Of a DNA stretch of 61,583 nucleotides, positions 1 through 61,583 are shown in pieces. The stretch lies in NCBI GenBank assembly GCA_018066805.1, contig JAGPVX010000017.1, positions 1 to 61,583 on the forward strand, read 5' to 3'. Within the stretch, counting starts at the first letter, position 1; each line of letters begins with the position of its first letter. A program made the position numbers and the translations under genes. The DNA comes from Paraperlucidibaca sp. (GTDB taxonomy: Bacteria > Pseudomonadota > Gammaproteobacteria > Pseudomonadales > Moraxellaceae). The notes below the pieces were generated by a model. The model saw nothing but the letters and a program-made list of their open reading frames with translations, was not told the origin of the DNA and ran no database searches.

Positions 1-334
1 CGAACCTGTAACCTACGGCTTAGCTTACCCGCTACGGCTTTCGCCGCCTTGTATTGAACCGATCCCAACCGGGGCAATCCCGGATTCGGTCGGAAATACA
101 CGTTTGTGGTCTGGACTATATCTTCACCATTTCAGGTGGAACACGTATAGTCTCTACGGATCCCCATTGATTGCAAGGTTTCCTCGGGATTGCCATCAGC
201 ATTACCTGTTAAGGTTTCCCCGATACAGTGCGATCCACTTTATGAGTTCCCTTTCCTCATAAAGGCTCCTGTTTGCACATCGCTAGCGATGTGGGCTTAA
301 AGGCCGATGCTCTATCCAGCTGAGCTACGAGCGC
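1..334 (-). tRNA. tRNA-Arg(TCT), split by a group I intron, 3' end outside the window
   Basis: Read on the minus strand, the 5' exon (334 down to 300) gives an acceptor strand GCGCTCG, the D-arm GCTC...GAGC, the anticodon-stem strand TCGGC and loop bases CTT. The 3' exon (23 down to 1) resumes with CTAA, the stem GCCG and the start of the T-arm (ACAGGTTCG). Joining the two exons produces the loop CTTCTAA, so the anticodon is TCT and the tRNA reads AGA/AGG arginine codons. The remaining T-arm and acceptor lie beyond the left edge. The interruption sits between anticodon bases 34 and 35. The gene follows tRNA-Pro in the same orientation and probably shares its promoter at 487-515. Confidence 0.9.
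24..299 (-). ncRNA. Group I self-splicing intron (IC3-like) in tRNA-Arg
   Basis: This 276-nt insert starts after a U (position 300) and ends with a G (position 24), the hallmark ends of a group I intron. Core pieces are visible on the minus strand: P2 as CTTTATGAG (264-256) with CTCATAAAG (246-238); P7 as GACTATA (152-146) with TATAGTC (120-114) inside the typical string AAGATATAGTCC; P8 as CACC/GGTG (138-135/128-125); and GGGGAAACC in the P4/P5 region. The exon CTT can pair with an internal GAG (268-266), as I recall for the cyanobacterial tRNA-Leu(UAA) intron, whose insertion site is also 34|35. An 18-nt perfect palindrome (276-293) extends the P1 loop. No homing-endonuclease ORF fits. The group I identity is secure; the subgroup is inferred from resemblance. 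Confidence 0.9.
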
Positions 335-362
335 TAAGCGCAGTACCAAAGCTTTGAAAAAG

Positions 363-439
363 TGGTCGGGGTAGAGAGATTCGAACTCCCGACATCCTGG
401 TCCCAAACCAGGCGCGCTACCGGACTGCGCTATACCCCG
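363..439 (-). tRNA. tRNA-Pro(TGG)
   Basis: A complete 77-nt cloverleaf is readable on the minus strand: acceptor CGGGGTA with TACCCCG, D-arm GCGC/GCGC, anticodon stem CCTGG/CCAGG around loop TTTGGGA (anticodon TGG), variable ATGTC, T-arm GGGAG-TTCGAAT-CTCTC, discriminator A and encoded CCA. It is the first tRNA after the promoter at 487-515, followed 28 nt later by the split tRNA-Arg. Confidence 0.97.
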
Positions 440-486
440 AACATCGTAAGTAACTTACCAAAAGGCTCGTCGACTTGCGAGGCCGC

Positions 487-515
487 ATATTACGAATCCG
501 CGAGCAGGTCGTCAA
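487..515 (-). promoter_or_regulatory. Sigma-70 promoter of the tRNA operon
   Basis: On the minus strand a -35 TTGACG (515-510) and a -10 TAATAT (492-487) are separated by exactly 17 nt. They are followed by a G/C-rich discriminator (GCGGCC), a feature typical of stringently controlled stable-RNA promoters. The predicted start lies about 40 nt upstream of tRNA-Pro. Confidence 0.75.
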
Positions 516-595
516 CAGGAAAAACTCAAATGCTGGTTCGATTGCTTAAAGTTTCGCCCAAATACGCTTGGCCTTTTATTCTGCCCCGCATTCTC

Positions 596-601
596 TATAA
601 T
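596..601 (+). promoter_or_regulatory. Candidate -10 box for tig
   Basis: A perfect TATAAT lies 76 nt upstream of the tig start codon, but no good -35 hexamer is found at 16-18 nt upstream (a TTGGCC at 568-573 is too far away). It could be a promoter that depends on other contacts. Confidence 0.35.
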
Positions 602-676
602 GCTGTCCCTTGATTTTGCAGTCTTACGCTGCTCGCCCATTTATTTCCCGTGAACCACATAAGTCTTGAGGTTGTC

Positions 677-1984
677 ATGCAAGTCACTGTAGAAACCGTT
701 TCCAATATAGAGCGCCGCGTCAAAGTTGTTGTGCCGGCCACAAAAATTGATCAAGACGTGAGTGCCCGCGTGGCGAAAGCAGCTCGCACCATCCGCATGG
801 ATGGCTTTCGTCCTGGTAAAGTGCCACTTTCAGTAGTGCAAAAGCGCTTTGGCGACTCTATTCGCCAAGAAGCTTTGGGCGAAATTATCCGTGACAGCTT
901 TTATGAAGCCGTGACGCAAGAAAAGCTCAATCCAGCCGGCTACCCCAGCATTGAAGAAGTTAGCGATAAAGCTGGCGAAGACCTGAGCTTCACTGCCCTG
1001 GTCGAAGTTTATCCAGAAATCACTTTAGGCAATTTCGCTGACATCAGCGTTGAGCGTCCAGTGGTTGAAATCAATGATGCCGATATCAATGAAATGATCG
1101 AAAGCCTGCGCAAGCAACGCGCAAGCTTTGAAGACAGCACAGAAGCAGCCGCTGATGGCGATAAAGTGCTAGTCGACTTTGCTGGCAGCATCGATGGTGA
1201 AGCTTTTGATGGCGGCACCTCGAGCAACTTTGAGCTGGTTATCGGCTCAGGCCGTATGATTCCAGGCTTTGAAGATGGCGTTGTTGGTATTAAAGCCGGT
1301 GAAGAGCGCGACATTAACGTGACTTTCCCCGCCGACTACCAAGCTGAAAATCTGCAAGGTAAAGCAGCCGTATTCAAAATCACTGCACACAAAGTGCAAA
1401 AGCAAACACTGCCTGAAATCGACGAGACTTTCCTGAAAGCCTTCGGCGTGACAGAAGGCGGCGAGGCTAAATTGCGTGAAGACGTGACTAAAAACATGGC
1501 TCGTGAACTTAAGCAAGCCGTGAAAAATAAAGTCAAGTCACAGGCCATGGATCAGCTTTTAGCTGCTCACAACGTTGATGCACCAAAAGCCTTAGTGGCC
1601 GGCGAGATTGAGCGTCAGCGTAATGCCATGTTCCAGCAGTTTGGTGGTGCAAGTGCCAAGCTAGACCCAAAAATGCTGCCTGATGACCTGTTCAAAGAAC
1701 AAGCCGAGCGCAGTGTGTCGCTGGGCTTGTTGATCAGCCAAATCATTAAAGACAAAGCGATTGTGGTCGATGCTGAGCGTGTGCGCGCAGTGGTTGCCGA
1801 AGTTGCTGAGTCTTATGAGTCACCAGAAGAAGTCATCAGCTATTACATGGGCAATAAAGAGCAGCTGGCCCAAGTAGAAGCCATGGTTTTGGAAGATCAG
1901 GTAATCGATTGTGTGTTGGCAGAAGCGACAGTGACCGAAGCTGCTGCTAAGTACACCGATGTGGTGCGTCCACAAGGTAAGTAA
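677..1984 (+). CDS. tig: Trigger factor, ribosome-associated chaperone and prolyl isomerase
   Basis: Trigger factor docks at the ribosomal exit tunnel and shelters nascent chains. The 435-residue length is normal for the family. The ribosome-binding signature GFRPGKVP is at residues 43-50, the FKBP-type isomerase domain follows at about 160-245 (GDKVLVDFAGSIDGEAFDGG), and the helical C-terminal domain completes the protein. The ATG at 677 is chosen because the protein begins MQVTVETVSNIERRV like homologues; an in-frame ATG at 650 would add nine residues without support. It heads the tig-clpP-clpX-lon block; long hairpins at 1995-2134 separate it from clpP, so clpP may have partly independent expression. 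Confidence 0.97.
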   Translation: MQVTVETVSNIERRVKVVVPATKIDQDVSARVAKAARTIRMDGFRPGKVPLSVVQKRFGDSIRQEALGEIIRDSFYEAVTQEKLNPAGYPSIEEVSDKAGEDLSFTALVEVYPEITLGNFADISVERPVVEINDADINEMIESLRKQRASFEDSTEAAADGDKVLVDFAGSIDGEAFDGGTSSNFELVIGSGRMIPGFEDGVVGIKAGEERDINVTFPADYQAENLQGKAAVFKITAHKVQKQTLPEIDETFLKAFGVTEGGEAKLREDVTKNMARELKQAVKNKVKSQAMDQLLAAHNVDAPKALVAGEIERQRNAMFQQFGGASAKLDPKMLPDDLFKEQAERSVSLGLLISQIIKDKAIVVDAERVRAVVAEVAESYESPEEVISYYMGNKEQLAQVEAMVLEDQVIDCVLAEATVTEAAAKYTDVVRPQGK

Positions 1985-1994
1985 GTCGTTGGCG

Positions 1995-2050
1995 GCAGCT
2001 TTGCCACACTCCGTGCAACCAAAATTGCACGTTAAGTGTGGCAAAGCTGC
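1995..2050. repeat. Nested long inverted repeat between tig and clpP
   Basis: A perfect 16-bp inverted repeat (1995-2010 with 2035-2050) encloses a second 7-bp one (CGTGCAA 2012-2018 with TTGCACG 2025-2031, loop CCAAAA). Together they form a 56-nt near-continuous hairpin starting 10 nt after the tig stop. No T tract follows, so it is not a classical intrinsic terminator; mRNA 3'-end protection or a dispersed palindromic repeat are alternatives. Confidence 0.7.
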
Positions 2051-2097
2051 ACAAAAACAGGGGCGCGCTGGCCTTGACCTCGCGCCACGCACGACCG

Positions 2098-2134
2098 ACA
2101 CTCCCGATGTATGTCTTTGACTGCTCGGGAGTGT
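2098..2134 (+). terminator. Possible tig terminator or attenuator
   Basis: A 10-bp perfect stem ACACTCCCGA/TCGGGAGTGT with a 17-nt loop is followed by the T-rich TTGTTTGT. The broken T run makes termination likely to be partial, so read-through from tig into clpPX remains possible. Confidence 0.4.
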
Positions 2135-2204
2135 TTGTTTGTGCTCCTGCCCTATAAGCTCCGGCAGTTGTCCTCTTTATTTGATTGTTTAAGGCAGGCT
2201 ATCC

Positions 2205-2828
2205 ATGCGATTTGAACAACCCAGTGCTAATGATATTCGTAACATCGGTTTGATCCCGATGGTTGTTGAGCAATCTGCTCGTGGTGAGCGCGCTTACGAT
2301 ATTTACTCGCGCCTATTACAAGAGCGTGTAATTTTTCTTGTTGGCCCTGTTGAAGACAATATGGCCAATTTGATCGTTGCCCAGATGTTGTTTTTGGAGT
2401 CGGTTAACCCCGATAAAGACATCAATCTCTACATCAATTCGCCAGGCGGCTCGGTCACGGCCGGCATGGCAATTTTCGACACGATGAACTTCATCAAACC
2501 TGATATTTCAACAATTTGTATCGGCCAAGCGGCATCCATGGGTGCGTTTTTGCTTTCCGCCGGTGCCAAAGGTAAGCGTTATGCGCTGCCTAATTCACGC
2601 GTAATGATTCACCAGCCTTTGGGCGGCTTCCAAGGTCAGGCATCAGATATTGCTATTCATGCGCAAGAAATTTTAAAGATCAAACAGCTGCTGAATGAGC
2701 TTTTGGCGCTGCATTCTGGCCAGCCGCTAGAGCGCATTGAGCGTGACACCGATCGTGATAACTTCATGACCGCTGGCGATGCTGTGTCTTATGGTTTGAT
2801 TGACGAAGTGCTCACCAAACGCCCTTAA
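2205..2828 (+). CDS. clpP: ATP-dependent Clp protease proteolytic subunit
   Basis: ClpP forms the tetradecameric serine-protease chamber that degrades substrates fed by ClpX or ClpA, both also encoded in this window. The 207-residue protein carries the catalytic triad Ser111 (GQAASMGA), His136 (VMIHQPLGG) and Asp185, the same numbering as in E. coli. The glycine-rich oxyanion region SPGGSVTAG is at about 79-87. The start ATG is preceded by AAGGCAGG. clpX follows 24 nt downstream, giving a clpPX operon that ends at the terminator near 4170. Confidence 0.98.
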
Positions 2829-2852
2829 TTTGCAGCCACTGAGAGAAGTAGC

Positions 2853-4145
2853 ATGACCGAAGAAAAACGCGGCGGTGACAGCAAGTTGCTATTTTGCTCT
2901 TTCTGCGGAAAGAGCCAGCACGAAGTGCGCAAACTCATCGCTGGGCCGTCGGTATATGTCTGCGATGAATGCGTAGACCTGTGCAATGACATTATTCGCG
3001 AAGAAGTCCAAGATAAAAAAGATGAGCAGACTAGTGATCAACTGCCGACTCCGCGCGAGCTAAAAGCCACCCTCGATGACTATGTTATTGGTCAAGACCA
3101 AGCCAAACGTGTGTTGGCGGTAGCGGTTTATAACCACTATAAGCGTCTGCGCGCCGGCATGAAAAAAGTGCAAAACGGTCGCCAAAGCACGGAAGTTGAG
3201 CTGACTAAAAGTAATATTTTGCTGATCGGTCCTACCGGCTCAGGTAAAACACTGCTCGCGCAAACCTTGGCTCGCGTACTCAATGTGCCCTTTACTATGG
3301 CCGATGCCACAACATTGACCGAAGCTGGCTATGTTGGTGAGGATGTCGAAAACATCATCCAAAAACTGCTGCAAAGCTGCGACTACGATGTTGAAAAGGC
3401 GCAGACTGGCATCGTTTATATCGATGAGATCGATAAGATTTCACGTAAAAGTGATAATCCATCAATCACTCGCGATGTTAGCGGTGAAGGCGTGCAACAG
3501 GCTTTGCTGAAGCTGATCGAAGGCACAGTGGCGAGTGTGCCGCCGCAGGGTGGCCGTAAGCATCCGCAGCAAGAGTTTTTGCAGGTTGATACGTCTAACA
3601 TCCTTTTCATTGTTGGTGGCGCGTTTGCCGGCCTCGATAAAGTTATTCAGCAGCGTTCCGAGCCAGGCGGCATTGGTTTTAATGCGCTGGTGAAAGGCCA
3701 ATCGAAAACCCCAAGCATTGGCGAGTTGTTTAAGTCGGTATCACCAGAGGACTTAGTGAAATTTGGTTTGATTCCTGAGTTTGTCGGTCGCTTGCCTGTC
3801 ATCGCCACGTTAGGCGAGCTTGATGAGTCGGCGCTGGTGCAAATTTTGACTGAACCGAAAAACGCACTCACTAAGCAGTACGCCAAACTGCTAGAGATGG
3901 AGGGAGCGCAATTAGAGTTCCGTCCTGAAGCACTGAAAGCGATTGCTGCTAAAGCCTTGGCACGTAAAACTGGCGCTCGTGGTCTGCGCTCGATTCTTGA
4001 GGGCATCTTGCTCGACACTATGTTTGAGTTGCCTTCGCTGGAAGGCGTGAGCAAAGTGCTCATCGATGAAAAAGTAGTGCAGGGTGAAACTGAGCCGCTA
4101 TTGGTTTATGACAATATCGAGACAGCCCGTGTGATGCCCGAGTAA
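2853..4145 (+). CDS. clpX: ClpX AAA+ unfoldase
   Basis: ClpX recognises tagged or damaged proteins, unfolds them with ATP and passes them to ClpP. An N-terminal zinc-binding domain shows Cys15, Cys18, Cys37 and Cys40. Walker A GPTGSGKT is at 126-133, the pore loop GYVG at 159-162, Walker B ending IDEIDK near 190, and the ClpP-docking IGF loop at 274-276. The length (430 aa) is typical. It is the last gene of the clpPX unit, closed by a strong intrinsic terminator just downstream. Confidence 0.98.
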
Positions 4146-4163
4146 TTCCGAGCAAATATGGTT

Positions 4164-4191
4164 AAAAAAGGGGCATTCGCCCCTTTTTTTT
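4164..4191 (+). terminator. Intrinsic terminator of clpX
   Basis: The stem GGGGC/GCCCC (4170-4174/4179-4183) has loop ATTC, is flanked by an A run and is followed by eight T residues. It lies 18 nt after the clpX stop codon and separates clpPX from the separately controlled lon. Confidence 0.95.
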
Positions 4192-4221
4192 GCCATTTTT
4201 TCGTAATTCTGCAATGTCCAC

Positions 4222-4251
4222 CTTGTAATTCACATCACTACACCCCCATAA
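4222..4251 (+). promoter_or_regulatory. Sigma-32 (heat-shock) type promoter of lon
   Basis: CTTGTAA (4222-4228) and CCCCATAA (4244-4251) with a 15-nt spacer match the RpoH consensus CTTGAAA / CCCCAT closely. The box ends 46 nt before the lon ATG, a plausible leader length. Lon is a classic heat-shock gene. Confidence 0.65.
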
Positions 4252-4297
4252 AGTAAGCATTAGATTAGTGTCTGCTTGACTGCATTGGGAGCATTTC

Positions 4298-6694
4298 ATG
4301 GCCGCAAAAAAACTGCATTTACCGTTGTTGCCGTTGCGCGACGTGGTGATTTATCCGCACATGGTAATTCCTTTGTTTGTTGGTCGTGAGCGCTCGATTG
4401 CCGCGCTTGATCAGGCTATGGCCACAGACAAACATATATTTTTAGTATCTCAGCGTGATGCTGGCGAAGACGATCCTGATCAGGATGGTCTGTATTCGAT
4501 TGGCACGATAGCGAATATTTTACAGCTGCTTAAGCTGCCGGATGGCACGATCAAGGTGCTTGTTGAGGGTCAGCGTCGCGGCCAGCTGCTGTCATTATCT
4601 GAAAATGAAGATGCGTATATCGCGCAGGTCGCGGAAGTACAGAAAGACGAGCTTACTAAACAAGACTCTGAAATCTTAGTCCGCACTTTGCTCAACCAGT
4701 TTGACCAATACGTAAAATTATCGAAAAAAGTCGCTAATGAAGTGCTGACCTCTGTGGCTGGCATCGATGATCCTAGTCGCTTAGCAGACACCATTGCTGC
4801 GCACTTGACGCTGCGCTTGGAAGAGAAGCAGGCCATCTTAGACATCCTGCCAGTGCAGCAGCGTGTTGAGCACCTGATGGCGCAGATGGAGTCGGAAATC
4901 GACATCCTCAAGGTTGAGAAGCGTATTCGTGGCCGCGTTAAGAAGCAGATGGAAAAAAGCCAGCGCGAGTATTATTTGAATGAGCAAATCAAAGCCATTC
5001 AAAAAGAGCTCGGTGACTTGGGCGAGAGTGAAGATGAGCTGAGCGAAGTAGAGCAGCGCATCATCAAGGCTGGCTTGCCTGCTGAAGCGCGCAAAAAAGT
5101 CGATGGTGAGTTGCGCAAATTGCGCCAAATGTCGCCGATGTCGGCTGAAGCCACGGTCGTGCGCAGCTATATCGACTGGATGCTTGGGGTGCCGTGGAAG
5201 AAGCGCAACCGAGTACGTATTGATCTCAAGGAAGCTCGTGATATTTTAGACGCTGATCACTTCGGACTTGAGGAAGTGAAAGATCGTATCCTTGAGTATC
5301 TTGCCGTGCAGTCGCGCGTTAAGCAGCTCAATGGCGCGGTGCTGTGCTTGGTTGGCCCGCCTGGCGTTGGTAAAACCTCATTAGGCCAATCGATCGCGAA
5401 AGCGACGAACCGCCAGTTCGTGCGCATGGCCTTGGGCGGCGTGCGTGATGAGGCCGAAATTCGTGGCCACCGCCGCACGTATATCGGCTCCATGCCGGGC
5501 AAGCTCATCCAGAAAATATCAAAAGTTGGTGTTCGTAACCCACTGTTCTTGCTTGATGAAATTGACAAGATGGCCTCGGACATGCGCGGCGATCCATCAT
5601 CAGCGCTGCTTGAAGTGTTAGATCCAGAGCAGAACAAAGCTTTTAACGATCACTATCTCGAAGTCGACTATGACTTATCGGAAGTGATGTTTTTGTGCAC
5701 GGCAAACTCGATGGATATCCCCGCGCCTTTACTAGATCGTATGGAAATTATTCGTCTGCCGGGCTACACCGAAGATGAAAAAGTCGCTATTGCTCGCCAA
5801 TATTTAGTACCTAAGCAGCTCATAGCATCTGGCCTGAAAGACTCTGAGTTGGTCATTGAAGAGTCGGCATGTCGCGATATCGTGCGCTATTACACGCGTG
5901 AGGCGGGTGTGCGTGCGCTTGATCGTGAAATTGCCAAGCTTTGCCGCAAGGTCGTGAAGTCGCTGGTCATGGGCACGCACAGCGGCAAGCTCACGCTAGG
6001 AGCCGAGCAGCTCGAAGATTATCTCGGCGTGCATAAATTCAATTACGGTAAAGCTGAGGCCGAGAATCAGGTCGGCCAAGTCACTGGCTTGGCATGGACT
6101 CAAGTTGGCGGCGAGCTGCTGACCATCGAGGCTATCGCCGTGCCTGGAAAAGGTGGCCAGCTGATGACAGGTTCTTTGGGTGATGTCATGCAGGAATCGA
6201 TTCGTGCTGCGAGCACCGTAGTACGTTCACGTTCGCGTGTGCTTGGAATCAGCGCTGAACTGTTTGAGAAGCGTGATATTCACATCCATATGCCTGAGGG
6301 CGCGACGCCAAAAGATGGTCCGAGCGCAGGCATTGGCATGTGTACCGCACTTGCCTCAGTACTCACTGGCATCCCTGTGCGTGCTGACGTAGCAATGACC
6401 GGCGAAATCACTTTGCGTGGTCAGGTATTGCCCATTGGTGGCTTGAAAGAGAAGTTGCTTGCGGCGCATCGCGGTGGTGTACGTACGGTCATTATTCCAG
6501 AGGAAAATGCCCGAGACTTGAAGGAAATCCCCGACAATGTGAAGGCTGCATTGGAGATCATAACGGTTAAATGGATCGATGAAGTTTTAGCGATTGCGCT
6601 AACTCAGCCGCCAATTCCTCTCACCGAAGAAGCTTATGCTGCAGGCTTGGCACAGGTCGAAAAACGTGAATTACCTGCGGCCAGTCGTCATTGA
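4298..6694 (+). CDS. lon: Lon ATP-dependent protease
   Basis: Lon degrades misfolded and short-lived regulatory proteins in the cytoplasm. The protein (798 aa) has the N-terminal substrate-binding region, a central coiled region, an AAA+ module with Walker A GPPGVGKT near residue 353 and Walker B FLLDEIDK, and the C-terminal protease domain with the Ser676 (PKDGPSAG) and Lys719 (GGLKEK) dyad. The Ser-Lys spacing of 43 equals that of E. coli Lon. GGGAG precedes the ATG. The gene lies between its own heat-shock-like promoter and hupB. Confidence 0.98.
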
Positions 6695-6748
6695 TGGTCG
6701 CTAAACGCACTTTTTTCGGATTCTTATCGGCATTTCAGCGAGTTTCAC

Positions 6749-6777
6749 TTGACCCTGCCGACAAGGGCGTTTAAAAA
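6749..6777 (+). promoter_or_regulatory. Candidate sigma-70 promoter of hupB
   Basis: TTGACC (6749-6754) and TAAAAA (6772-6777) are spaced by 17 nt and lie about 90 nt upstream of the hupB start codon. Confidence 0.45.
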
Positions 6778-6865
6778 TCGTTGCACTTGAGCAAGTCGCA
6801 TTGTTTGCTCGCGTAAGCTAAAAACCACAACAAAGAATTTTCGTTATCGTTAAAGGGGACATCCT

Positions 6866-7141
6866 GTGAATAAGTCTGAACTAATCGACCGCATTGCCGA
6901 AGCTGCTAACTTGACCAAAGCAGACGCTGGCCGTGCCCTTGATGCCACCGTAGGCGCTGTGACTGCAGCGCTGAAATCTGGCGACGCCGTGACCTTGGTT
7001 GGCTTTGGTACATTCGCTGTTAAAGAGCGTGCTGCACGTACTGGCCGTAACCCACAGACCGGCAAAGAAATCCAAATTTCTGCGTCAAAAACACCATCAT
7101 TCAAAGCTGGCAAAAGCTTGAAAGATGCAGTGAATAGCTGA
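6866..7141 (+). CDS. hupB: DNA-binding protein HU, beta-type
   Basis: HU bends and compacts DNA as a dimer. The 91-residue protein begins [20 protein letters not shown] and carries the beta-arm motif [12 protein letters not shown], both diagnostic of HU. Translation is read from GTG at 6866, preceded by the strong Shine-Dalgarno AAAGGGG eight to fourteen bases upstream. As in many gammaproteobacteria it sits directly after lon and before ppiD. It is bounded by its own candidate promoter and a strong terminator, so it is likely a monocistronic highly expressed gene. Confidence 0.97.
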
Positions 7142-7169
7142 GTTTTATAAGCTGTACTGTGTTACCCGA

Positions 7170-7197
7170 AAGCGCGCCCTAGTCGGCGCGCTTTTTT
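7170..7197 (+). terminator. Intrinsic terminator of hupB
   Basis: The stem AAGCGCGCC/GGCGCGCTT (7170-7178/7185-7193) has a 6-nt loop and is followed by a run of T residues, 28 nt after the hupB stop. Confidence 0.93.
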
Positions 7198-7237
7198 CTT
7201 GAAGCCCTCAGTGGCGTAGTAGAGGCATGACACTTCA

Positions 7238-9130
7238 ATGGATGCGTTTCGTAATATGGTACGTGGCTGGCTTGGCCGGTTCTTCTTAGTACTGATCTCT
7301 ATCCCCTTTGTTTTCTTTGGCGTTGAAACCTACTTTGGTGGCGGCGCTGAACCCAGTGTGGCGGAAGTCGCTGGTGAACCCATCACTCAGCGTTTACTCG
7401 ATCGCGCTGTGGAAAATCAGCGCCAACAGCTTATGGCGCGCTTAGGCCCCGATGCAGTGCTGACTTCGCAGCAGCAAGCTGAGCTCCGCACAAAAGTATT
7501 AGATAGCCTGGTGCAGCGTGAGCTACTACTGAAATCGGCCTCCGATGCTGGCTACCAAGTATCTGACGAGTCTGTGCAAGAGCTGATTCGTGCCACGCCA
7601 GCATTTCAAGATAATGGCCAGTTTTCGGGCGAGCGCTATATTCGCGTGTTGTCGCAAATTGGCGAAACGCCAGCGACATTCCCTACGCGCGCGCGTCAAG
7701 AAATTTTGGTTTCACAGCAAGTCTCATCATGGCTACAGAGTAGCTTTGTGACGAGCACTGAGCTTGATGCCATGACGCGCCTAGATAGCCAATCACGCAA
7801 TGTGCGCTACGCTGAAATTCCAGCTAGTCGTTTTCTTGCAGAAGCTAGCGTGAGTGATGCTGAAATCAGCCAAGCTTATGCAAAGGCCTCGACGCGCTTT
7901 CATCAGCCTGAGCGTGTAGCAATTAACTACATCACCTTAGAGCGCTCTAAGTACTTGGCCGATGCCAAAGTCACGCCTGAGGCTGTTAAAGCTCGCTATG
8001 ACCAGCGTGTGGCGGCTATGGGCGGTGCTGAGCAGCGCCAAGCCTCACATATTCTCATCACAGTTGATGATAAGACGAACGATGCCGAAGCTAAGAAGCA
8101 GATTGACGCCATTGCGGCTGAGTTAAAAACCGGTGCAGATTTCGCTACTATTGCGAAGGCTCAGTCGAAAGATCCTGGCTCTGCAGCGCAAGGTGGCGAC
8201 CTAGGTTTTGCAGGCAAAGGCATGTTTGTTCCTGAGTTTGAGGAAGCCCTGTTTGCATTAAAAACTGCAGGTGAAGTATCGCCAGTGGTGAAAACGCCGT
8301 TTGGTTATCACATCATCAAGCTCACTGCAGTGCGTGCTGAAACGCCACCAAGCTTTGCATCGCTTGAACAAACGTTGACCGATGAAGTGCGCCAAGCCGA
8401 AGCAGATGATGCCTACATCAAAGCGGTTGAAAGCTTAGACGCTAAAGTTTATGAAGCGGCTGATCTTACAGAACCTGCAAAAGTTGCCGGCTTAAGCATT
8501 GCCCAATCGCCTTTGTTTAACCGCCAAGGTGGTGAGGGTATATTGGCTGAGCGTAAAGTTGTTGAGGCTGCATTTAACGACGAGCAAACCAAAGAGCGTC
8601 GTAATTCAGTTGCTATCACGCTGAACGATGGCCGCACCGTATGGTTGCATGTATCGCAATATATTCCTGCGCGCAAACAGCCTTTGAATGAAGTCAAAGC
8701 TGTGCTCACAGAGGAGCTGCGTACAGAAAAAGCATTGGCGAAGGCAATGGAGCAGGCACAAGCGTTGGTTAAGCGCAGTGCCAGTGAACCTGAGGCTGCA
8801 TGGCTTGCGAGTGCTAATGTAAATCTGCAATCGGCCGGTGGCTTGACGCGCGTTGATCGCCAAGTGAAGCCTGAGTTGCTGAATGCAATTTTCCGTGCGC
8901 CGGTGCCGAATAAAGGTGCTTTGCAATGGGCTGCATATAAGCTTGGCGATAGCGTTGCCTTGGTGCAGGTGACTTCGGTGAGTGCGAAGCCAGCACTGGC
9001 AGGCCCTGAGCGTCAGGTAACGCAAGGTTTGCTAGCGCAAAACCAAGGCCAGCAAGAGCTACAAGATACACTGGCGTTATTGCGTGAAGAAACTAAGGTG
9101 ACGATTAAGCCTACTGCTTCTGCTCAATAA
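7238..9130 (+). CDS. ppiD: PpiD-type periplasmic peptidyl-prolyl isomerase/chaperone
   Basis: PpiD is an inner-membrane-anchored chaperone that meets proteins leaving the Sec translocon. The 630-residue protein has a short cytoplasmic start, one membrane segment at about 12-32 (FFLVLISIPFVFFGVETYFG), a SurA-like N-terminal helical region, a parvulin isomerase domain at about 265-360 (RQASHILITVDD ... GYHIIKL) and a long C-terminal region. Its position after hupB matches E. coli and Pseudomonas. A bidirectional terminator follows. Confidence 0.95.
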   Translation: MDAFRNMVRGWLGRFFLVLISIPFVFFGVETYFGGGAEPSVAEVAGEPITQRLLDRAVENQRQQLMARLGPDAVLTSQQQAELRTKVLDSLVQRELLLKSASDAGYQVSDESVQELIRATPAFQDNGQFSGERYIRVLSQIGETPATFPTRARQEILVSQQVSSWLQSSFVTSTELDAMTRLDSQSRNVRYAEIPASRFLAEASVSDAEISQAYAKASTRFHQPERVAINYITLERSKYLADAKVTPEAVKARYDQRVAAMGGAEQRQASHILITVDDKTNDAEAKKQIDAIAAELKTGADFATIAKAQSKDPGSAAQGGDLGFAGKGMFVPEFEEALFALKTAGEVSPVVKTPFGYHIIKLTAVRAETPPSFASLEQTLTDEVRQAEADDAYIKAVESLDAKVYEAADLTEPAKVAGLSIAQSPLFNRQGGEGILAERKVVEAAFNDEQTKERRNSVAITLNDGRTVWLHVSQYIPARKQPLNEVKAVLTEELRTEKALAKAMEQAQALVKRSASEPEAAWLASANVNLQSAGGLTRVDRQVKPELLNAIFRAPVPNKGALQWAAYKLGDSVALVQVTSVSAKPALAGPERQVTQGLLAQNQGQQELQDTLALLREETKVTIKPTASAQ

Positions 9131-9150
9131 TTCGAATGTGTTGCTGACAT

Positions 9151-9180
9151 AAAAAAGCCCGCTGATGTGCGGGCTTTTTT
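9151..9180. terminator. Bidirectional terminator between ppiD and fabI
   Basis: AAAAAAGCCCGC (9151-9162) pairs with GCGGGCTTTTTT (9169-9180) over a 6-nt loop. The A run on one side and T run on the other let it serve both the plus-strand ppiD and the minus-strand fabI. Confidence 0.95.
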
Positions 9181-9193
9181 ATGTCTTAGCTAT

Positions 9194-9985
9194 TTAGATC
9201 GAGTCCATCGCCGGCATGGCCACCGTATTAAAGCCGCCATCAACATAAAGAATTTCACCCGAGATGCCCGAGGCTAGATCGGAGCATAGGAACGCTGCAG
9301 CATTACCCACTTCATCGATAGTGACATTACGACGCAATGGTGTTGCCGCTTCGTTATAAGCCAGCATTTTACGGAAGTCTTTGATGCCACTTGCCGCTAG
9401 TGTGCGGATAGGGCCTGCCGAGATGCCATTCACGCGGATGCCATCTGGGCCCATGCTGGCGCTTAGGTAGCGCACATTGGCCTCGAGTGATGCCTTGGCT
9501 AGGCCCATGACGTTGTAGTTCGGCACCACGCGCTCAGAGCCTTGATAGGTCAGTGTCAGCAAGCTGCCGCCACGGCCTGTGAGCATGGGCTTGGCAGCTT
9601 GAGCCAGCGCACCAAAGCTGTAGGAGCTGATGTCGTGAGCAATGCGGAAACCTTCGCGCGTGGTGACATCGACATAATTGCCTTCGAGCTCATGGCCGGG
9701 CGCATAGCCCACCGAGTGCACGACAACATCTAGACCATCCCAACTTTTGCCGAGCTCAGAGAAGACAGCACGAATTTCGTCGTCGGAGACGACATCGCAA
9801 GGGAAGGTGAGACTGGAGCCGAAAAGCTCGGCAAAGCCTTCAACGCGGCCGCGCAATTTTTCGTTCTGATAGGTAAAGGCTAATTCGGCGCCTTCGCGAT
9901 GCATAGCGGTGGCGATGCCGTATGCGATGGATAATTTGCTGGCGAGGCCAACGATGAGTACGCGCTTACCGCTCATCATGCCCAT
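9194..9985 (-). CDS. fabI: Enoyl-[acyl-carrier-protein] reductase (NADH)
   Basis: FabI performs the last reduction of each fatty-acid elongation cycle and is the triclosan target in many bacteria. The 263-residue short-chain dehydrogenase starts [13 protein letters not shown] like E. coli FabI (MGFLSGKRILVTG). It holds the Tyr-x6-Lys catalytic pair in [19 protein letters not shown], plus the upstream tyrosine of LTYQG and the [13 protein letters not shown] substrate loop. GGAGAAACC immediately precedes ATG. A TATACT box (10024-10029, minus) in the 74-nt gap after yejF suggests its own promoter. Confidence 0.97.
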
Positions 9986-10059
9986 GGTTTCTCCTTAAAA
10001 TATACTGATGAAAAAGTTATCCGAGTATAGGGCTAAAACTTCTCGGCGTGCATGACTCC

Positions 10060-11628
10060 TTAGGCGGGTAAATCCGCTACCAAGGCCTGTGTATAAGGCT
10101 TTTGCGGCGCTTGAAATATTCGCTCACAATCGCCTTGCTCAATAATTCGACCGTCCCGCAGAACAATTAAGCGATGACAGAGTGCGCGCACGACTGCTAA
10201 GTCATGGCTGATAAACAGCATGGCGATGCCATGATCGGCTTGGATGCGTCGCAGCAGCTCGACCACTTCACCTTGGGTATGGCGGTCGAGTGCAGAAGTT
10301 GGCTCATCGAGAATCAATATTGCCGGCTTCAAAATTAACGCTCGAGCTAAGGCGATACGCTGACGTTGTCCACCAGAGAACTCATGAGGGTAGCGATGGC
10401 GCGTGTCTGGATCGAGGTTAACTTCGCGTAAAGCGGCAATGACCTCAATCTCGATGGCTTGCTTGGATAATTTTTGATGCGCTAGCAAGCCTTCGGCGAC
10501 AATATCGGCGACAGTGAGCCGAGGGCTTAAGCTGCCGTAGGGATCTTGAAAGACCATTTGCACTTGCGCTCGTGCTGACCGTAGCTCACGGCCCTTCAGT
10601 GCTAGCCAATCACGCCCAAGCACGACCACACGGCCTTGCGCCGGCGTTAGGCGTAGTAAGGCGGCGGCAAGACTGGATTTGCCTGAACCGGACTCGCCAA
10701 CAATGCCTAAAGATTCGCCTTGGCGTAGCGACAAGCCAATATTATCTACAGCCTGATACCACGCGGTAATGCCGCCCCACCATGCTTGATGGCGCGGATA
10801 ACGCACCGACAGCTGAGTCACGCTCAAGATAGCTTTTGCGCTATCTGGCAGCACAGGTTTGGGCGCTGGCGCAAACGGTTGCAGCAGCTTTTTAGTGTAG
10901 GCCTGCGTCGGCGCGGCAAATAACTCGGCGCTAATGGCTGATTCCACTACGCGACCTGCTTGCATGACCATGACGCGGTCGGCGTAGCGGCGTACCTGCG
11001 GCAAGTTATGGCTGATAAACAAAATGCCTAAGCCGCGATTTTTCTGTAGCGACTTCAGCAGATCTAAAATCTGCGTTTGCAGCAAGGCATCGAGAGCCGT
11101 GGTTGGTTCATCGGCAATAAGTAGTTTCGGTGAATTTGCCAATGCCATGGCAATGACGACACGCTGGCGTTGACCACCTGATAGCTCATGTGGCCAAGCG
11201 CTGAGGCGGCGCTCAGGTTCGCCTATACCAACTTCGCGCAGCAAGCTCAGGGCTTTTTGCTTAGCTAAATTGGGCGGCAAGGCTTGGTGCAAGGTAATCG
11301 CTTCAATGAGCTGCTGCCCAATGCGGTGTAGCGGATTCAGCGCACTGAGCGGCTCCTGATACACCATGCCGACACGGCTACCTCGAAGGCTGCGTAGCTC
11401 ATCGGGCGTGGCCTGCGCGAGATTGATGCCAGTCACGCTGAGCTCACCTTGGCTATTTAAACTGGGCGATAGCAGGCCTAGGCAAGCCAGCGCTGTTAAT
11501 GATTTTCCTGATCCTGACTCACCAACTAGCGCTAACCATTCGCCAGCATTTATGGTGAGACTTAGGTCATCGACCAAGACCTGTTGGCCGTGGCGAATGC
11601 TCAAATTATTGATGTTTAATAGATTCAT
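10060..11628 (-). CDS. yejF: Oligopeptide ABC transporter, fused dual ATPase (YejF)
   Basis: YejF energises the YejABE importer. The 522-residue protein contains two complete ABC ATPase domains. Each has a Walker A GESGSGKS (near residues 36 and 311) and an ABC signature (LSGGQRQR and FSGGQRQR). Walker B and H-loops (LLIADEPTTALD, LILDEPTSALD; LFISH) are intact. Its ATG overlaps the yejE stop as ATGA, indicating translational coupling. It is the last gene of the yejABEF set. Confidence 0.95.
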   Translation of the reverse strand: MNLLNINNLSIRHGQQVLVDDLSLTINAGEWLALVGESGSGKSLTALACLGLLSPSLNSQGELSVTGINLAQATPDELRSLRGSRVGMVYQEPLSALNPLHRIGQQLIEAITLHQALPPNLAKQKALSLLREVGIGEPERRLSAWPHELSGGQRQRVVIAMALANSPKLLIADEPTTALDALLQTQILDLLKSLQKNRGLGILFISHNLPQVRRYADRVMVMQAGRVVESAISAELFAAPTQAYTKKLLQPFAPAPKPVLPDSAKAILSVTQLSVRYPRHQAWWGGITAWYQAVDNIGLSLRQGESLGIVGESGSGKSSLAAALLRLTPAQGRVVVLGRDWLALKGRELRSARAQVQMVFQDPYGSLSPRLTVADIVAEGLLAHQKLSKQAIEIEVIAALREVNLDPDTRHRYPHEFSGGQRQRIALARALILKPAILILDEPTSALDRHTQGEVVELLRRIQADHGIAMLFISHDLAVVRALCHRLIVLRDGRIIEQGDCERIFQAPQKPYTQALVADLPA

Positions 11629-12656
11629 TTTCCCGCCTCAACATGGCGTGGATCGAAGGCGTCACGCAAGCCCTCGCCAATAAACACCAGCAAGCTCAGC
11701 AGTACACTGAGGCTGAAAAACGCAGTGAGGCCGAGCCAGGGTGCCTGCAAGTTATTTTTGCCTTGCGCGATCATCTCGCCCAATGATGCTGAACCCGGTG
11801 GCAGACCAAAGCCGAGAAAATCCAGCGAGGTCAGCAGGCCGATGGCGCCGGTGAAAATAAAAGGTAGCAGGGTGAGTGTGGTCACCGCGGCGTTAGGTAG
11901 GACATGACGCCAAACTAAAACGCGTGAACTCACACCCATGGCACGAGCGGCACGCACATAGTCGAGTTGGCGTGTGCGGAGAAACTCAGCGCGCACAAGA
12001 CCGCTTAAGTCAGTCCAGCTGAACAGGGTCAGTAGTGCCAACAGCCACCAGAAGTTTGGTGTGACTAAGCTTGATAAAATGATCAGCATAAACAGCACCG
12101 GCAAGCCCGACCAGATTTCGGTAAAGCGCTGGCCCAGCAAATCTACCCAGCCTCCGAAATAGCCCTGCAATGCTCCTGCAGCAACGCCCAACACAACAGT
12201 AGCCAGTGTGAGCAAGCTAGCGAAGGCAAGCGAGGTGCGTACGCCATAAATCAGCCGCGCCATGACATCACGGCCTTGATCATCGGTGCCTAACCAGTTG
12301 TCTGATGTTGGCGGTGAGGGTGTGGGCTCGACACGCTCGAAATGGATGGTGTCGGCATTGAAGCGAATCATCGGCCACAGCATCCAACCATCACGGCTGA
12401 TGAGGTTTTCCACCGCTGGATCGCGATACACCGTGGGCGTGGCAAAGTCGCCGCCGTAATAGGTTTCGGGCTTGTCTTGCAGCATCGGCACGATGAGTTC
12501 GCCGCGATAGCTCACCAGTAGTGGCTTATCGTTGGCGATGAGTTCAGCACCGAGGCTGAGTACAAACACGCCGAGCAATAGCCACATCGACCACCAGGCG
12601 CGGCGGTTGCTTTTGAATTGCTTAAAGCGACGTCGGGTTAAGGGCGACCAGCTCAT
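11625..12656 (-). CDS. yejE: Oligopeptide ABC transporter permease YejE
   Basis: This is the second inner-membrane permease of the importer. The 343-residue protein has an N-terminal membrane segment (about 18-36), a periplasmic insertion containing DNWLGTDDQGRDVMARLIYG as in DppC/OppC-type permeases, and a C-terminal bundle of five membrane helices. The inner-membrane-dehydrogenase EAA loop is visible around VRAARAMGVSSRVLVWRHVL. It overlaps yejB (stop) and yejF (start) by 4 nt each. Confidence 0.94.
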   Translation of the reverse strand: MSWSPLTRRRFKQFKSNRRAWWSMWLLLGVFVLSLGAELIANDKPLLVSYRGELIVPMLQDKPETYYGGDFATPTVYRDPAVENLISRDGWMLWPMIRFNADTIHFERVEPTPSPPTSDNWLGTDDQGRDVMARLIYGVRTSLAFASLLTLATVVLGVAAGALQGYFGGWVDLLGQRFTEIWSGLPVLFMLIILSSLVTPNFWWLLALLTLFSWTDLSGLVRAEFLRTRQLDYVRAARAMGVSSRVLVWRHVLPNAAVTTLTLLPFIFTGAIGLLTSLDFLGFGLPPGSASLGEMIAQGKNNLQAPWLGLTAFFSLSVLLSLLVFIGEGLRDAFDPRHVEAGK

Positions 12657-13735
12657 GCGCCCGCCTTAGAGAAGTCGATGCGCGGGTCTACCCAGCGATA
12701 GCAAAGGTCGCCTAAGAGCCGCAGCAGCATGCCCATCAGCGTGAATAAAAACAGGGTGCCGAAAATCACTGGATAGTCGCGATTAATCACTGACTCATAA
12801 CTCAGTAGACCAAGGCCATCGAGATTAAATATGATTTCGATGAGGAAGGCACCGGTGAATAAAATGCCAAATAGTGTGGCGGGTAGGCCGGCGATAATGA
12901 TGAGCATGGCATTGCGGAAAACATGGCCCCAGAGCACGCGGCGCTCACTGGCACCTTTGGCGCGAGCGGTCAGTACATAAGGTTTTTGCAGCTCTTCGAG
13001 GAAGCTATTGCGCGTGAACAGGGTGAGCGTTGCCAAGCCGCCGAGTGTTAGGCAAATGGTGGGCAGGACTAAGTGGTGAGCGTAGTCGAGAGCACGCGCG
13101 AACCAGCCGAGCTCGGCGGCGTTTTCAGACGATAGGCCTTGCATGGGGAACCACTGCCAGTAGCTGCCGCCGGCAAAGACGATAATCAGTAATAGTGCTA
13201 GCAGGAAGCCGGGAATGGCATAGGCAACAATGATGGCGCCGCTGCTCCAGACATCAAAGCGACTGCCGGGGCGATGCGCTTTGCGGATTCCCAGCGGTAC
13301 GGCGATGAGGTAAATCAGCAGCGTGCTCCATAGACCGAGCGAAAGTGATACGGGCAATTTCTCCAACACCAAATCGATGACTGGAATATCACGATAGAAA
13401 CTGGAGCCTAAATCGAAGCGCGCGAACTGCGTCATCATGTCCCAAAAGCGTTCGCTTGCCGGTTTGTCGAAGCCATATTGCTTCTCGATTTCAGCCACTA
13501 GCTCAGCACTTAGACCCTGACTACCGCGATAGCCAGGGCCAGATGCTGCACTGGCGGCAGATAAATCGCCGGCGCTGCCACTGAGTGTGGTTTGCCCACC
13601 GATGCCTTGTATTTGCGCCAATGAGCGCTCGACTGGCCCGCCGGGTGCGGCCTGAATGACGAGAAAATTGATCAGCAAAATGCCAAATAGTGTCGGCAAC
13701 ATGAGTGCCAATCGGCGAATGATGTAACTGGCCAT
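12653..13735 (-). CDS. yejB: Oligopeptide ABC transporter permease YejB
   Basis: This is the first permease of the importer. The start ATG at 13735 is chosen because MASYIIRRLALMLPTLFGIL matches the family and overlaps the yejA stop as TAATG; an upstream in-frame start would add 14 unlike residues. It has an N-terminal membrane helix, a periplasmic segment with a glycine/serine-rich stretch (about 37-70) and five further helices. The EAA-type loop TARAKGASERRVLWGHVFRN contacts the ATPase. Length 360 aa. Confidence 0.94.
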   Translation of the reverse strand: MASYIIRRLALMLPTLFGILLINFLVIQAAPGGPVERSLAQIQGIGGQTTLSGSAGDLSAASAASGPGYRGSQGLSAELVAEIEKQYGFDKPASERFWDMMTQFARFDLGSSFYRDIPVIDLVLEKLPVSLSLGLWSTLLIYLIAVPLGIRKAHRPGSRFDVWSSGAIIVAYAIPGFLLALLLIIVFAGGSYWQWFPMQGLSSENAAELGWFARALDYAHHLVLPTICLTLGGLATLTLFTRNSFLEELQKPYVLTARAKGASERRVLWGHVFRNAMLIIIAGLPATLFGILFTGAFLIEIIFNLDGLGLLSYESVINRDYPVIFGTLFLFTLMGMLLRLLGDLCYRWVDPRIDFSKAGA

Positions 13736-15561
13736 TAGCGTTCCTGTCCATGTGCGGTTGACGAGCCTTTCCACCACCAGCTATCGAGGCCTAAGCCATA
13801 ACGTGGTGGGTTGTCGGGCAGGCCAAAAAGATCCCAGCGCGCAACGCGGAAATAGGGGATATGAAATTGTGGAATCAACAGCCATTGCGAGCGAAGTACA
13901 CGGTCTAGCGCGTGCACCTCAGTGACTAAGTCTTCACGGCTTTTAGCACGTGTGATGCGAGCGATTAGGGCATCGACCACGGGCGATTTTAAGCCGACCA
14001 AGTTGCCGCTGCCGGGCGCATCGGCGCTGGCTGAGCCCCAGTAGCTCCAAAGCTCATTGCCCGGTGACAAAGAGGCAGGCACACCGGTGACGGTGAGGTC
14101 GAAGTCGAATTGGCGTAGGCGCTCAATGTACTGCGCAACATCTAAAATACGAATGCTCAAATCCACGCCTAAGCGCGCGAGATTGCGTCGTAGCGGCTGC
14201 ACGATGCGCTCAAACTCAGGTTGCACTAGCAGCATTTCTAGGCGCATGGGCTGACCATCTACATTGCGTAACGCGCCGTCTTTATAGACCCATCCAGCTT
14301 GTTTTAATAAGGCTTGAGCGCGTAATAAATTGGCGCGGTCGTAGCCATCGCCGGCACTTTTTGCAGGCACGATGGCTGGGCCAAAAACACTAGCAGGTAA
14401 TTGCTTGCGCCATGGTTTAAGTAGCTTCAACTCAGCTTTGCTTGGCTCACCGCGAGCGGCTAATTCGGAATTCGAGTAAAAGCTGGTGGTGCGAGTGTAG
14501 GCACCATAAAACAAGGCGCGATTGGCCCATTCAAAATCGAACGCTAGGCTTAATGCTTCGCGAACTTTGAGATCATTTAATGGCGCTCTGCGTGTATTAA
14601 ACGCAAAGCCTTGCATCGGCGCGGGGTTTTGATGAGCTTGGCTTTGTAAAATGACGCGGCCATCTTGCACGGCAGGGAAGTTGTATTCCGTGGCCCAGGT
14701 TTTGGCTTTGTTCTCTTCGCGCACATCGTACTGATTGGCTTTAAAGCCCTCGAACGCCACGCTGCCATCACGGTAATAGTGATAACTGATGTGGTCGAAG
14801 TTGTAGAGCCCACGACTCACATTCAGATCGCGCGCCCAGTAGTTTGGGTTGCGCGCATAAGTGATGCGGCGGCCGGGATCGACATCGCTAATCACATAAG
14901 GACCGCTACCGATTGGGGTGTCTAGGCTGCTACGGTTAAATTCGCGCTTAGCCCAATAGTGCTTAGGCAAAATGCTGATTTCGCCGACGGTCATTGGCAT
15001 TTCACGATTGGTTTTGCTTTTGAAACGAAAGCGCACGCTCAAAGGCGAGAGCGCTTTTACGGATGTGATATCGGCAAAGTAGGCTTTATAAGCCGGCGCG
15101 CCATCTTTTAATAATGTCTCGAAAGTGAACACCACATCTTCGGCACGAACAGGATGGCCATCGCTAAATTTCGCCTCTGGGCGTAGCTCGTAAGTCACCC
15201 ATGAAGCATCGTCGGTTTCGCGAATAATGCGCTTAGCGAGTAGGCCGTAGCGTGTACCAAACTCGTCATCTGAGCCGGTGGTTAGCGAATCGTAAATGCG
15301 GTTAAGGCCATCGGCGGGGATGCCTTTATTGATATAGCCATTGAGGCTGTCGAAAGTGCCGAGTGCGTTGAGGCGCAAACGACCACCTTTATTGGCGTTT
15401 GGGTTGACGTAGGTAAAGTGATCAAAGCCTTCTGCTAGAGCTGGGCTGCCTCTTAGCGTAATGGCGTGGCTGCTAATCACCGCCGCTTGAGCGGTGAAGC
15501 TGAGCATTAGGCAGGCGAAAGCAAGACTGTATCGAGTTAAAAAACTGCCGCACTGCCGCAT
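13735..15561 (-). CDS. yejA: Periplasmic oligopeptide-binding protein YejA
   Basis: YejA is the extracytoplasmic solute-binding protein of the YejABEF importer, known for microcin C uptake and peptide import. The 608-residue protein opens with a Sec signal peptide ending AQA at about residue 26 and continues as a family-5 binding protein (DGLNRIYDSLTTGSDDEF, RPEAKFSDGHPVRAEDVVFTF). It starts 3 nt after the mltD stop codon and has no strong ribosome-binding site of its own, so coupling to mltD translation is likely. Confidence 0.94.
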   Translation of the reverse strand: MRQCGSFLTRYSLAFACLMLSFTAQAAVISSHAITLRGSPALAEGFDHFTYVNPNANKGGRLRLNALGTFDSLNGYINKGIPADGLNRIYDSLTTGSDDEFGTRYGLLAKRIIRETDDASWVTYELRPEAKFSDGHPVRAEDVVFTFETLLKDGAPAYKAYFADITSVKALSPLSVRFRFKSKTNREMPMTVGEISILPKHYWAKREFNRSSLDTPIGSGPYVISDVDPGRRITYARNPNYWARDLNVSRGLYNFDHISYHYYRDGSVAFEGFKANQYDVREENKAKTWATEYNFPAVQDGRVILQSQAHQNPAPMQGFAFNTRRAPLNDLKVREALSLAFDFEWANRALFYGAYTRTTSFYSNSELAARGEPSKAELKLLKPWRKQLPASVFGPAIVPAKSAGDGYDRANLLRAQALLKQAGWVYKDGALRNVDGQPMRLEMLLVQPEFERIVQPLRRNLARLGVDLSIRILDVAQYIERLRQFDFDLTVTGVPASLSPGNELWSYWGSASADAPGSGNLVGLKSPVVDALIARITRAKSREDLVTEVHALDRVLRSQWLLIPQFHIPYFRVARWDLFGLPDNPPRYGLGLDSWWWKGSSTAHGQER

Positions 15562-15564
15562 AAG

Positions 15565-17199
15565 TTATAGCCCGCGATTTCCTGCTTGGATGACCTGAGT
15601 GGCGGCATTGTTTCGTGGTAGTGAAACTGGCTCGCGTGAGGCCGTTGATGTGCTCGAGTTAAACACGTGCGCTTGATAAGCCGCAGCCGCAGGCGTGGGG
15701 ATGCTGAGCTCACGACCAATATCTAAAATGGTGCTGAGCTCTTCGTCATTGGCTGCGGCTAGCTGAGTCGCCGACAACTGATTTCGGCGCGCGATGCTGA
15801 ACCACGAGTCGCCACGCCGCACTTGGTAAGTGCGGCTATTAGCATCGATATAGTTAGCTCGAATAATCTCGGTGCTCACACTAGCCACGACAGCCTCGGG
15901 GCGACCTGAGGCATTGACCACACGTACATCCGAGGCAACAGATTGCTGAACTAACAAATGCTCGCTGGCAATATCTAAGTAGTTAGGCACATGCAAAAGG
16001 TAGGGGCCATCGGGAGCTAATTGATCGCGACGTAGCGCGGCATTGAGTATGCGAAGCTCGTCGAGTGGCACGCCAGAAAGTGTTGAGACTGTATCAAGGT
16101 CTAAGCTGCCTTTGGCGGCGACTGTGCGAAAATATGGGCGGTTTGGTATGGCGGGAATGCTCACGCCTGCAGAAATTGGGTCTTTAAACATCGACACCAC
16201 TGCGAGAAAGCGCGGCACATAATCCATAGCTTCTGCAGATAGTTTTAGTGACCAATAGTCATCGCCAAGGCCGCGTGCGTTATTTGCTTGAAGCGCGCGT
16301 GAAACCGTTCCTGGCCCAGCATTGTAAGAGGCGAGCACAAGCTCCCAATCACCGAACATGCCGTAGAGCTTGGCCAAATAGTCATAGGCGGCGCGAGTGG
16401 ATTCAAGCGGGTCACGACGTGCATCAACCCAGTTAGTTTGGCGTAAACCATATAGACGACCGGTGTCTGGGATGAACTGCCAAAGGCCGGCTGCATTGGA
16501 TTTTGATGTTGCTGCGGGGTCGTATGCGCTTTCGATTATGGGCAACAGCGCTAACTCTGTGGGCAGGCCGCGACGCTCGGCTTCGGCAACGGCAACAAAT
16601 AAGAAGCGTGAGGCTTTTGCCATTAACTCGTCGATGTATTTTTGCTGGCCGCTATAGCGCGAAAACTGTGCATCGATGCGTGAGTTATAGCGCGTGGGCA
16701 TGCTAAAGCCACGACGCAAGCGCTGAACTAAATCTTGGTTAGTAGCAGCGCTGGCTTTAGCCGGTGTGCTACGCGTTAAAATAATGGTTGGAGCGCTTAG
16801 CGCAGGATCATTGTCGACTTTAATGCTACTAGCAGGCTTGCTGATGACTGCAGCCGCAGTAGGTACTTTAGCGATAACTGATACTGATGCTGCGGCTTGC
16901 ACTGGAGTTGTTGCTGGGGCTGATGCAATTTCAGTTACTACAGCCGAAGCTAAAATGCTCGCAGGAGCAGGTGCAGGTGTAACAACTACGCGAGCCGCTG
17001 CCGGTTGCACGTCATTTTTCGCGATTGGTTTCATAGGCTGTGGTGGTACCACGATGCGCTGCTTTTGAATAATCGGGTAACTACGTTTAGCAACGGGTGC
17101 ACTGGCACAGGCCGATAAAAACAAAGCCGCTAGTAGCGCTAAAAGAACGCGCGGCTGTCGTGAGTTTCGGAGATTGTCTACAGAAATAAGCATGGGCAT
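15565..17199 (-). CDS. mltD: MltD-like membrane-bound lytic murein transglycosylase
   Basis: The enzyme cleaves peptidoglycan glycan strands to 1,6-anhydro-muropeptides. The 544-residue protein has a lipoprotein signal with lipobox LSAC (Cys31), an Ala/Pro-rich linker to about 130, an SLT (GH23) domain with the predicted catalytic Glu223 (LPIIESAYDP, then AAGLWQFIP), and one clear LysM peptidoglycan-binding repeat at about 457-503 (YQVRRGDSWFSIARRNQL). E. coli MltD carries two LysM units. It follows gloB by 24 nt and directly precedes yejABEF, suggesting joint transcription of cell-wall cleavage and peptide import. Confidence 0.93.
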   Translation of the reverse strand: MPMLISVDNLRNSRQPRVLLALLAALFLSACASAPVAKRSYPIIQKQRIVVPPQPMKPIAKNDVQPAAARVVVTPAPAPASILASAVVTEIASAPATTPVQAAASVSVIAKVPTAAAVISKPASSIKVDNDPALSAPTIILTRSTPAKASAATNQDLVQRLRRGFSMPTRYNSRIDAQFSRYSGQQKYIDELMAKASRFLFVAVAEAERRGLPTELALLPIIESAYDPAATSKSNAAGLWQFIPDTGRLYGLRQTNWVDARRDPLESTRAAYDYLAKLYGMFGDWELVLASYNAGPGTVSRALQANNARGLGDDYWSLKLSAEAMDYVPRFLAVVSMFKDPISAGVSIPAIPNRPYFRTVAAKGSLDLDTVSTLSGVPLDELRILNAALRRDQLAPDGPYLLHVPNYLDIASEHLLVQQSVASDVRVVNASGRPEAVVASVSTEIIRANYIDANSRTYQVRRGDSWFSIARRNQLSATQLAAANDEELSTILDIGRELSIPTPAAAAYQAHVFNSSTSTASREPVSLPRNNAATQVIQAGNRGL

Positions 17200-17223
17200 T
17201 CTCGTTATTTTCCAGCCAGTGTA

Positions 17224-18003
17224 CTAAAAAACGTCTTTCCAAGCGCGTAGTGTTGCCAAGGTTTGCTCGCCAGGCTGTAAAGGCGTTCCGGCATATGCGC
17301 TTGCCGCCGCGACCACGGTGCTTTCATGACTGCGTAAAAATGGATTAATCGCCAGTTCAAGCGCCAAATGAGTAGGGAGGCTCGGTTGATTTTTTGCGCG
17401 CCATGCCGCCACTTTATGCGCGTAGTGCTTGAGCTCATTATTGTCGGGCTCAATGGCTTCAGCAAAACGAATATTGGCGGCGGTGTATTCATGCGTAGGA
17501 AAAATCACGGTAACGGCTGGTAATGCGCTGAGCGTACTCATAACGCGAGCCAAGTCAGTCGGTGTACCTTCAAACAGTCTTCCGCAACCCGCGCTAAATA
17601 GGCTGTCGCCACAAAACAGCAGGTCGTGACCTTTTAAATAGTAGGCAATATGCCCCAGCGTATGCGCGGCAACATCAAGCACCTGTACTGACCCCATGCC
17701 ATCGAGCGTTAATACGTCGTCTACTTTTATATAGTTGCTGATGCCTTCGCGTACCTCAGAAGGGCCATAAACAGGCATAGCAAAAGCTTCTACTAAGGCT
17801 GCAATGCCCGCGGTGTGATCGAGGTGATGATGAGTGATAAGCACGCCAGCTAAGGGTTTGCCGCGCTTAGCCTGATACGCGAGCACAACTTGGGCATCGC
17901 CAGGATCGACCACCCAATCGCCCTGAGATGTCTCGATATGCCAGATATAATTATCAAGAAAGCAGGGCAGTGGTGTCACGATAGGTGTTTGAGGTGATGA
18001 CAT
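17224..18003 (-). CDS. gloB: Hydroxyacylglutathione hydrolase (glyoxalase II)
   Basis: GloB hydrolyses S-lactoylglutathione to lactate and glutathione in methylglyoxal detoxification. The 259-residue metallo-beta-lactamase-fold protein shows the binuclear metal motif THHHLDH at 57-63 (His58, His60, Asp62, His63), then HTLGH, the bridging aspartate in FCGDSLFSAGCGRLFEGT and PTHEYT near 170. The arrangement gloB divergent from a methyltransferase-rnhA-dnaQ set, with mltD downstream of gloB, is conserved in gammaproteobacteria. Confidence 0.96.
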   Translation of the reverse strand: MSSPQTPIVTPLPCFLDNYIWHIETSQGDWVVDPGDAQVVLAYQAKRGKPLAGVLITHHHLDHTAGIAALVEAFAMPVYGPSEVREGISNYIKVDDVLTLDGMGSVQVLDVAAHTLGHIAYYLKGHDLLFCGDSLFSAGCGRLFEGTPTDLARVMSTLSALPAVTVIFPTHEYTAANIRFAEAIEPDNNELKHYAHKVAAWRAKNQPSLPTHLALELAINPFLRSHESTVVAAASAYAGTPLQPGEQTLATLRAWKDVF

Positions 18004-18033
18004 GATGGTGGCTTAAGTTCAATAATCGTGGCC

Positions 18034-18711
18034 ATGAAACTACACCAAAGCCTTTCCGCGCGCACCTCACGCCAGTCTGTGTCTGAACGCGAACGCCAGG
18101 CATGGCGCTTGGCGGCAGTTAAATGTCATGGTGTGTCGGCATTACTGGTCGATTTGCCTGTGCATTTAGCCACTATGCCCTGCACGCGACCGCTCAATAA
18201 GCATCTGGTTAGCACCGCACATTCTGCGACTAAGCAGAGCGCCGTATCGGCGATTATTGATCCCTATGCTTGGCCTTTTGCACCACAAACTTTCGATGCG
18301 GTTTGGCTGTCGTGGGCGCCATTAACGGCACGATGCCAGCCTCGTGTTTTGACTGAAATTGATAGTTGTCTAGCCGATGATGGCCGTGTCTTGGTGTATG
18401 TTGACCAAGCTCATTTGGCGCAATGGTGTTGGTCTGGGATGGCACAGGCACAGGCTTTGGGTTGGCAGTTGCAGCAACAGCATTGGGGTGATGCACGACG
18501 CTTCAGTCTAATGCCTGCCCTGATCGCTCAGCAGTGGGCCGCACCGTGGCAGCGTTATTTTCCAATGGCACAATGGTGCGTGCAATTGTGGCAAAAAAAC
18601 ACCTGCCGCCTTACGCCAATAAGCGACAATAGCGCGATTAATCGTGGCGCATGGTCAAATGCTTGGCCAGTGCAGCAGCGTCAGAGAAACAATAGGAATT
18701 TGCATGAATGA
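18034..18711 (+). CDS. Degenerate SAM-methyltransferase-like protein (YafS position)
   Basis: By position (between divergent gloB and rnhA) this corresponds to the YafS-type methyltransferase. The central part resembles a class I fold around beta-4/beta-5 ([20 protein letters not shown] ... [20 protein letters not shown]). The N-terminal glycine-rich SAM motif (GxGxG) is not seen, so catalysis is doubtful. ATG at 18034 or the in-frame GTG at 18028 could start it; neither has a clear ribosome-binding site. The last 8 nt overlap rnhA. It is either a diverged enzyme or a structural relic kept by coupling to rnhA. Confidence 0.75.
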
Positions 18712-19144
18712 GGTGGTGATTTATACCGACGGCGCCTGTCGCGGTAACCCAGGTCCAGGCGGTTGGGGTGCGTTATTACGCAGTGGTTCACACGAGAAAG
18801 CCTTATCTGGTTTTGAGGCCGCAACCACTAATAATCGTATGGAGCTGACGGCGGCCTTAATGGCCTTGCGGGCACTCAAGCAGCCATCGCGCGTAGTGCT
18901 GTGGACAGACTCCGAGTATTTACGCAAAGGCATGACCGAATGGCTTTCGGCTTGGCGCGCGCGTGGCTGGAAAACGGCCGCCAAACAGCCAGTGAAAAAT
19001 GCCGATATTTGGCAGGCTTTAGTTGTGGCATCAGAACCGCACGAGGTCGACTGGCGCTGGGTCAAAGGTCATGCTGGCGACCCTGGCAACGAAGCAGTGG
19101 ATAAACTCGCCACTGAAGCGATTGATATAGGATTAGCAAAATGA
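18704..19144 (+). CDS. rnhA: Ribonuclease HI
   Basis: RNase HI removes RNA from RNA-DNA hybrids during replication and R-loop clearance. The 146-residue protein begins [20 protein letters not shown]. The catalytic set Asp9, Glu47, Asp69 and Asp133 is intact, with His123 in the flexible KGHAG loop. The ATG at 18704 is preceded by AGGA; a longer in-frame ORF from 18644 lacks homology. It overlaps the upstream gene by 8 nt and dnaQ by 4 nt. Confidence 0.97.
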
Positions 19145-19860
19145 CACGGCAAATCATTTTAGACACGGAAACCACGGGCTTAGATCCGGCGCGCGGGCAT
19201 CGCTTGATTGAAATTGGTTGTTTGGAGGTGGTGAACCGCCGACTGACCTCAAAGAGCTTTCACTATTATGTGCAGCCTGATCGTGAGATCGATCCTGATG
19301 CTCAGCGTGTGCATGGCATAAGCGCTGAGTTTCTTGCCGATAAGCCGCGCTTTAATGAAATCGCCATGGCATTTTTGGACTTCGTCGAAGGTGCAGAGCT
19401 AGTCATTCATAACGCACCATTCGACATCGGCTTCTTAAATAATGAGCTGGCCTTGCTCGATTTACCACCGGTAACTGACATCTGCACGGTGCTCGACACA
19501 CTGCCGATGGCGCGGGCAAAACATCCTGGCCAGAAAAATAATCTTAATGCTCTGGCGCGGCGTTACGGTGTTGATAACCGTGAGCGCACATTGCACGGGG
19601 CTTTGCTTGACGCTGAAATTTTAGCCGATGTTTATTTGGCAATGACCGGTGGCCAAGTTGGACTACAGCTGGGGCAGGATGACGATAGCGATGGCCAAGA
19701 TAGCGAAAAAGGCGAGCGTATTAAGCGCTTAGCGGCTGATCGTAGTCCGCTGCCGATCATTGCGGCAAATGCCGATGAGCTAGCCGCTCATGCCGAGCAA
19801 TTGGCAGTCTTAGACAAAAATACAGAAGACGGGCAGTGCCTGTTTCATCGCTATGACTGA
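19141..19860 (+). CDS. dnaQ: DNA polymerase III epsilon subunit (proofreading exonuclease)
   Basis: DnaQ is the 3'-5' proofreading exonuclease of the replicase. The DEDDh residues are visible: Asp8 and Glu10 (ILDTETTGL), Asp95 ([10 protein letters not shown]), His152 and Asp157 ([10 protein letters not shown]). The C-terminal tail beyond about 180 is the polymerase-alpha-binding segment. Length 239 aa is normal. It shares ATGA with the rnhA stop and overlaps nudC by 8 nt. Confidence 0.97.
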
Positions 19861-20716
19861 GGCGTTTAGTGTCGCCACGCAATGGCATGGCGCCATTCCT
19901 CGTGAAGCATTTGCCATCATTATGCAGGGCACTCGTGTACTCCTGCGCGAAAGCTCCCTCGCGCAAGAGGTCGGCGATTCATTAGCTGATCGGCTACCAA
20001 AATATAGCGACATGCTATGGCATATTGATGCTGAGGCTGAATGGCATTTCATGGGCCAGTTCTCTGGCGTGTGGGGCGATACGCCGGTCATGGCATGGTC
20101 GCTGTCTATCGCGCCCGATGGTTTTATTTGGATTGATGTGCGCAGTTTATTGGCATCACTGACTCCTGCCAGTTATGACCTGCTAGGGCGCAGCATGCAG
20201 GTGCTGGAATGGGCTGACAAACACCGTTTTTGTGGTCGTTGTGGCGGGCCAATGCAGGCTCACTCACGAGGTGAGCGTGCTAGAGTTTGCGCACCTTGCG
20301 GCAGCTCGATATATCCGCGCATTAACCCCTGTGTGATTGCTATTATTTCTCGTGGCGACGAACTGTTACTGGCGCAATCGACGCGCTTCACCAACGGCAT
20401 GTACAGCGCCTTGGCTGGTTTTATGGAAGTTGGCGAGAGCGCGGAGCAAACTTTGATTCGTGAAGTTCGTGAAGAAGTTGGCGTAGAGATCAGCAATATT
20501 CGTTATCACGCTAGCCAGTCATGGCCATTTTCCAGCAGCCTGATGATTGGTTTCTTTGCTGAATACGTAGGTGGCGAAATCATCTGCCAAGAAGACGAAA
20601 TTGTTGATGCACAATTCTTTCATTATGAGCAGTTGCCCCTATTGCCGCCAAAAGGCAGCATCGCGCGGGCGCTGATAGATCAATTTATTACGGAGCGAAA
20701 GACACATCATGCTTGA
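19853..20716 (+). CDS. nudC: NAD(+) diphosphatase / NAD-RNA decapping Nudix hydrolase
   Basis: NudC hydrolyses NAD(H) and removes NAD caps from RNA 5' ends. The 287-residue protein has a zinc ribbon with Cys127, Cys130, Cys146 and Cys149 and a Nudix box near 189-211 (GFMEVGESAEQTLIREVREE). The NudC-specific downstream motif SQSWPFSSS (SQPWPFPxS in the family) separates it from other Nudix enzymes. It is translated from an ATG inside the end of dnaQ and overlaps sohB by 8 nt. Confidence 0.93.
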   Translation: MTEAFSVATQWHGAIPREAFAIIMQGTRVLLRESSLAQEVGDSLADRLPKYSDMLWHIDAEAEWHFMGQFSGVWGDTPVMAWSLSIAPDGFIWIDVRSLLASLTPASYDLLGRSMQVLEWADKHRFCGRCGGPMQAHSRGERARVCAPCGSSIYPRINPCVIAIISRGDELLLAQSTRFTNGMYSALAGFMEVGESAEQTLIREVREEVGVEISNIRYHASQSWPFSSSLMIGFFAEYVGGEIICQEDEIVDAQFFHYEQLPLLPPKGSIARALIDQFITERKTHHA

Positions 20717-21749
20717 ATGGATTGCCGATTACGGCTTGTTTTTGGCTAAAGGCGTAACCGTTGCGTTTTTAGTATCCCTCGTTTTGATGATGCTAGGCCG
20801 TGCTCGCCGTGGTGACTTGCCCGGCCTGCAGTCTGGGCATTTAGAAGTCGAAACTTTAAATGAGCGTTTCGATGCCGAGGCCGATGCTCTGCGCAGTTTG
20901 GTCTGGGATGACAGCGCATGGAAAGTTGAACGCAAAGCGCGCAAGGCGAAGGCGAAGTTGGAAAAAAAATCCGCCAAAACGGCTGAGCCGAAAGCGCATG
21001 TTTATGTGCTGAAATTTACCGGCGACATGGCGGCATCGGCCGTGGCGCAAATGCGTCATGAAATTTCGGCGTTGCTAGCAGTTGCTGTTGCTGAGCGTGA
21101 TGAAGTCGTGGTGCTCCTAGAAAGCCCGGGCGGCATGGTACACAGCTATGGTTTGGCCTCTTCGCAATTAGCGCGCATCCGCGCCGCGAACCTTCGCCTG
21201 ACCATTTGTGTCGATAAAGTCGCGGCCAGCGGTGGTTATATGATGGCGTGTTTGGCCAATCAACTTATCGCTGCGCCGTTCGCGGTTATCGGCTCCATCG
21301 GCGTGGTTGCGCAAATTCCAAACGTGCATCGCCTGCTGAAGAAAAATGACATTGATGTTGAGTTGATGACAGCAGGGCAATACAAACGCACATTGACCAT
21401 GATTGGTGAAAACACCGATGAAGGCCGCGCAAAGTTCCAACACGATTTGGACGACACCCACGAGCTATTTAAAGCGCATGTGGCGCAGTGGCGCACGCAA
21501 GTTGATATGGCAGTAGTGGCTACAGGTGAGCATTGGTATGGCCAGCAAGCCTTGGCTTTAGGCTTGGTCGATAGCTTAAAAACCAGCGATGATTATTTGC
21601 GTGAGCGCGCTACTGAAGCGGAGTTGTTTGCGCTGCATTGGCGCGAGAAAAAGAGTTTAGGCCAGCGCTTAGGCATTGCTGCGACGAGCTCGGTGGATAA
21701 TCTGTTGCTGCGCTGGTGGCAACGTAGCGTGCAATCACCTCGCGTATAA
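20709..21749 (+). CDS. sohB: SohB-type inner-membrane S49 serine protease
   Basis: SohB is an SppA-related membrane protease. The 346-residue protein starts with a hydrophobic anchor (about 8-30), followed by a charged Lys/Ala-rich linker (75-95) and the S49 peptidase domain. Predicted nucleophile Ser174 lies in VAASGGYMMA and general base Lys226 in QYKRTLT, the Ser-Lys arrangement of the family. It closes the overlapping run with rnhA, dnaQ and nudC. Confidence 0.93.
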   Translation: MLEWIADYGLFLAKGVTVAFLVSLVLMMLGRARRGDLPGLQSGHLEVETLNERFDAEADALRSLVWDDSAWKVERKARKAKAKLEKKSAKTAEPKAHVYVLKFTGDMAASAVAQMRHEISALLAVAVAERDEVVVLLESPGGMVHSYGLASSQLARIRAANLRLTICVDKVAASGGYMMACLANQLIAAPFAVIGSIGVVAQIPNVHRLLKKNDIDVELMTAGQYKRTLTMIGENTDEGRAKFQHDLDDTHELFKAHVAQWRTQVDMAVVATGEHWYGQQALALGLVDSLKTSDDYLRERATEAELFALHWREKKSLGQRLGIAATSSVDNLLLRWWQRSVQSPRV

Positions 21750-21752
21750 GCC

Positions 21753-21789
21753 CAGCAGTTTATTGATGCATTGCCTCAATAAACTGCTG
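21753..21789. repeat. 14-bp inverted repeat between sohB and a convergent small gene
   Basis: CAGCAGTTTATTGA (21753-21766) and TCAATAAACTGCTG (21776-21789) form a perfect 14-bp stem with a 9-nt loop, 3 nt after the sohB stop. It overlaps the last codons and stop (21760-21762) of the minus-strand small gene. There is no T tract after either arm. It may still terminate or protect one or both converging transcripts. Confidence 0.6.
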
Positions 21790-22008
21790 CAAACCTATCC
21801 AAATGGCTGCGATGGTTAGCAGCGTAATGAGAATGCCGCTGAGCACAAAAATCTCAGCGGATTCTGCATTTTCATCGAGTTCGGTCTTTTTTAGTCCAGC
21901 CACATTAAAGCCACTACGAAGTGCTCGGCTCAACGCCAGGCGCAAGCGTGTGCGCTTTTTCAGCTTGATGCTGCTGGGTGGCGGCGGATTGCCATAGCCT
22001 TTGGACAC
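21760..22008 (-). CDS. Small single-pass membrane protein, unknown function
   Basis: The 82-residue product has a basic N-terminal half (Lys/Arg-rich, about 16-32, proline run PPPP at 9-12) and a hydrophobic segment at about 52-72 (SGILITLLTIAAIWIGLQQ), predicting an N-in membrane protein. I do not recognise a family. The GTG start at 22008 is supported by a textbook GGAGG five bases upstream. That site lies in one arm of the structured leader at 22012-22079. It lies downstream of metH in the same orientation, so co-transcription is possible. Confidence 0.75.
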   Translation of the reverse strand: MSKGYGNPPPPSSIKLKKRTRLRLALSRALRSGFNVAGLKKTELDENAESAEIFVLSGILITLLTIAAIWIGLQQFIEAMHQ

Positions 22009-22011
22009 TAA

Positions 22012-22079
22012 AACCTCCGTCTGTTTGACGCCCCAGAGGGCATGACCAGATCATTATTAGATGATCGGCCACGGAGGTT
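22012..22079 (-). promoter_or_regulatory. Three-way-junction leader that hides a ribosome-binding site
   Basis: On the minus strand AACCTCCGT (22079-22071) pairs with ACGGAGGTT (22020-22012). The second arm contains the GGAGG of the small membrane protein. Enclosed are a 10-bp hairpin (22070-22044, loop CTAATA, one bulged U and one G-U pair) and the 4-bp hairpin GCCC-TCTG-GGGC (22041-22030). A transcript folded this way would block translation. The element begins 15 nt after the metH stop codon. A weak terminator is an alternative reading. Confidence 0.6.
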
Positions 22080-22094
22080 ACGTGCGCCGATCGT

Positions 22095-25000
22095 TTAGTT
22101 ATCGACCACATCATAGCCTAAATTCGGCATTAGCCAACGCTCGGCTGTGGCCATGTCCCAACCCTTACGCTGAGCGTAGTTTTCGACTTGATCGCGACCA
22201 ATTTTGCCGACATTAAAGTAGCTGGCTTTGGGGTGTGCGAAATACCAGCCCGAGACAGCAGCGGTGGGGTACATAGCGAAATGCTCTGTAAGTACGGTGC
22301 CAGTATTTTCAGTGGCGTTGAGCCAGCGGAAAAGCTCGGATTTTTCACTGTGCTCGGGGCAGGCGGGATAGCCTGGCGCAGGACGGATGCCGGCGTATTT
22401 CTCGGCAATCAGGTCGTTTGTATCGAGCTGCTCATCGGTCGCGTAGCCCCAGAACTCTTGGCGCACACGTTGGTGTAGGCGCTCAGCAAAGGCCTCTACA
22501 AAACGGTCAGCCAAAGACTTAATCAAGATGCTGTTGTAAGTATCGCCAGCATCTTCGAAGGTTTTAGCGAACTCATCGGCGCCATGCACTGAAGCAGTAA
22601 AGCCGCCGACATAATCTTGAACGCCGCTATCTATTGGCGCTACGAAATCGGCCAAAGACAAGTTGGGCTTGCCACTAACTTGCTCGTTTTGCATGCGCAA
22701 ATTATGAATTTCGCCTAGGCACTCTGTTTTGTCGGCATCGGCCCAAACGCGTACATCATCGGCGCCAACGCGGTTGGCAGGCCATAGCCCAATGACGCCG
22801 CGCACACGTAAATGCTTGCCTTCAATCAAGGTTTTCAGCATGGCTTGAGCATCATTAAACAAGTCACGAGCGGCCTCACCAACAACATCATCCTCTAAAA
22901 TTGCAGGGTACTTTCCGTGCAGGCTCCATGCCATAAAGAATGGTTGCCAGTCGAAATACTCAACAATTTCACTCAAGTCGTAGTGATCAAAAACTTGCAC
23001 GCCTAACTGCTTTGGCTTGATCGGTGTTGCTTGCGACCAATCGCTTTGCAAGCCAGTAGCGACTGCGGTTTCATAGCTTAAGCGTTTGCCGCGTGGCTCT
23101 CGATTATTAATACGCTCTCGAGTTTCGGCGTATTCAGCACGGCGCTCGGCGATAAACGCATCTTTAGCTGACTTGTTTAGCAAGGTGGTTACCACGCCGA
23201 CTGCACGCGAGGCATCGGCGACGTAAATCACACCGTCATTTTTATAGTGTGGATCAATTTTTACTGCGGTATGCGCTTTCGATGTGGTTGCGCCACCTAT
23301 TAAAAGCGGCACTTTAAAGTCGAGTCGCTGCATTTCGCGCGCCACATGCACCATTTCATCTAGCGATGGGGTGATCAGGCCGGAGAGGCCGATGATGTCG
23401 ACTTTTTCATCGATGGCGGCTTGCAGGATTTTATCGGCAGGTACCATAACGCCGAGGTCAACAATGTCATAACCATTACAGCCGAGTACCACGCCGACAA
23501 TATTTTTACCGATATCGTGGACATCACCTTTGACCGTAGCCAAGAGTACTTTGCCTTTGGCGATAACCACGCCGTTTTTCTCGGCCTCAATAAATGGGAT
23601 GAGATGGTTCACCGCTTGCTTCATCACGCGAGCAGACTTCACTACTTGTGGCAAAAACATTTTGCCCGAGCCAAACAGGTCGCCAACCACGTTCATGCCA
23701 TCCATGAGAGGGCCTTCGATGACGTGAATTGGGCGCTCAGCTTGTTGCCGTGCTTCTTCGGCATCTTCAACAATAAACGTGGTGATGCCTTTAACCAGCG
23801 CATGCTCTAAGCGCTTGTTAACGGGCCATTCGCGCCAAGACAAATCCTCAACGATTTGCTTGCCGCCTTCGCCACGATAGCGCTCAGCTAAGGCTAGCAA
23901 GCGCTCAGTACCATCTTCGCGTTTGTTTAGAATCACGTCTTCAACGCAGGCTTTGAGCTCAGCGGGAATGTCTTCGTAAATCGCCAGCTGCCCGGCGTTG
24001 ACGATGCCCATGCTTAGGCCATTGCGAATTGCGTAGTACAAAAACACCGAGTGGATGGCTTCGCGAACCAGCTCATTGCCACGGAACGAGAAGGAGACGT
24101 TAGAGATGCCGCCAGAGATTTTCGCGTAAGGCAGGTTTTTGGTGATGTAGTCGCAGGCTTCGATAAAGTCGACGGCGTAGTTATTGTGCTCTTCGATGCC
24201 GGTGGCAACGGCGAAGACATTAGGGTCAAAAATAATGTCTTCGGGCGGAAAGCCAACTTCATTAACTAAAATATCGTATGAGCGTTTGCAGATTTCGTTT
24301 TTGCGCGCAACGGTGTCGGCTTGGCCTTGCTCGTCGAAAGCCATAACGACCACGGCGGCGCCATATCGCATGCACAAACGCGCACGATCCTTGAACTCTT
24401 TGACGCCTTCCTTCATGGAAATTGAGTTCACCACCGACTTGCCCTGGATACACTTCAGGCCAGCTTCGATGATTTCCCATTTCGATGAATCGACCATGAT
24501 CGGCACACGGCAAATATCGGGTTCGGTTGCCGCCATATTTAAGAATTTCACCATCGCGGCCTGCGAATCCAACATGCCTTCATCCATGTTGATATCGATG
24601 ATTTGCGCACCGTTATCGACTTGTTGGCGAGCGACTTCTAATGCTTCGGCATAGTTTTCTTCGCGAATGAGACGAGCAAATTTTTTCGAGCCAGTGATGT
24701 TGGTACGTTCGCCAACGTTCACAAACAGGCTGTCATCAGCAATGGTGAATGGCTCAAGGCCTGATAGGCGGCAGACGCGTGGGAGCTCAGGCACCACCCG
24801 CGGCGCTTTGCCTTCAACCGCTTTGGCTATGGCGGCGATGTGTTCTGGCATGGTGCCGCAGCAACCGCCAACAATATTGAGAAAGCCACTGGTTGCGAAC
24901 TCTTTAATAATAGCCGCAGTTTCATCAGGCGTTTCATCGTACTCACCAAAGGCATTTGGGAGGCCGGCATTAGGATGAGCGCTAACGTAGGTGTCAGCTT

Positions 25001-25802
25001 TGCGCGAAAGCTCTTCGACATATGGCCGCAGCTCTTTGCCACCGAGCGCGCAGTTAAAGCCAATGGAGATAGGCTTGGCGTGACGCACCGAGTTCCAAAA
25101 GGCTTCGGCTGTTTGGCCGGTGAGCGTACGCCCAGAAGCGTCGGTAATAGTGCCAGAAATCATAATAGGCAATGTGGTGCCGCATTGCTCAAAAGCTTCT
25201 TGCACAGCAAAAATGGCGGCTTTGGCGTTGAGCGTATCGAAAACAGTTTCGATCAAAATCAGATCAGCGCCGCCGTCGATTAGCGCGAGAGTCGACTCTA
25301 AATAGTTTTCGACGAGCAGATCGAAGCTGACGTTGCGGAAGGCAGGATTGTTAACATCTGGCGAAATAGAGCAGGTGCGAGAGGTTGGCCCAATAACGCC
25401 GGCGACATAGCGCGGCTTATGCGGTTCGCGTGCGGTAAATTCATCAGCAACACGACGCGCTAATGCTGCCGCTGCAAAGTTGAGCTCAGTGGTTAGCGAC
25501 TCCATGCCGTAATCGGACATGGAAACCTTGGTGCTATTGAAGGTATTGGTCTCGATAATATCGGCGCCGGCAGCTAAATAAGCCTCATGGATTTCGCGAA
25601 TAATCTGTGGTTGGCTGAGCACGAGCAAATCGTTATTGCCCTTAACATCGCGAGGCCAATCGCCAAAGCGTTCGCCTCGATAGTCGGCTTCACTAAGCTT
25701 TCGCTGCTGAATCATGGTTCCCATGCCACCGTCGAGAATCAAAATACGTTGGGCGAGTTGCTGCTCAAAACTAATCAGACGGTCAGCGCGAGACATGGGC
25801 AT
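22095..25802 (-). CDS. metH: Cobalamin-dependent methionine synthase
   Basis: MetH transfers a methyl group from methyltetrahydrofolate to homocysteine through cobalamin. Domains follow in order: homocysteine-binding with zinc ligands including the Cys pair of [11 protein letters not shown] near 310; pterin-binding ([20 protein letters not shown]); cobalamin-binding with the ligand histidine in [12 protein letters not shown] near 760; and the SAM-binding activation domain ([14 protein letters not shown]). Length 1235 aa is normal. Starts at 25802 or 25796 are both possible. No cobalamin-riboswitch-sized leader is present in the short divergent gap to nfuA. Confidence 0.97.
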
Positions 25803-25828
25803 AGATCTATCTAAAAAAATGGATATAT

Positions 25829-25837
25829 AGTTTAGCA
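25829..25837 (-). promoter_or_regulatory. Extended -10 promoter candidate for metH
   Basis: TGC-TAAACT on the minus strand lies 26 nt upstream of the metH start codon. No clear -35 is visible. The pattern recurs upstream of several genes in this window. Confidence 0.4.
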
Positions 25838-25872
25838 GAATGGATGAGCGAAGGCATGAGCTGCACGCAAGA

Positions 25873-25881
25873 TGCTATACT
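25873..25881 (+). promoter_or_regulatory. Extended -10 promoter candidate for nfuA
   Basis: TGC-TATACT lies 59 nt upstream of the nfuA ATG. The TG dinucleotide one base before the -10 hexamer fits an extended -10 promoter; the -35 region is weak. Confidence 0.45.
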
Positions 25882-25940
25882 TGCGGCCATAATTTGAAGC
25901 ATGCCCGTCCCGGCATGCTGTGGGCGATAAAGGAGCTTCC

Positions 25941-26585
25941 ATGAGTCAGCCTGAAGTAAATCAATCGGTTTCTTTCGATGCGCAAGCCATCACCAATCTT
26001 GAGATTACGGAGACGGCTCAAGGCTATCTGCGCGAATTATTAGCCAAGCAAAACAGTGACGGCATTGGTGTGCGAATTTTTGTCGAAAATCCCGGCACGC
26101 CGCGCGCAGAATGCTGCATGGCTTATTGCACCAAAGGCGAAGAGAAAGAAGAAGACGTGCGCGTTGACTTTGAAGGTTTCCCAGCCTATGTCGATGGTCG
26201 CTCGGTAACTTATCTCGTCGATGCCGTGATCGATTTCAACAAAGATCGCATGGGCGGCCAGCTCACTTTTAAAGCGCCACGCTCGAAAGTACCCAATATT
26301 TCATCTGACAGCCCAATGGAAGAGCGTATTAACCATGTGCTGTTCAGCGAAGTGAACCCTGGTCTTGCTGCACACAATGGCAATGTGTCGCTGACTGGTT
26401 GCTTCGAAGAGCCTGAAGGTTGGGTTGCCGTGCTGAAGTTTGGCGGCGGCTGCCAAGGTTGCTCGGCTGTCGATATGACCTTGAAGCAGGGCGTAGAAAC
26501 TACGCTAAAAGGATTGATTCCTGAGCTGCATCGAGTTACAGATGAGACCGACCATACGGTGAAAGACAACGCTTATTTTAGATAA
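25941..26585 (+). CDS. nfuA: Fe/S biogenesis protein NfuA
   Basis: NfuA carries [4Fe-4S] clusters to target enzymes, especially under oxidative stress. The 214-residue protein has a degenerate A-type scaffold domain (about 20-120), then the Nfu domain with the cluster motif CQGC (Cys171, Cys174) in GGGCQGCSAVDMT. The ATG at 25941 is chosen because AAGGAGC lies just upstream; an in-frame start at 25920 would include the ribosome-binding site in the coding region. It is divergent from metH and ends before a strong bidirectional terminator. Confidence 0.95.
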   Translation: MSQPEVNQSVSFDAQAITNLEITETAQGYLRELLAKQNSDGIGVRIFVENPGTPRAECCMAYCTKGEEKEEDVRVDFEGFPAYVDGRSVTYLVDAVIDFNKDRMGGQLTFKAPRSKVPNISSDSPMEERINHVLFSEVNPGLAAHNGNVSLTGCFEEPEGWVAVLKFGGGCQGCSAVDMTLKQGVETTLKGLIPELHRVTDETDHTVKDNAYFR

Positions 26586-26590
26586 GTGGT

Positions 26591-26630
26591 GACACAAAAA
26601 AGCCCGGCAATGACCGGGCTTTTTTGTGTC
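26591..26630. terminator. Bidirectional terminator between nfuA and the DAHP synthase gene
   Basis: A perfect 17-bp stem (26591-26607 with 26614-26630) has a GC core AGCCCGG/CCGGGCT and flanking A and T runs. It serves both converging genes. A second hairpin, GGGGAG/CTCCCC (26639-26659), lies between it and the stop codon of the minus-strand gene. Confidence 0.95.
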
Positions 26631-26670
26631 TGCAGCAGGGGGAGTTTCTAAAGCTCCCCGTGTAACAGGT

Positions 26671-27750
26671 TTATTTTTTACGTTTTGGCAGCACGTCTTT
26701 CAGCTTCTCGTGCATAGAGCGCACGGCGGCTTCAGTCGTTTCCCAATCGATGCAGCCATCGGTCACTGATTGGCCATAAACCAGTTGGCTTAAGTCTTTC
26801 GGGATATCTTGGCGGCCAAACTTCAGGTGAGACTCAATCATCATGCCAATGATGGAAGTGTTGCCTTCAACGATTTGGTTGGCAACGTTGTCCATTACTA
26901 ATGGTTGTAGTGCAGGGTCTTTATTGGAGTTGGCGTGCGAAGCATCGATCATGATATTCATCGGTGCTTTGGCTTTTTCCAAGGCGCGTTCGGCAAGTGC
27001 TACAGACACTGAGTCGTAGTTGGGTTTGCCATCGCCGCCACGCAACACGACATGGCCGTACTGGTTGCCAGTAGTGTTAATCACCGCGACTTTGCCATCG
27101 CTATTAATGCCTAAGAAGCTGTGGGCATTACGCACGGATAGCAGAGCGTTGGTGGCTACCGTTAGGCCGCCATCGGTACCATTTTTAAAGCCAACAGGGC
27201 TGGATAGGCCTGATGACATTTCACGGTGCGTTTGCGATTCGGTGGTGCGCGCGCCAATCGCCGACCAAGCAATGAGGTCGTGCAAGTACTGCGGCGACAT
27301 CGGGTCTAGCGCTTCGGTAGCGCAGGGCAGACCCATTTCATTGAGTTCGATGAGCAGCTTGCGACCAACGTGCAGACCTTCCTCGATACGGAAGCTATCG
27401 TCCATACGCGGATCGTTGATCAAGCCTTTCCAGCCCACGGTGGTGCGTGGCTTTTCAAAGTAGACACGCATGACCAGATAAATGCTGTCGCTGACTTCTT
27501 CAGCCAAAACCTTTAAGCGCTGGGCGTATTCATGCGCTGCTTTTAGGTCATGGATAGAACAGGGGCCGATCACCAAAAATATGCGGTGATCTTTGCCATC
27601 TAAAATATTGCGAATTGTTTGCCGACCCTCGGCCACGGTGCGATGTGCACCAAGGCTCATGGGCAGCGCTTTTCTGAGTTCAGCAGGGGTTACCAAAACA
27701 TCGATAGAGCGAATGTTTAGGTCATCAATTTGGGTGTTATCAAGGCTCAT
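26671..27750 (-). CDS. aroG: 3-deoxy-7-phosphoheptulonate (DAHP) synthase, type I
   Basis: The enzyme condenses phosphoenolpyruvate and erythrose 4-phosphate, the entry step to aromatic amino acids. The 359-residue type I protein shows the diagnostic IGPCSIHD near 62, MRVYFEKPRTTVGWKGLIND near 93 and DASHANSNKDP near 270. It belongs to the AroF/AroG/AroH group; which of the three feedback types it is cannot be settled by eye. It follows a TSUP permease gene by 38 nt, enough for its own promoter. Confidence 0.93.
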   Translation of the reverse strand: MSLDNTQIDDLNIRSIDVLVTPAELRKALPMSLGAHRTVAEGRQTIRNILDGKDHRIFLVIGPCSIHDLKAAHEYAQRLKVLAEEVSDSIYLVMRVYFEKPRTTVGWKGLINDPRMDDSFRIEEGLHVGRKLLIELNEMGLPCATEALDPMSPQYLHDLIAWSAIGARTTESQTHREMSSGLSSPVGFKNGTDGGLTVATNALLSVRNAHSFLGINSDGKVAVINTTGNQYGHVVLRGGDGKPNYDSVSVALAERALEKAKAPMNIMIDASHANSNKDPALQPLVMDNVANQIVEGNTSIIGMMIESHLKFGRQDIPKDLSQLVYGQSVTDGCIDWETTEAAVRSMHEKLKDVLPKRKK

Positions 27751-27788
27751 GCATAGTCTCCACGTAGCTCGCGATCATACCCCAAACT

Positions 27789-28586
27789 TTAGATGAAAAT
27801 GAACCGTAGGCTGAGGAGTAATAAAGTTGCGCCTAAAATTGGGCGAATAATGTCTTCGCGCAGACGTGAACTTAAGGTGGTGCCGATGACGATCATGGGC
27901 AGTGAGCCTATGAGCAAGAAGCCGAGCATATGCCAGTCGACATGGCCCATGCTCATGTGGCCGAGACCGGCGATGAGTGTGAGCATGACGGCATGAGTCA
28001 CATCGGTGCCGATGATGCGAATCATGGCTAGGGCAGGGAATAGGGTGACTAAGACCATGACACCGAAGACGCCGGCGCCAACAGATGACAGGGTGACTAG
28101 GATACCAAGCAGAACGCCCATGGTAATCGTCAGTGCCTGCGTATGGCGATCAATCCATGCGCGTACTCCCCAGTTTGATTGCTCGCGCTTAGCCATGCGG
28201 CGCTGAATTGCAGGTCGCAATAAGATACTTAAGGCGCTAACAAGCAGCATAAAGCCTAGTGAGCTGGTCAAAATGTGTTTGTAGGCACTGGCATCGGGAA
28301 ACCAATTGGCCAAGGCATAGACGGTAAGTGCCGCAGCAGGAATGCTGCCAGTCGCAAGCGTTAGTGTGATGCGCCAATCAATATTGCGATGGCGATGATG
28401 CACAATGGCGCCACCGGTTTTGCTGATAGACGCGTAAAGCAAGTCGGTACCAATGGCGGTATGCAAAGGTACGCCCATCATGGTTAGCAGAGGCGTCATT
28501 AATGAGCCGCCACCCACGCCAGTCAGACCAACCACAAAACCGACTAATGCACCGGCAGCAATAAAACTAAACTCAGAAACCAACAT
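27789..28586 (-). CDS. TauE/SafE (TSUP) family permease
   Basis: The 265-residue membrane protein has about eight hydrophobic segments and the family start VGFVVGLTGVGGGSLMTPLL, repeated in degenerate form as TLSSVGAGVFGVMVLVTLFP. TSUP proteins move sulfite, thiosulfate, sulfoacetate or related sulfur anions. The gene is divergent from cysB with a 107-nt gap. Because CysB is the sulfur-assimilation activator, a sulfur-anion role under CysB control is a reasonable inference; the substrate is unknown. Confidence 0.9.
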   Translation of the reverse strand: MLVSEFSFIAAGALVGFVVGLTGVGGGSLMTPLLTMMGVPLHTAIGTDLLYASISKTGGAIVHHRHRNIDWRITLTLATGSIPAAALTVYALANWFPDASAYKHILTSSLGFMLLVSALSILLRPAIQRRMAKREQSNWGVRAWIDRHTQALTITMGVLLGILVTLSSVGAGVFGVMVLVTLFPALAMIRIIGTDVTHAVMLTLIAGLGHMSMGHVDWHMLGFLLIGSLPMIVIGTTLSSRLREDIIRPILGATLLLLSLRFIFI

Positions 28587-28652
28587 ATTAGAGTTCTCAA
28601 AATGATGGCGGCACGATATGCATTCTTAGGACTGCTGCAAAGGAATGTTTTA

Positions 28653-28661
28653 CGCTAGAGT
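28653..28661 (+). promoter_or_regulatory. -10 promoter candidate for cysB
   Basis: CGC-TAGAGT lies 32 nt upstream of the cysB ATG. It matches a motif recurring upstream of other genes in this window. Confidence 0.4.
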
Positions 28662-28672
28662 TATGACATTGA

Positions 28673-29674
<1,002 letters not shown>

Positions 29675-29733
29675 GGGCGAGTTCGACAAACTGCGCCCTC
29701 AGCTATGTTAGCGAGGGCGCATTATTTTTATGC

Positions 29734-30468
29734 TTAAGTCGGTGGCGTCAGATTGCTCAAATGCAGGCCGCACTCTTTTTTCGTTGCCTCTTCCCACCAC
29801 CAGCGACCTTCACGTTCGTGTTGATTAGGCAACACAGCACGTGTGCAAGGCTCACAGCCAATGCTGACAAATCCCTTTTCATGCAATGGGTTATAGGGCA
29901 CTTCTAGGGCGCGGATATAATCCCAAATCTCGCTAGATGACCAGTTCGCTAGCGGATTGAACTTGGCCAATGGGCCTTCAAGACCTTCAAAGCTAGTATC
30001 GTATTGCACCACGGGTACATCGTTGCGAGTGCCGGGGCTTTGGTCTTTGCGCTGGCCAGTCATCCACGCGGTGGTGGTGGCGAGCTGGCGGCGAAGTGGG
30101 GCGACCTTGCGGATGCCACAGCACTCTTTATGGTCATCTTCATAAAAGCTGAAAAAGCCTTTTTTGCTGACTAATTCGCGCACAGCCTCCGCTTCGGGGT
30201 AGCAGACCTCTAACGTGATGCCGTAGTGCGTGCGCACCGTATCGAGAAAGCGATAGGTCTCTGCATGTAGGCGGCCGGTATCTAAAGTGAAGACTCGAAA
30301 GGGTAGTTTTGACTTCACCGCCATATCAATCAACACAACATCTTCGGCGCCGCTAAATGATAAGCACAGGTCGGGGAAGTGCGTGAGCGCAAACTTCACG
30401 ATGCTTTGTGGGCCTTTGCCTGCTAGCTCGGTTTGCCAGGCATCGATATCGGCAGCGGAAATAGCCAT
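29734..30468 (-). CDS. cysH: Assimilatory APS/PAPS reductase with Fe-S cysteines
   Basis: CysH reduces activated sulfate to sulfite. The 244-residue protein contains the PAPS-reductase core ([24 protein letters not shown]). It also has the cysteine set Cys116-Cys117 (ECCGIRK) and Cys205-x2-Cys208 (GCEPCTR), which binds a [4Fe-4S] cluster in the APS-reducing branch, and the C-terminal active-site Cys233 in KKECGLH. This pattern favours APS as substrate; E. coli-type PAPS reductases lack the cluster cysteines. ATG at 30468 follows GGAG; an in-frame GTG at 30471 is less likely. Confidence 0.93.
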
Positions 30469-30587
30469 CACTCACTCCAGTAATTTTCAGGCGTAAAGCA
30501 TAGCAGAAAGCGCTTTTCTATTTGCACCGATACGCGCCTGACAGTACCCTTCGCGTCTCACAAGCTTGGCGTTAAAAGGGGTTGGTC

Positions 30588-31202
30588 ATGGAGTTAGTGT
30601 GTCTCGATTTAGAAGGTGTGTTGGTTCCCGAGATTTGGATCAATGTCGCCAAGCGTACCGGCATTAAAGAATTAGAGGCCACCACGCGCGATATTCCCGA
30701 CTATGACGTGTTGATGAAGCAGCGTTTGGCCATCTGCAAAGAGCACAAATTGGGTTTGCCTGATATTCAAGCCGTTATCGCTGATATGGGTCCCATTCCT
30801 GGCGCCTATGAGTTTTTAGCTTGGGTGCGCGAGCATTTTCAGCTCATCATTTTGTCCGATACTTTCTATGAGTTTGCCCACCCGCTGATGCGCCAACTCG
30901 ATTGGCCAACACTGTTTTGTCACAAGCTGGAAGTCGCTGCCGATGGCACCATCACTGACTATAAGTTGCGTCAGCCTGATCAAAAGCGCGCTGCAATCAA
31001 AGCTTTTCACTCGCTGAATTATCGCTGCATTGCTGCTGGTGACTCGTATAACGACACCAATATGCTGGGCGAGGCTGAACAAGGCATTTTGTTTGATGCA
31101 CCTGAGAATGTGATTCGTGAGTTTCCGCAATTTCCGGTAACCACGACCTATGAAGAGCTGAAGGCTGAGATCCGTAAGGCATCACTGCGCCAGATTCCTT
31201 AA
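30588..31202 (+). CDS. thrH: ThrH bifunctional phosphoserine phosphatase / phosphoserine-homoserine phosphotransferase
   Basis: ThrH is a HAD-superfamily enzyme first described in Pseudomonas that dephosphorylates phosphoserine and can pass the phosphate to homoserine. The 204-residue protein begins MELVCLDLEGVLVPEIWI with the HAD nucleophile Asp7, and holds ILSDTFYEF and AGDSYNDTNML as later HAD motifs. ATG at 30588 with AAAAGGGG upstream is preferred over an in-frame TTG at 30582. It is followed by a bidirectional terminator shared with pabB. Confidence 0.93.
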   Translation: MELVCLDLEGVLVPEIWINVAKRTGIKELEATTRDIPDYDVLMKQRLAICKEHKLGLPDIQAVIADMGPIPGAYEFLAWVREHFQLIILSDTFYEFAHPLMRQLDWPTLFCHKLEVAADGTITDYKLRQPDQKRAAIKAFHSLNYRCIAAGDSYNDTNMLGEAEQGILFDAPENVIREFPQFPVTTTYEELKAEIRKASLRQIP

Positions 31203-31250
31203 CAGCGGAGCAGTTGCTTTAGATGATTAAGTGATTGTTCTCGTGAAATA

Positions 31251-31278
31251 AAATGCCCTCTATATGAGGGCATTTTTT
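31251..31278. terminator. Bidirectional terminator between thrH and pabB
   Basis: AAATGCCCTC (31251-31260) pairs with GAGGGCATTT (31266-31275) over loop TATAT. A T run follows on the plus strand, with A/T-rich flank on the other side. It lies between the convergent ends of thrH and pabB. Confidence 0.9.
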
Positions 31279-31292
31279 TGCGCTAGCTAAAG

Positions 31293-32681
31293 CTAAGGTT
31301 TCGATAGCGCTTCTATGACGCCACCCATTTTGCTCCAGCATTCCTCATATTCGGCCTGCCAAGTGGAGTCCAGCGTGATGCCGCCGCCGGCCCAGGTGCG
31401 CACTACGCCATCTTTAGCGGCCAAGGTGCGGATGGTGATGCTGCTATCGACGCGGCCACGGTCATCCCAATAAAACAGCATGCCGCAATAGACGCCGCGG
31501 GCTGTGGGCTCGATGGCCTCGATGATTTCCATCACCCGCTTTTTCGGCGCGCCGGTGATAGAACCACCGGGGAAAGCATCGCGCAAAACCTCAGCTACGG
31601 TCGCATCGCTGTTGAGTGTGGCGGTAATCGTTGTGACCAAATGATGCACTTGCCCAAAGCTTTTTAGGGCACATAGCTCGGGCACGCTGACGCTGCCGAT
31701 GCGCGCGTGCTTACTCAAGTCATTGCGCAGTAAGTCGGTGATCATGATGTTTTCGGCCATGTCTTTGGCGCTGGCAGTTAGTGCACTGGCTTCGACTTGG
31801 TCTTGCTCGCTGTCATTGCCGCGTGCGCGTGTGCCTTTGATCGGGCGTGTGGTCAGCGTGCGATCATTGATGCCGATAAATTGCTCTGGTGACAGGCTCA
31901 GCAGTTCGCCCCAAGGCAGTGCCCAATATGCCCCATACGGTGCCCGCGCTAGTTCGCGCAGCTCTTCGTAGCGCGTCCACAATCGGCCGTTGTGCTGCGC
32001 TTCATAAGCCTGAGTGTAGTTGACCTGATAACAATCGCCGGCACGAATGAGCTCATGAATGTGAGCGATATCGTCGGCGTAGCGCTGTTGTGTGGTGAGC
32101 GCTTGAAATGGAGCTTTTAGCTGAAATGCCTCGAGCTTGGCTGCTGGCTTAGCCTCTGAATTAGTTACGCAGCGCTGCTGCCAGTTTTGCCACTCGATTG
32201 CGCTCATGGCGTCGCTAGCCCAGACCCACGCTTCATGTGTTTCACAATCTAGCGCGATGCCTTGGTCGTAATAAGCCAGCGTGGCCAATGGCCAATCGTC
32301 GCCATGTCGCTCAGGTAGGCCATGTTCGCTGGGTGCGGCGTAGCCGACATAGCCCATGACGCCGGACATAAATGGGAGCTCTGAGGCCGCGGTTTTAGTG
32401 GGTGCTGTATTGGCCTCAGATGCTGAGAGCTGCCCAGACTTGAGTGCCTCTCCCCATACCTGCAACGCCGCCATTACCGCAAAGCTATCGCCATCAATGC
32501 CAGGCCAGCCGTCAAACTGCCACCCAGCTTCAGTCAGTACAGCGGTTGCTCGTGGATTTGCCACCAAAATATGCCAACGGCCAGCGCCTTGGCTATCGAG
32601 TAGTAATGGCCAATGCTCAGTCAGAAGCGCGTTGGCGTAGGGCAGAGGTGTGTCTTGCCAAGGCAAAGACGCCAAATGCAT
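31293..32681 (-). CDS. pabB: Aminodeoxychorismate synthase component I
   Basis: PabB converts chorismate with ammonia from PabA to aminodeoxychorismate for folate. The 462-residue protein has the chorismate-binding fold with the ADC-synthase lysine motif PIKGTRARG and GGSITGAPKKRVMEIIEAIE, and ends normally. The lysine in PIKGT distinguishes PabB from anthranilate synthase TrpE. Its ATG overlaps the roxA stop by one base (TGATG). It is the last gene of the mnmA-hflD-purB-roxA-pabB run. Confidence 0.94.
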   Translation of the reverse strand: MHLASLPWQDTPLPYANALLTEHWPLLLDSQGAGRWHILVANPRATAVLTEAGWQFDGWPGIDGDSFAVMAALQVWGEALKSGQLSASEANTAPTKTAASELPFMSGVMGYVGYAAPSEHGLPERHGDDWPLATLAYYDQGIALDCETHEAWVWASDAMSAIEWQNWQQRCVTNSEAKPAAKLEAFQLKAPFQALTTQQRYADDIAHIHELIRAGDCYQVNYTQAYEAQHNGRLWTRYEELRELARAPYGAYWALPWGELLSLSPEQFIGINDRTLTTRPIKGTRARGNDSEQDQVEASALTASAKDMAENIMITDLLRNDLSKHARIGSVSVPELCALKSFGQVHHLVTTITATLNSDATVAEVLRDAFPGGSITGAPKKRVMEIIEAIEPTARGVYCGMLFYWDDRGRVDSSITIRTLAAKDGVVRTWAGGGITLDSTWQAEYEECWSKMGGVIEALSKP

Positions 32682-33874
32682 CAGGCCGCCTCAACCGCCA
32701 ACCAAAAGCCAGCGCTGATGTCGTCGGCCAGCCATTGCAAAACAAGCTCTGGCAATGCGGCTAATTGCGTTTGGCGCAGGCGGCGGCTAGTCAGTAGCGC
32801 GGGCACATGCTCGATAATATCGGCAGGGATATCCACGCACTCACCATTGCGCCACAGCTGCTGTACTTCTGGCAGCCATACCCAGCGCGAGGCGGGGTCG
32901 CGAATTAGCTCGATGCCCTCAGCTAATGCCGATTGCAAGTCCGCCAAGCTGCAGCTCTCACCTTGCGCTTCGTAGTCGGCATATTTTGCCTCACTCAAGC
33001 TCGGTGCCATGGCCAAGGCCATTTGCTCCGGCTGATCTATCCACGCCAGCATGGCAGTGCGCATGGCGTTGGTGTCTAGCGCGGTTAAGCTGGCACTGTG
33101 TTGGCAGACGCCACGATCAGGGTCGGCCAATAAGGGCTCATTTTCATCGAGGCTTAAAAGGCGATCCGCGAGGGCGTCGAGTAGGCGTGGCACAGCCGGT
33201 GCACGAAAGCCCACGGAGTAAGTCAGGCAGTCGCTAGTAGCAACGCCGTGATGCGCTAGTCCAGGCGGCACATAGAGCAAATCGCCGGTCTCAACGGTGG
33301 CCTCAAAGCTTTGCTGGAAGTTGGCTAATAAACGTAGTGGTTGGTCTGGCAGTAGCGCTTCATCAACAGCGACTTGCTGGCCTAGCTGCCAATGCCGTGA
33401 GCCCGGCCCTTGCAGCAAAAACACATCGTATTGGTCGCTATGAGGGCCAACAGAGCCGCCAACTACTGCGCCCGATACCATGACATCGTCGATGCGCCAT
33501 TCCGGCACAAAGGCGAAATGGTCGAGCAGGTCAGACAGTGTTGGCAGTACATGGTCAACAGCCTGTACTAGCACAGTCCAGTTTTGCTTGCCGTGTTTGC
33601 GCCAAGTCACCGGTGGAAATGGGCCGTTTTTCAGCTTCCAATTGCCTTTGGCATCGGGCCCGCTGATCACACGGCTTTCTAGGCTGTCCTCTTCGGCCAG
33701 CTGCAATAGCTCTTGAAAGCTAATGAGGTCAGCCAAGGCCGGAAAAGCGCCGCGTACTAGCAGCGGTTTTTTCTGCCAGTAGTCACGCAAAAACTCACTT
33801 GCACGCAAGCCGCCTAACCATGGCAGCGGCTCATCACGGCGACATAAGTCGCTGGCATTCGACGTAAAAGACAT
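32681..33874 (-). CDS. roxA: 50S ribosomal protein L16 arginine hydroxylase (JmjC-type, RoxA/YcfD)
   Basis: This Fe(II)/2-oxoglutarate oxygenase hydroxylates an arginine of ribosomal protein L16. The 397-residue protein carries the cupin/JmjC iron triad His145 and Asp147 (GPHSDQYDVF) with a distal histidine near 208 (VPPGLAHHGV), followed by a C-terminal winged-helix region. It starts 12 nt after the purB stop and overlaps pabB by 1 nt, so it is embedded in the operon with purB. Confidence 0.92.
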   Translation of the reverse strand: MSFTSNASDLCRRDEPLPWLGGLRASEFLRDYWQKKPLLVRGAFPALADLISFQELLQLAEEDSLESRVISGPDAKGNWKLKNGPFPPVTWRKHGKQNWTVLVQAVDHVLPTLSDLLDHFAFVPEWRIDDVMVSGAVVGGSVGPHSDQYDVFLLQGPGSRHWQLGQQVAVDEALLPDQPLRLLANFQQSFEATVETGDLLYVPPGLAHHGVATSDCLTYSVGFRAPAVPRLLDALADRLLSLDENEPLLADPDRGVCQHSASLTALDTNAMRTAMLAWIDQPEQMALAMAPSLSEAKYADYEAQGESCSLADLQSALAEGIELIRDPASRWVWLPEVQQLWRNGECVDIPADIIEHVPALLTSRRLRQTQLAALPELVLQWLADDISAGFWLAVEAA

Positions 33875-33886
33875 GTGCAGTGTTCC

Positions 33887-35281
<1,395 letters not shown>

Positions 35282-35295
35282 TTAGGCGGCGGATT

Positions 35296-35928
35296 CTACA
35301 CCGTTTTCGCGATCTCGCGGATCTCGGTGAGGATCTGGCTTCGGGTGAAAATTAGGTGCCAGCGGCGGCCACCAAGGCGGCGCCAGAGCCAAGCGGCGCG
35401 AACGCCGGCAAGTAAAATGGCACGGATGCGTTCAGCCATGCCGGCGGCTTGTAAGTGTTGCGCGTTTCCGCGTAATTGCACGCGAAATTGCAGGCTACCC
35501 AAAGTATCGACATAAACCGAACCGAGAGCTTGCGCGAGTTCGCTATCGCTCATGTCAGGATTAAACTGCTGCTGGCGGGCAACAGTCTCAAGGCGCTGGC
35601 GCAAGTTGTTTTGCACATCAGGCGAGCGCACTAAATGCTTCTCTACCTGCACGATGCCCAGCCCTAGGCGAACGATTTCACCGGCTTGAGCTAATGAGCG
35701 ACCTTGTTCCATCAGGCAACCCTCCAACCACATCAGGCCTTGCTCTAAGCCACGCGCATCAGGATAGATTTTGTTGATGTCATCGGTGTCGAGCACCAGC
35801 GATGAGCGCCGCAAAAATGCTTCTGCTTCCGGGTGGCTTTTGCCTGTCTTTGCTAATTCAGCGGCAAGGCCTGCGGCTTGAAAAATAGCGGCTAATGCCA
35901 AGGTTTTATCGCGGTTCAGTTGGCTCAT
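35296..35928 (-). CDS. hflD: High-frequency lysogenization protein HflD homologue
   Basis: HflD is a peripheral membrane protein; in E. coli it affects lambda CII. Its housekeeping role is unclear. The 210-residue helical protein ([20 protein letters not shown] at the start, [18 protein letters not shown] at the end) matches the family and its position between mnmA and purB. Its ATG overlaps the mnmA stop as ATGA. Confidence 0.92.
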
Positions 35929-37052
35929 GTGGCAAATGTCTCCTCAATCACGCCGCCGCCCAAACAGACTTCGTCCTGGTAGAAAACCACGGATTGTCCG
36001 GGCGTAACGGCGCGCTGTAATTCATCAAAAGTGACGCGGTAGCCTGAGCCAGACGCTGTGATGGTGCAGGCCTGATCGGCTTGGCGATAACGTGTTTTTG
36101 CCGTGCATACCAACGGCAGTTGCGGCGCTTCACCAGCAACCCAATCAATCATTGACGCGTATAAAGAGCGGCTTTGCATTAATGGGTGCTCATGGCCTTG
36201 GCCGATAATCAGCACTTGCCTCGCCATATCTTTGCCGACCACATACCACGGCGACTCATTGGCATCTTTTTGCCCACCAATACCAATGCCTTGGCGCTGT
36301 CCCAAGGTGTAATACATCAAGCCCTGATGCTCACCAATCACTACACCGGCATCGGTTTCAATAGATCCGGGGCGTGCGGGAAGGTATTGTTGCAAAAAGT
36401 CTTTAAAGCGGCGCTCGCCAATAAAGCAGATGCCAGTGGAGTCTTTTTTCGCTGCCGTCGCTAGGCCTAACTCACTGGCAATGCGCCGCACTTCAGGCTT
36501 AGGCAATTCGCCGACTGGAAATAAGGTTTTCGCTAGTTGCTCGCCAGCTACGGCGTGTAAAAAATAGCTTTGGTCTTTATTGCTGTCGAGCCCACGTAGC
36601 AAGCGCGCTGGCTGTTGTTCGTCGCGGCGGGCGTAATGGCCAGTGGCGATATAGTCAGCGCCAAGCATCATGGCGTAGTCGAGGAAGGCGCGAAATTTGA
36701 TTTCTTTATTGCAGAGAATGTCGGGGTTTGGCGTGCGGCCAGCAGCGTATTCCGCCAAAAAGTGCTCGAAAACACCATCCCAATATTCGGCGGCGAAGTT
36801 GGCCTTATGCAAATGTATGCCGAGTTTGTCCGCCACCGCCTGAGCGTCGGCTAAGTCTTCACGTGCCGTGCAGTATTCGCTGCCGTCATCTTCTTCCCAG
36901 TTTTTCATGAACAGGCCTTCGACCTGCCAGCCTTGCTGGATGAGCAATGCCGCTGCAACTGACGAATCGACGCCGCCCGACATGCCGACAATCACGCGGC
37001 CACGAACGGCATCGGTTGGTTTTGTGTCGGCTGAGGGGGCGAGCGATGACAT
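35925..37052 (-). CDS. mnmA: tRNA-specific 2-thiouridylase MnmA
   Basis: MnmA puts sulfur on U34 of tRNA-Lys, -Glu and -Gln. From the ATG at 37052 (375 aa) the PP-loop GMSGGVDSS is at 23-31, the catalytic cysteines are Cys114 ([14 protein letters not shown]) and Cys209 ([11 protein letters not shown]), and [10 protein letters not shown] follows the family. An in-frame TTG at 37067 is a less likely start. It leads the run mnmA-hflD-purB-roxA-pabB. No nudJ lies between it and rluE, unlike E. coli. Confidence 0.96.
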
Positions 37053-37147
37053 GGCGTATGAGTTCAAAAATTCGAAGGCCGCATTCTAGCAAGCTTTGTC
37101 GGTGGTTTGGGCTTAAGCCGGCGCTTGTGTGGTGTTGATCGAACTGT

Positions 37148-37801
37148 CTAGCGCTGTGCAGGCCCTAAAGTGCGCACTGCTTCATTTATGTCAATTTCGC
37201 GCCACTCGCCAACGGCTAGGCCGTCGAGTGTCCATGGGCCAACGCGCTCGCGAATGAGGCGTAAGGTTGGTAGGCCAACAGCAGCCGTCATACGCCGTAC
37301 TTGACGATTACGACCTTCATTTATGCTCAGGCGCAGCCAATCTGTTGGAATGCTGGCGCGAAAGCGTACTGGCGGATGGCGCTCGCTGACTTCAGGTGCG
37401 GGCGTTACATGCTCAGCCATCACCGCTCGCGCTGGCCCATCTTTAAGCATGATGCCGTTGCGCAAGGCACTTATAGCATCATCGCCAACGCTGCCTTCGA
37501 CCTGCGCCAAATAAGTTTTGTTCATTTTCGAGCGCGGTTGGGCAATACGTGCCTGCCACACTCCGTCATTGGTCAGCAACACCAAGCCTTCAGAGTCGTA
37601 GTCGAGGCGTCCAGCGGGATAAACATCGCGCGGGCGTTCAATGCCGCTCGCTGCCATAACCTCGCTCAAGGTCAAGCGCTCACCCTCAGGGCTGAATTGG
37701 CACATCACATTGAAAGGCTTATGCAGCAAAATTAGACGAGAAGGGCTGTCTTCCTTGAACTTTGGTCGACTTTGAGGGTGAACGGTGGTGTTTTTTTGCA
37801 T
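37148..37801 (-). CDS. rluE: 23S rRNA pseudouridine synthase RluE
   Basis: RluE makes pseudouridine 2457 in 23S rRNA. The protein (217 aa from ATG 37801) belongs to the RsuA/RluB/E/F family, with the catalytic aspartate in YPAGRLDYDSEGLVLLTNDG and the closing motif INEGRNRQVRRM. An in-frame start at 37861 would add 20 unrelated residues. It is divergent from icd, as in E. coli. Confidence 0.92.
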   Translation of the reverse strand: MQKNTTVHPQSRPKFKEDSPSRLILLHKPFNVMCQFSPEGERLTLSEVMAASGIERPRDVYPAGRLDYDSEGLVLLTNDGVWQARIAQPRSKMNKTYLAQVEGSVGDDAISALRNGIMLKDGPARAVMAEHVTPAPEVSERHPPVRFRASIPTDWLRLSINEGRNRQVRRMTAAVGLPTLRLIRERVGPWTLDGLAVGEWREIDINEAVRTLGPAQR

Positions 37802-37926
37802 GAGATGTCTTGGGAGTAGGAGGCAGCATGAGTATACTCGAGACCAATAAGAACGATTCAATACTGGCTATTGCAATCGCCATCCCGGCGCTACCCGCGC
37901 CACTTTCCTGACGGAGTACCTGCAGA

Positions 37927-39183
37927 ATGGGTTACCAGAAGATTTCGGTTCCAACCGATGGTGGCAAAATCACCGTCAACGCCGATTTATCCCTTAATGT
38001 ACCAAATTTCCCCATCATTCCATTTATCGAAGGCGACGGCATCGGCGCTGACATCACACCAGTGATGATCAAAGTGGTTGATGCAGCAGTGACTGCCGCT
38101 TATGGCAACAAGCGCGCTATTTCGTGGATGGAAGTTTATTGCGGCGAGAAAGCCACTAAAGTGTACGGTAGTGACTCTTGGATGCCAGAAGAGACTTTTG
38201 AGGCGCTGCGCGAATACGTTGTCAGCATCAAAGGCCCATTGACCACACCAGTAGGCGGCGGCATTCGTTCGCTTAACGTGGCATTGCGCCAAGAGTTAGA
38301 CCTATACGTTTGTATTCGCCCTGTGCGTTGGTTCCCTGGCGTTCCTAGCCCGGTTCAGCATCCTGAGCTGACCAATATGATTATCTTCCGCGAAAACTCA
38401 GAAGATATTTATGCCGGCATCGAGTGGAAGGCCAACACGCCTGACGCGATCAAAGTCATCAAGTTCTTGAAAGAAGAAATGGGCGTGACGAAGATTCGCT
38501 TCACTGAGAACTGCGGTATTGGCATTAAGCCTGTATCGAAAGAAGGCACGCAGCGCTTGGTACGCAAGGCCATTCAGTACGCCATCGATAATGATGAATC
38601 GTCGGTAACGCTAGTGCACAAAGGCAACATCATGAAGTACACCGAAGGTGCCTTCAAAGAGTGGGGCTATGAGCTGGCGGCTGAGCGTTTTGGCGGCGAG
38701 CTGATCGACGGCGGCCCATGGATGAAACTCCGTAACCCAAAAACCGGTAACGATATCATCATCAAAGATGTCATCGCCGATGCCTTCTTGCAGCAAATTC
38801 TGATGCGCCCATCTGAGTACTCGGTAATTGCTACCTTGAACCTCAACGGCGATTATATTTCCGATGCGCTTGCTGCTGAAGTTGGCGGTATCGGCATCGC
38901 GCCGGGTGCTAACTTGGGCGGTTCGATTGCTGTCTTTGAGGCAACCCACGGCACGGCGCCTAAATACGCTGGCCAAGATAAGGTCAACCCAGGCTCAATC
39001 ATTCTCTCAGCTGAGATGATGTTGCGTCATATGGGCTGGGGCGAAGCTGCTGACTTGATCATCAAAGGCGTAGAAAATGCCATTGCCGCGAAAACAGTGA
39101 CCTATGACTTCGAGCGTTTAATGCCCGATGCCACATTGCTGCGCTGCTCTGAATTTGGCGATGCCATCATCAGCCATATGTAA
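37927..39183 (+). CDS. icd: NADP-dependent isocitrate dehydrogenase
   Basis: Icd oxidatively decarboxylates isocitrate to 2-oxoglutarate in the TCA cycle. The 418-residue protein is the dimeric E. coli type: substrate-binding and phosphorylatable Ser115 in [19 protein letters not shown], the catalytic region [13 protein letters not shown] and the nucleotide loop [25 protein letters not shown] lies 10 nt upstream of the ATG. It ends before a strong terminator, so clpS-clpA is a separate unit. Confidence 0.97.
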
Positions 39184-39195
39184 GTATGACTAAAG

Positions 39196-39241
39196 ACACC
39201 TTTGCTTGGCTGCGTCATGGCTAAGCAAAGGTGTTTTTTTT
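39196..39241 (+). terminator. Intrinsic terminator of icd
   Basis: ACACCTTTGCTT (39196-39207) pairs with AAGCAAAGGTGT (39223-39234) over a 15-nt loop and is followed by a run of T residues. Confidence 0.93.
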
Positions 39242-39349
39242 CGCCTAATGGTTTTGCCCGAGGTTTGTTTAGTCGCTAAGCAGTAGCAAATACAAGATGG
39301 TTAAATGCATAAATTCTCTACAGTTAAGGCTAGTCAGCGCAACACTATC

Positions 39350-39358
39350 TGCTAGAGT
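39350..39358 (+). promoter_or_regulatory. Extended -10 promoter candidate for clpS
   Basis: TGC-TAGAGT lies 30 nt upstream of the clpS ATG. No strong -35 is seen. It matches a motif recurring in this window. Confidence 0.4.
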
Positions 39359-39388
39359 GAACTAACGATTAAATTTCTATGATGCCGT

Positions 39389-39748
39389 ATGAATGCAACG
39401 AGTAAGTGGCCATTGAGTGGCCCAGACAGTGATGATGAGCGGCCCGATGTCGGTCGCACAGCGCTGATTGAGCCGCCAAAGCCAGAGTTACAGATACCAA
39501 AACGCTATCAAGTTGTGCTGATTAATGACGATTACACTCCTATGGAGTTTGTCATTGAGGTGCTGGAGCTGTTTTTCGGCCTGACCGGTGAACATGCAAC
39601 ACGCCTAATGCTACAAGTGCATCATATGGGTAAGGCTGGAATCGGCTCTTATTCACGTGATGTAGCAGAAACTAAAGCGGCCATTGTGGTCGATTACGCG
39701 CGGCAGCATGAGCATCCGCTGCTGTGTCTGGTAGAGCCGGTGCTGTGA
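39389..39748 (+). CDS. clpS: ClpS N-end-rule adaptor
   Basis: ClpS delivers N-degron substrates to ClpA and modulates ClpAP. The 119-residue protein has a disordered start and the ClpS core with the substrate pocket [18 protein letters not shown] and the conserved histidine region [14 protein letters not shown]. It lies 22 nt upstream of clpA. The cspD gene that often flanks clpS in gammaproteobacteria is not present here; icd is the upstream neighbour. Confidence 0.96.
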
Positions 39749-39770
39749 GCACGGGCAAGGAGAGGCAGGC

Positions 39771-42047
39771 ATGTTAAGTCGGGAACTAGAACTGACCCTC
39801 AATGTGGCATTCCGTGAGGCAAGAGCAAAACGCCATGAGTTCATCACGGTGGAACATTTATTGCTGTCACTACTGGATAACGAGTCAGCAGTCGCTGCGC
39901 TACAAGCTTGCGGTGGCGAATCCGATGCCATGCGTCGTGAATTAACAACCTATATAGATGATGCAACGCCTGTGTTGCCAGAGCCCGATGGTGGGCGCGA
40001 GACACAACCTACGCTTGGCTTTCAGCGCGTTCTACAGCGCGCCGTGTTTCATGTACAGTCTTCCGGCAAGCGCCAAGTAGTCGGCGCTAATGTCTTGGTG
40101 GCGCTGTTCTCTGAGCAAGAATCGCATGCAGTGTATCTACTGAAGCAGCAAGGCATTGGCCGTCTAGATGTGGTGAATTACTTGTCACATGGAAGCTCAT
40201 CTCCAAATGAAGATGAGCCAAAAAGTAATGAGTCCTCTGAAGCAGAGGGTGGAGCTGAAGCCGTTGCCGATTCGGCATTGGTGAACTACACCGTTAATTT
40301 AAACGAGATGGCGAAAAAGGGCCGCATAGATCCGCTAGTTGGTCGCGAGCCAGAAATTGAGCGTGCGATTCAAGTGCTATGCCGTCGTCGCAAAAATAAT
40401 CCTATCTTGGTGGGTGAACCGGGCGTCGGCAAAACCGCCATCGCTGAAGGTCTGGCGTGGTTGATTGTCGAAGGTAAAGTGCCAGATGCTATTGCCGATG
40501 GCGTGGTGTATTCGCTGGATATCGGCGCTCTGCTGGCGGGCACAAAATACCGTGGCGATTTCGAAAAACGCTTTAAGGCTTTGATTAATGAGTTGATCGA
40601 TAAGCCCAGCGCCATTTTGTTTATCGATGAAATTCACACCATAATTGGTGCTGGCTCGGCTGGCGGCGGCGTGTTGGATGTTTCGAACCTGCTTAAGCCT
40701 GCGCTTTCTAACGGCACACTAAAGTGCATGGGATCAACAACTTACCAAGAGTATCGCAATCTATTCGAGAAGGACGGTGCGCTATCACGTCGCTTCCATA
40801 AGATCGATGTGGAAGAGCCCAGCGTTGATGAGACCTATCGCATTTTGCGTGGTCTGAAGTCGCGCTTTGAAGAGCATCACGGCGTGCGTTATCACGACAA
40901 AGCACTGCTCTCGGCCGCCACGCTTGCCGATCGCTATATTAATGAGCGCTTCCTGCCCGATAAAGCCATCGACTTAATCGACGAAGCTGGTGCTTTCCAG
41001 CGCCTGCAGCCGGTAAGCAAGCGCAAAAAAGTCATCACTGTTGCTGATATCGAAGAGATGGTGGCAAAAGTTGCGCGCATACCTGCAAAGGCTATTTCGT
41101 CTAATGACAAAGAAGCGCTGCGCAATCTTGAGCGTGATTTGAAAATGACGGTGTTTGGTCAAGATGCTGCCATTGATTCGCTAGCCGCCGCGATCAAATT
41201 GTCGCGCGCTGGCTTGAAGTCGCCCGAGAAACCAATTGGCAGCTTCTTGTTTTCTGGCCCAACGGGCGTTGGTAAAACCGAAGTCACGCGTCAATTGGCT
41301 CGCACGTTAGGCATTGAGTTGATACGTTTCGATATGTCCGAATATATGGAGCGTCACACCGTATCTCGCTTGATTGGTGCGCCACCAGGCTATGTTGGTT
41401 TTGACCAAGGTGGTTTGCTTACCGAAGCTGTGACCAAGCATCCGCATTGCGTATTGCTGCTTGATGAAATCGAAAAGGCGCATCCAGAGGTGTTTAACCT
41501 GCTGCTACAGGTTATGGATCACGGCACTCTGACAGATAACAATGGCCGCAAAGCTGACTTCCGTCATGTGGTGTTGGTTATGACGACTAACGCCGGTGCT
41601 GAACAAATCAGCCGCTCGAGCATGGGCTTTACGCATCAGGATCACAGTAGCGACGGTACTGAGGCGCTGAAGAAAACCTTCACCCCTGAGTTCCGTAACC
41701 GTCTCGATGGCATTATCGCGTTTTCTGCGCTCGATCCTTCGGTCATTGGCAGTGTGGTCGATAAGTTCTTGGTTGAGCTACAGGCTCAGCTCGACGACAA
41801 GCATGTGCTACTTGATGTCGATGAAGATGCACGTACGTGGTTGGCTGAGAAAGGCTATGACCGCTTGATGGGCGCGCGTCCGATGGCGCGTGTGCTGCAA
41901 GAGCACCTGAAGAAGCCGTTGGCCGAGATGATTCTTTTCGGCAAGCTTGCTGATAAAGGTGGGCGAGTTGCGGTGTCTGTTAAGGATGGAGCATTGGTGC
42001 TTGAGGCCGAGGTCGTTAGTAAGCGGGAGCTTGCTAAGACTGTTTAG
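39771..42047 (+). CDS. clpA: ClpA AAA+ unfoldase of the ClpAP protease
   Basis: ClpA unfolds substrates for ClpP. The 758-residue protein has the double-Clp N-domain (to about 150), a first AAA+ module with Walker A GEPGVGKT near 214 and a second with GPTGVGKT near 500. The ClpP-docking IGF-type loop would lie in the second module; a match is not obvious by eye. AGGAGAGGCAGG precedes the ATG. The gene ends 15 nt before the twin palindromes at 42062-42254. Confidence 0.97.
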   Translation: MLSRELELTLNVAFREARAKRHEFITVEHLLLSLLDNESAVAALQACGGESDAMRRELTTYIDDATPVLPEPDGGRETQPTLGFQRVLQRAVFHVQSSGKRQVVGANVLVALFSEQESHAVYLLKQQGIGRLDVVNYLSHGSSSPNEDEPKSNESSEAEGGAEAVADSALVNYTVNLNEMAKKGRIDPLVGREPEIERAIQVLCRRRKNNPILVGEPGVGKTAIAEGLAWLIVEGKVPDAIADGVVYSLDIGALLAGTKYRGDFEKRFKALINELIDKPSAILFIDEIHTIIGAGSAGGGVLDVSNLLKPALSNGTLKCMGSTTYQEYRNLFEKDGALSRRFHKIDVEEPSVDETYRILRGLKSRFEEHHGVRYHDKALLSAATLADRYINERFLPDKAIDLIDEAGAFQRLQPVSKRKKVITVADIEEMVAKVARIPAKAISSNDKEALRNLERDLKMTVFGQDAAIDSLAAAIKLSRAGLKSPEKPIGSFLFSGPTGVGKTEVTRQLARTLGIELIRFDMSEYMERHTVSRLIGAPPGYVGFDQGGLLTEAVTKHPHCVLLLDEIEKAHPEVFNLLLQVMDHGTLTDNNGRKADFRHVVLVMTTNAGAEQISRSSMGFTHQDHSSDGTEALKKTFTPEFRNRLDGIIAFSALDPSVIGSVVDKFLVELQAQLDDKHVLLDVDEDARTWLAEKGYDRLMGARPMARVLQEHLKKPLAEMILFGKLADKGGRVAVSVKDGALVLEAEVVSKRELAKTV

Positions 42048-42061
42048 GGGTGTTTTGGTTT

Positions 42062-42129
42062 GGGGTTGAGACCATGGGGTGGGTGAGCCACGCTGCGCTA
42101 TGCTTCACCCACCCCATGGTCTCAACCCC
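42062..42129. repeat. 68-bp perfect palindromic element, copy 1
   Basis: Arms 42062-42086 and 42105-42129 are perfectly complementary over 25 bp and enclose an 18-nt loop (GCCACGCTGCGCTATGCT). The loop and the inner six pairs (GGGTGA/TCACCC) recur, inverted, in copy 2 at 42187-42254 with one mismatch. The outer 19 pairs are unrelated to copy 2. It begins 15 nt after the clpA stop and probably also ends transcripts. Confidence 0.9.
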
Positions 42130-42135
42130 GCATTC

Positions 42136-42179
42136 GGAATCATCTGTGGCTTAGACCCTTGAGCCGCAGCCCAGATTCC
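42136..42179. repeat. Imperfect hairpin between the two palindromes
   Basis: GGAATC (42136-42141) pairs with GATTCC (42174-42179), and CTGTGGCT (42144-42151) with AGCCGCAG (42162-42169, one G-U pair), separated by a small internal loop. It has no sequence similarity to the flanking palindromes. Confidence 0.6.
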
Positions 42180-42186
42180 ACCCAAA

Positions 42187-42254
42187 GGTGCCGTGCCTGA
42201 GCACTGGGTGAAGCATAGCGAAGCGTGGCTCACCCAGTGCTCAGGCACGGCACC
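42187..42254. repeat. 68-bp perfect palindromic element, copy 2
   Basis: Arms 42187-42211 and 42230-42254 are perfectly complementary over 25 bp around the 18-nt loop AGCATAGCGAAGCGTGGC. The loop is the reverse complement of copy 1 except for one base. Total, arm and loop lengths are identical to copy 1, yet the outer 19 bp of the arms are unrelated. It lies 27 nt from the ppsR stop codon on the other strand. Confidence 0.9.
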
Positions 42255-42281
42255 GCTGTCAGTTAAAGACTAACGCTCAGC

Positions 42282-43106
42282 TCACAAAGACCGCCGCTTA
42301 AGCCCAACCGTCGCCATAATTCGAGTAGAAATCTCTTCAATCGACAAATGCGTCGCCTGAATAAACGGCACACCCTCACGGTTAAACATCGCCTCCACAG
42401 CGCGAACCTCTTTCTGACACTGGCTCAACGACGCATAGCTCGAATTTGCACGCCGCTCATTACGAATCGCAGACAAGCGCACCGGATCAATCGTTAAGCC
42501 GAAAATCTTATGCTTATGCTCGCGCAAGGAGCTAGGCAGGCGAAGATCATCAAAATCATCTTCGGTCAGCGGGTAGTTACCAACAAAAATCCCAAACTGC
42601 AAAGCCATATATAGCGACGTTGGCGTTTTGCCAGACCGTGATACGCCGACTAAAATAAGGTCCGCTTTATCGTAGTGTCGAGTGCGAGCGCCATCATCGT
42701 TATCGAGCGCGAAATGCACCGCATCGATGCGAATATTGTAGCTCTTGTTATCAATAATCGAATGCGACTTGCCGATTGCGTTAACTGCCTGAGTAGCAAG
42801 TTCGGTTTGTAATTTACCGACGAATGTTTCGAATACATCCATCATAAAGCCATCGGCACGCGCGATAACGTCACGGATATCTTTGTCGACGATGGTGTCG
42901 ATAATAATTGGGCGGTTTGCCGTGCCTTCTTGATTAGCTACGCGGTTGATTTCTTTTGCTACTGCCTCGGCTTTTTCAACGGTGTCGATATAGGGCAGGG
43001 TGCTCTCTTCAAACTCGACATTTTCAAACTGAGCAAGCAGGCTGTGACCTAAGGTTTCGGCTGTAATGCCGGTGCCATCGGAGACGAAAAATACAGTGCG
43101 CTTCAT
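42282..43106 (-). CDS. ppsR: PEP synthetase regulatory kinase/phosphorylase PpsR
   Basis: PpsR inactivates PEP synthetase by ADP-dependent phosphorylation of an active-site threonine and reactivates it by phosphorolysis. From ATG 43106 (274 aa) it begins [17 protein letters not shown] and carries the P-loop GVSRSGKT at 154-161. This ATG is chosen because GGGGAAAAAC precedes it; the in-frame ATG at 43118 would place that site inside the gene. It is divergent from its target ppsA. Confidence 0.95.
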
Positions 43107-43126
43107 GTTTTTCCCCATTTATATTT

Positions 43127-43151
43127 AAAGTAAATAGATGATATTTACTTT
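43127..43151. promoter_or_regulatory. Palindromic operator-like site in the ppsR-ppsA gap
   Basis: AAAGTAAATA (43127-43136) and TATTTACTTT (43142-43151) form a perfect 10-bp inverted repeat with a 5-bp spacer, 20 nt upstream of the ppsR start. The A/T-rich symmetry suits a dimeric repressor site; an RNA hairpin in the leader is the alternative. The rest of this 292-nt gap holds no gene; a near-direct repeat TGCCTAAG[T/A]CT occurs near 43226-43248. Confidence 0.4.
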
Positions 43152-43398
43152 ATGAATGATGTGATCGCTCAGTTCGCGCTAACGCATTTCTAGTCTGCCA
43201 TGAAAAAAGACAATTAAAAACAACTGCCTAAGTCTATTGCCTAAGACTGTATTGAAGCCAATAAAAGCCTGCGACCTTGGTCGGAAAAGCCGACGAGGAA
43301 AACAGCAAAGGCGAAAAGCATAGAGTAGAATCAATTCACTCTGTCGCAGCGTGTGATCCACCGCGACGCGAATCCTCACCCCAACAGGGAGCATCACC

Positions 43399-45771
43399 GT
43401 GGCTAATCTTGTCATTCCGTTTCAGCAGTTAGGTAAACACGATGTCGACACCGTCGGCGGCAAAAACGCATCTTTAGGCGAAATGATCAGTAATCTGGCC
43501 AATGCCGGTGTTTCTGTTCCTGGTGGCTTTGCAACCACAGCGCAAGCGTATCGCGATTTTCTAGAACAAAGCGGTTTGAACAAACGAATTAACGATGTGC
43601 TCGACGCGCTTAATGTTGATGACGTAGTGGCCTTGGCTGTAGCAGGCAAGAAAATCCGTCAGTGGGTTGTTGAAACGCCATTGCTGCCAGCTTTAGAAGC
43701 TGAAGTTCGCCAGCACTTCGACGAACTGACCGGAGGCAATGAGCAAATGCCGGTAGCCGTCCGTTCGTCGGCAACCGCAGAAGACTTACCTGATGCCTCG
43801 TTTGCTGGCCAACAAGAAACCTTCCTCAATATTCGTGGTTTCGACAATGTGCTCGTTGCCATCAAAGAAGTGTTTGCTTCCTTATTTAATGACCGCGCGA
43901 TTGCTTACCGCGTTCACCAAGGCTTTGAGCACAAACTGGTGGCTTTGTCTGCCGGCATCCAGCGTATGGTGCGCTCGGAAATTGGTACCGCTGGCGTCTT
44001 GTTTACGCTAGATACCGAATCAGGCTTCCGTGATGTCGTATTTATCACTGCCTCTTACGGCCTGGGTGAAATGGTCGTGCAGGGCGCAGTAAATCCTGAC
44101 GAATTCTATGTGCACAAAAGCACATTGAATGCCGGTCGCCCAGCAGTGCTGCGTCGTAACTTGGGTACGAAAGCGCAAAAAATGATTTATGGCGACAGCG
44201 GTGCGGCTGGTCATTCCACGCAAATCGTTGATGTTGATAAAGCTGAACGTGCTGTTTTCGCCCTAAGCGATGCCGAAATCGAAGAGCTATCACGTCAAGC
44301 ACTGATCATTGAAAACCATTACGGTTCGCCAATGGACATCGAGTGGGCGAAAGACGGCGACGACGGCAAGCTTTACATCGTGCAGGCGCGCCCTGAGACC
44401 GTGAAAAGTCGCCAAAACGTCGGAACCATGGAGCGCTACCTGCTCAAGCAAAAAGGCAAAGTGCTGTGCGAGGGCCGCTCAATTGGTCAGCGTATTGGCT
44501 CTGGCGTTGTTCGCGTTGTGCGCTCGATCAAAGAGATGGACAAAGTGCAGCCCGGCGATGTCTTAGTGTCTGATATGACCGATCCTGATTGGGAGCCGGT
44601 AATGAAGCGCGCCAGCGCCATTATTACTAACCGCGGTGGCCGTACTTGCCACGCCGCTATCATTGCGCGCGAATTAGGTGTGCCGGCCATTGTTGGTTGC
44701 GGCAATGCCACTGACATCTTGAAAGATGGCATGGAAGTGACTGCATCATGTGCTGAAGGCGATACCGGCTTTATTTACGAAGGCTTGCTCGACTTCGAGA
44801 TTCAGAAAAACTCAATTGAATCGATGCCGAAACTGCCATTCAAAATCATGATGAACATCGGCAATCCCGATCGTGCATTCGATTTTGCTACTTTGCCTAA
44901 CGAAGGTATTGGCTTGGCGCGTCTTGAGTTCATCATCAACCGCATGATTGGTGTCCACCCGAAAGCACTGCTGAACTATGACACGTTGCCACGCGACATT
45001 AAGCAAGCTGTTGATCAACGCTGTGCCGGTTATGCATCACCAGTCGATTTCTATGTCGATAAACTGACTGAAGGTATTGCTACGCTAGCGGCGGCTTTCT
45101 ATCCGAAAAAAGTCATCGTGCGCATGTCGGACTTTAAGTCCAACGAATACGCCAACTTGATCGGCGGTAAGCTCTACGAGCCGGAAGAAGAAAACCCAAT
45201 GCTCGGCTTCCGTGGTGCCAGCCGCTACATCTCCGACAATTTCCGCGATTGCTTCGATCTTGAAGTGCGTGCGCTGAAAAAAGTTCGCGATGTCATGGGC
45301 TTAACCAACGTCGAAATCATGATTCCATTTGTTCGCACACCAACAGGTGCGGCGAAAGTTATCGAGCTGTTGGCTGCCAAAGGCCTCAAGCGCGGTGAGA
45401 ATGGCCTACGCATTATCATGATGTGTGAGCTACCCACCAACGCCATCATGGCCGATGAGTTCTTACAGCACTTCGATGGCTTCTCAATCGGCTCCAACGA
45501 TTTAACACAGCTAACGCTGGGTCTAGATCGTGACTCCGGTATCGTCTCGCATCTGTTTGATGAGCGTGACCCAGCAGTGAAGTTCTTGCTCTCGCGCGCC
45601 ATTAAGGCTTGTCATGATGCCGGCAAATACATCGGTATTTGTGGCCAAGGCCCATCAGACCACCCCGACTTTGCACAATGGTTGATGGAGCAGGGCATTG
45701 ATTCGGTGTCGTTGAACCCAGACTCAGTGCTAGCAACGTGGTTCTACTTATCGGAAAATCACGGTAAGTAA
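43399..45771 (+). CDS. ppsA: Phosphoenolpyruvate synthase
   Basis: PpsA converts pyruvate and ATP to PEP, AMP and phosphate in gluconeogenesis. The 790-residue protein has the ATP-grasp domain ([20 protein letters not shown]), the phosphohistidine swivel domain with [14 protein letters not shown] (catalytic His418, PpsR target Thr416) and the PEP-binding barrel ending [14 protein letters not shown] at 43399 is preceded by AGGGAGC. Its regulator ppsR is divergent upstream. Confidence 0.97.
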
Positions 45772-45800
45772 TTTGCCGTAGTTTCTGATGCGTACAGCAT

Positions 45801-45824
45801 GAAAGGCGGGGTAACCCGCCTTTC
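45801..45824 (+). terminator. Probable terminator of ppsA
   Basis: GAAAGGCGGG (45801-45810) pairs with CCCGCCTTTC (45815-45824) over loop GTAA, 29 nt after the ppsA stop. The T run is only partial and lies inside the stem. Confidence 0.55.
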
Positions 45825-45864
45825 GGCTATCTACTGTTTGATTAGTGTTGGGTGAGCCTGAGCC

Positions 45865-46263
45865 ATGACTTATGTTGTGCTAGAAAAACTCATGTATTTA
45901 GACGATGGCTATCGCGGAGAGTTCTCGGTCGATGGCGTGCCGTTATTACTGATTCAGGAAAATGGTCAGCGTTATTTAGTGCGCAACCAATGCCCACATC
46001 GGCAAGCAGAGCTAAGGTCGGCGAATATTGCTCAAGCCGATGGCGAGAGAAACTTAAGCCTACGCTGTGTGAAGCATGGTTGGCGTTTCGATGTGGTTAC
46101 TGGGGAGTGCAAAATGCCAGGTCCTGGGCCTTGCCTAAGTCGTTACGCCTTAGTGCTCGAGGGCGCGACTATTGGGGTGCTGACGCCACTTGAGGCACTA
46201 CCTGCGCATACAGCCGCTGATAACGACTCATTACGCGAGCCACATAATCTTTGGTCTCGCTAA
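45865..46263 (+). CDS. Rieske [2Fe-2S] ferredoxin-like protein
   Basis: The 132-residue protein has one Rieske domain with cluster ligands Cys43-x-His45 (NQCPHRQAEL) and Cys68-x2-His71 (LRCVKHGWRFD). It is small enough to be a stand-alone electron carrier; its partner oxygenase or reductase is not in view. The last 31 codons run into the convergent SLT gene (95-bp overlap), and the tail after about residue 108 looks non-conserved. The partner and pathway are unknown. Confidence 0.88.
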   Translation: MTYVVLEKLMYLDDGYRGEFSVDGVPLLLIQENGQRYLVRNQCPHRQAELRSANIAQADGERNLSLRCVKHGWRFDVVTGECKMPGPGPCLSRYALVLEGATIGVLTPLEALPAHTAADNDSLREPHNLWSR

Positions 46264-46894
46264 ACGGCGGAATGCCACCATAGCGATCAACATTGCCTTG
46301 GCCCGCGTTATAGGCGGCTAGGGCGATTTTCACGTCTTTATATCGGTTCAGCAGATAGCGTAAATGTTTGCTGCCGGCCTCAATATTTTGTTCAGGATCC
46401 CAGACATTGGCTACGCGATACTGGTCGGCGGTGGCAGGCATCAGTTGCATTAATCCTTGCGCACCAGGGCCAGAGCGCGCATTAGGGTTAAAGCCCGATT
46501 CAGTATGTATCACTGCCTTTACCAGGCCAAAGTCGAGATTATGCTTAGCCGCTGCGGCAGCAATGACGGCATCAAACGCATGTTTATTTTTGCTGGCACT
46601 GGGGCGCACGGAGGTCTCATCTGTTCCCCAGTTGCCATAGCGATGGACATTGGTGTCGGCATACCAGGTTACTTTAATTAGCCTTTGATAACGCTTATCG
46701 GCTGCCTGCAATGGCTTTTTACCACCGGCAGCGACTTGGTTGGTTAGCAGCATATTGCCGTTGGCATCTTGAAAGCGATAGAGCTTTTCGGCCTGAACTG
46801 GTGTTGCGCACAGGCAGCAAGCCATCAAAGCTAGGGCGCCACGACGGCTCGCGCAAAGGCGCTGTCGGCGATAAATGGCGGGCAATGATGGCAT
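46169..46894 (-). CDS. Periplasmic lytic transglycosylase with DUF4124 and SLT domains
   Basis: The protein (241 aa) has a basic, hydrophobic signal region ending CATPVQA near 35, a DUF4124-like segment (EKLYRFQDANGNMLLTNQ) and a C-terminal SLT/GH23 domain. The SLT domain has catalytic Glu132 (VIHTESGFNPNA), GAQGLMQLMP and the closing AAYNAGQGNVDRYGGIPPF. It should cleave peptidoglycan in the periplasm. Its 3' end overlaps the convergent Rieske gene by 95 bp; the SLT domain is complete before the overlap ends. Confidence 0.9.
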   Translation of the reverse strand: MPSLPAIYRRQRLCASRRGALALMACCLCATPVQAEKLYRFQDANGNMLLTNQVAAGGKKPLQAADKRYQRLIKVTWYADTNVHRYGNWGTDETSVRPSASKNKHAFDAVIAAAAAKHNLDFGLVKAVIHTESGFNPNARSGPGAQGLMQLMPATADQYRVANVWDPEQNIEAGSKHLRYLLNRYKDVKIALAAYNAGQGNVDRYGGIPPFSETKDYVARVMSRYQRLYAQVVPQVASAPQ

Positions 46895-46969
46895 GAGGTC
46901 CTCGGCTAGTGCTGACGGCGGCGGCGCTTGCGGGTAGAGTCGCGCAGTGTAGGTCTTAAGGATAGTGCT

Positions 46970-47635
46970 ATGTCGGGTATTTTGTTAGCAGGCGCCAGTG
47001 GTTTTATTGGTGAAAAATTAATTCGTCTATTAGAGCAAGCGCCATCACGGCCTAAGCTGATGAGCGTTGGTCGGCGACCGCTGCCTTTTTTGAAGCCAAA
47101 GTCGCGCGTGCAAGAACATATTGCTAACTTCAATTCGCTTGAAGGCTGGATGACCACGTGGCAGGCCGAAACAGCCGTGTGCTGTCTTGGCACCACCATC
47201 AAAACCGCAGGCAGCCAAGCGGCATTTCGCGCAGTCGATTACGATGCCGTGATCGCATTTGCGCGTTTAGCCAAACGCATCGGCGTGCAGCACTTTATTG
47301 TAGTCAGCGCAGTCGGCGCCTCGACAAGTTCGGCGTCGTTTTATTCGCGTGTGAAAGGTGAGATGGAAGCGGCATTGCAAGCGATGGATTTTTCCACGCT
47401 GAGCATTGTGCAGCCGTCACTTTTGCTCGGAGAGCGCGCCGAGCAGCGCCTTGGCGAGCGTATTGGTCAGGTCGTATCTATGCCTTTAGCGCCTTTGCTG
47501 ATAGGGCCTTTATCATCTTATCGGCCAATTCACGGCGCTGATGTGGCGAAAGCCATGGTGACCTTAGCATTAGGACCGATGCCTAAGTATGGCGTTGAGC
47601 GTTTACACTATAACGACTTGATGGCTTTGAACTAA
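46970..47635 (+). CDS. NAD(P)-binding Rossmann-fold oxidoreductase, YbjT/HTATIP2-like
   Basis: The 221-residue protein starts [20 protein letters not shown] with the GASGFIG dinucleotide motif of atypical short-chain dehydrogenases. It continues with [27 protein letters not shown] and [12 protein letters not shown], typical of the HTATIP2/NmrA-like group. AAGGA lies upstream of ATG 46970; an in-frame ORF from 46928 has no support. The substrate is unknown. rraA follows 13 nt downstream. Confidence 0.88.
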
Positions 47636-47648
47636 ACAGGAGCGAACG

Positions 47649-48128
47649 ATGTCTTTTGTAACTTGCGATTTATGTGATGACCACGCCGATGTCGTGCGTG
47701 TTTGCGAGCCGATGTTTTCTAACTTTGGCGGCTCGTTAGCTTTCGGCGGCGCCATGGTTACGGTGAAATGTTTCGAAGACAATTCGCGCGTTAAAGAACT
47801 GCTGGCAACTCCTGGCGATGGCCGTGTGTTAGTGGTTGATGGCGGCGGATCGCTGCGCTGTGCCTTACTTGGCGACATGATTGCCGAGAGCGCTGTAAAT
47901 CAAGGTTGGGCTGGCGTTATCGTTTATGGCTGCATTCGCGATGTCGATGCCATCGCTGAGCTGGAGCTGGGCGTGCAGGCGCTAGCATCGATTCCGCTTA
48001 AAAGTGTGCGCAAAGGCGTCGGTGAAGTCGATGTGCCAGTGACCTTTGGTGGCATCACCTTCCGTCCTGGCGAATATGTCTATGCCGACAACAACGGTGT
48101 CATCACCGCACCGCACGCATTGATCTAG
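47649..48128 (+). CDS. rraA: RraA-family regulator of RNase E activity
   Basis: RraA-type proteins form ring trimers that bind RNase E and dampen RNA decay; some family members are aldolases or cyclases. The 159-residue protein shows [20 protein letters not shown] and [20 protein letters not shown], the central family motifs. AGGAGCGAACG precedes the ATG. Its TAG stop abuts the stop of the convergent corA gene without any intergenic base. Confidence 0.93.
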
Positions 48129-49109
48129 CTACATCCAACCCGCTCGTCGCAATGTACTGTGCAGTTTCAGGCAGGCGAGCGTGGTTAAAACAACCACGGC
48201 TGGATAGGCGTAGGGCAAGCTTAGCTCCGGCATAAACTTGAAGTTCATGCCATAAATACTGGTGACTAAAGTGGGCAGTGCCAGTAGCGCAGCCCATCCT
48301 GCAAGCTTCTTTACAACCTCGTTCTGCTTAACGGTAACCAGCGATAAATTCACTTGAATGGCCGAACTCAGCAGCTCGTTAAGCGCATCGATAGCTTCAT
48401 TAATGCGGGTGCAATGGTCGGCAATATCGCGAAAATAAGGGCGAATGGCTGGGTGCACGAGATTATCTGTAGCGTGGCTTAATTCCTGTGCGATATCTTG
48501 CATAGGCGATGAGGCTAAACGCAGCGTAATGAGCTCACGCTTGAGTATATAGAGCCGTTTAATGGTGCCGCGTTTGTAATGCGGTAAGAAAATATCAGCT
48601 TCAAGCTGGTGCAACGTCTGCTTAAAGTCTTCCACGATGGGCACGTAGTTATCAACGATAAAATCCAGCACGGCGTATAGCGGATAGCTTGGGCCGTGCG
48701 CTAACTGCTGTGGGCGCGCTTCAACGCGCTGGCGCATGGTGGCGTAGGAGTGTGAGGGGCCGTGACGTACGCTAATGATAAAGCGCTCGCCTATAAATAA
48801 ATGCGTTTCGCCAAACACAATCCGTGAGCCTTCGCGCTCAGCGGTATGCACGACGACAAAGCGTTGTGTGCCATAGGCTTCTATTTTCGGGCGCTGATGG
48901 GCTCTTAGTGCATCCTCTACAGCCAACTCGTGTAAATCAAACTGGTTTTGCAGCAGCGTTAATGTGTCGGCATCGGGCTCGTGTAGGCCAATCCATAAAA
49001 ATGCTTGCGGATTGGCGGCGAGAAAGTCCCGTGACTTGGCCAGCTCAACGCGTTCGATTTGCTTGCCAGTATTATCGTAGGCAATGGAGTTGATGATGCC
49101 GTTGGGCAT
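48129..49109 (-). CDS. corA: CorA-family magnesium/cobalt transporter
   Basis: CorA forms a homopentameric divalent-cation channel. The 326-residue protein has a large cytoplasmic N-terminal domain and two C-terminal membrane helices, with the signature YGMNF at the end of the first. The loop after it (KFMPELSLP) is periplasmic. AGAGG precedes the ATG. The other CorA-superfamily choice (ZntB) is less likely but cannot be excluded by eye. Confidence 0.93.
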   Translation of the reverse strand: MPNGIINSIAYDNTGKQIERVELAKSRDFLAANPQAFLWIGLHEPDADTLTLLQNQFDLHELAVEDALRAHQRPKIEAYGTQRFVVVHTAEREGSRIVFGETHLFIGERFIISVRHGPSHSYATMRQRVEARPQQLAHGPSYPLYAVLDFIVDNYVPIVEDFKQTLHQLEADIFLPHYKRGTIKRLYILKRELITLRLASSPMQDIAQELSHATDNLVHPAIRPYFRDIADHCTRINEAIDALNELLSSAIQVNLSLVTVKQNEVVKKLAGWAALLALPTLVTSIYGMNFKFMPELSLPYAYPAVVVLTTLACLKLHSTLRRAGWM

Positions 49110-49205
49110 GGGCTACCTCTGTTTTTATTTTTAGCGAACCAAGGCTGATGGCAGCGAGAAAGTTATTGATCTAGAGCATGCCATGATTTTTTCATATGCC
49201 ATATA

Positions 49206-49236
49206 AAAACAAACCCGCACTAGGCGGGTTTGTTTT
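49206..49236 (-). terminator. Terminator of mdh (reads on minus strand)
   Basis: AAAACAAACCCGC (49206-49218) pairs with GCGGGTTTGTTTT (49224-49236) over a 5-nt loop. On the minus strand the stem is followed by a T-rich tract, 19 nt after the mdh stop codon. Confidence 0.9.
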
Positions 49237-49254
49237 CAACGCAGGAGCGATTGC

Positions 49255-50241
49255 TTAGGAAAGCAAATGCGCCACGCCGTCACGTTCTTCAAGCAGCTCA
49301 TTGAGCGTGAAGTCCATGCGTTCACGTGAGAAGGCATCAATTTCTAAGCCTTCAACGCGTGTGTATTCGCCGTTTGCACAAGTCACTGGCACGCCGTACA
49401 TGACACCTTCTGGGATGCCGTAGCTACCGTCGGATGGAATGCCCATGGTGACCCATTTGCCATTGGTGCCTAGGGCCCAATCGTGCATGTGGTCAATGGC
49501 AGCGTTGGCAGCAGAGGCTGCTGACGACAAGCCGCGAGCTTCGATGATGGCGCCGCCGCGCTTGCCAACGGTTGGCAAGAACACATTACGGTTCCAGTCT
49601 TCATCGTTGATCATGTCTTTAACGCTAGCACCAGCGATAGTGGCGAAGCGGTAATCGGCATACATAGTTGGTGAGTGGTTGCCCCACACGGTCATGGTTT
49701 CAATGGCGGCAACGTCTTTACCAGTTTTGCTGGCCAACTGCGATAGGGCGCGGTTGTGGTCTAAACGCAGCATGGCAGTGAAGTTTTTCGCTGGTAGATC
49801 AGGTGCTGATTTCATGGCGATATAGGCGTTGGTGTTAGCTGGGTTGCCAACGACCAACACTTTGACATTGCGCGATGCCACGTCGTTTAAGGCCTTGCCT
49901 TGCACGGTGAAGATTTTCGCGTTTTCTTGCAAAAGATCGCTACGTTCCATGCCTGGGCCGCGTGGGCGAGCGCCAACGAGCAGGGCGTAGTCAGCATCTT
50001 TGAAAGCAACATTTGGGTCATCGCTACCAACCATGCCGGCCAGCAGTGGGAATGCGCAGTCGTCGAGCTCCATCATCACGCCTTTTAGCGCAGCCTGGGC
50101 TTTCTCGAAAGGCACTTCCAGCATTTGTAAAATAACGGGCTGGTCTTTGCCGAGCATTTCGCCAGAGGCAATGCGGAACAATAGGCTATAACCGATTTGG
50201 CCGGCGGCGCCGGTAACTGCTACGCGAACGGGCTGTTTCAT
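49255..50241 (-). CDS. mdh: Malate dehydrogenase (NAD), lactate/malate family
   Basis: Mdh interconverts malate and oxaloacetate in the TCA cycle. From ATG 50241 (328 aa) it begins [20 protein letters not shown]. It shows the substrate arginines in [28 protein letters not shown] and the catalytic histidine in [12 protein letters not shown]. This is the group related to cytosolic/chloroplast MDH rather than the E. coli enzyme. CAGGAG precedes the start; a longer in-frame ORF from 50403 has no support. Confidence 0.96.
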
Positions 50242-50385
50242 GAATAAAACTCCTGATGGGGCGTTTGAATAGAGGTTGTCTGGGGTCATGAGCGGATAGC
50301 CCAGGTGACAACACAAGCCGTGGGCGATTGTACAAGCCTGTCGCGAAACTTGCGACTGAAAATGCCGCCGCTTATCGCGTGATTT

Positions 50386-50394
50386 TGCTAGACT
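50386..50394 (+). promoter_or_regulatory. Extended -10 promoter candidate for the QueD-family gene
   Basis: TGC-TAGACT lies 48 nt upstream of the ATG at 50443. If used, transcription would start after an in-frame ATG at 50395, supporting the later start. Confidence 0.45.
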
Positions 50395-50442
50395 ATGGAC
50401 CACGAAGAGCTGGTTTTTCCCTACGATATTGCGAGTGAGTAC

Positions 50443-51045
50443 ATGTTAATTCGAAAGCTGTTTCGCTTTGAAAATGCGCATATTGTGCGTAATTGCAGTA
50501 GCGATCGCTGTAAGCGCTCGATTCATGGCCACAGCTATCAAGTAGAAGTTCTGCTCGAAGCCCACGCCTTAGATAACGGCCAAATGGTCTACGACTTTGG
50601 CCTGATGAAAGACGATATTCGTAATCTTATCGATGCCTTTGATCACGCTGTGGCGTTTTGGGATGAAGATGACGCCGACTATATTGCCGCGTGTAAGCAG
50701 TTTAGCGCGCGTTGGGTTGCCTTACCGGTATCGCCATCGGCAGAGCAGTTTTCAAGAGTATTTTTCACGCTAGTTGACCGTGCATTAATCCTTACCGATA
50801 TGGCTAATGGCGAGCAAGATGTGCGACTGCACTCAGTCATTGTTCATGAAACTACTACTGGCTACGCCCAGTGCTTTCGCGATGACATCGATAATCCGCG
50901 CATTGGCCCTATTGATATGGCGCGCGTTGAGTTCTCTGAACAAGTGCAAGAAGAATGGCCAGACAGCACGCTTTGGCAGCGCCTGCAGCGAGGTGAGCGC
51001 AAGCAGAATCCAGTGGTTGTGCAGCAAGTTATTGCCAAGCAGTAA
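50443..51045 (+). CDS. 6-pyruvoyl-tetrahydropterin synthase / QueD-family protein
   Basis: The 200-residue protein belongs to the PTPS/QueD fold: zinc histidines are seen in FENAHIV and [10 protein letters not shown], with a cysteine five residues before HGH (QueD catalytic cysteine region), [20 protein letters not shown], and the late glutamate in VHETTTGY. It is longer than E. coli QueD (about 120 aa), with an insertion after the first half. No other queuosine genes are nearby. ATG 50443 is preferred over 50395 on family alignment and the promoter position. Confidence 0.82.
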
Positions 51046-51119
51046 TTCGCTGTCACGACACTGTCATCTATCTAGGCTTAACTCTCCTGACCAAATAAAA
51101 AGTCAGAAGAGAGAAAAGT

Positions 51120-51212
51120 ATGGACATGGAACGAGAAGAGTTTTGGGAACGCGATGAGCTAGAACTTTGGCTAAGCGATGAACCAAACGTTGATGATGCT
51201 GTTGAAATCTAA
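51120..51212 (+). CDS. Possible 30-residue highly acidic small protein
   Basis: A short ORF starts ATG at 51120 with AGAAGAGAG 6-14 nt upstream as a weak ribosome-binding site. It encodes a peptide with 13 acidic residues of 30 and three aromatic residues (FWERDELELW in the middle). It fills the gap between the QueD-family gene and nadK. I know no family for it. Chance occurrence cannot be excluded. Confidence 0.4.
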   Translation: MDMEREEFWERDELELWLSDEPNVDDAVEI

Positions 51213-51271
51213 AACCCGCACCTAAAATATAGCCGCAGTTATTGAAACGCCTTTCGCCCATTGAGTGTAGT

Positions 51272-51280
51272 CGCTAGACT
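51272..51280 (+). promoter_or_regulatory. -10 promoter candidate for nadK
   Basis: CGC-TAGACT lies 26 nt upstream of the nadK ATG and shares TAGACT with the box upstream of the QueD-family gene. Confidence 0.4.
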
Positions 51281-51306
51281 AATCGCAACGCGCTAAAGGT
51301 TAGCCC

Positions 51307-52188
51307 ATGGATTCCTTTCGAAATATTGGCTTAATGGGCCGCCCCGGCAATGCCGCGGTGGCTGACACATTAAGCGATCTGCATCGTTACCTCGTCGCTC
51401 AAGGCCGTCACGTCATTTATGACGATGATACGGCTGAGATCATGGGGCGCGATGATATTCAAGTTTGTTCAAAAGCTCAGCTCGGTGAAGCCTGCGACCT
51501 GATTATTGTTGTCGGTGGTGATGGCTCTTTGCTGCACGCTGGCCGCACGCTCGCTCGTGCAAATACTCCTGTGCTTGGCATTAACCGTGGCCGTTTGGGC
51601 TTTCTCACCGATATTTTGCCGAGTGAGATAGAGCAGCAAGTGGGCGCAGTTTTATCTGGGCAGTACAGCGAGGATGTGCGCTTTTTGCTAAGTGCCACCG
51701 TAGTGCGTAATGGCCGTGAAGAGAGTGAGATGCTGGCGCTTAATGATGTCATTTTGCACACCGGCACCACTGTACACATGATCGAGTTTGAGCTTTATAT
51801 TGAGGGCCAGTTCGTTTATCGACTGCGTTCCGATGGCCTAATTATCTCCACACCGACAGGCTCCACGGCTTATGCCTTATCCGGTGGCGGTCCAATTTTG
51901 CATCCAAAACTCGATGCCATCGGCCTTGTGCCCATGCATCCACACACGCTCAGCAGCCGACCCATTGTTGTCGATGGCAATAGCGAAATTAAGATTCTAG
52001 TATTGTCGGACATCCCGCCGCGCGTGAGTACCGATGGCCAGCCCGGGCAGATTTTGCAGGCCGGCGATTGGATTTATGTGCGTAAGCATCCATTCAAATT
52101 GCGCTTATTGCACCCACCAGGCCATGATTTTTATGCCGCTTGCCGCACCAAACTCGGCTGGAATAGCCATCAAGCCGGCATCGATTAA
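51307..52188 (+). CDS. nadK: NAD kinase
   Basis: NadK phosphorylates NAD to NADP. The 293-residue protein has the ATP-NAD kinase core GGDGSLLHAGRTL with the catalytic aspartate, GINRGRLGFLTDI and STPTGSTAYALSGGGPI. Length and motifs are typical. A DUF1315 gene follows after 25 nt, probably in the same transcript. Confidence 0.96.
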   Translation: MDSFRNIGLMGRPGNAAVADTLSDLHRYLVAQGRHVIYDDDTAEIMGRDDIQVCSKAQLGEACDLIIVVGGDGSLLHAGRTLARANTPVLGINRGRLGFLTDILPSEIEQQVGAVLSGQYSEDVRFLLSATVVRNGREESEMLALNDVILHTGTTVHMIEFELYIEGQFVYRLRSDGLIISTPTGSTAYALSGGGPILHPKLDAIGLVPMHPHTLSSRPIVVDGNSEIKILVLSDIPPRVSTDGQPGQILQAGDWIYVRKHPFKLRLLHPPGHDFYAACRTKLGWNSHQAGID

Positions 52189-52213
52189 TCCATTTTAAGT
52201 TTCAGAGAGTGAC

Positions 52214-52483
52214 ATGAACGAAGCCGTATTAGCGCGCATGCTCGATGTACTAACGCCAGACATCGTTGCCAACTTAAAGCGTGCGGTGGAACTGGGTAAA
52301 TGGCCGGATGGCAAGCGCCTAACGCGCGAGCAATTAGAAACCTGCATGCAGGCGGTTATTGTCTGGGAGAAACAGCATTTGCCGGTACAAGAGCACAGCG
52401 GCTACATCCATAAAGAGCAAAAGGAAGGTGAGGTCTGCGACGACCCATCAGTGGTAGAAAAGCCGGTTAAGTTTCTGCACTAA
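52214..52483 (+). CDS. DUF1315 (YeaC-like) protein
   Basis: The 89-residue protein matches the YeaC-type family: an N-terminal helical block ARMLDVLTPDIVANLKRAVE followed by LGKWPDGKRLTREQLETCMQ and VIVWEKQHLP. Its function is unknown. AGAGAGTGAC lies upstream of the ATG. It follows nadK by 25 nt and converges on the DUF6231-like gene with a 9-nt gap. Confidence 0.85.
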   Translation: MNEAVLARMLDVLTPDIVANLKRAVELGKWPDGKRLTREQLETCMQAVIVWEKQHLPVQEHSGYIHKEQKEGEVCDDPSVVEKPVKFLH

Positions 52484-52492
52484 ACAACTGAT

Positions 52493-53038
52493 TTACCAGC
52501 GAAACCTATTCCAGTTTTCTGGGTTTGCCCAGAACCGTGGATTGAGCCAGTCGGGCACTGGCTTATAGGTTTTAATATCAAAGCTCCAAGCCTCGATGAG
52601 CTGCTGCTCTTGCTCAAATCGTGCGTGACGTTGCATGCCTAGCGCCAGTAAGTCGGCGGCCTGCCAGCGAAATGCATCGACAGGAATAAACGCCAGTACC
52701 TGCCGCGCATGCAAGTCACGCAGGCTCGATAGCAGGTGTAGCGCTTGGCTCGCTGTTAGCGTGTCGGGCAGGTGGGCAATGGCGAGAGCATAGCGCTTTT
52801 GCCACGGCTCGCTGAGCAAAGCGCTGGCTGTACGCGTTGTCCATTGCGCATTGTTTGGCGGTAAAACGGCAGCATCTGAGACCCACAAGCAGTCTGCGTC
52901 TGTGCTGATGTGAGCAATAGCCTCGGCGAGCAAATGCGCTGCTGCGGGAGCGAGTGTTGATGTCGCCGAGGCGATTTTAGCGCCGTTGGACGTGGCATCA
53001 TCGGGCTTAGCTTGGTCGGGCATGGCTTCATCGGGCAT
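52493..53038 (-). CDS. DUF6231-like protein, unknown function
   Basis: The 181-residue protein opens with a low-complexity run of three related pentapeptides (MPDEA, MPDQA, KPDDA) encoded by near-identical 15-nt units. It continues as an Ala/Leu-rich globular domain ending in the aromatic PVPDWLNPRFWANPENWNRF. I associate it with the DUF6231 family found near pepN in Pseudomonas. No function is known. The true start may be an ATG inside the repeat (53038 or 53023). It is divergent from the DUF2797 gene. Confidence 0.7.
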   Translation of the reverse strand: MPDEAMPDQAKPDDATSNGAKIASATSTLAPAAAHLLAEAIAHISTDADCLWVSDAAVLPPNNAQWTTRTASALLSEPWQKRYALAIAHLPDTLTASQALHLLSSLRDLHARQVLAFIPVDAFRWQAADLLALGMQRHARFEQEQQLIEAWSFDIKTYKPVPDWLNPRFWANPENWNRFRW

Positions 53039-53076
53039 AGCAATATCCTATTTTCGCCCCAACACAAGGAGCCGAT

Positions 53077-53898
53077 ATGCGCGGTACTGTACGGAAAATG
53101 CGAGTCGATCAACAGACCTTAGGTAGCGATGACCTACGTTATTTTTTGCCCTTAGACGGCATCGATTTTTCGCTCAATGAGCATATCGGCCAATCACTGC
53201 GCATCAGCTGCTCTGAGCGTATCACCTGTGTCGGCTGCGGTAAGTCGAGCAATAAGTCGTTTAGTCAGGGCTATTGCTATCGCTGCCTGACCACGCTCGC
53301 GGCCTGCGACATGTGCATCATGAAGCCGGAAACCTGCCATCATCATCTGGGCACTTGCCGCGAGCCGAGCTGGGGAGAGGCCAATTGCATGATCCCGCAC
53401 ATTGTTTATTTAGCAAACTCTACTGGCGTGAAGGTGGGTATTACCCGCGAAACACAAATTCCTACGCGCTGGGTTGACCAAGGGGCAGGGCAGGCCTTAC
53501 CGATTTTTCGCGTTGCGACACGGCGTTTGTCAGGATTGATTGAGGTCGTGCTGGCTGAGCACATCAGTGACAAAACCAAATGGCAGGCCCTAGTCAAAGG
53601 CGATTATGCCGATATGGATTTAGTTGCTGAGCGTGAGCGGTTGTTTGAGCTCTGTCATGCCGAGCTAGATGCGCTGATGGCGGAATACCCTAGTCAAATC
53701 GAGCCACTAGAAGCAGAGGTGTTAGCCTTAGGTTATCCAGTGCAACAGTTTGCGCTGAAGGCTAAGTCACTTGCGCCAGAAAAAGGCGTGGTTGAGGGCG
53801 TGCTGACCGGCATTAAAGGCCAATATTTATTATTCGATACGGGCGTGCTCAATGTACGCAAATACACCGGTTATGAATGGGAAGTGACTGTGCTATGA
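53077..53898 (+). CDS. DUF2797 protein with zinc-binding cysteines
   Basis: The 273-residue protein has a cysteine/histidine-rich N-terminal half (CVGCGKSSNK, CYRCLTTLAACDMC, then CHHHLGTC and further Cys), consistent with two zinc sites. A second part (HIVYLANSTGVKVGIT ... RWVDQGA) resembles a GIY-YIG-like nuclease core. The function of the family is unknown to me. AAGGAG precedes the ATG. Its stop overlaps the pepN start as ATGA. Confidence 0.82.
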   Translation: MRGTVRKMRVDQQTLGSDDLRYFLPLDGIDFSLNEHIGQSLRISCSERITCVGCGKSSNKSFSQGYCYRCLTTLAACDMCIMKPETCHHHLGTCREPSWGEANCMIPHIVYLANSTGVKVGITRETQIPTRWVDQGAGQALPIFRVATRRLSGLIEVVLAEHISDKTKWQALVKGDYADMDLVAERERLFELCHAELDALMAEYPSQIEPLEAEVLALGYPVQQFALKAKSLAPEKGVVEGVLTGIKGQYLLFDTGVLNVRKYTGYEWEVTVL

Positions 53899-56552
53899 AG
53901 ACCGAAACAGGTGTGGCGGCAAAGACAATTTATCTGAAGGATTACCAAGCACCGCATTACACGCTCGAGCACACAGAGTTGCACTTTGAGTTGCTCGGCG
54001 ACTATACGGAAGTCAGCGCTGAGTTGCGCTTTAAGCGCGCTTTAACCGCTCCTAAAGAAGCTGTTTTAACCTTGCTAGGCGCCGATTTAGAGCTACTAAG
54101 TGTGGCTTGGAGTGGCCAGCTTCTGAGTGCCAATGATTGGCAATGGCAAGATGAAAAGTGGCAGTTCGCCGGCGCCGGTGAAGGCGGGGTGCTGAGCACT
54201 AAAGTGCGCATTTATCCCGACCAAAATCTCGCGCTAGAGGGTTTGTATCGCTCGCACGGCCTCTATTGCACGCAATGCGAGGCTGAAGGCTTTCGCAAAA
54301 TCACGCTTTATCCTGATCGCCCCGATGTGCTGTCGACATTTCGCACCACCATCGTAGCTGATAAAGCCAGCTGCCCCGTGCTGCTCTCCAATGGCAACTG
54401 CGTCGCAACAGGCGACTCTGAGAATGGCCGCCACTGGGCAACATGGGAAGATCCGCACCCCAAACCCAGCTATTTATTCGCCTTAGTGGCCGGCGATTTA
54501 GCAGTATTGCGCGATAGCTTTACCACCGTCAGTGGCCGTGAAGTTGCACTAGAGATTTACACTGCTGAAGTTGACCAAGATAAGTGTGATCACGCCATGC
54601 GTTCGCTGCAAGCCGCCATGCGCTGGGATGAAGAGCGCTACGGCTGCGAGTACGATTTAGACCGTTACATGATTGTGGCAGTGTCGCATTTCAATATGGG
54701 GGCGATGGAAAACAAAGGCCTAAATGTCTTCAATACCAGCTGTGTCTTAGCGCATCCGGCAACCACGACTGATGCCGGCTTTCAGCGCGTAGAAGCGGTG
54801 GTGGCGCATGAGTATTTTCACAACTGGAGCGGTAATCGTGTGACTTGCCGCGATTGGTTCCAGCTCTGCTTAAAAGAGGGCTTTACGGTATTTCGTGATC
54901 AGCAGTTTTCAGCCGACCAGCTCTCGGCGGTGGTGCAGCGTTTAGAAGACGTCGCCTTCCTGCAAACGCATCAATTCGCTGAGGATGCCGGCCCCTTAGC
55001 GCACGCTGTACGGCCCGAATCATTCGTTGAAATTAATAACTTTTACACGCTCACGATTTATGAAAAAGGCGCAGAAATTGCCCGCATGCTGCACACTTTT
55101 TTAGGTGCCGATGGCTTCCGTCGTGGCAGCGATCATTACTTCAAAACCTACGATGGCCAAGCGGCAATAGTCGAAGACTTTCTCAACAGCATGGCCGTAG
55201 CCAATGGCCTAGATGCCGGCGCGTTTGTTAGCCAATGGCTGCGTTGGTACCGCCAACCTGGCACGCCCGTGGTGAGCGTCAACAGCGTTTGGCAGAAAGA
55301 TATCCAGCGCCTCACGCTGACCTTGACGCAAACTCAATCTTCGAAAAGTAGCTCAACGCCAGAGTCACTCCCCATTCCCGTGCGCTTGGGTTTTATCGGT
55401 AAAGAGGGCGAGCTCTCGACCAGCCTAAATGGCGTAACGGCGAATGAGCATTTACTAGTGTTAGAGCAGGCCGAGCAAAGCTGGCAATTTGATGATGTTT
55501 CGCAAGTGCCAGTGCTATCGCTATTTCGCGATTTCAGCGCGCCAGTTCGCGTCAAAGCTGAGTTTGGCGATGCCGATCTGGCGCAACTCATCCGTCTTGA
55601 TAGCAATAGCTTTAATCGTTGGTCGGCGAGTTACGCTTTGGCCACGCGCGAGATTTTAGCGCTGGCTGAGCAATATCGCAGCGGCGATTTGCGTGCGCAT
55701 CAACCGCAGGAAAGTGCTCTAGCAGCAGCCATTGCTGAGGTTTGGTCGGAACTTGCAGCCAGTGATCCGGCCTTGGCGGCAAAAATGCTGCAACTACCGA
55801 GCTTGGCGTATTTGTCTGATCAAGTGGCCTGTTATGACCCCGAAGCTTTGCAGCGCGCGCGTGAGAGTGTGCTGCTGCAAGTAATAGCACCCTTGCAAAG
55901 CGCATTGGGTACGGTGTTGGCCAAGCAAGAAATGCTCAAGCCATATGTTTACAGCGCACAAGCCATTGCTGCCCGCAGTGTCGAGGCGGTAGCGCTGGAT
56001 GGTTTGGCGCGTTTGCAGTCAGGTGCGGCTGCGGCCATTGCACAACATTGGTTGAAAGAGGCGCCGCATATGAGCGCCGAGCAAGCCGCCTTGACGACAT
56101 TGGTTCATCATCAATTACCCGGTGCCGATGATGCTTTGCAGGCATTTTATGCACGCTGGAAGCATGAGCCGCTAGTGTTGGATCAATGGTTCGCGACCCA
56201 AGCCAGTGCGCCGCAAGCTGAAACACGCGAACGCGTCGAGGCCTTGCTCGCGCACAGCGATTTTGATGCCACTGTGCCCAATCGCGTACGCGCTGTTATT
56301 GGCCAGTTTGCCAACAATAATCCCGTGGCATTTCACGATGCAGAGGGCAGGGGCTATGGCCTAATAGCTAAGCAGTTGCTCGCCATTGATGCGCGTAACC
56401 CGCAACTGGCCTCGCGCCTAGCTGGCGCTTTCGGCATTTGGCAAAAGCTAGATGAGTCTAGGCAAGCGCATATCCTACGAGAACTCGATGGGCTCTTATC
56501 CTGCGATTTATCATCGGATACGAGGGAGACGCTGTCGCGTATTCGCGGCTAA
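53895..56552 (+). CDS. pepN: Aminopeptidase N (M1 metallopeptidase)
   Basis: PepN removes N-terminal residues from peptides produced by Clp, Lon and other proteases. From ATG 53895 (885 aa) it has the M1 exopeptidase motif GAMENKGLN, the zinc-binding HEYFHNW with the second glutamate in LKEGFTVFRD (about 304-330) and the long helical C-terminal domain. The ATG overlaps the DUF2797 stop, so translation is probably coupled. Confidence 0.97.
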   Translation: MKTETGVAAKTIYLKDYQAPHYTLEHTELHFELLGDYTEVSAELRFKRALTAPKEAVLTLLGADLELLSVAWSGQLLSANDWQWQDEKWQFAGAGEGGVLSTKVRIYPDQNLALEGLYRSHGLYCTQCEAEGFRKITLYPDRPDVLSTFRTTIVADKASCPVLLSNGNCVATGDSENGRHWATWEDPHPKPSYLFALVAGDLAVLRDSFTTVSGREVALEIYTAEVDQDKCDHAMRSLQAAMRWDEERYGCEYDLDRYMIVAVSHFNMGAMENKGLNVFNTSCVLAHPATTTDAGFQRVEAVVAHEYFHNWSGNRVTCRDWFQLCLKEGFTVFRDQQFSADQLSAVVQRLEDVAFLQTHQFAEDAGPLAHAVRPESFVEINNFYTLTIYEKGAEIARMLHTFLGADGFRRGSDHYFKTYDGQAAIVEDFLNSMAVANGLDAGAFVSQWLRWYRQPGTPVVSVNSVWQKDIQRLTLTLTQTQSSKSSSTPESLPIPVRLGFIGKEGELSTSLNGVTANEHLLVLEQAEQSWQFDDVSQVPVLSLFRDFSAPVRVKAEFGDADLAQLIRLDSNSFNRWSASYALATREILALAEQYRSGDLRAHQPQESALAAAIAEVWSELAASDPALAAKMLQLPSLAYLSDQVACYDPEALQRARESVLLQVIAPLQSALGTVLAKQEMLKPYVYSAQAIAARSVEAVALDGLARLQSGAAAAIAQHWLKEAPHMSAEQAALTTLVHHQLPGADDALQAFYARWKHEPLVLDQWFATQASAPQAETRERVEALLAHSDFDATVPNRVRAVIGQFANNNPVAFHDAEGRGYGLIAKQLLAIDARNPQLASRLAGAFGIWQKLDESRQAHILRELDGLLSCDLSSDTRETLSRIRG

Positions 56553-56571
56553 GGTTTAATTCCCTCTGTGT

Positions 56572-56611
56572 TGGCGCGCGGTGTCTCTTGCCGCGCGCCA
56601 TGGCGTATAAT
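56572..56611 (+). promoter_or_regulatory. GC-rich hairpin followed by a -10 box before pyrD
   Basis: TGGCGCGCGG (56572-56581) pairs with CCGCGCGCCA (56591-56600) over a 9-nt loop, and a perfect TATAAT follows at 56606-56611, 31 nt before the pyrD ATG. The hairpin may end pepN transcripts. No good -35 is seen because the hairpin occupies that place. Confidence 0.45.
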
Positions 56612-56642
56612 CTGCGCCTCTTGATGCTGTGGGAAATGACTG

Positions 56643-57710
56643 ATGTGGTATCCGTTGGCGCGCGCCGCCTTGTTCCAATTTGAGCCTGAAACTGCGCATC
56701 ACGTCGCGCTTGGCGGTCTACGCTGGGCTGAACGCATGGGCTTTATGCAGCGTTGGCCGCAACCACCAACACAGCCTGTTTCAGTGCTTGGTCTAGATTT
56801 CCCCAATCCTGTTGGTCTTTCTGCTGGTCTCGATAAAAACGGTGACTACATCGATGCCATGGCCGCATTAGGCTTTGGCTTTATCGAAATTGGCACCACC
56901 ACGCCACGCCCACAACCTGGCAATCCACAGCCGCGCATGTTTCGCCTACCAGCGGCGGGTGCCATCATCAATCGTCTAGGCTTTAATAACGATGGCGTGG
57001 ATGCCCTCGTGCGCAATGTTCAGCGCGCTAAATTTGCCGGCATCTTAGGCATTAATATCGGTAAAAATGCGGATACGCCGGTGGAAAATGCCGCCGACGA
57101 CTATCTGATTTGCTTAGAAAAAGTCTATGCCCACGCGAGTTACATCACGGTCAATATTTCCTCGCCAAACACGCAGGGTTTGCGCAGTCTGCAAGGTGAA
57201 GCTGCACTGCAACGTTTATTAGAGGTGTTGAAATCTAAGCAGCTCGAGCTTGCCGCAACGCACGGTAAATACGTGCCTTTGCTGGTGAAAATTGCGCCTG
57301 ATTTAGCCTTAGTAGAAGTCGAGTCGATGGCTAAAGTTTTTCTTGAGCAAGGCATCGATGGCGTTATTGCGACAAACACCACCATCGGTCGCCAAGCTGT
57401 AGCTGGCCTGCAGTATGCCGATGAAGCTGGTGGCTTAAGCGGTCGCCCAGTGCGCGAATCAGCCACACGCGTATTGCGTGAGCTGAATGCTGCACTCGAT
57501 GGCAAACTGCCTTTGATCGGCGTTGGCGGCATTGCCAATGCCGATTCAGCAGCTGAAAAAATTCAAGCCGGCGCATCTTTGTTGCAGGTCTATACCGGTT
57601 TTATTTATGAGGGGCCTGATGTGATACGCCAAGCAATTTTGGGTGCCTCGCGCGCCATGCAACAGAAAGCCGCGCAGCAGGCGGAAGCAGTCGTGAGCCG
57701 TGAATCATGA
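56643..57710 (+). CDS. pyrD: Dihydroorotate dehydrogenase (quinone), class 2
   Basis: PyrD oxidises dihydroorotate to orotate and passes electrons to quinone at the inner membrane. The 355-residue protein has the N-terminal membrane-associating helices of class 2 ([20 protein letters not shown]), FMN-binding [10 protein letters not shown] and GVGGI, and the catalytic serine in [12 protein letters not shown] (Ser173/174). It overlaps rlmL by 4 nt (ATGA). Confidence 0.96.
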
Positions 57711-59926
57711 GTGCCACTAATACCGAATTGCGCGAATGGATTGTTACCGGTGCCGATGGTCTCGACGAGCTATTGGTCGATGAATTAATTGCGCTTGGTG
57801 CTAGTCAGCCACGCCAGCTCAAAGGTGCAATTTCGGTGCAAGCCGATCTGGCCACTGGTTATCGTCTGTGCTTATGGTCGCGTTTAGCTTCGCGCGTGCT
57901 GCTGCCGCTGTTTAGCGTGCCTTCTGGTGATCCCGACAAGTTATTCCAAACCGCACTGAAATATCCTTGGGAAAATGTGCTGCGTGAAGACGCTAGTTTT
58001 GCCATTCGTGCTGCCGCCTCTAAAGGCGTAGCCACCCACACACGCTTTGCTAGCCTACGTTTAAAAGATGGCATCGTGGATCGCTTTCGTGATCGCACCG
58101 GCAACCGGCCGTCAGTCGATAGTGAGCAGCCAGATCTCAGCCTGCACTTGTTCATTGAAGAAGAAAATATCAGCGTTAGCATCGATTTTTCTGGCGATAG
58201 CTTGCACAAGCGTGGCTACCGCGTGGCGCAAACCGACGCGCCTTTAAAGGAAACATTGGCCGCCGCTTTGCTCATGCAAGCCGGCTGGCCAGCGCGCGGC
58301 CAAGGTCGTTTATTTGACCCAATGTGTGGCTCCGGTACTGTGCTCATTGAAGCCGCGCAAATGTGGGCCGATATTGCTCCAGGCTTGGCGCGTGTGCGTT
58401 TTGGCTTCGAAGGCTGGATGGGCCATGACGTAAACGTGTGGCGCGAAGTACGCGATGAGGCCGTAGCCATGCGACTCGCGGCTCAGGAAAAATCACCACC
58501 GCAATTAGTTGGTTTTGATACCAACCCCGATGCGCTTCGCAGTGCCCAACGTAACGCGCAAGCCGCTGGTGTTGCGCAGTGGATGCATTTCGCCCAGCAC
58601 AGCATTGGTGACTGGCCATTGCCCAACGACTGGGATGCTGCCGAGACCGGCGCAGGTGAAAACTTCACTGTGCCCGGCGTAATCGCCACTAATCCGCCCT
58701 ATGGCGAGCGTTTGGGCGAAGAAGACAGCATTAAATATGTGTATCGCGCACTCGGCCGCGAGCTGCGCAAGCATCTGCCGAATTGGGATGCCGTAGTGCT
58801 GGCCGCCAATATCGAGCATGCCGATGCCTTAGGCCTAGAGCATAAAAATACGCAGCGCCTGTTTAACGGCGCGCTGCCGATTTTTGCTCGCCATGGTCGC
58901 GTGATTCCAGCCGAAGCTGAGTTGCCGCTGGCGTTTTATCCTAGCGATGATGAGCTGCCGCCCGAGGCCATGGATTTTGCCAACCGCCTGCAGAAGAATC
59001 TAAAAGCGGCGCTGAAAATCGCCAATGCCGAGGGCATCCGCTGTTTCCGTCTTTATGATGCTGACTTGCCTGAGTTCAACTTAGCCGTCGATGTCTACGA
59101 TGGCCGTTTGCATGTGCAGGAATACGCGCCGCCGAAAACCATCGATCCTGAAAAAGCGGCGATGCGCTTTAAGCTGGCATTGCGTGCGATTCGCCACATC
59201 ATGGGTCTGCATCGCGACAAAGTCTTTTTGAAAGTGCGTGAGCGCCAAAGTGGCAAGCAGCAGTACGAAAAGCAGGCCAAGCGCGGTAAGTTTTTTGAAG
59301 TGCGCGAAGGTAAGGCGCAGCTATTGGTCAACCTCACAGACTACCTCGACACCGGTCTGTTTTTAGATCACCGCCCAATGCGCGAACGCATTGCTCGTGA
59401 GGCTGAAGGCACTCATTTCCTCAACCTGTTTGCCTACACGGGTACGGTTAGTGTGCACGCTGCTTTAGCCGGCGCGCTGAGCACCACGACCATCGATTTA
59501 TCGCCAACGTATTTGCTCTGGGCTGAACGTAACTTAGCCCTGAATGGCTTGCCCGATGAGCAAAATCGCCTGATTCAGGCTGATGTCATGGCGTGGTTGC
59601 AGGAAGAAGTTGCGACGCGACCGATTGAGCAATACGAACTGATTTTCCTTGATCCGCCGACGTTCTCTAACTCGAAACGCAGCGAAGATGTTTTCGATGT
59701 GCAGCGCGATCACGTGCGCATGCTGCAACTGACCATGCGCTTACTAACTGATGACGGCACGCTGTATTTCTCCAATAACTTCCGCAAATTCGGCCTCGAT
59801 GAGGCGCTGATGGCGCAGTTTGAGATCGAGGACATCAGTGCTGAGACCATTGGTTTTGATTATCAGCGCAACCAAAAAATCCACCGTTGCTGGCGCATTC
59901 GCCATCGCAACCGCCCTGAGTCCTAA
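57707..59926 (+). CDS. rlmL: Bifunctional 23S rRNA methyltransferase RlmKL
   Basis: RlmL/RlmKL makes m2G2445 and m7G2069 in 23S rRNA. The 739-residue fusion has a THUMP domain (about 50-160), the RlmL methyltransferase ([15 protein letters not shown], then [10 protein letters not shown]) and the C-terminal RlmK half ([31 protein letters not shown]). Both halves keep their SAM and NPPY/DPP catalytic motifs, so both activities are expected. It overlaps pyrD by 4 nt. Confidence 0.97.
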
Positions 59927-59929
59927 GGC

Positions 59930-60169
59930 GTGCTTGAGCTGCTAGGCACTGTTGGCTGTCATCTCTGCGATGACGCTGAACGCGTGCTCAAGCAGCTTAG
60001 CCTGGTGCGGCCGATAGCATGGCAATACATCGATATTGCGCTCGATGATGCGCTTTGCCTGCAGTTTGGCGAGCGTATTCCTGTGCTGCGCCATGGTGAG
60101 GGCGCCGCGCTCTATTGGCCATTTTCGGCTCTCGATATTGAGCGCTTTTTAGAGCAACGCATTACCTAA
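59930..60169 (+). CDS. Glutaredoxin-like thioredoxin-fold protein (DUF836 type)
   Basis: The 79-residue protein starts at GTG 59930, 3 nt after the rlmL stop codon. It has the redox motif CHLC (GTVGCHLCDDAERVL), followed by a thioredoxin-fold body with RIPVLRH, where the cis-proline is expected. Such small proteins often follow rlmL in gammaproteobacteria. The redox partner is unknown. Confidence 0.85.
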   Translation: MLELLGTVGCHLCDDAERVLKQLSLVRPIAWQYIDIALDDALCLQFGERIPVLRHGEGAALYWPFSALDIERFLEQRIT

Positions 60170-60255
60170 TAAAAGTAGTTCTTGAGAAGATGCGTAATGA
60201 ATGATAGAACCGCTCGGTCACGCCGTTATTTCGATCGGCGATTTTGGAGTCTGTC

Positions 60256-61401
60256 ATGTCACTTTATCCCTCATATTTTAATGAAACCCATAAAATAGCC
60301 CGCCACAGTGCTCGCCAATTCGTTACCCGCGAAGTACTGCCGCATATCAATGATTGGGAAGAGACCGGTACTTTTCCGCGCGAAATCTATGAAAAAGCCG
60401 CTAATGCAGGCTTGCTTGGTGTTGGCTATCCCGAAGAGTTAGGCGGCACAGGTGAAGATATTTTCTTAAAAATCGCCATGACCGAAGAAATTATGCGCTC
60501 TGGCTCTGGTGGCTTTGCTGCTAGCCTTGGCTCGCTTGATATTGCCTTACCACCCATCGTGAAATGGGGCAGCGACGATCTTCGCCAGCGCTACGCTGTG
60601 CCAACACTGCAAGGCAAAATGATCGCCGCGCTGGCAATTACTGAGCCATCAGGCGGCTCCGATGTTGCTGGATTAAAAACGCGCGCAGAGCGTGTTGGCG
60701 ACGACTATGTCGTTAATGGCAGCAAAATTTACATCACCTCGGGCATTCGTGCCGATTTCTACGTTACTGCCGTGCGTACAGGCGGCCCTGGCTATGCCGG
60801 CATCAGCTTATTGGTTATTGACCGCAATGCACCCGGTGTCTCAACTGGCAAACCATTGCGCAAAATGGGTTGGTGGGCATCTGATACCGCTGAAGTATTT
60901 TTTGATGATGTGAAAGTGCCAGCAAGCAACTTGATCGGCAGCGAAAATGCTGGATTTCTGCTGATCATGAGTAACTTTCAAATGGAACGTTTGAACCTAT
61001 CGATCATGGCCAATATGACGTCAACGCTGGCCTTGGAAGAAAGCCTGCGCTGGGCAAAAGAGCGCGAAGCTTTTGGCAAGCATTTAGGTCGTATGCCGAT
61101 CATTCGCCATAAGCTCGCTGATATGGCGACACGCTTAGAGGCTAGTCGTGAGTTCACCTATCGCGTGGCAGCACGTATGAGCGAAGGCATTCCTTCGCTG
61201 AAAGAAGTGTCGATGGCGAAAAACTTTGCCACCCAAGTGAGTGACTTCATCACTACCGAAGCCGTGCAAATTTTCGGCGGCATGGGTTATATGCGCGAGT
61301 CTTTGGTTGAACGTTTGTATCGAGATAACCGGATTCTCTCCATTGGCGGCGGCACCTATGAGATCATGAACGAAGTGATAGCCAAACAATTGGATCTTTA
61401 G
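60256..61401 (+). CDS. Acyl-CoA dehydrogenase
   Basis: The protein (381 aa) is an FAD-dependent acyl-CoA dehydrogenase: ALAITEPSGGSDVAGLKT and the C-terminal FGGMGYMRE are family signatures. At the usual catalytic position (YEGT in medium-chain enzymes) it has GGGT, while Glu244 lies in NFQMERLNLS, the helix-G position used by isovaleryl- and long-chain-type enzymes. A long- or branched-chain substrate is inferred. ATG 60256 is preceded by TTGGAG. It shares a base with the next gene (TAGTG). Confidence 0.9.
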   Translation: MSLYPSYFNETHKIARHSARQFVTREVLPHINDWEETGTFPREIYEKAANAGLLGVGYPEELGGTGEDIFLKIAMTEEIMRSGSGGFAASLGSLDIALPPIVKWGSDDLRQRYAVPTLQGKMIAALAITEPSGGSDVAGLKTRAERVGDDYVVNGSKIYITSGIRADFYVTAVRTGGPGYAGISLLVIDRNAPGVSTGKPLRKMGWWASDTAEVFFDDVKVPASNLIGSENAGFLLIMSNFQMERLNLSIMANMTSTLALEESLRWAKEREAFGKHLGRMPIIRHKLADMATRLEASREFTYRVAARMSEGIPSLKEVSMAKNFATQVSDFITTEAVQIFGGMGYMRESLVERLYRDNRILSIGGGTYEIMNEVIAKQLDL

Positions 61402-61583
61402 TGCCCGAATTTATTCATCAAACCTCTGCCAGCGCGCTCACCGAGAGTTTGCCGCGTTGGCAGCACGCCCAACCGCTGGCCATCGACTCCGAGTTCATTC
61501 GGGTCGACACGTTTTATCCCATACTGGGCCTACTACAACTTGGCGATGGCCACGGCGAAATGCTCGTCGATCCTGTCGCCATT
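61401..61583 (+). CDS. rnd: Ribonuclease D, 5' part only
   Basis: The reading frame starts GTG at 61401, overlapping the stop of the acyl-CoA dehydrogenase gene by one base (TAGTG), and runs open to the window edge (61 codons). The DEDD exonuclease motif I is visible in LAIDSEFIRVDTFYPILGLL, followed by QLGDG, as in RNase D, which trims the 3' ends of tRNA and other small RNAs. The remainder of the gene lies outside the window. Confidence 0.88.
   Translation, partial: MPEFIHQTSASALTESLPRWQHAQPLAIDSEFIRVDTFYPILGLLQLGDGHGEMLVDPVAI

Follow-up and report, generated by a model that had tools for sequence, protein, structure and literature searches.

Two 68-bp hairpins, W1 and W2, lie in opposite orientation between the convergent genes clpA and ppsR in the window, by which is meant the whole 61,583-nt stretch of Paraperlucidibaca DNA that was analysed, and 12 further elements of the same kind were found in its genome and in a sister species. 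The family appears to keep one REP-type head while the stem varies by site, and template switching is the likely means by which the arms stay complementary, a reading given a probability of about one half. The elements are best read as orphaned REP-like 3'-end hairpins whose arms template switching likely keeps complementary, perhaps together with selection for the RNA hairpin. Both the REP-type head and the location behind stop codons were absent from the original prediction for this site.

The two elements of the window

The features of the region are listed in order of position, with the strand of the head given for the hairpin elements. The gene names are presumed from the protein sequences.

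39771..42047, plus strand: clpA, convergent with the ppsR-like gene
42062..42129, minus strand (head): W1, 25-bp perfect arms and 18-nt loop, starting 14 bp past the clpA stop codon
42087..42104, minus strand: head of W1, AGCATAGCGCAGCGTGGC, with ATA/GTG around GC-GCA-GC
42130..42186, no strand: spacer between W1 and W2, with an imperfect hairpin of its own that lacks the head (-23.1 kcal/mol, RNA parameters)
42187..42254, plus strand (head): W2, 25-bp perfect arms and 18-nt loop, 27 bp past the ppsR stop codon
42212..42229, plus strand: head of W2, AGCATAGCGAAGCGTGGC, with ATA/GTG around GC-GAA-GC
42282..43118, minus strand: ppsR-like gene, convergent with clpA

The predicted twin 68-bp palindromes, in which perfect arms of 25 bp enclose a loop of 18 nt, were confirmed at 42062-42129 and 42187-42254, as was the claim that they share a loop in opposite orientation with one base change: the loops GCCACGCTGCGCTATGCT and AGCATAGCGAAGCGTGGC are reverse complements save for a single base. 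The inverted core match between the elements spans 32 nt at 97% identity. The inner stretch common to the arms, TGGGTGA, is 7 bp long, which leaves 18 differing outer base pairs rather than the 19 first counted. The outer arms are unrelated, as had been claimed, with an alignment score of 14 against a shuffled 95th percentile of 15, so their likeness does not rise above chance.

Elsewhere in the 61.6-kb window perfect arms reach at most 17 bp, in two palindromes whose loops measure 6 nt. When W1 and W2 were folded on each strand as DNA and as RNA, they surpassed 200 of 200 shuffles. In the predicted fold the 25-bp stem is followed by a single bulged A, by GC/GC and by an internal loop (3x3, ATA/GTG), and a tiny GC-NNN-GC hairpin forms the tip; the predicted RNA energies are -58 to -61 kcal/mol. 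No T-rich tail or terminator-like site was detected at either element by a terminator scan covering loops of 3-8 nt or by reading the tails by eye. Against Rfam, 42061-42269 matched microRNA-type hairpin models only, all below the gathering score, and these were set aside as generic hairpin matches. BLAST of 42040-42290 against plasmids gave no match, and the core 26-mer occurred zero times in viral contigs. Searching the own genome with the 18-nt loop at up to 3 mismatches returned 3 matches (control 3), namely W1 and W2 at 0 and 1 mismatch and a third at 3.

Other hairpins are present in the same DNA. At 1995-2050 of the window, perfect arms of 16 bp enclose a 24-nt loop that itself contains a second hairpin; this structure lacks the head and lies 10 bp behind what is presumably a trigger-factor-like gene. 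Terminators with 17-19-bp perfect stems ending in a common GACAYAAAAAAGCC lie at 9146-9185 and 26591-26630 of the window and at 15997-16035 of stretch L033. Across 672 kb from the own genome GCTTTTTT occurs 93 times, and GCTTTTTTRTGTC accounts for six of these (three palindromes, both strands); across 400 kb from Paraperlucidibaca baekdonensis it accounts for none of 58.

Census of the family

Fourteen elements were found, seven in the own genome (G000, Paraperlucidibaca-like, an 81-contig draft of 2.13 Mb that is 93.59% complete) and seven in P. baekdonensis DSM 26022 (G001). The latter is the closest relative among the genomes compared, with the best-matching PpsR (90%) among the other six members of the genus. 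The own-genome elements are named W1, W2, A, B, C1, C2 and C3, and those of P. baekdonensis clpA, E1, E2, araCa, araCb, bfr and valS. Together they extend to 14 elements and two genomes the predicted combination of a conserved core with varying yet complementary arms.

The elements were reached by several searches. Of the 299 genomes of the family, only two contain the core 26-mer at up to 3 mismatches: the own genome has it twice and P. baekdonensis has it once. The site between htpX and an OYE-type gene holds two elements in P. baekdonensis, found by DNA search, and two in the own genome, of which A was first picked up by a palindrome scan; the OYE-type neighbour was identified as Oxidored_FMN in a Pfam run on eight neighbour genes of elements other than W1 and W2. 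Stretches around head-like matches yielded five elements at the bfr-araC site, and a sixth lies behind bfr in P. baekdonensis. The valS element of that species came from an order-wide head search, in which 6 of 390 genomes matched, G000 three times, G001 four times and four others once each. Those four single matches, in other genera, have 4-bp stems and were discarded as chance-level, the reversed control giving 7 matches. A degenerate-core scan of the genome collection added to P. baekdonensis a single match inside an open reading frame of Marinospirillum insulare, which was judged to be chance. In the own genome 672,235 of 2,134,968 bases were read, and degenerate heads elsewhere could be missed.

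Head and long stem tend to occur together. A loose head expression has 998 matches in the G000 and G001 stretches, 11 of them with a stem score of at least 10, and exact matches to the longer heads in these two genomes have a long stem in every case. Conversely, 1,472,235 bases from five genomes contain nine perfect palindromes whose arms reach at least 17 bp and whose loops span 10-45 nt, and all nine hold the head, as judged with an expression written post hoc and with 40 stretches picked around loose head matches. No such palindrome occurs in 400,000 bases of genomes G017, G029 and G040. In viral contigs, a REP-like string returned 56 stretches, six of them a CGTAGGG-tagged short-stem REP and the rest with little or no stem.

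Head sequence and genomic position

The head reads ATA, cap, GTR in 13 of 14 elements and ATA, cap, ATG in element A. The cap is GC-NNN-GC at clpA-ppsR and htpX-OYE. In the own genome the three bfr/araC elements have GGC-GAA-GCC, and in P. baekdonensis the three bfr/araC elements and the valS element have GGCG-AA-CGCC. The bfr/araC heads are thus alike within a genome and different between genomes (GGCGAAGCC vs GGCGAACGCC), and GGCGAACGCC recurs at valS. The head of element B is open in its predicted DNA fold. The heads probably descend from REPs whose transposase has been lost.

Eleven of the 14 elements lie 6-27 bp behind a stop codon. The exceptions are A and E2, which lie 94 and 90 bp behind htpX, past a T-tailed hairpin, and C2, which lies past C3. 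Inverted pairs occur at clpA-ppsR, at htpX-OYE in both genomes and at araC in the own genome, and single elements at bfr, at valS and at clpA of P. baekdonensis. Relative to the nearest gene end, 12 of 14 elements have the head in antisense (p = 0.006, uncorrected for shared sites), and C2 and valS have it in sense; the orientation of the head is conserved at all four position-matched sites. At 1590-1725 of stretch L053 in P. baekdonensis, the left arm of E2 is continuous with a repeat about 41 bp long (ACCACAATCGCAGGTGCTGA...).

The bfr-araC site also carries cargo. The gap between these genes is about 1 kb or less in genome G049, and its content differs between the two species (G000, contig C54, stretch L108, 6988-11424; G001, contig C3, stretch L236). 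In the own genome the cargo comprises DUF167, a formate/nitrite transporter and a PP2C-kinase fusion, and in P. baekdonensis an MmeI-like methyltransferase. Hairpin elements stand at both borders.

Stem divergence and pairing

Outer stems measure 17-27 bp in all 14 elements and are mostly unrelated between sites. The original prediction had named copies without extended arm pairing, and arms drawn from a few fixed families, as patterns that would speak for an ordinary REP-like repeat; all 14 copies found have extended arms, and these arms do not sort into few families. Across 308 outer-stem pairs only 5 are mismatched, all by transitions, with 4 in the 284 pairs of 13 elements and 1 in the 24 pairs of valS; since the extent of each stem was defined by its pairing, these counts are biased low. 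When read as RNA of the adjacent gene, the five mismatches are 2 G-U and 3 A-C (assigned by hand), with no bias to G-U. Pairing is poorer in the stretch between the head and the outer stem.

This pairing can be set against the divergence of the two species, which differ at 439 of 815 fourfold sites in clpA, ppsR, bfr, araC and htpX. In five position-matched element pairs (220 stem pairs), about 118 mismatches would be expected under free drift if the elements were present and perfect at the species split, and 3 are seen; without the uncertain araC pair the count is 2 in 172 stem pairs. Position-matched arms differ between the species, and each is self-complementary within its element. Compared with shuffles, the matched-arm alignments give p values of 0.0025 (W1/clpA), 0.04 (A/E2), 0.02 (B/E1), 0.06 (araC) and 0.07 (bfr), and a Fisher-combined p of 5e-5, for an orthology of arms that rests on short sequences and, at araC, on an unsure matching of elements. 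The top score among all arm pairs belongs to a non-positional one, C1 and the clpA element of P. baekdonensis, so that G-rich composition or exchange between sites could also explain the likeness of arms. W1 and that same clpA element are set apart by a block of 8 bp, which both arms of W1 contain and both arms of its counterpart lack.

How the arms stay complementary

Template switching is favoured because the arms differ between species yet their pairing is near perfect. The templated correction of palindromes put forward in the original prediction is favoured on these grounds, although no switch event was observed. Under this proposal, the stable head would cause replication to stall, and the nascent strand would then fold back on itself and be copied from its own other arm, so that both arms are rewritten together. 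The scarcity of pairs other than Watson-Crick, the block change in both arms and the unvarying orientation of the head all fit template switching, and from them we infer such fold-back copying. The process is established for quasipalindromes of Escherichia coli, which are described as becoming more perfect through template switches (PMC7202029). For RNA stems it has been deduced, and those with compensatory changes are described as unusually rich in loops of very high stability in DNA (PMC8794818). As a more tentative extension, the head could be a standing switch site at which each passage of a replication fork can rewrite one arm from the other; such a self-correcting palindrome would retain head and pairing for as long as the species lasts, with a stem sequence that is free to vary.

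Selection on the RNA may act beside this process or in its place. The hairpins probably form or protect mRNA 3' ends and would hence be kept by selection, and selection on the RNA 3' end likely retains the elements in place and could alone explain part of the pairing. The stronger form of this explanation, in which the elements are terminator-like or mRNA-protecting 3'-end structures whose pairing is kept by ordinary compensatory mutation under RNA selection with no templated copying, is less probable and yet a genuine competitor. The position of most elements close behind a stop codon and the strong predicted RNA folding agree with it. Moreover, at both clpA-ppsR and htpX-OYE genome G029 carries T-tailed terminators of the ordinary kind instead, and ordinary perfect hairpins of 17 bp in G000 and 13 bp in G017 stand behind valS; the hairpins at G029 clpA-ppsR and at valS indicate that gene-end stems turn over here anyway. 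However, point-by-point compensation should leave G-U pairs, whereas the few non-Watson-Crick pairs are divided between G-U and A-C as given above. The 8-bp block in both arms of W1 would require two matching events, and neither W1 nor W2 has a T-rich terminator.

That a mobile core enters new sites and gains its arms as inverted copies of the DNA beside it is rather improbable. It would accommodate common heads with arms that are unrelated between most sites, as well as the uniform bfr/araC heads of each genome and the recurrence of one of them at valS. At the htpX site of P. baekdonensis, the left-arm sequence of E2 occurs again in direct orientation some 41 bp upstream, preceded by the same 12 bp, and the inverted copy has different neighbouring sequence from the direct one, which is suggestive only. 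Nevertheless, no clean empty site was found, the extra arm sequence of W1 has no clear match in the flank of its sister (p = 0.52, a single test on W1 only), and copies are few. A REP-associated tyrosine transposase, for which the original prediction had proposed a search, did not turn up: the Y1 transposase (RAYT, PF01797) was detected in 0 of 7 genus genomes, the own genome being 93.59% complete, and in 5 of 14 controls. Several positions are common to species near fourfold saturation, and the elements are therefore not fresh insertions.

An ordinary REP/REPIN family moved by a transposase not seen here is very unlikely. The head anatomy resembles that of GTAG-3 REPs as described in PMC3733652, and inverted pairs occur at three sites; still, 13 of 13 elements lack GTAG at their feet, the stems exceed the 6-13 bp given for GTAG families in that source, 7 copies were found per genome and the Y1 transposase was not. 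An assembly or amplification artefact, conceivable for an 81-contig draft, is extremely unlikely given that P. baekdonensis DSM 26022, which was assembled independently, carries elements of this kind in the same places.

The question of how a long stem can change in sequence and yet keep its two arms paired is a long-standing one for REPs, terminators and RNA stems. One head with many stems, some of them co-positioned in near-saturated species, supplies natural before-and-after pairs in which template switching and RNA selection are separable, and would also show a possible fate of REP heads without a transposase.

Comparison with known systems

Text searches of the literature showed no report of such hairpin elements. 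Intrinsic terminators consist of a GC-rich hairpin followed by a run of T. The elements resemble them in placing a strong hairpin close behind stop codons, often between convergent genes, but differ in a loop of at least 18 nt with a conserved head and in the lack of a T-rich tail at W1 and W2.

REPs offer the closest likeness for the head. In the GTAG-3 REPs of the E. coli type, as set out in PMC3733652 (Di Nocera et al., 2013), the loops end in GC/GC, GGC/GCC or GRCG/CGYC and are set apart from the stem by di- or trinucleotides that do not pair, and the stems of GTAG-family REPs measure 6-13 bp; a conserved AA-GC mismatch in the stem is described for E. coli REPs (PMC8266576). Shared with the GTAG-3 account are the same three cap types (GC, GGC, GGCG), the intergenic place and, at three sites, inverted dimers, whereas the elements here have 17-27-bp stems that differ between most sites and 7 copies found per genome. 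GTAG stands at the palindrome foot in 0 of 13 elements and likewise not at valS (by eye), and copy number is not high, at 7 found in each genome, a count that could miss degenerate heads beyond the stretches read. The elements are thus REP-like in head, intergenic place and inverted pairs but not in tag, stem length, copy number or transposase, and on these four counts they are a variant of REPs and not a member.

The behaviour of the stems resembles that of template-switch hotspots. The quasipalindrome hotspots described in PMC7202029 (Klaric, Perr and Lovett, 2020) were studied in short-term mutation assays, whereas the present case is inferred from a two-species comparison with one head at several sites; alike in both is arm complementarity gained or kept by copying from the other arm, and between the two species changes in both arms have raised or kept complementarity. 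Similarly, the RNA-hairpin template switching described in PMC8794818 (PNAS 2022) concerns microRNA and rRNA stems, unlike the 17-27-bp intergenic bacterial stems with a common REP-type head reported here, and has in common with them stem changes in both arms at once, with stable loops that favour switching.
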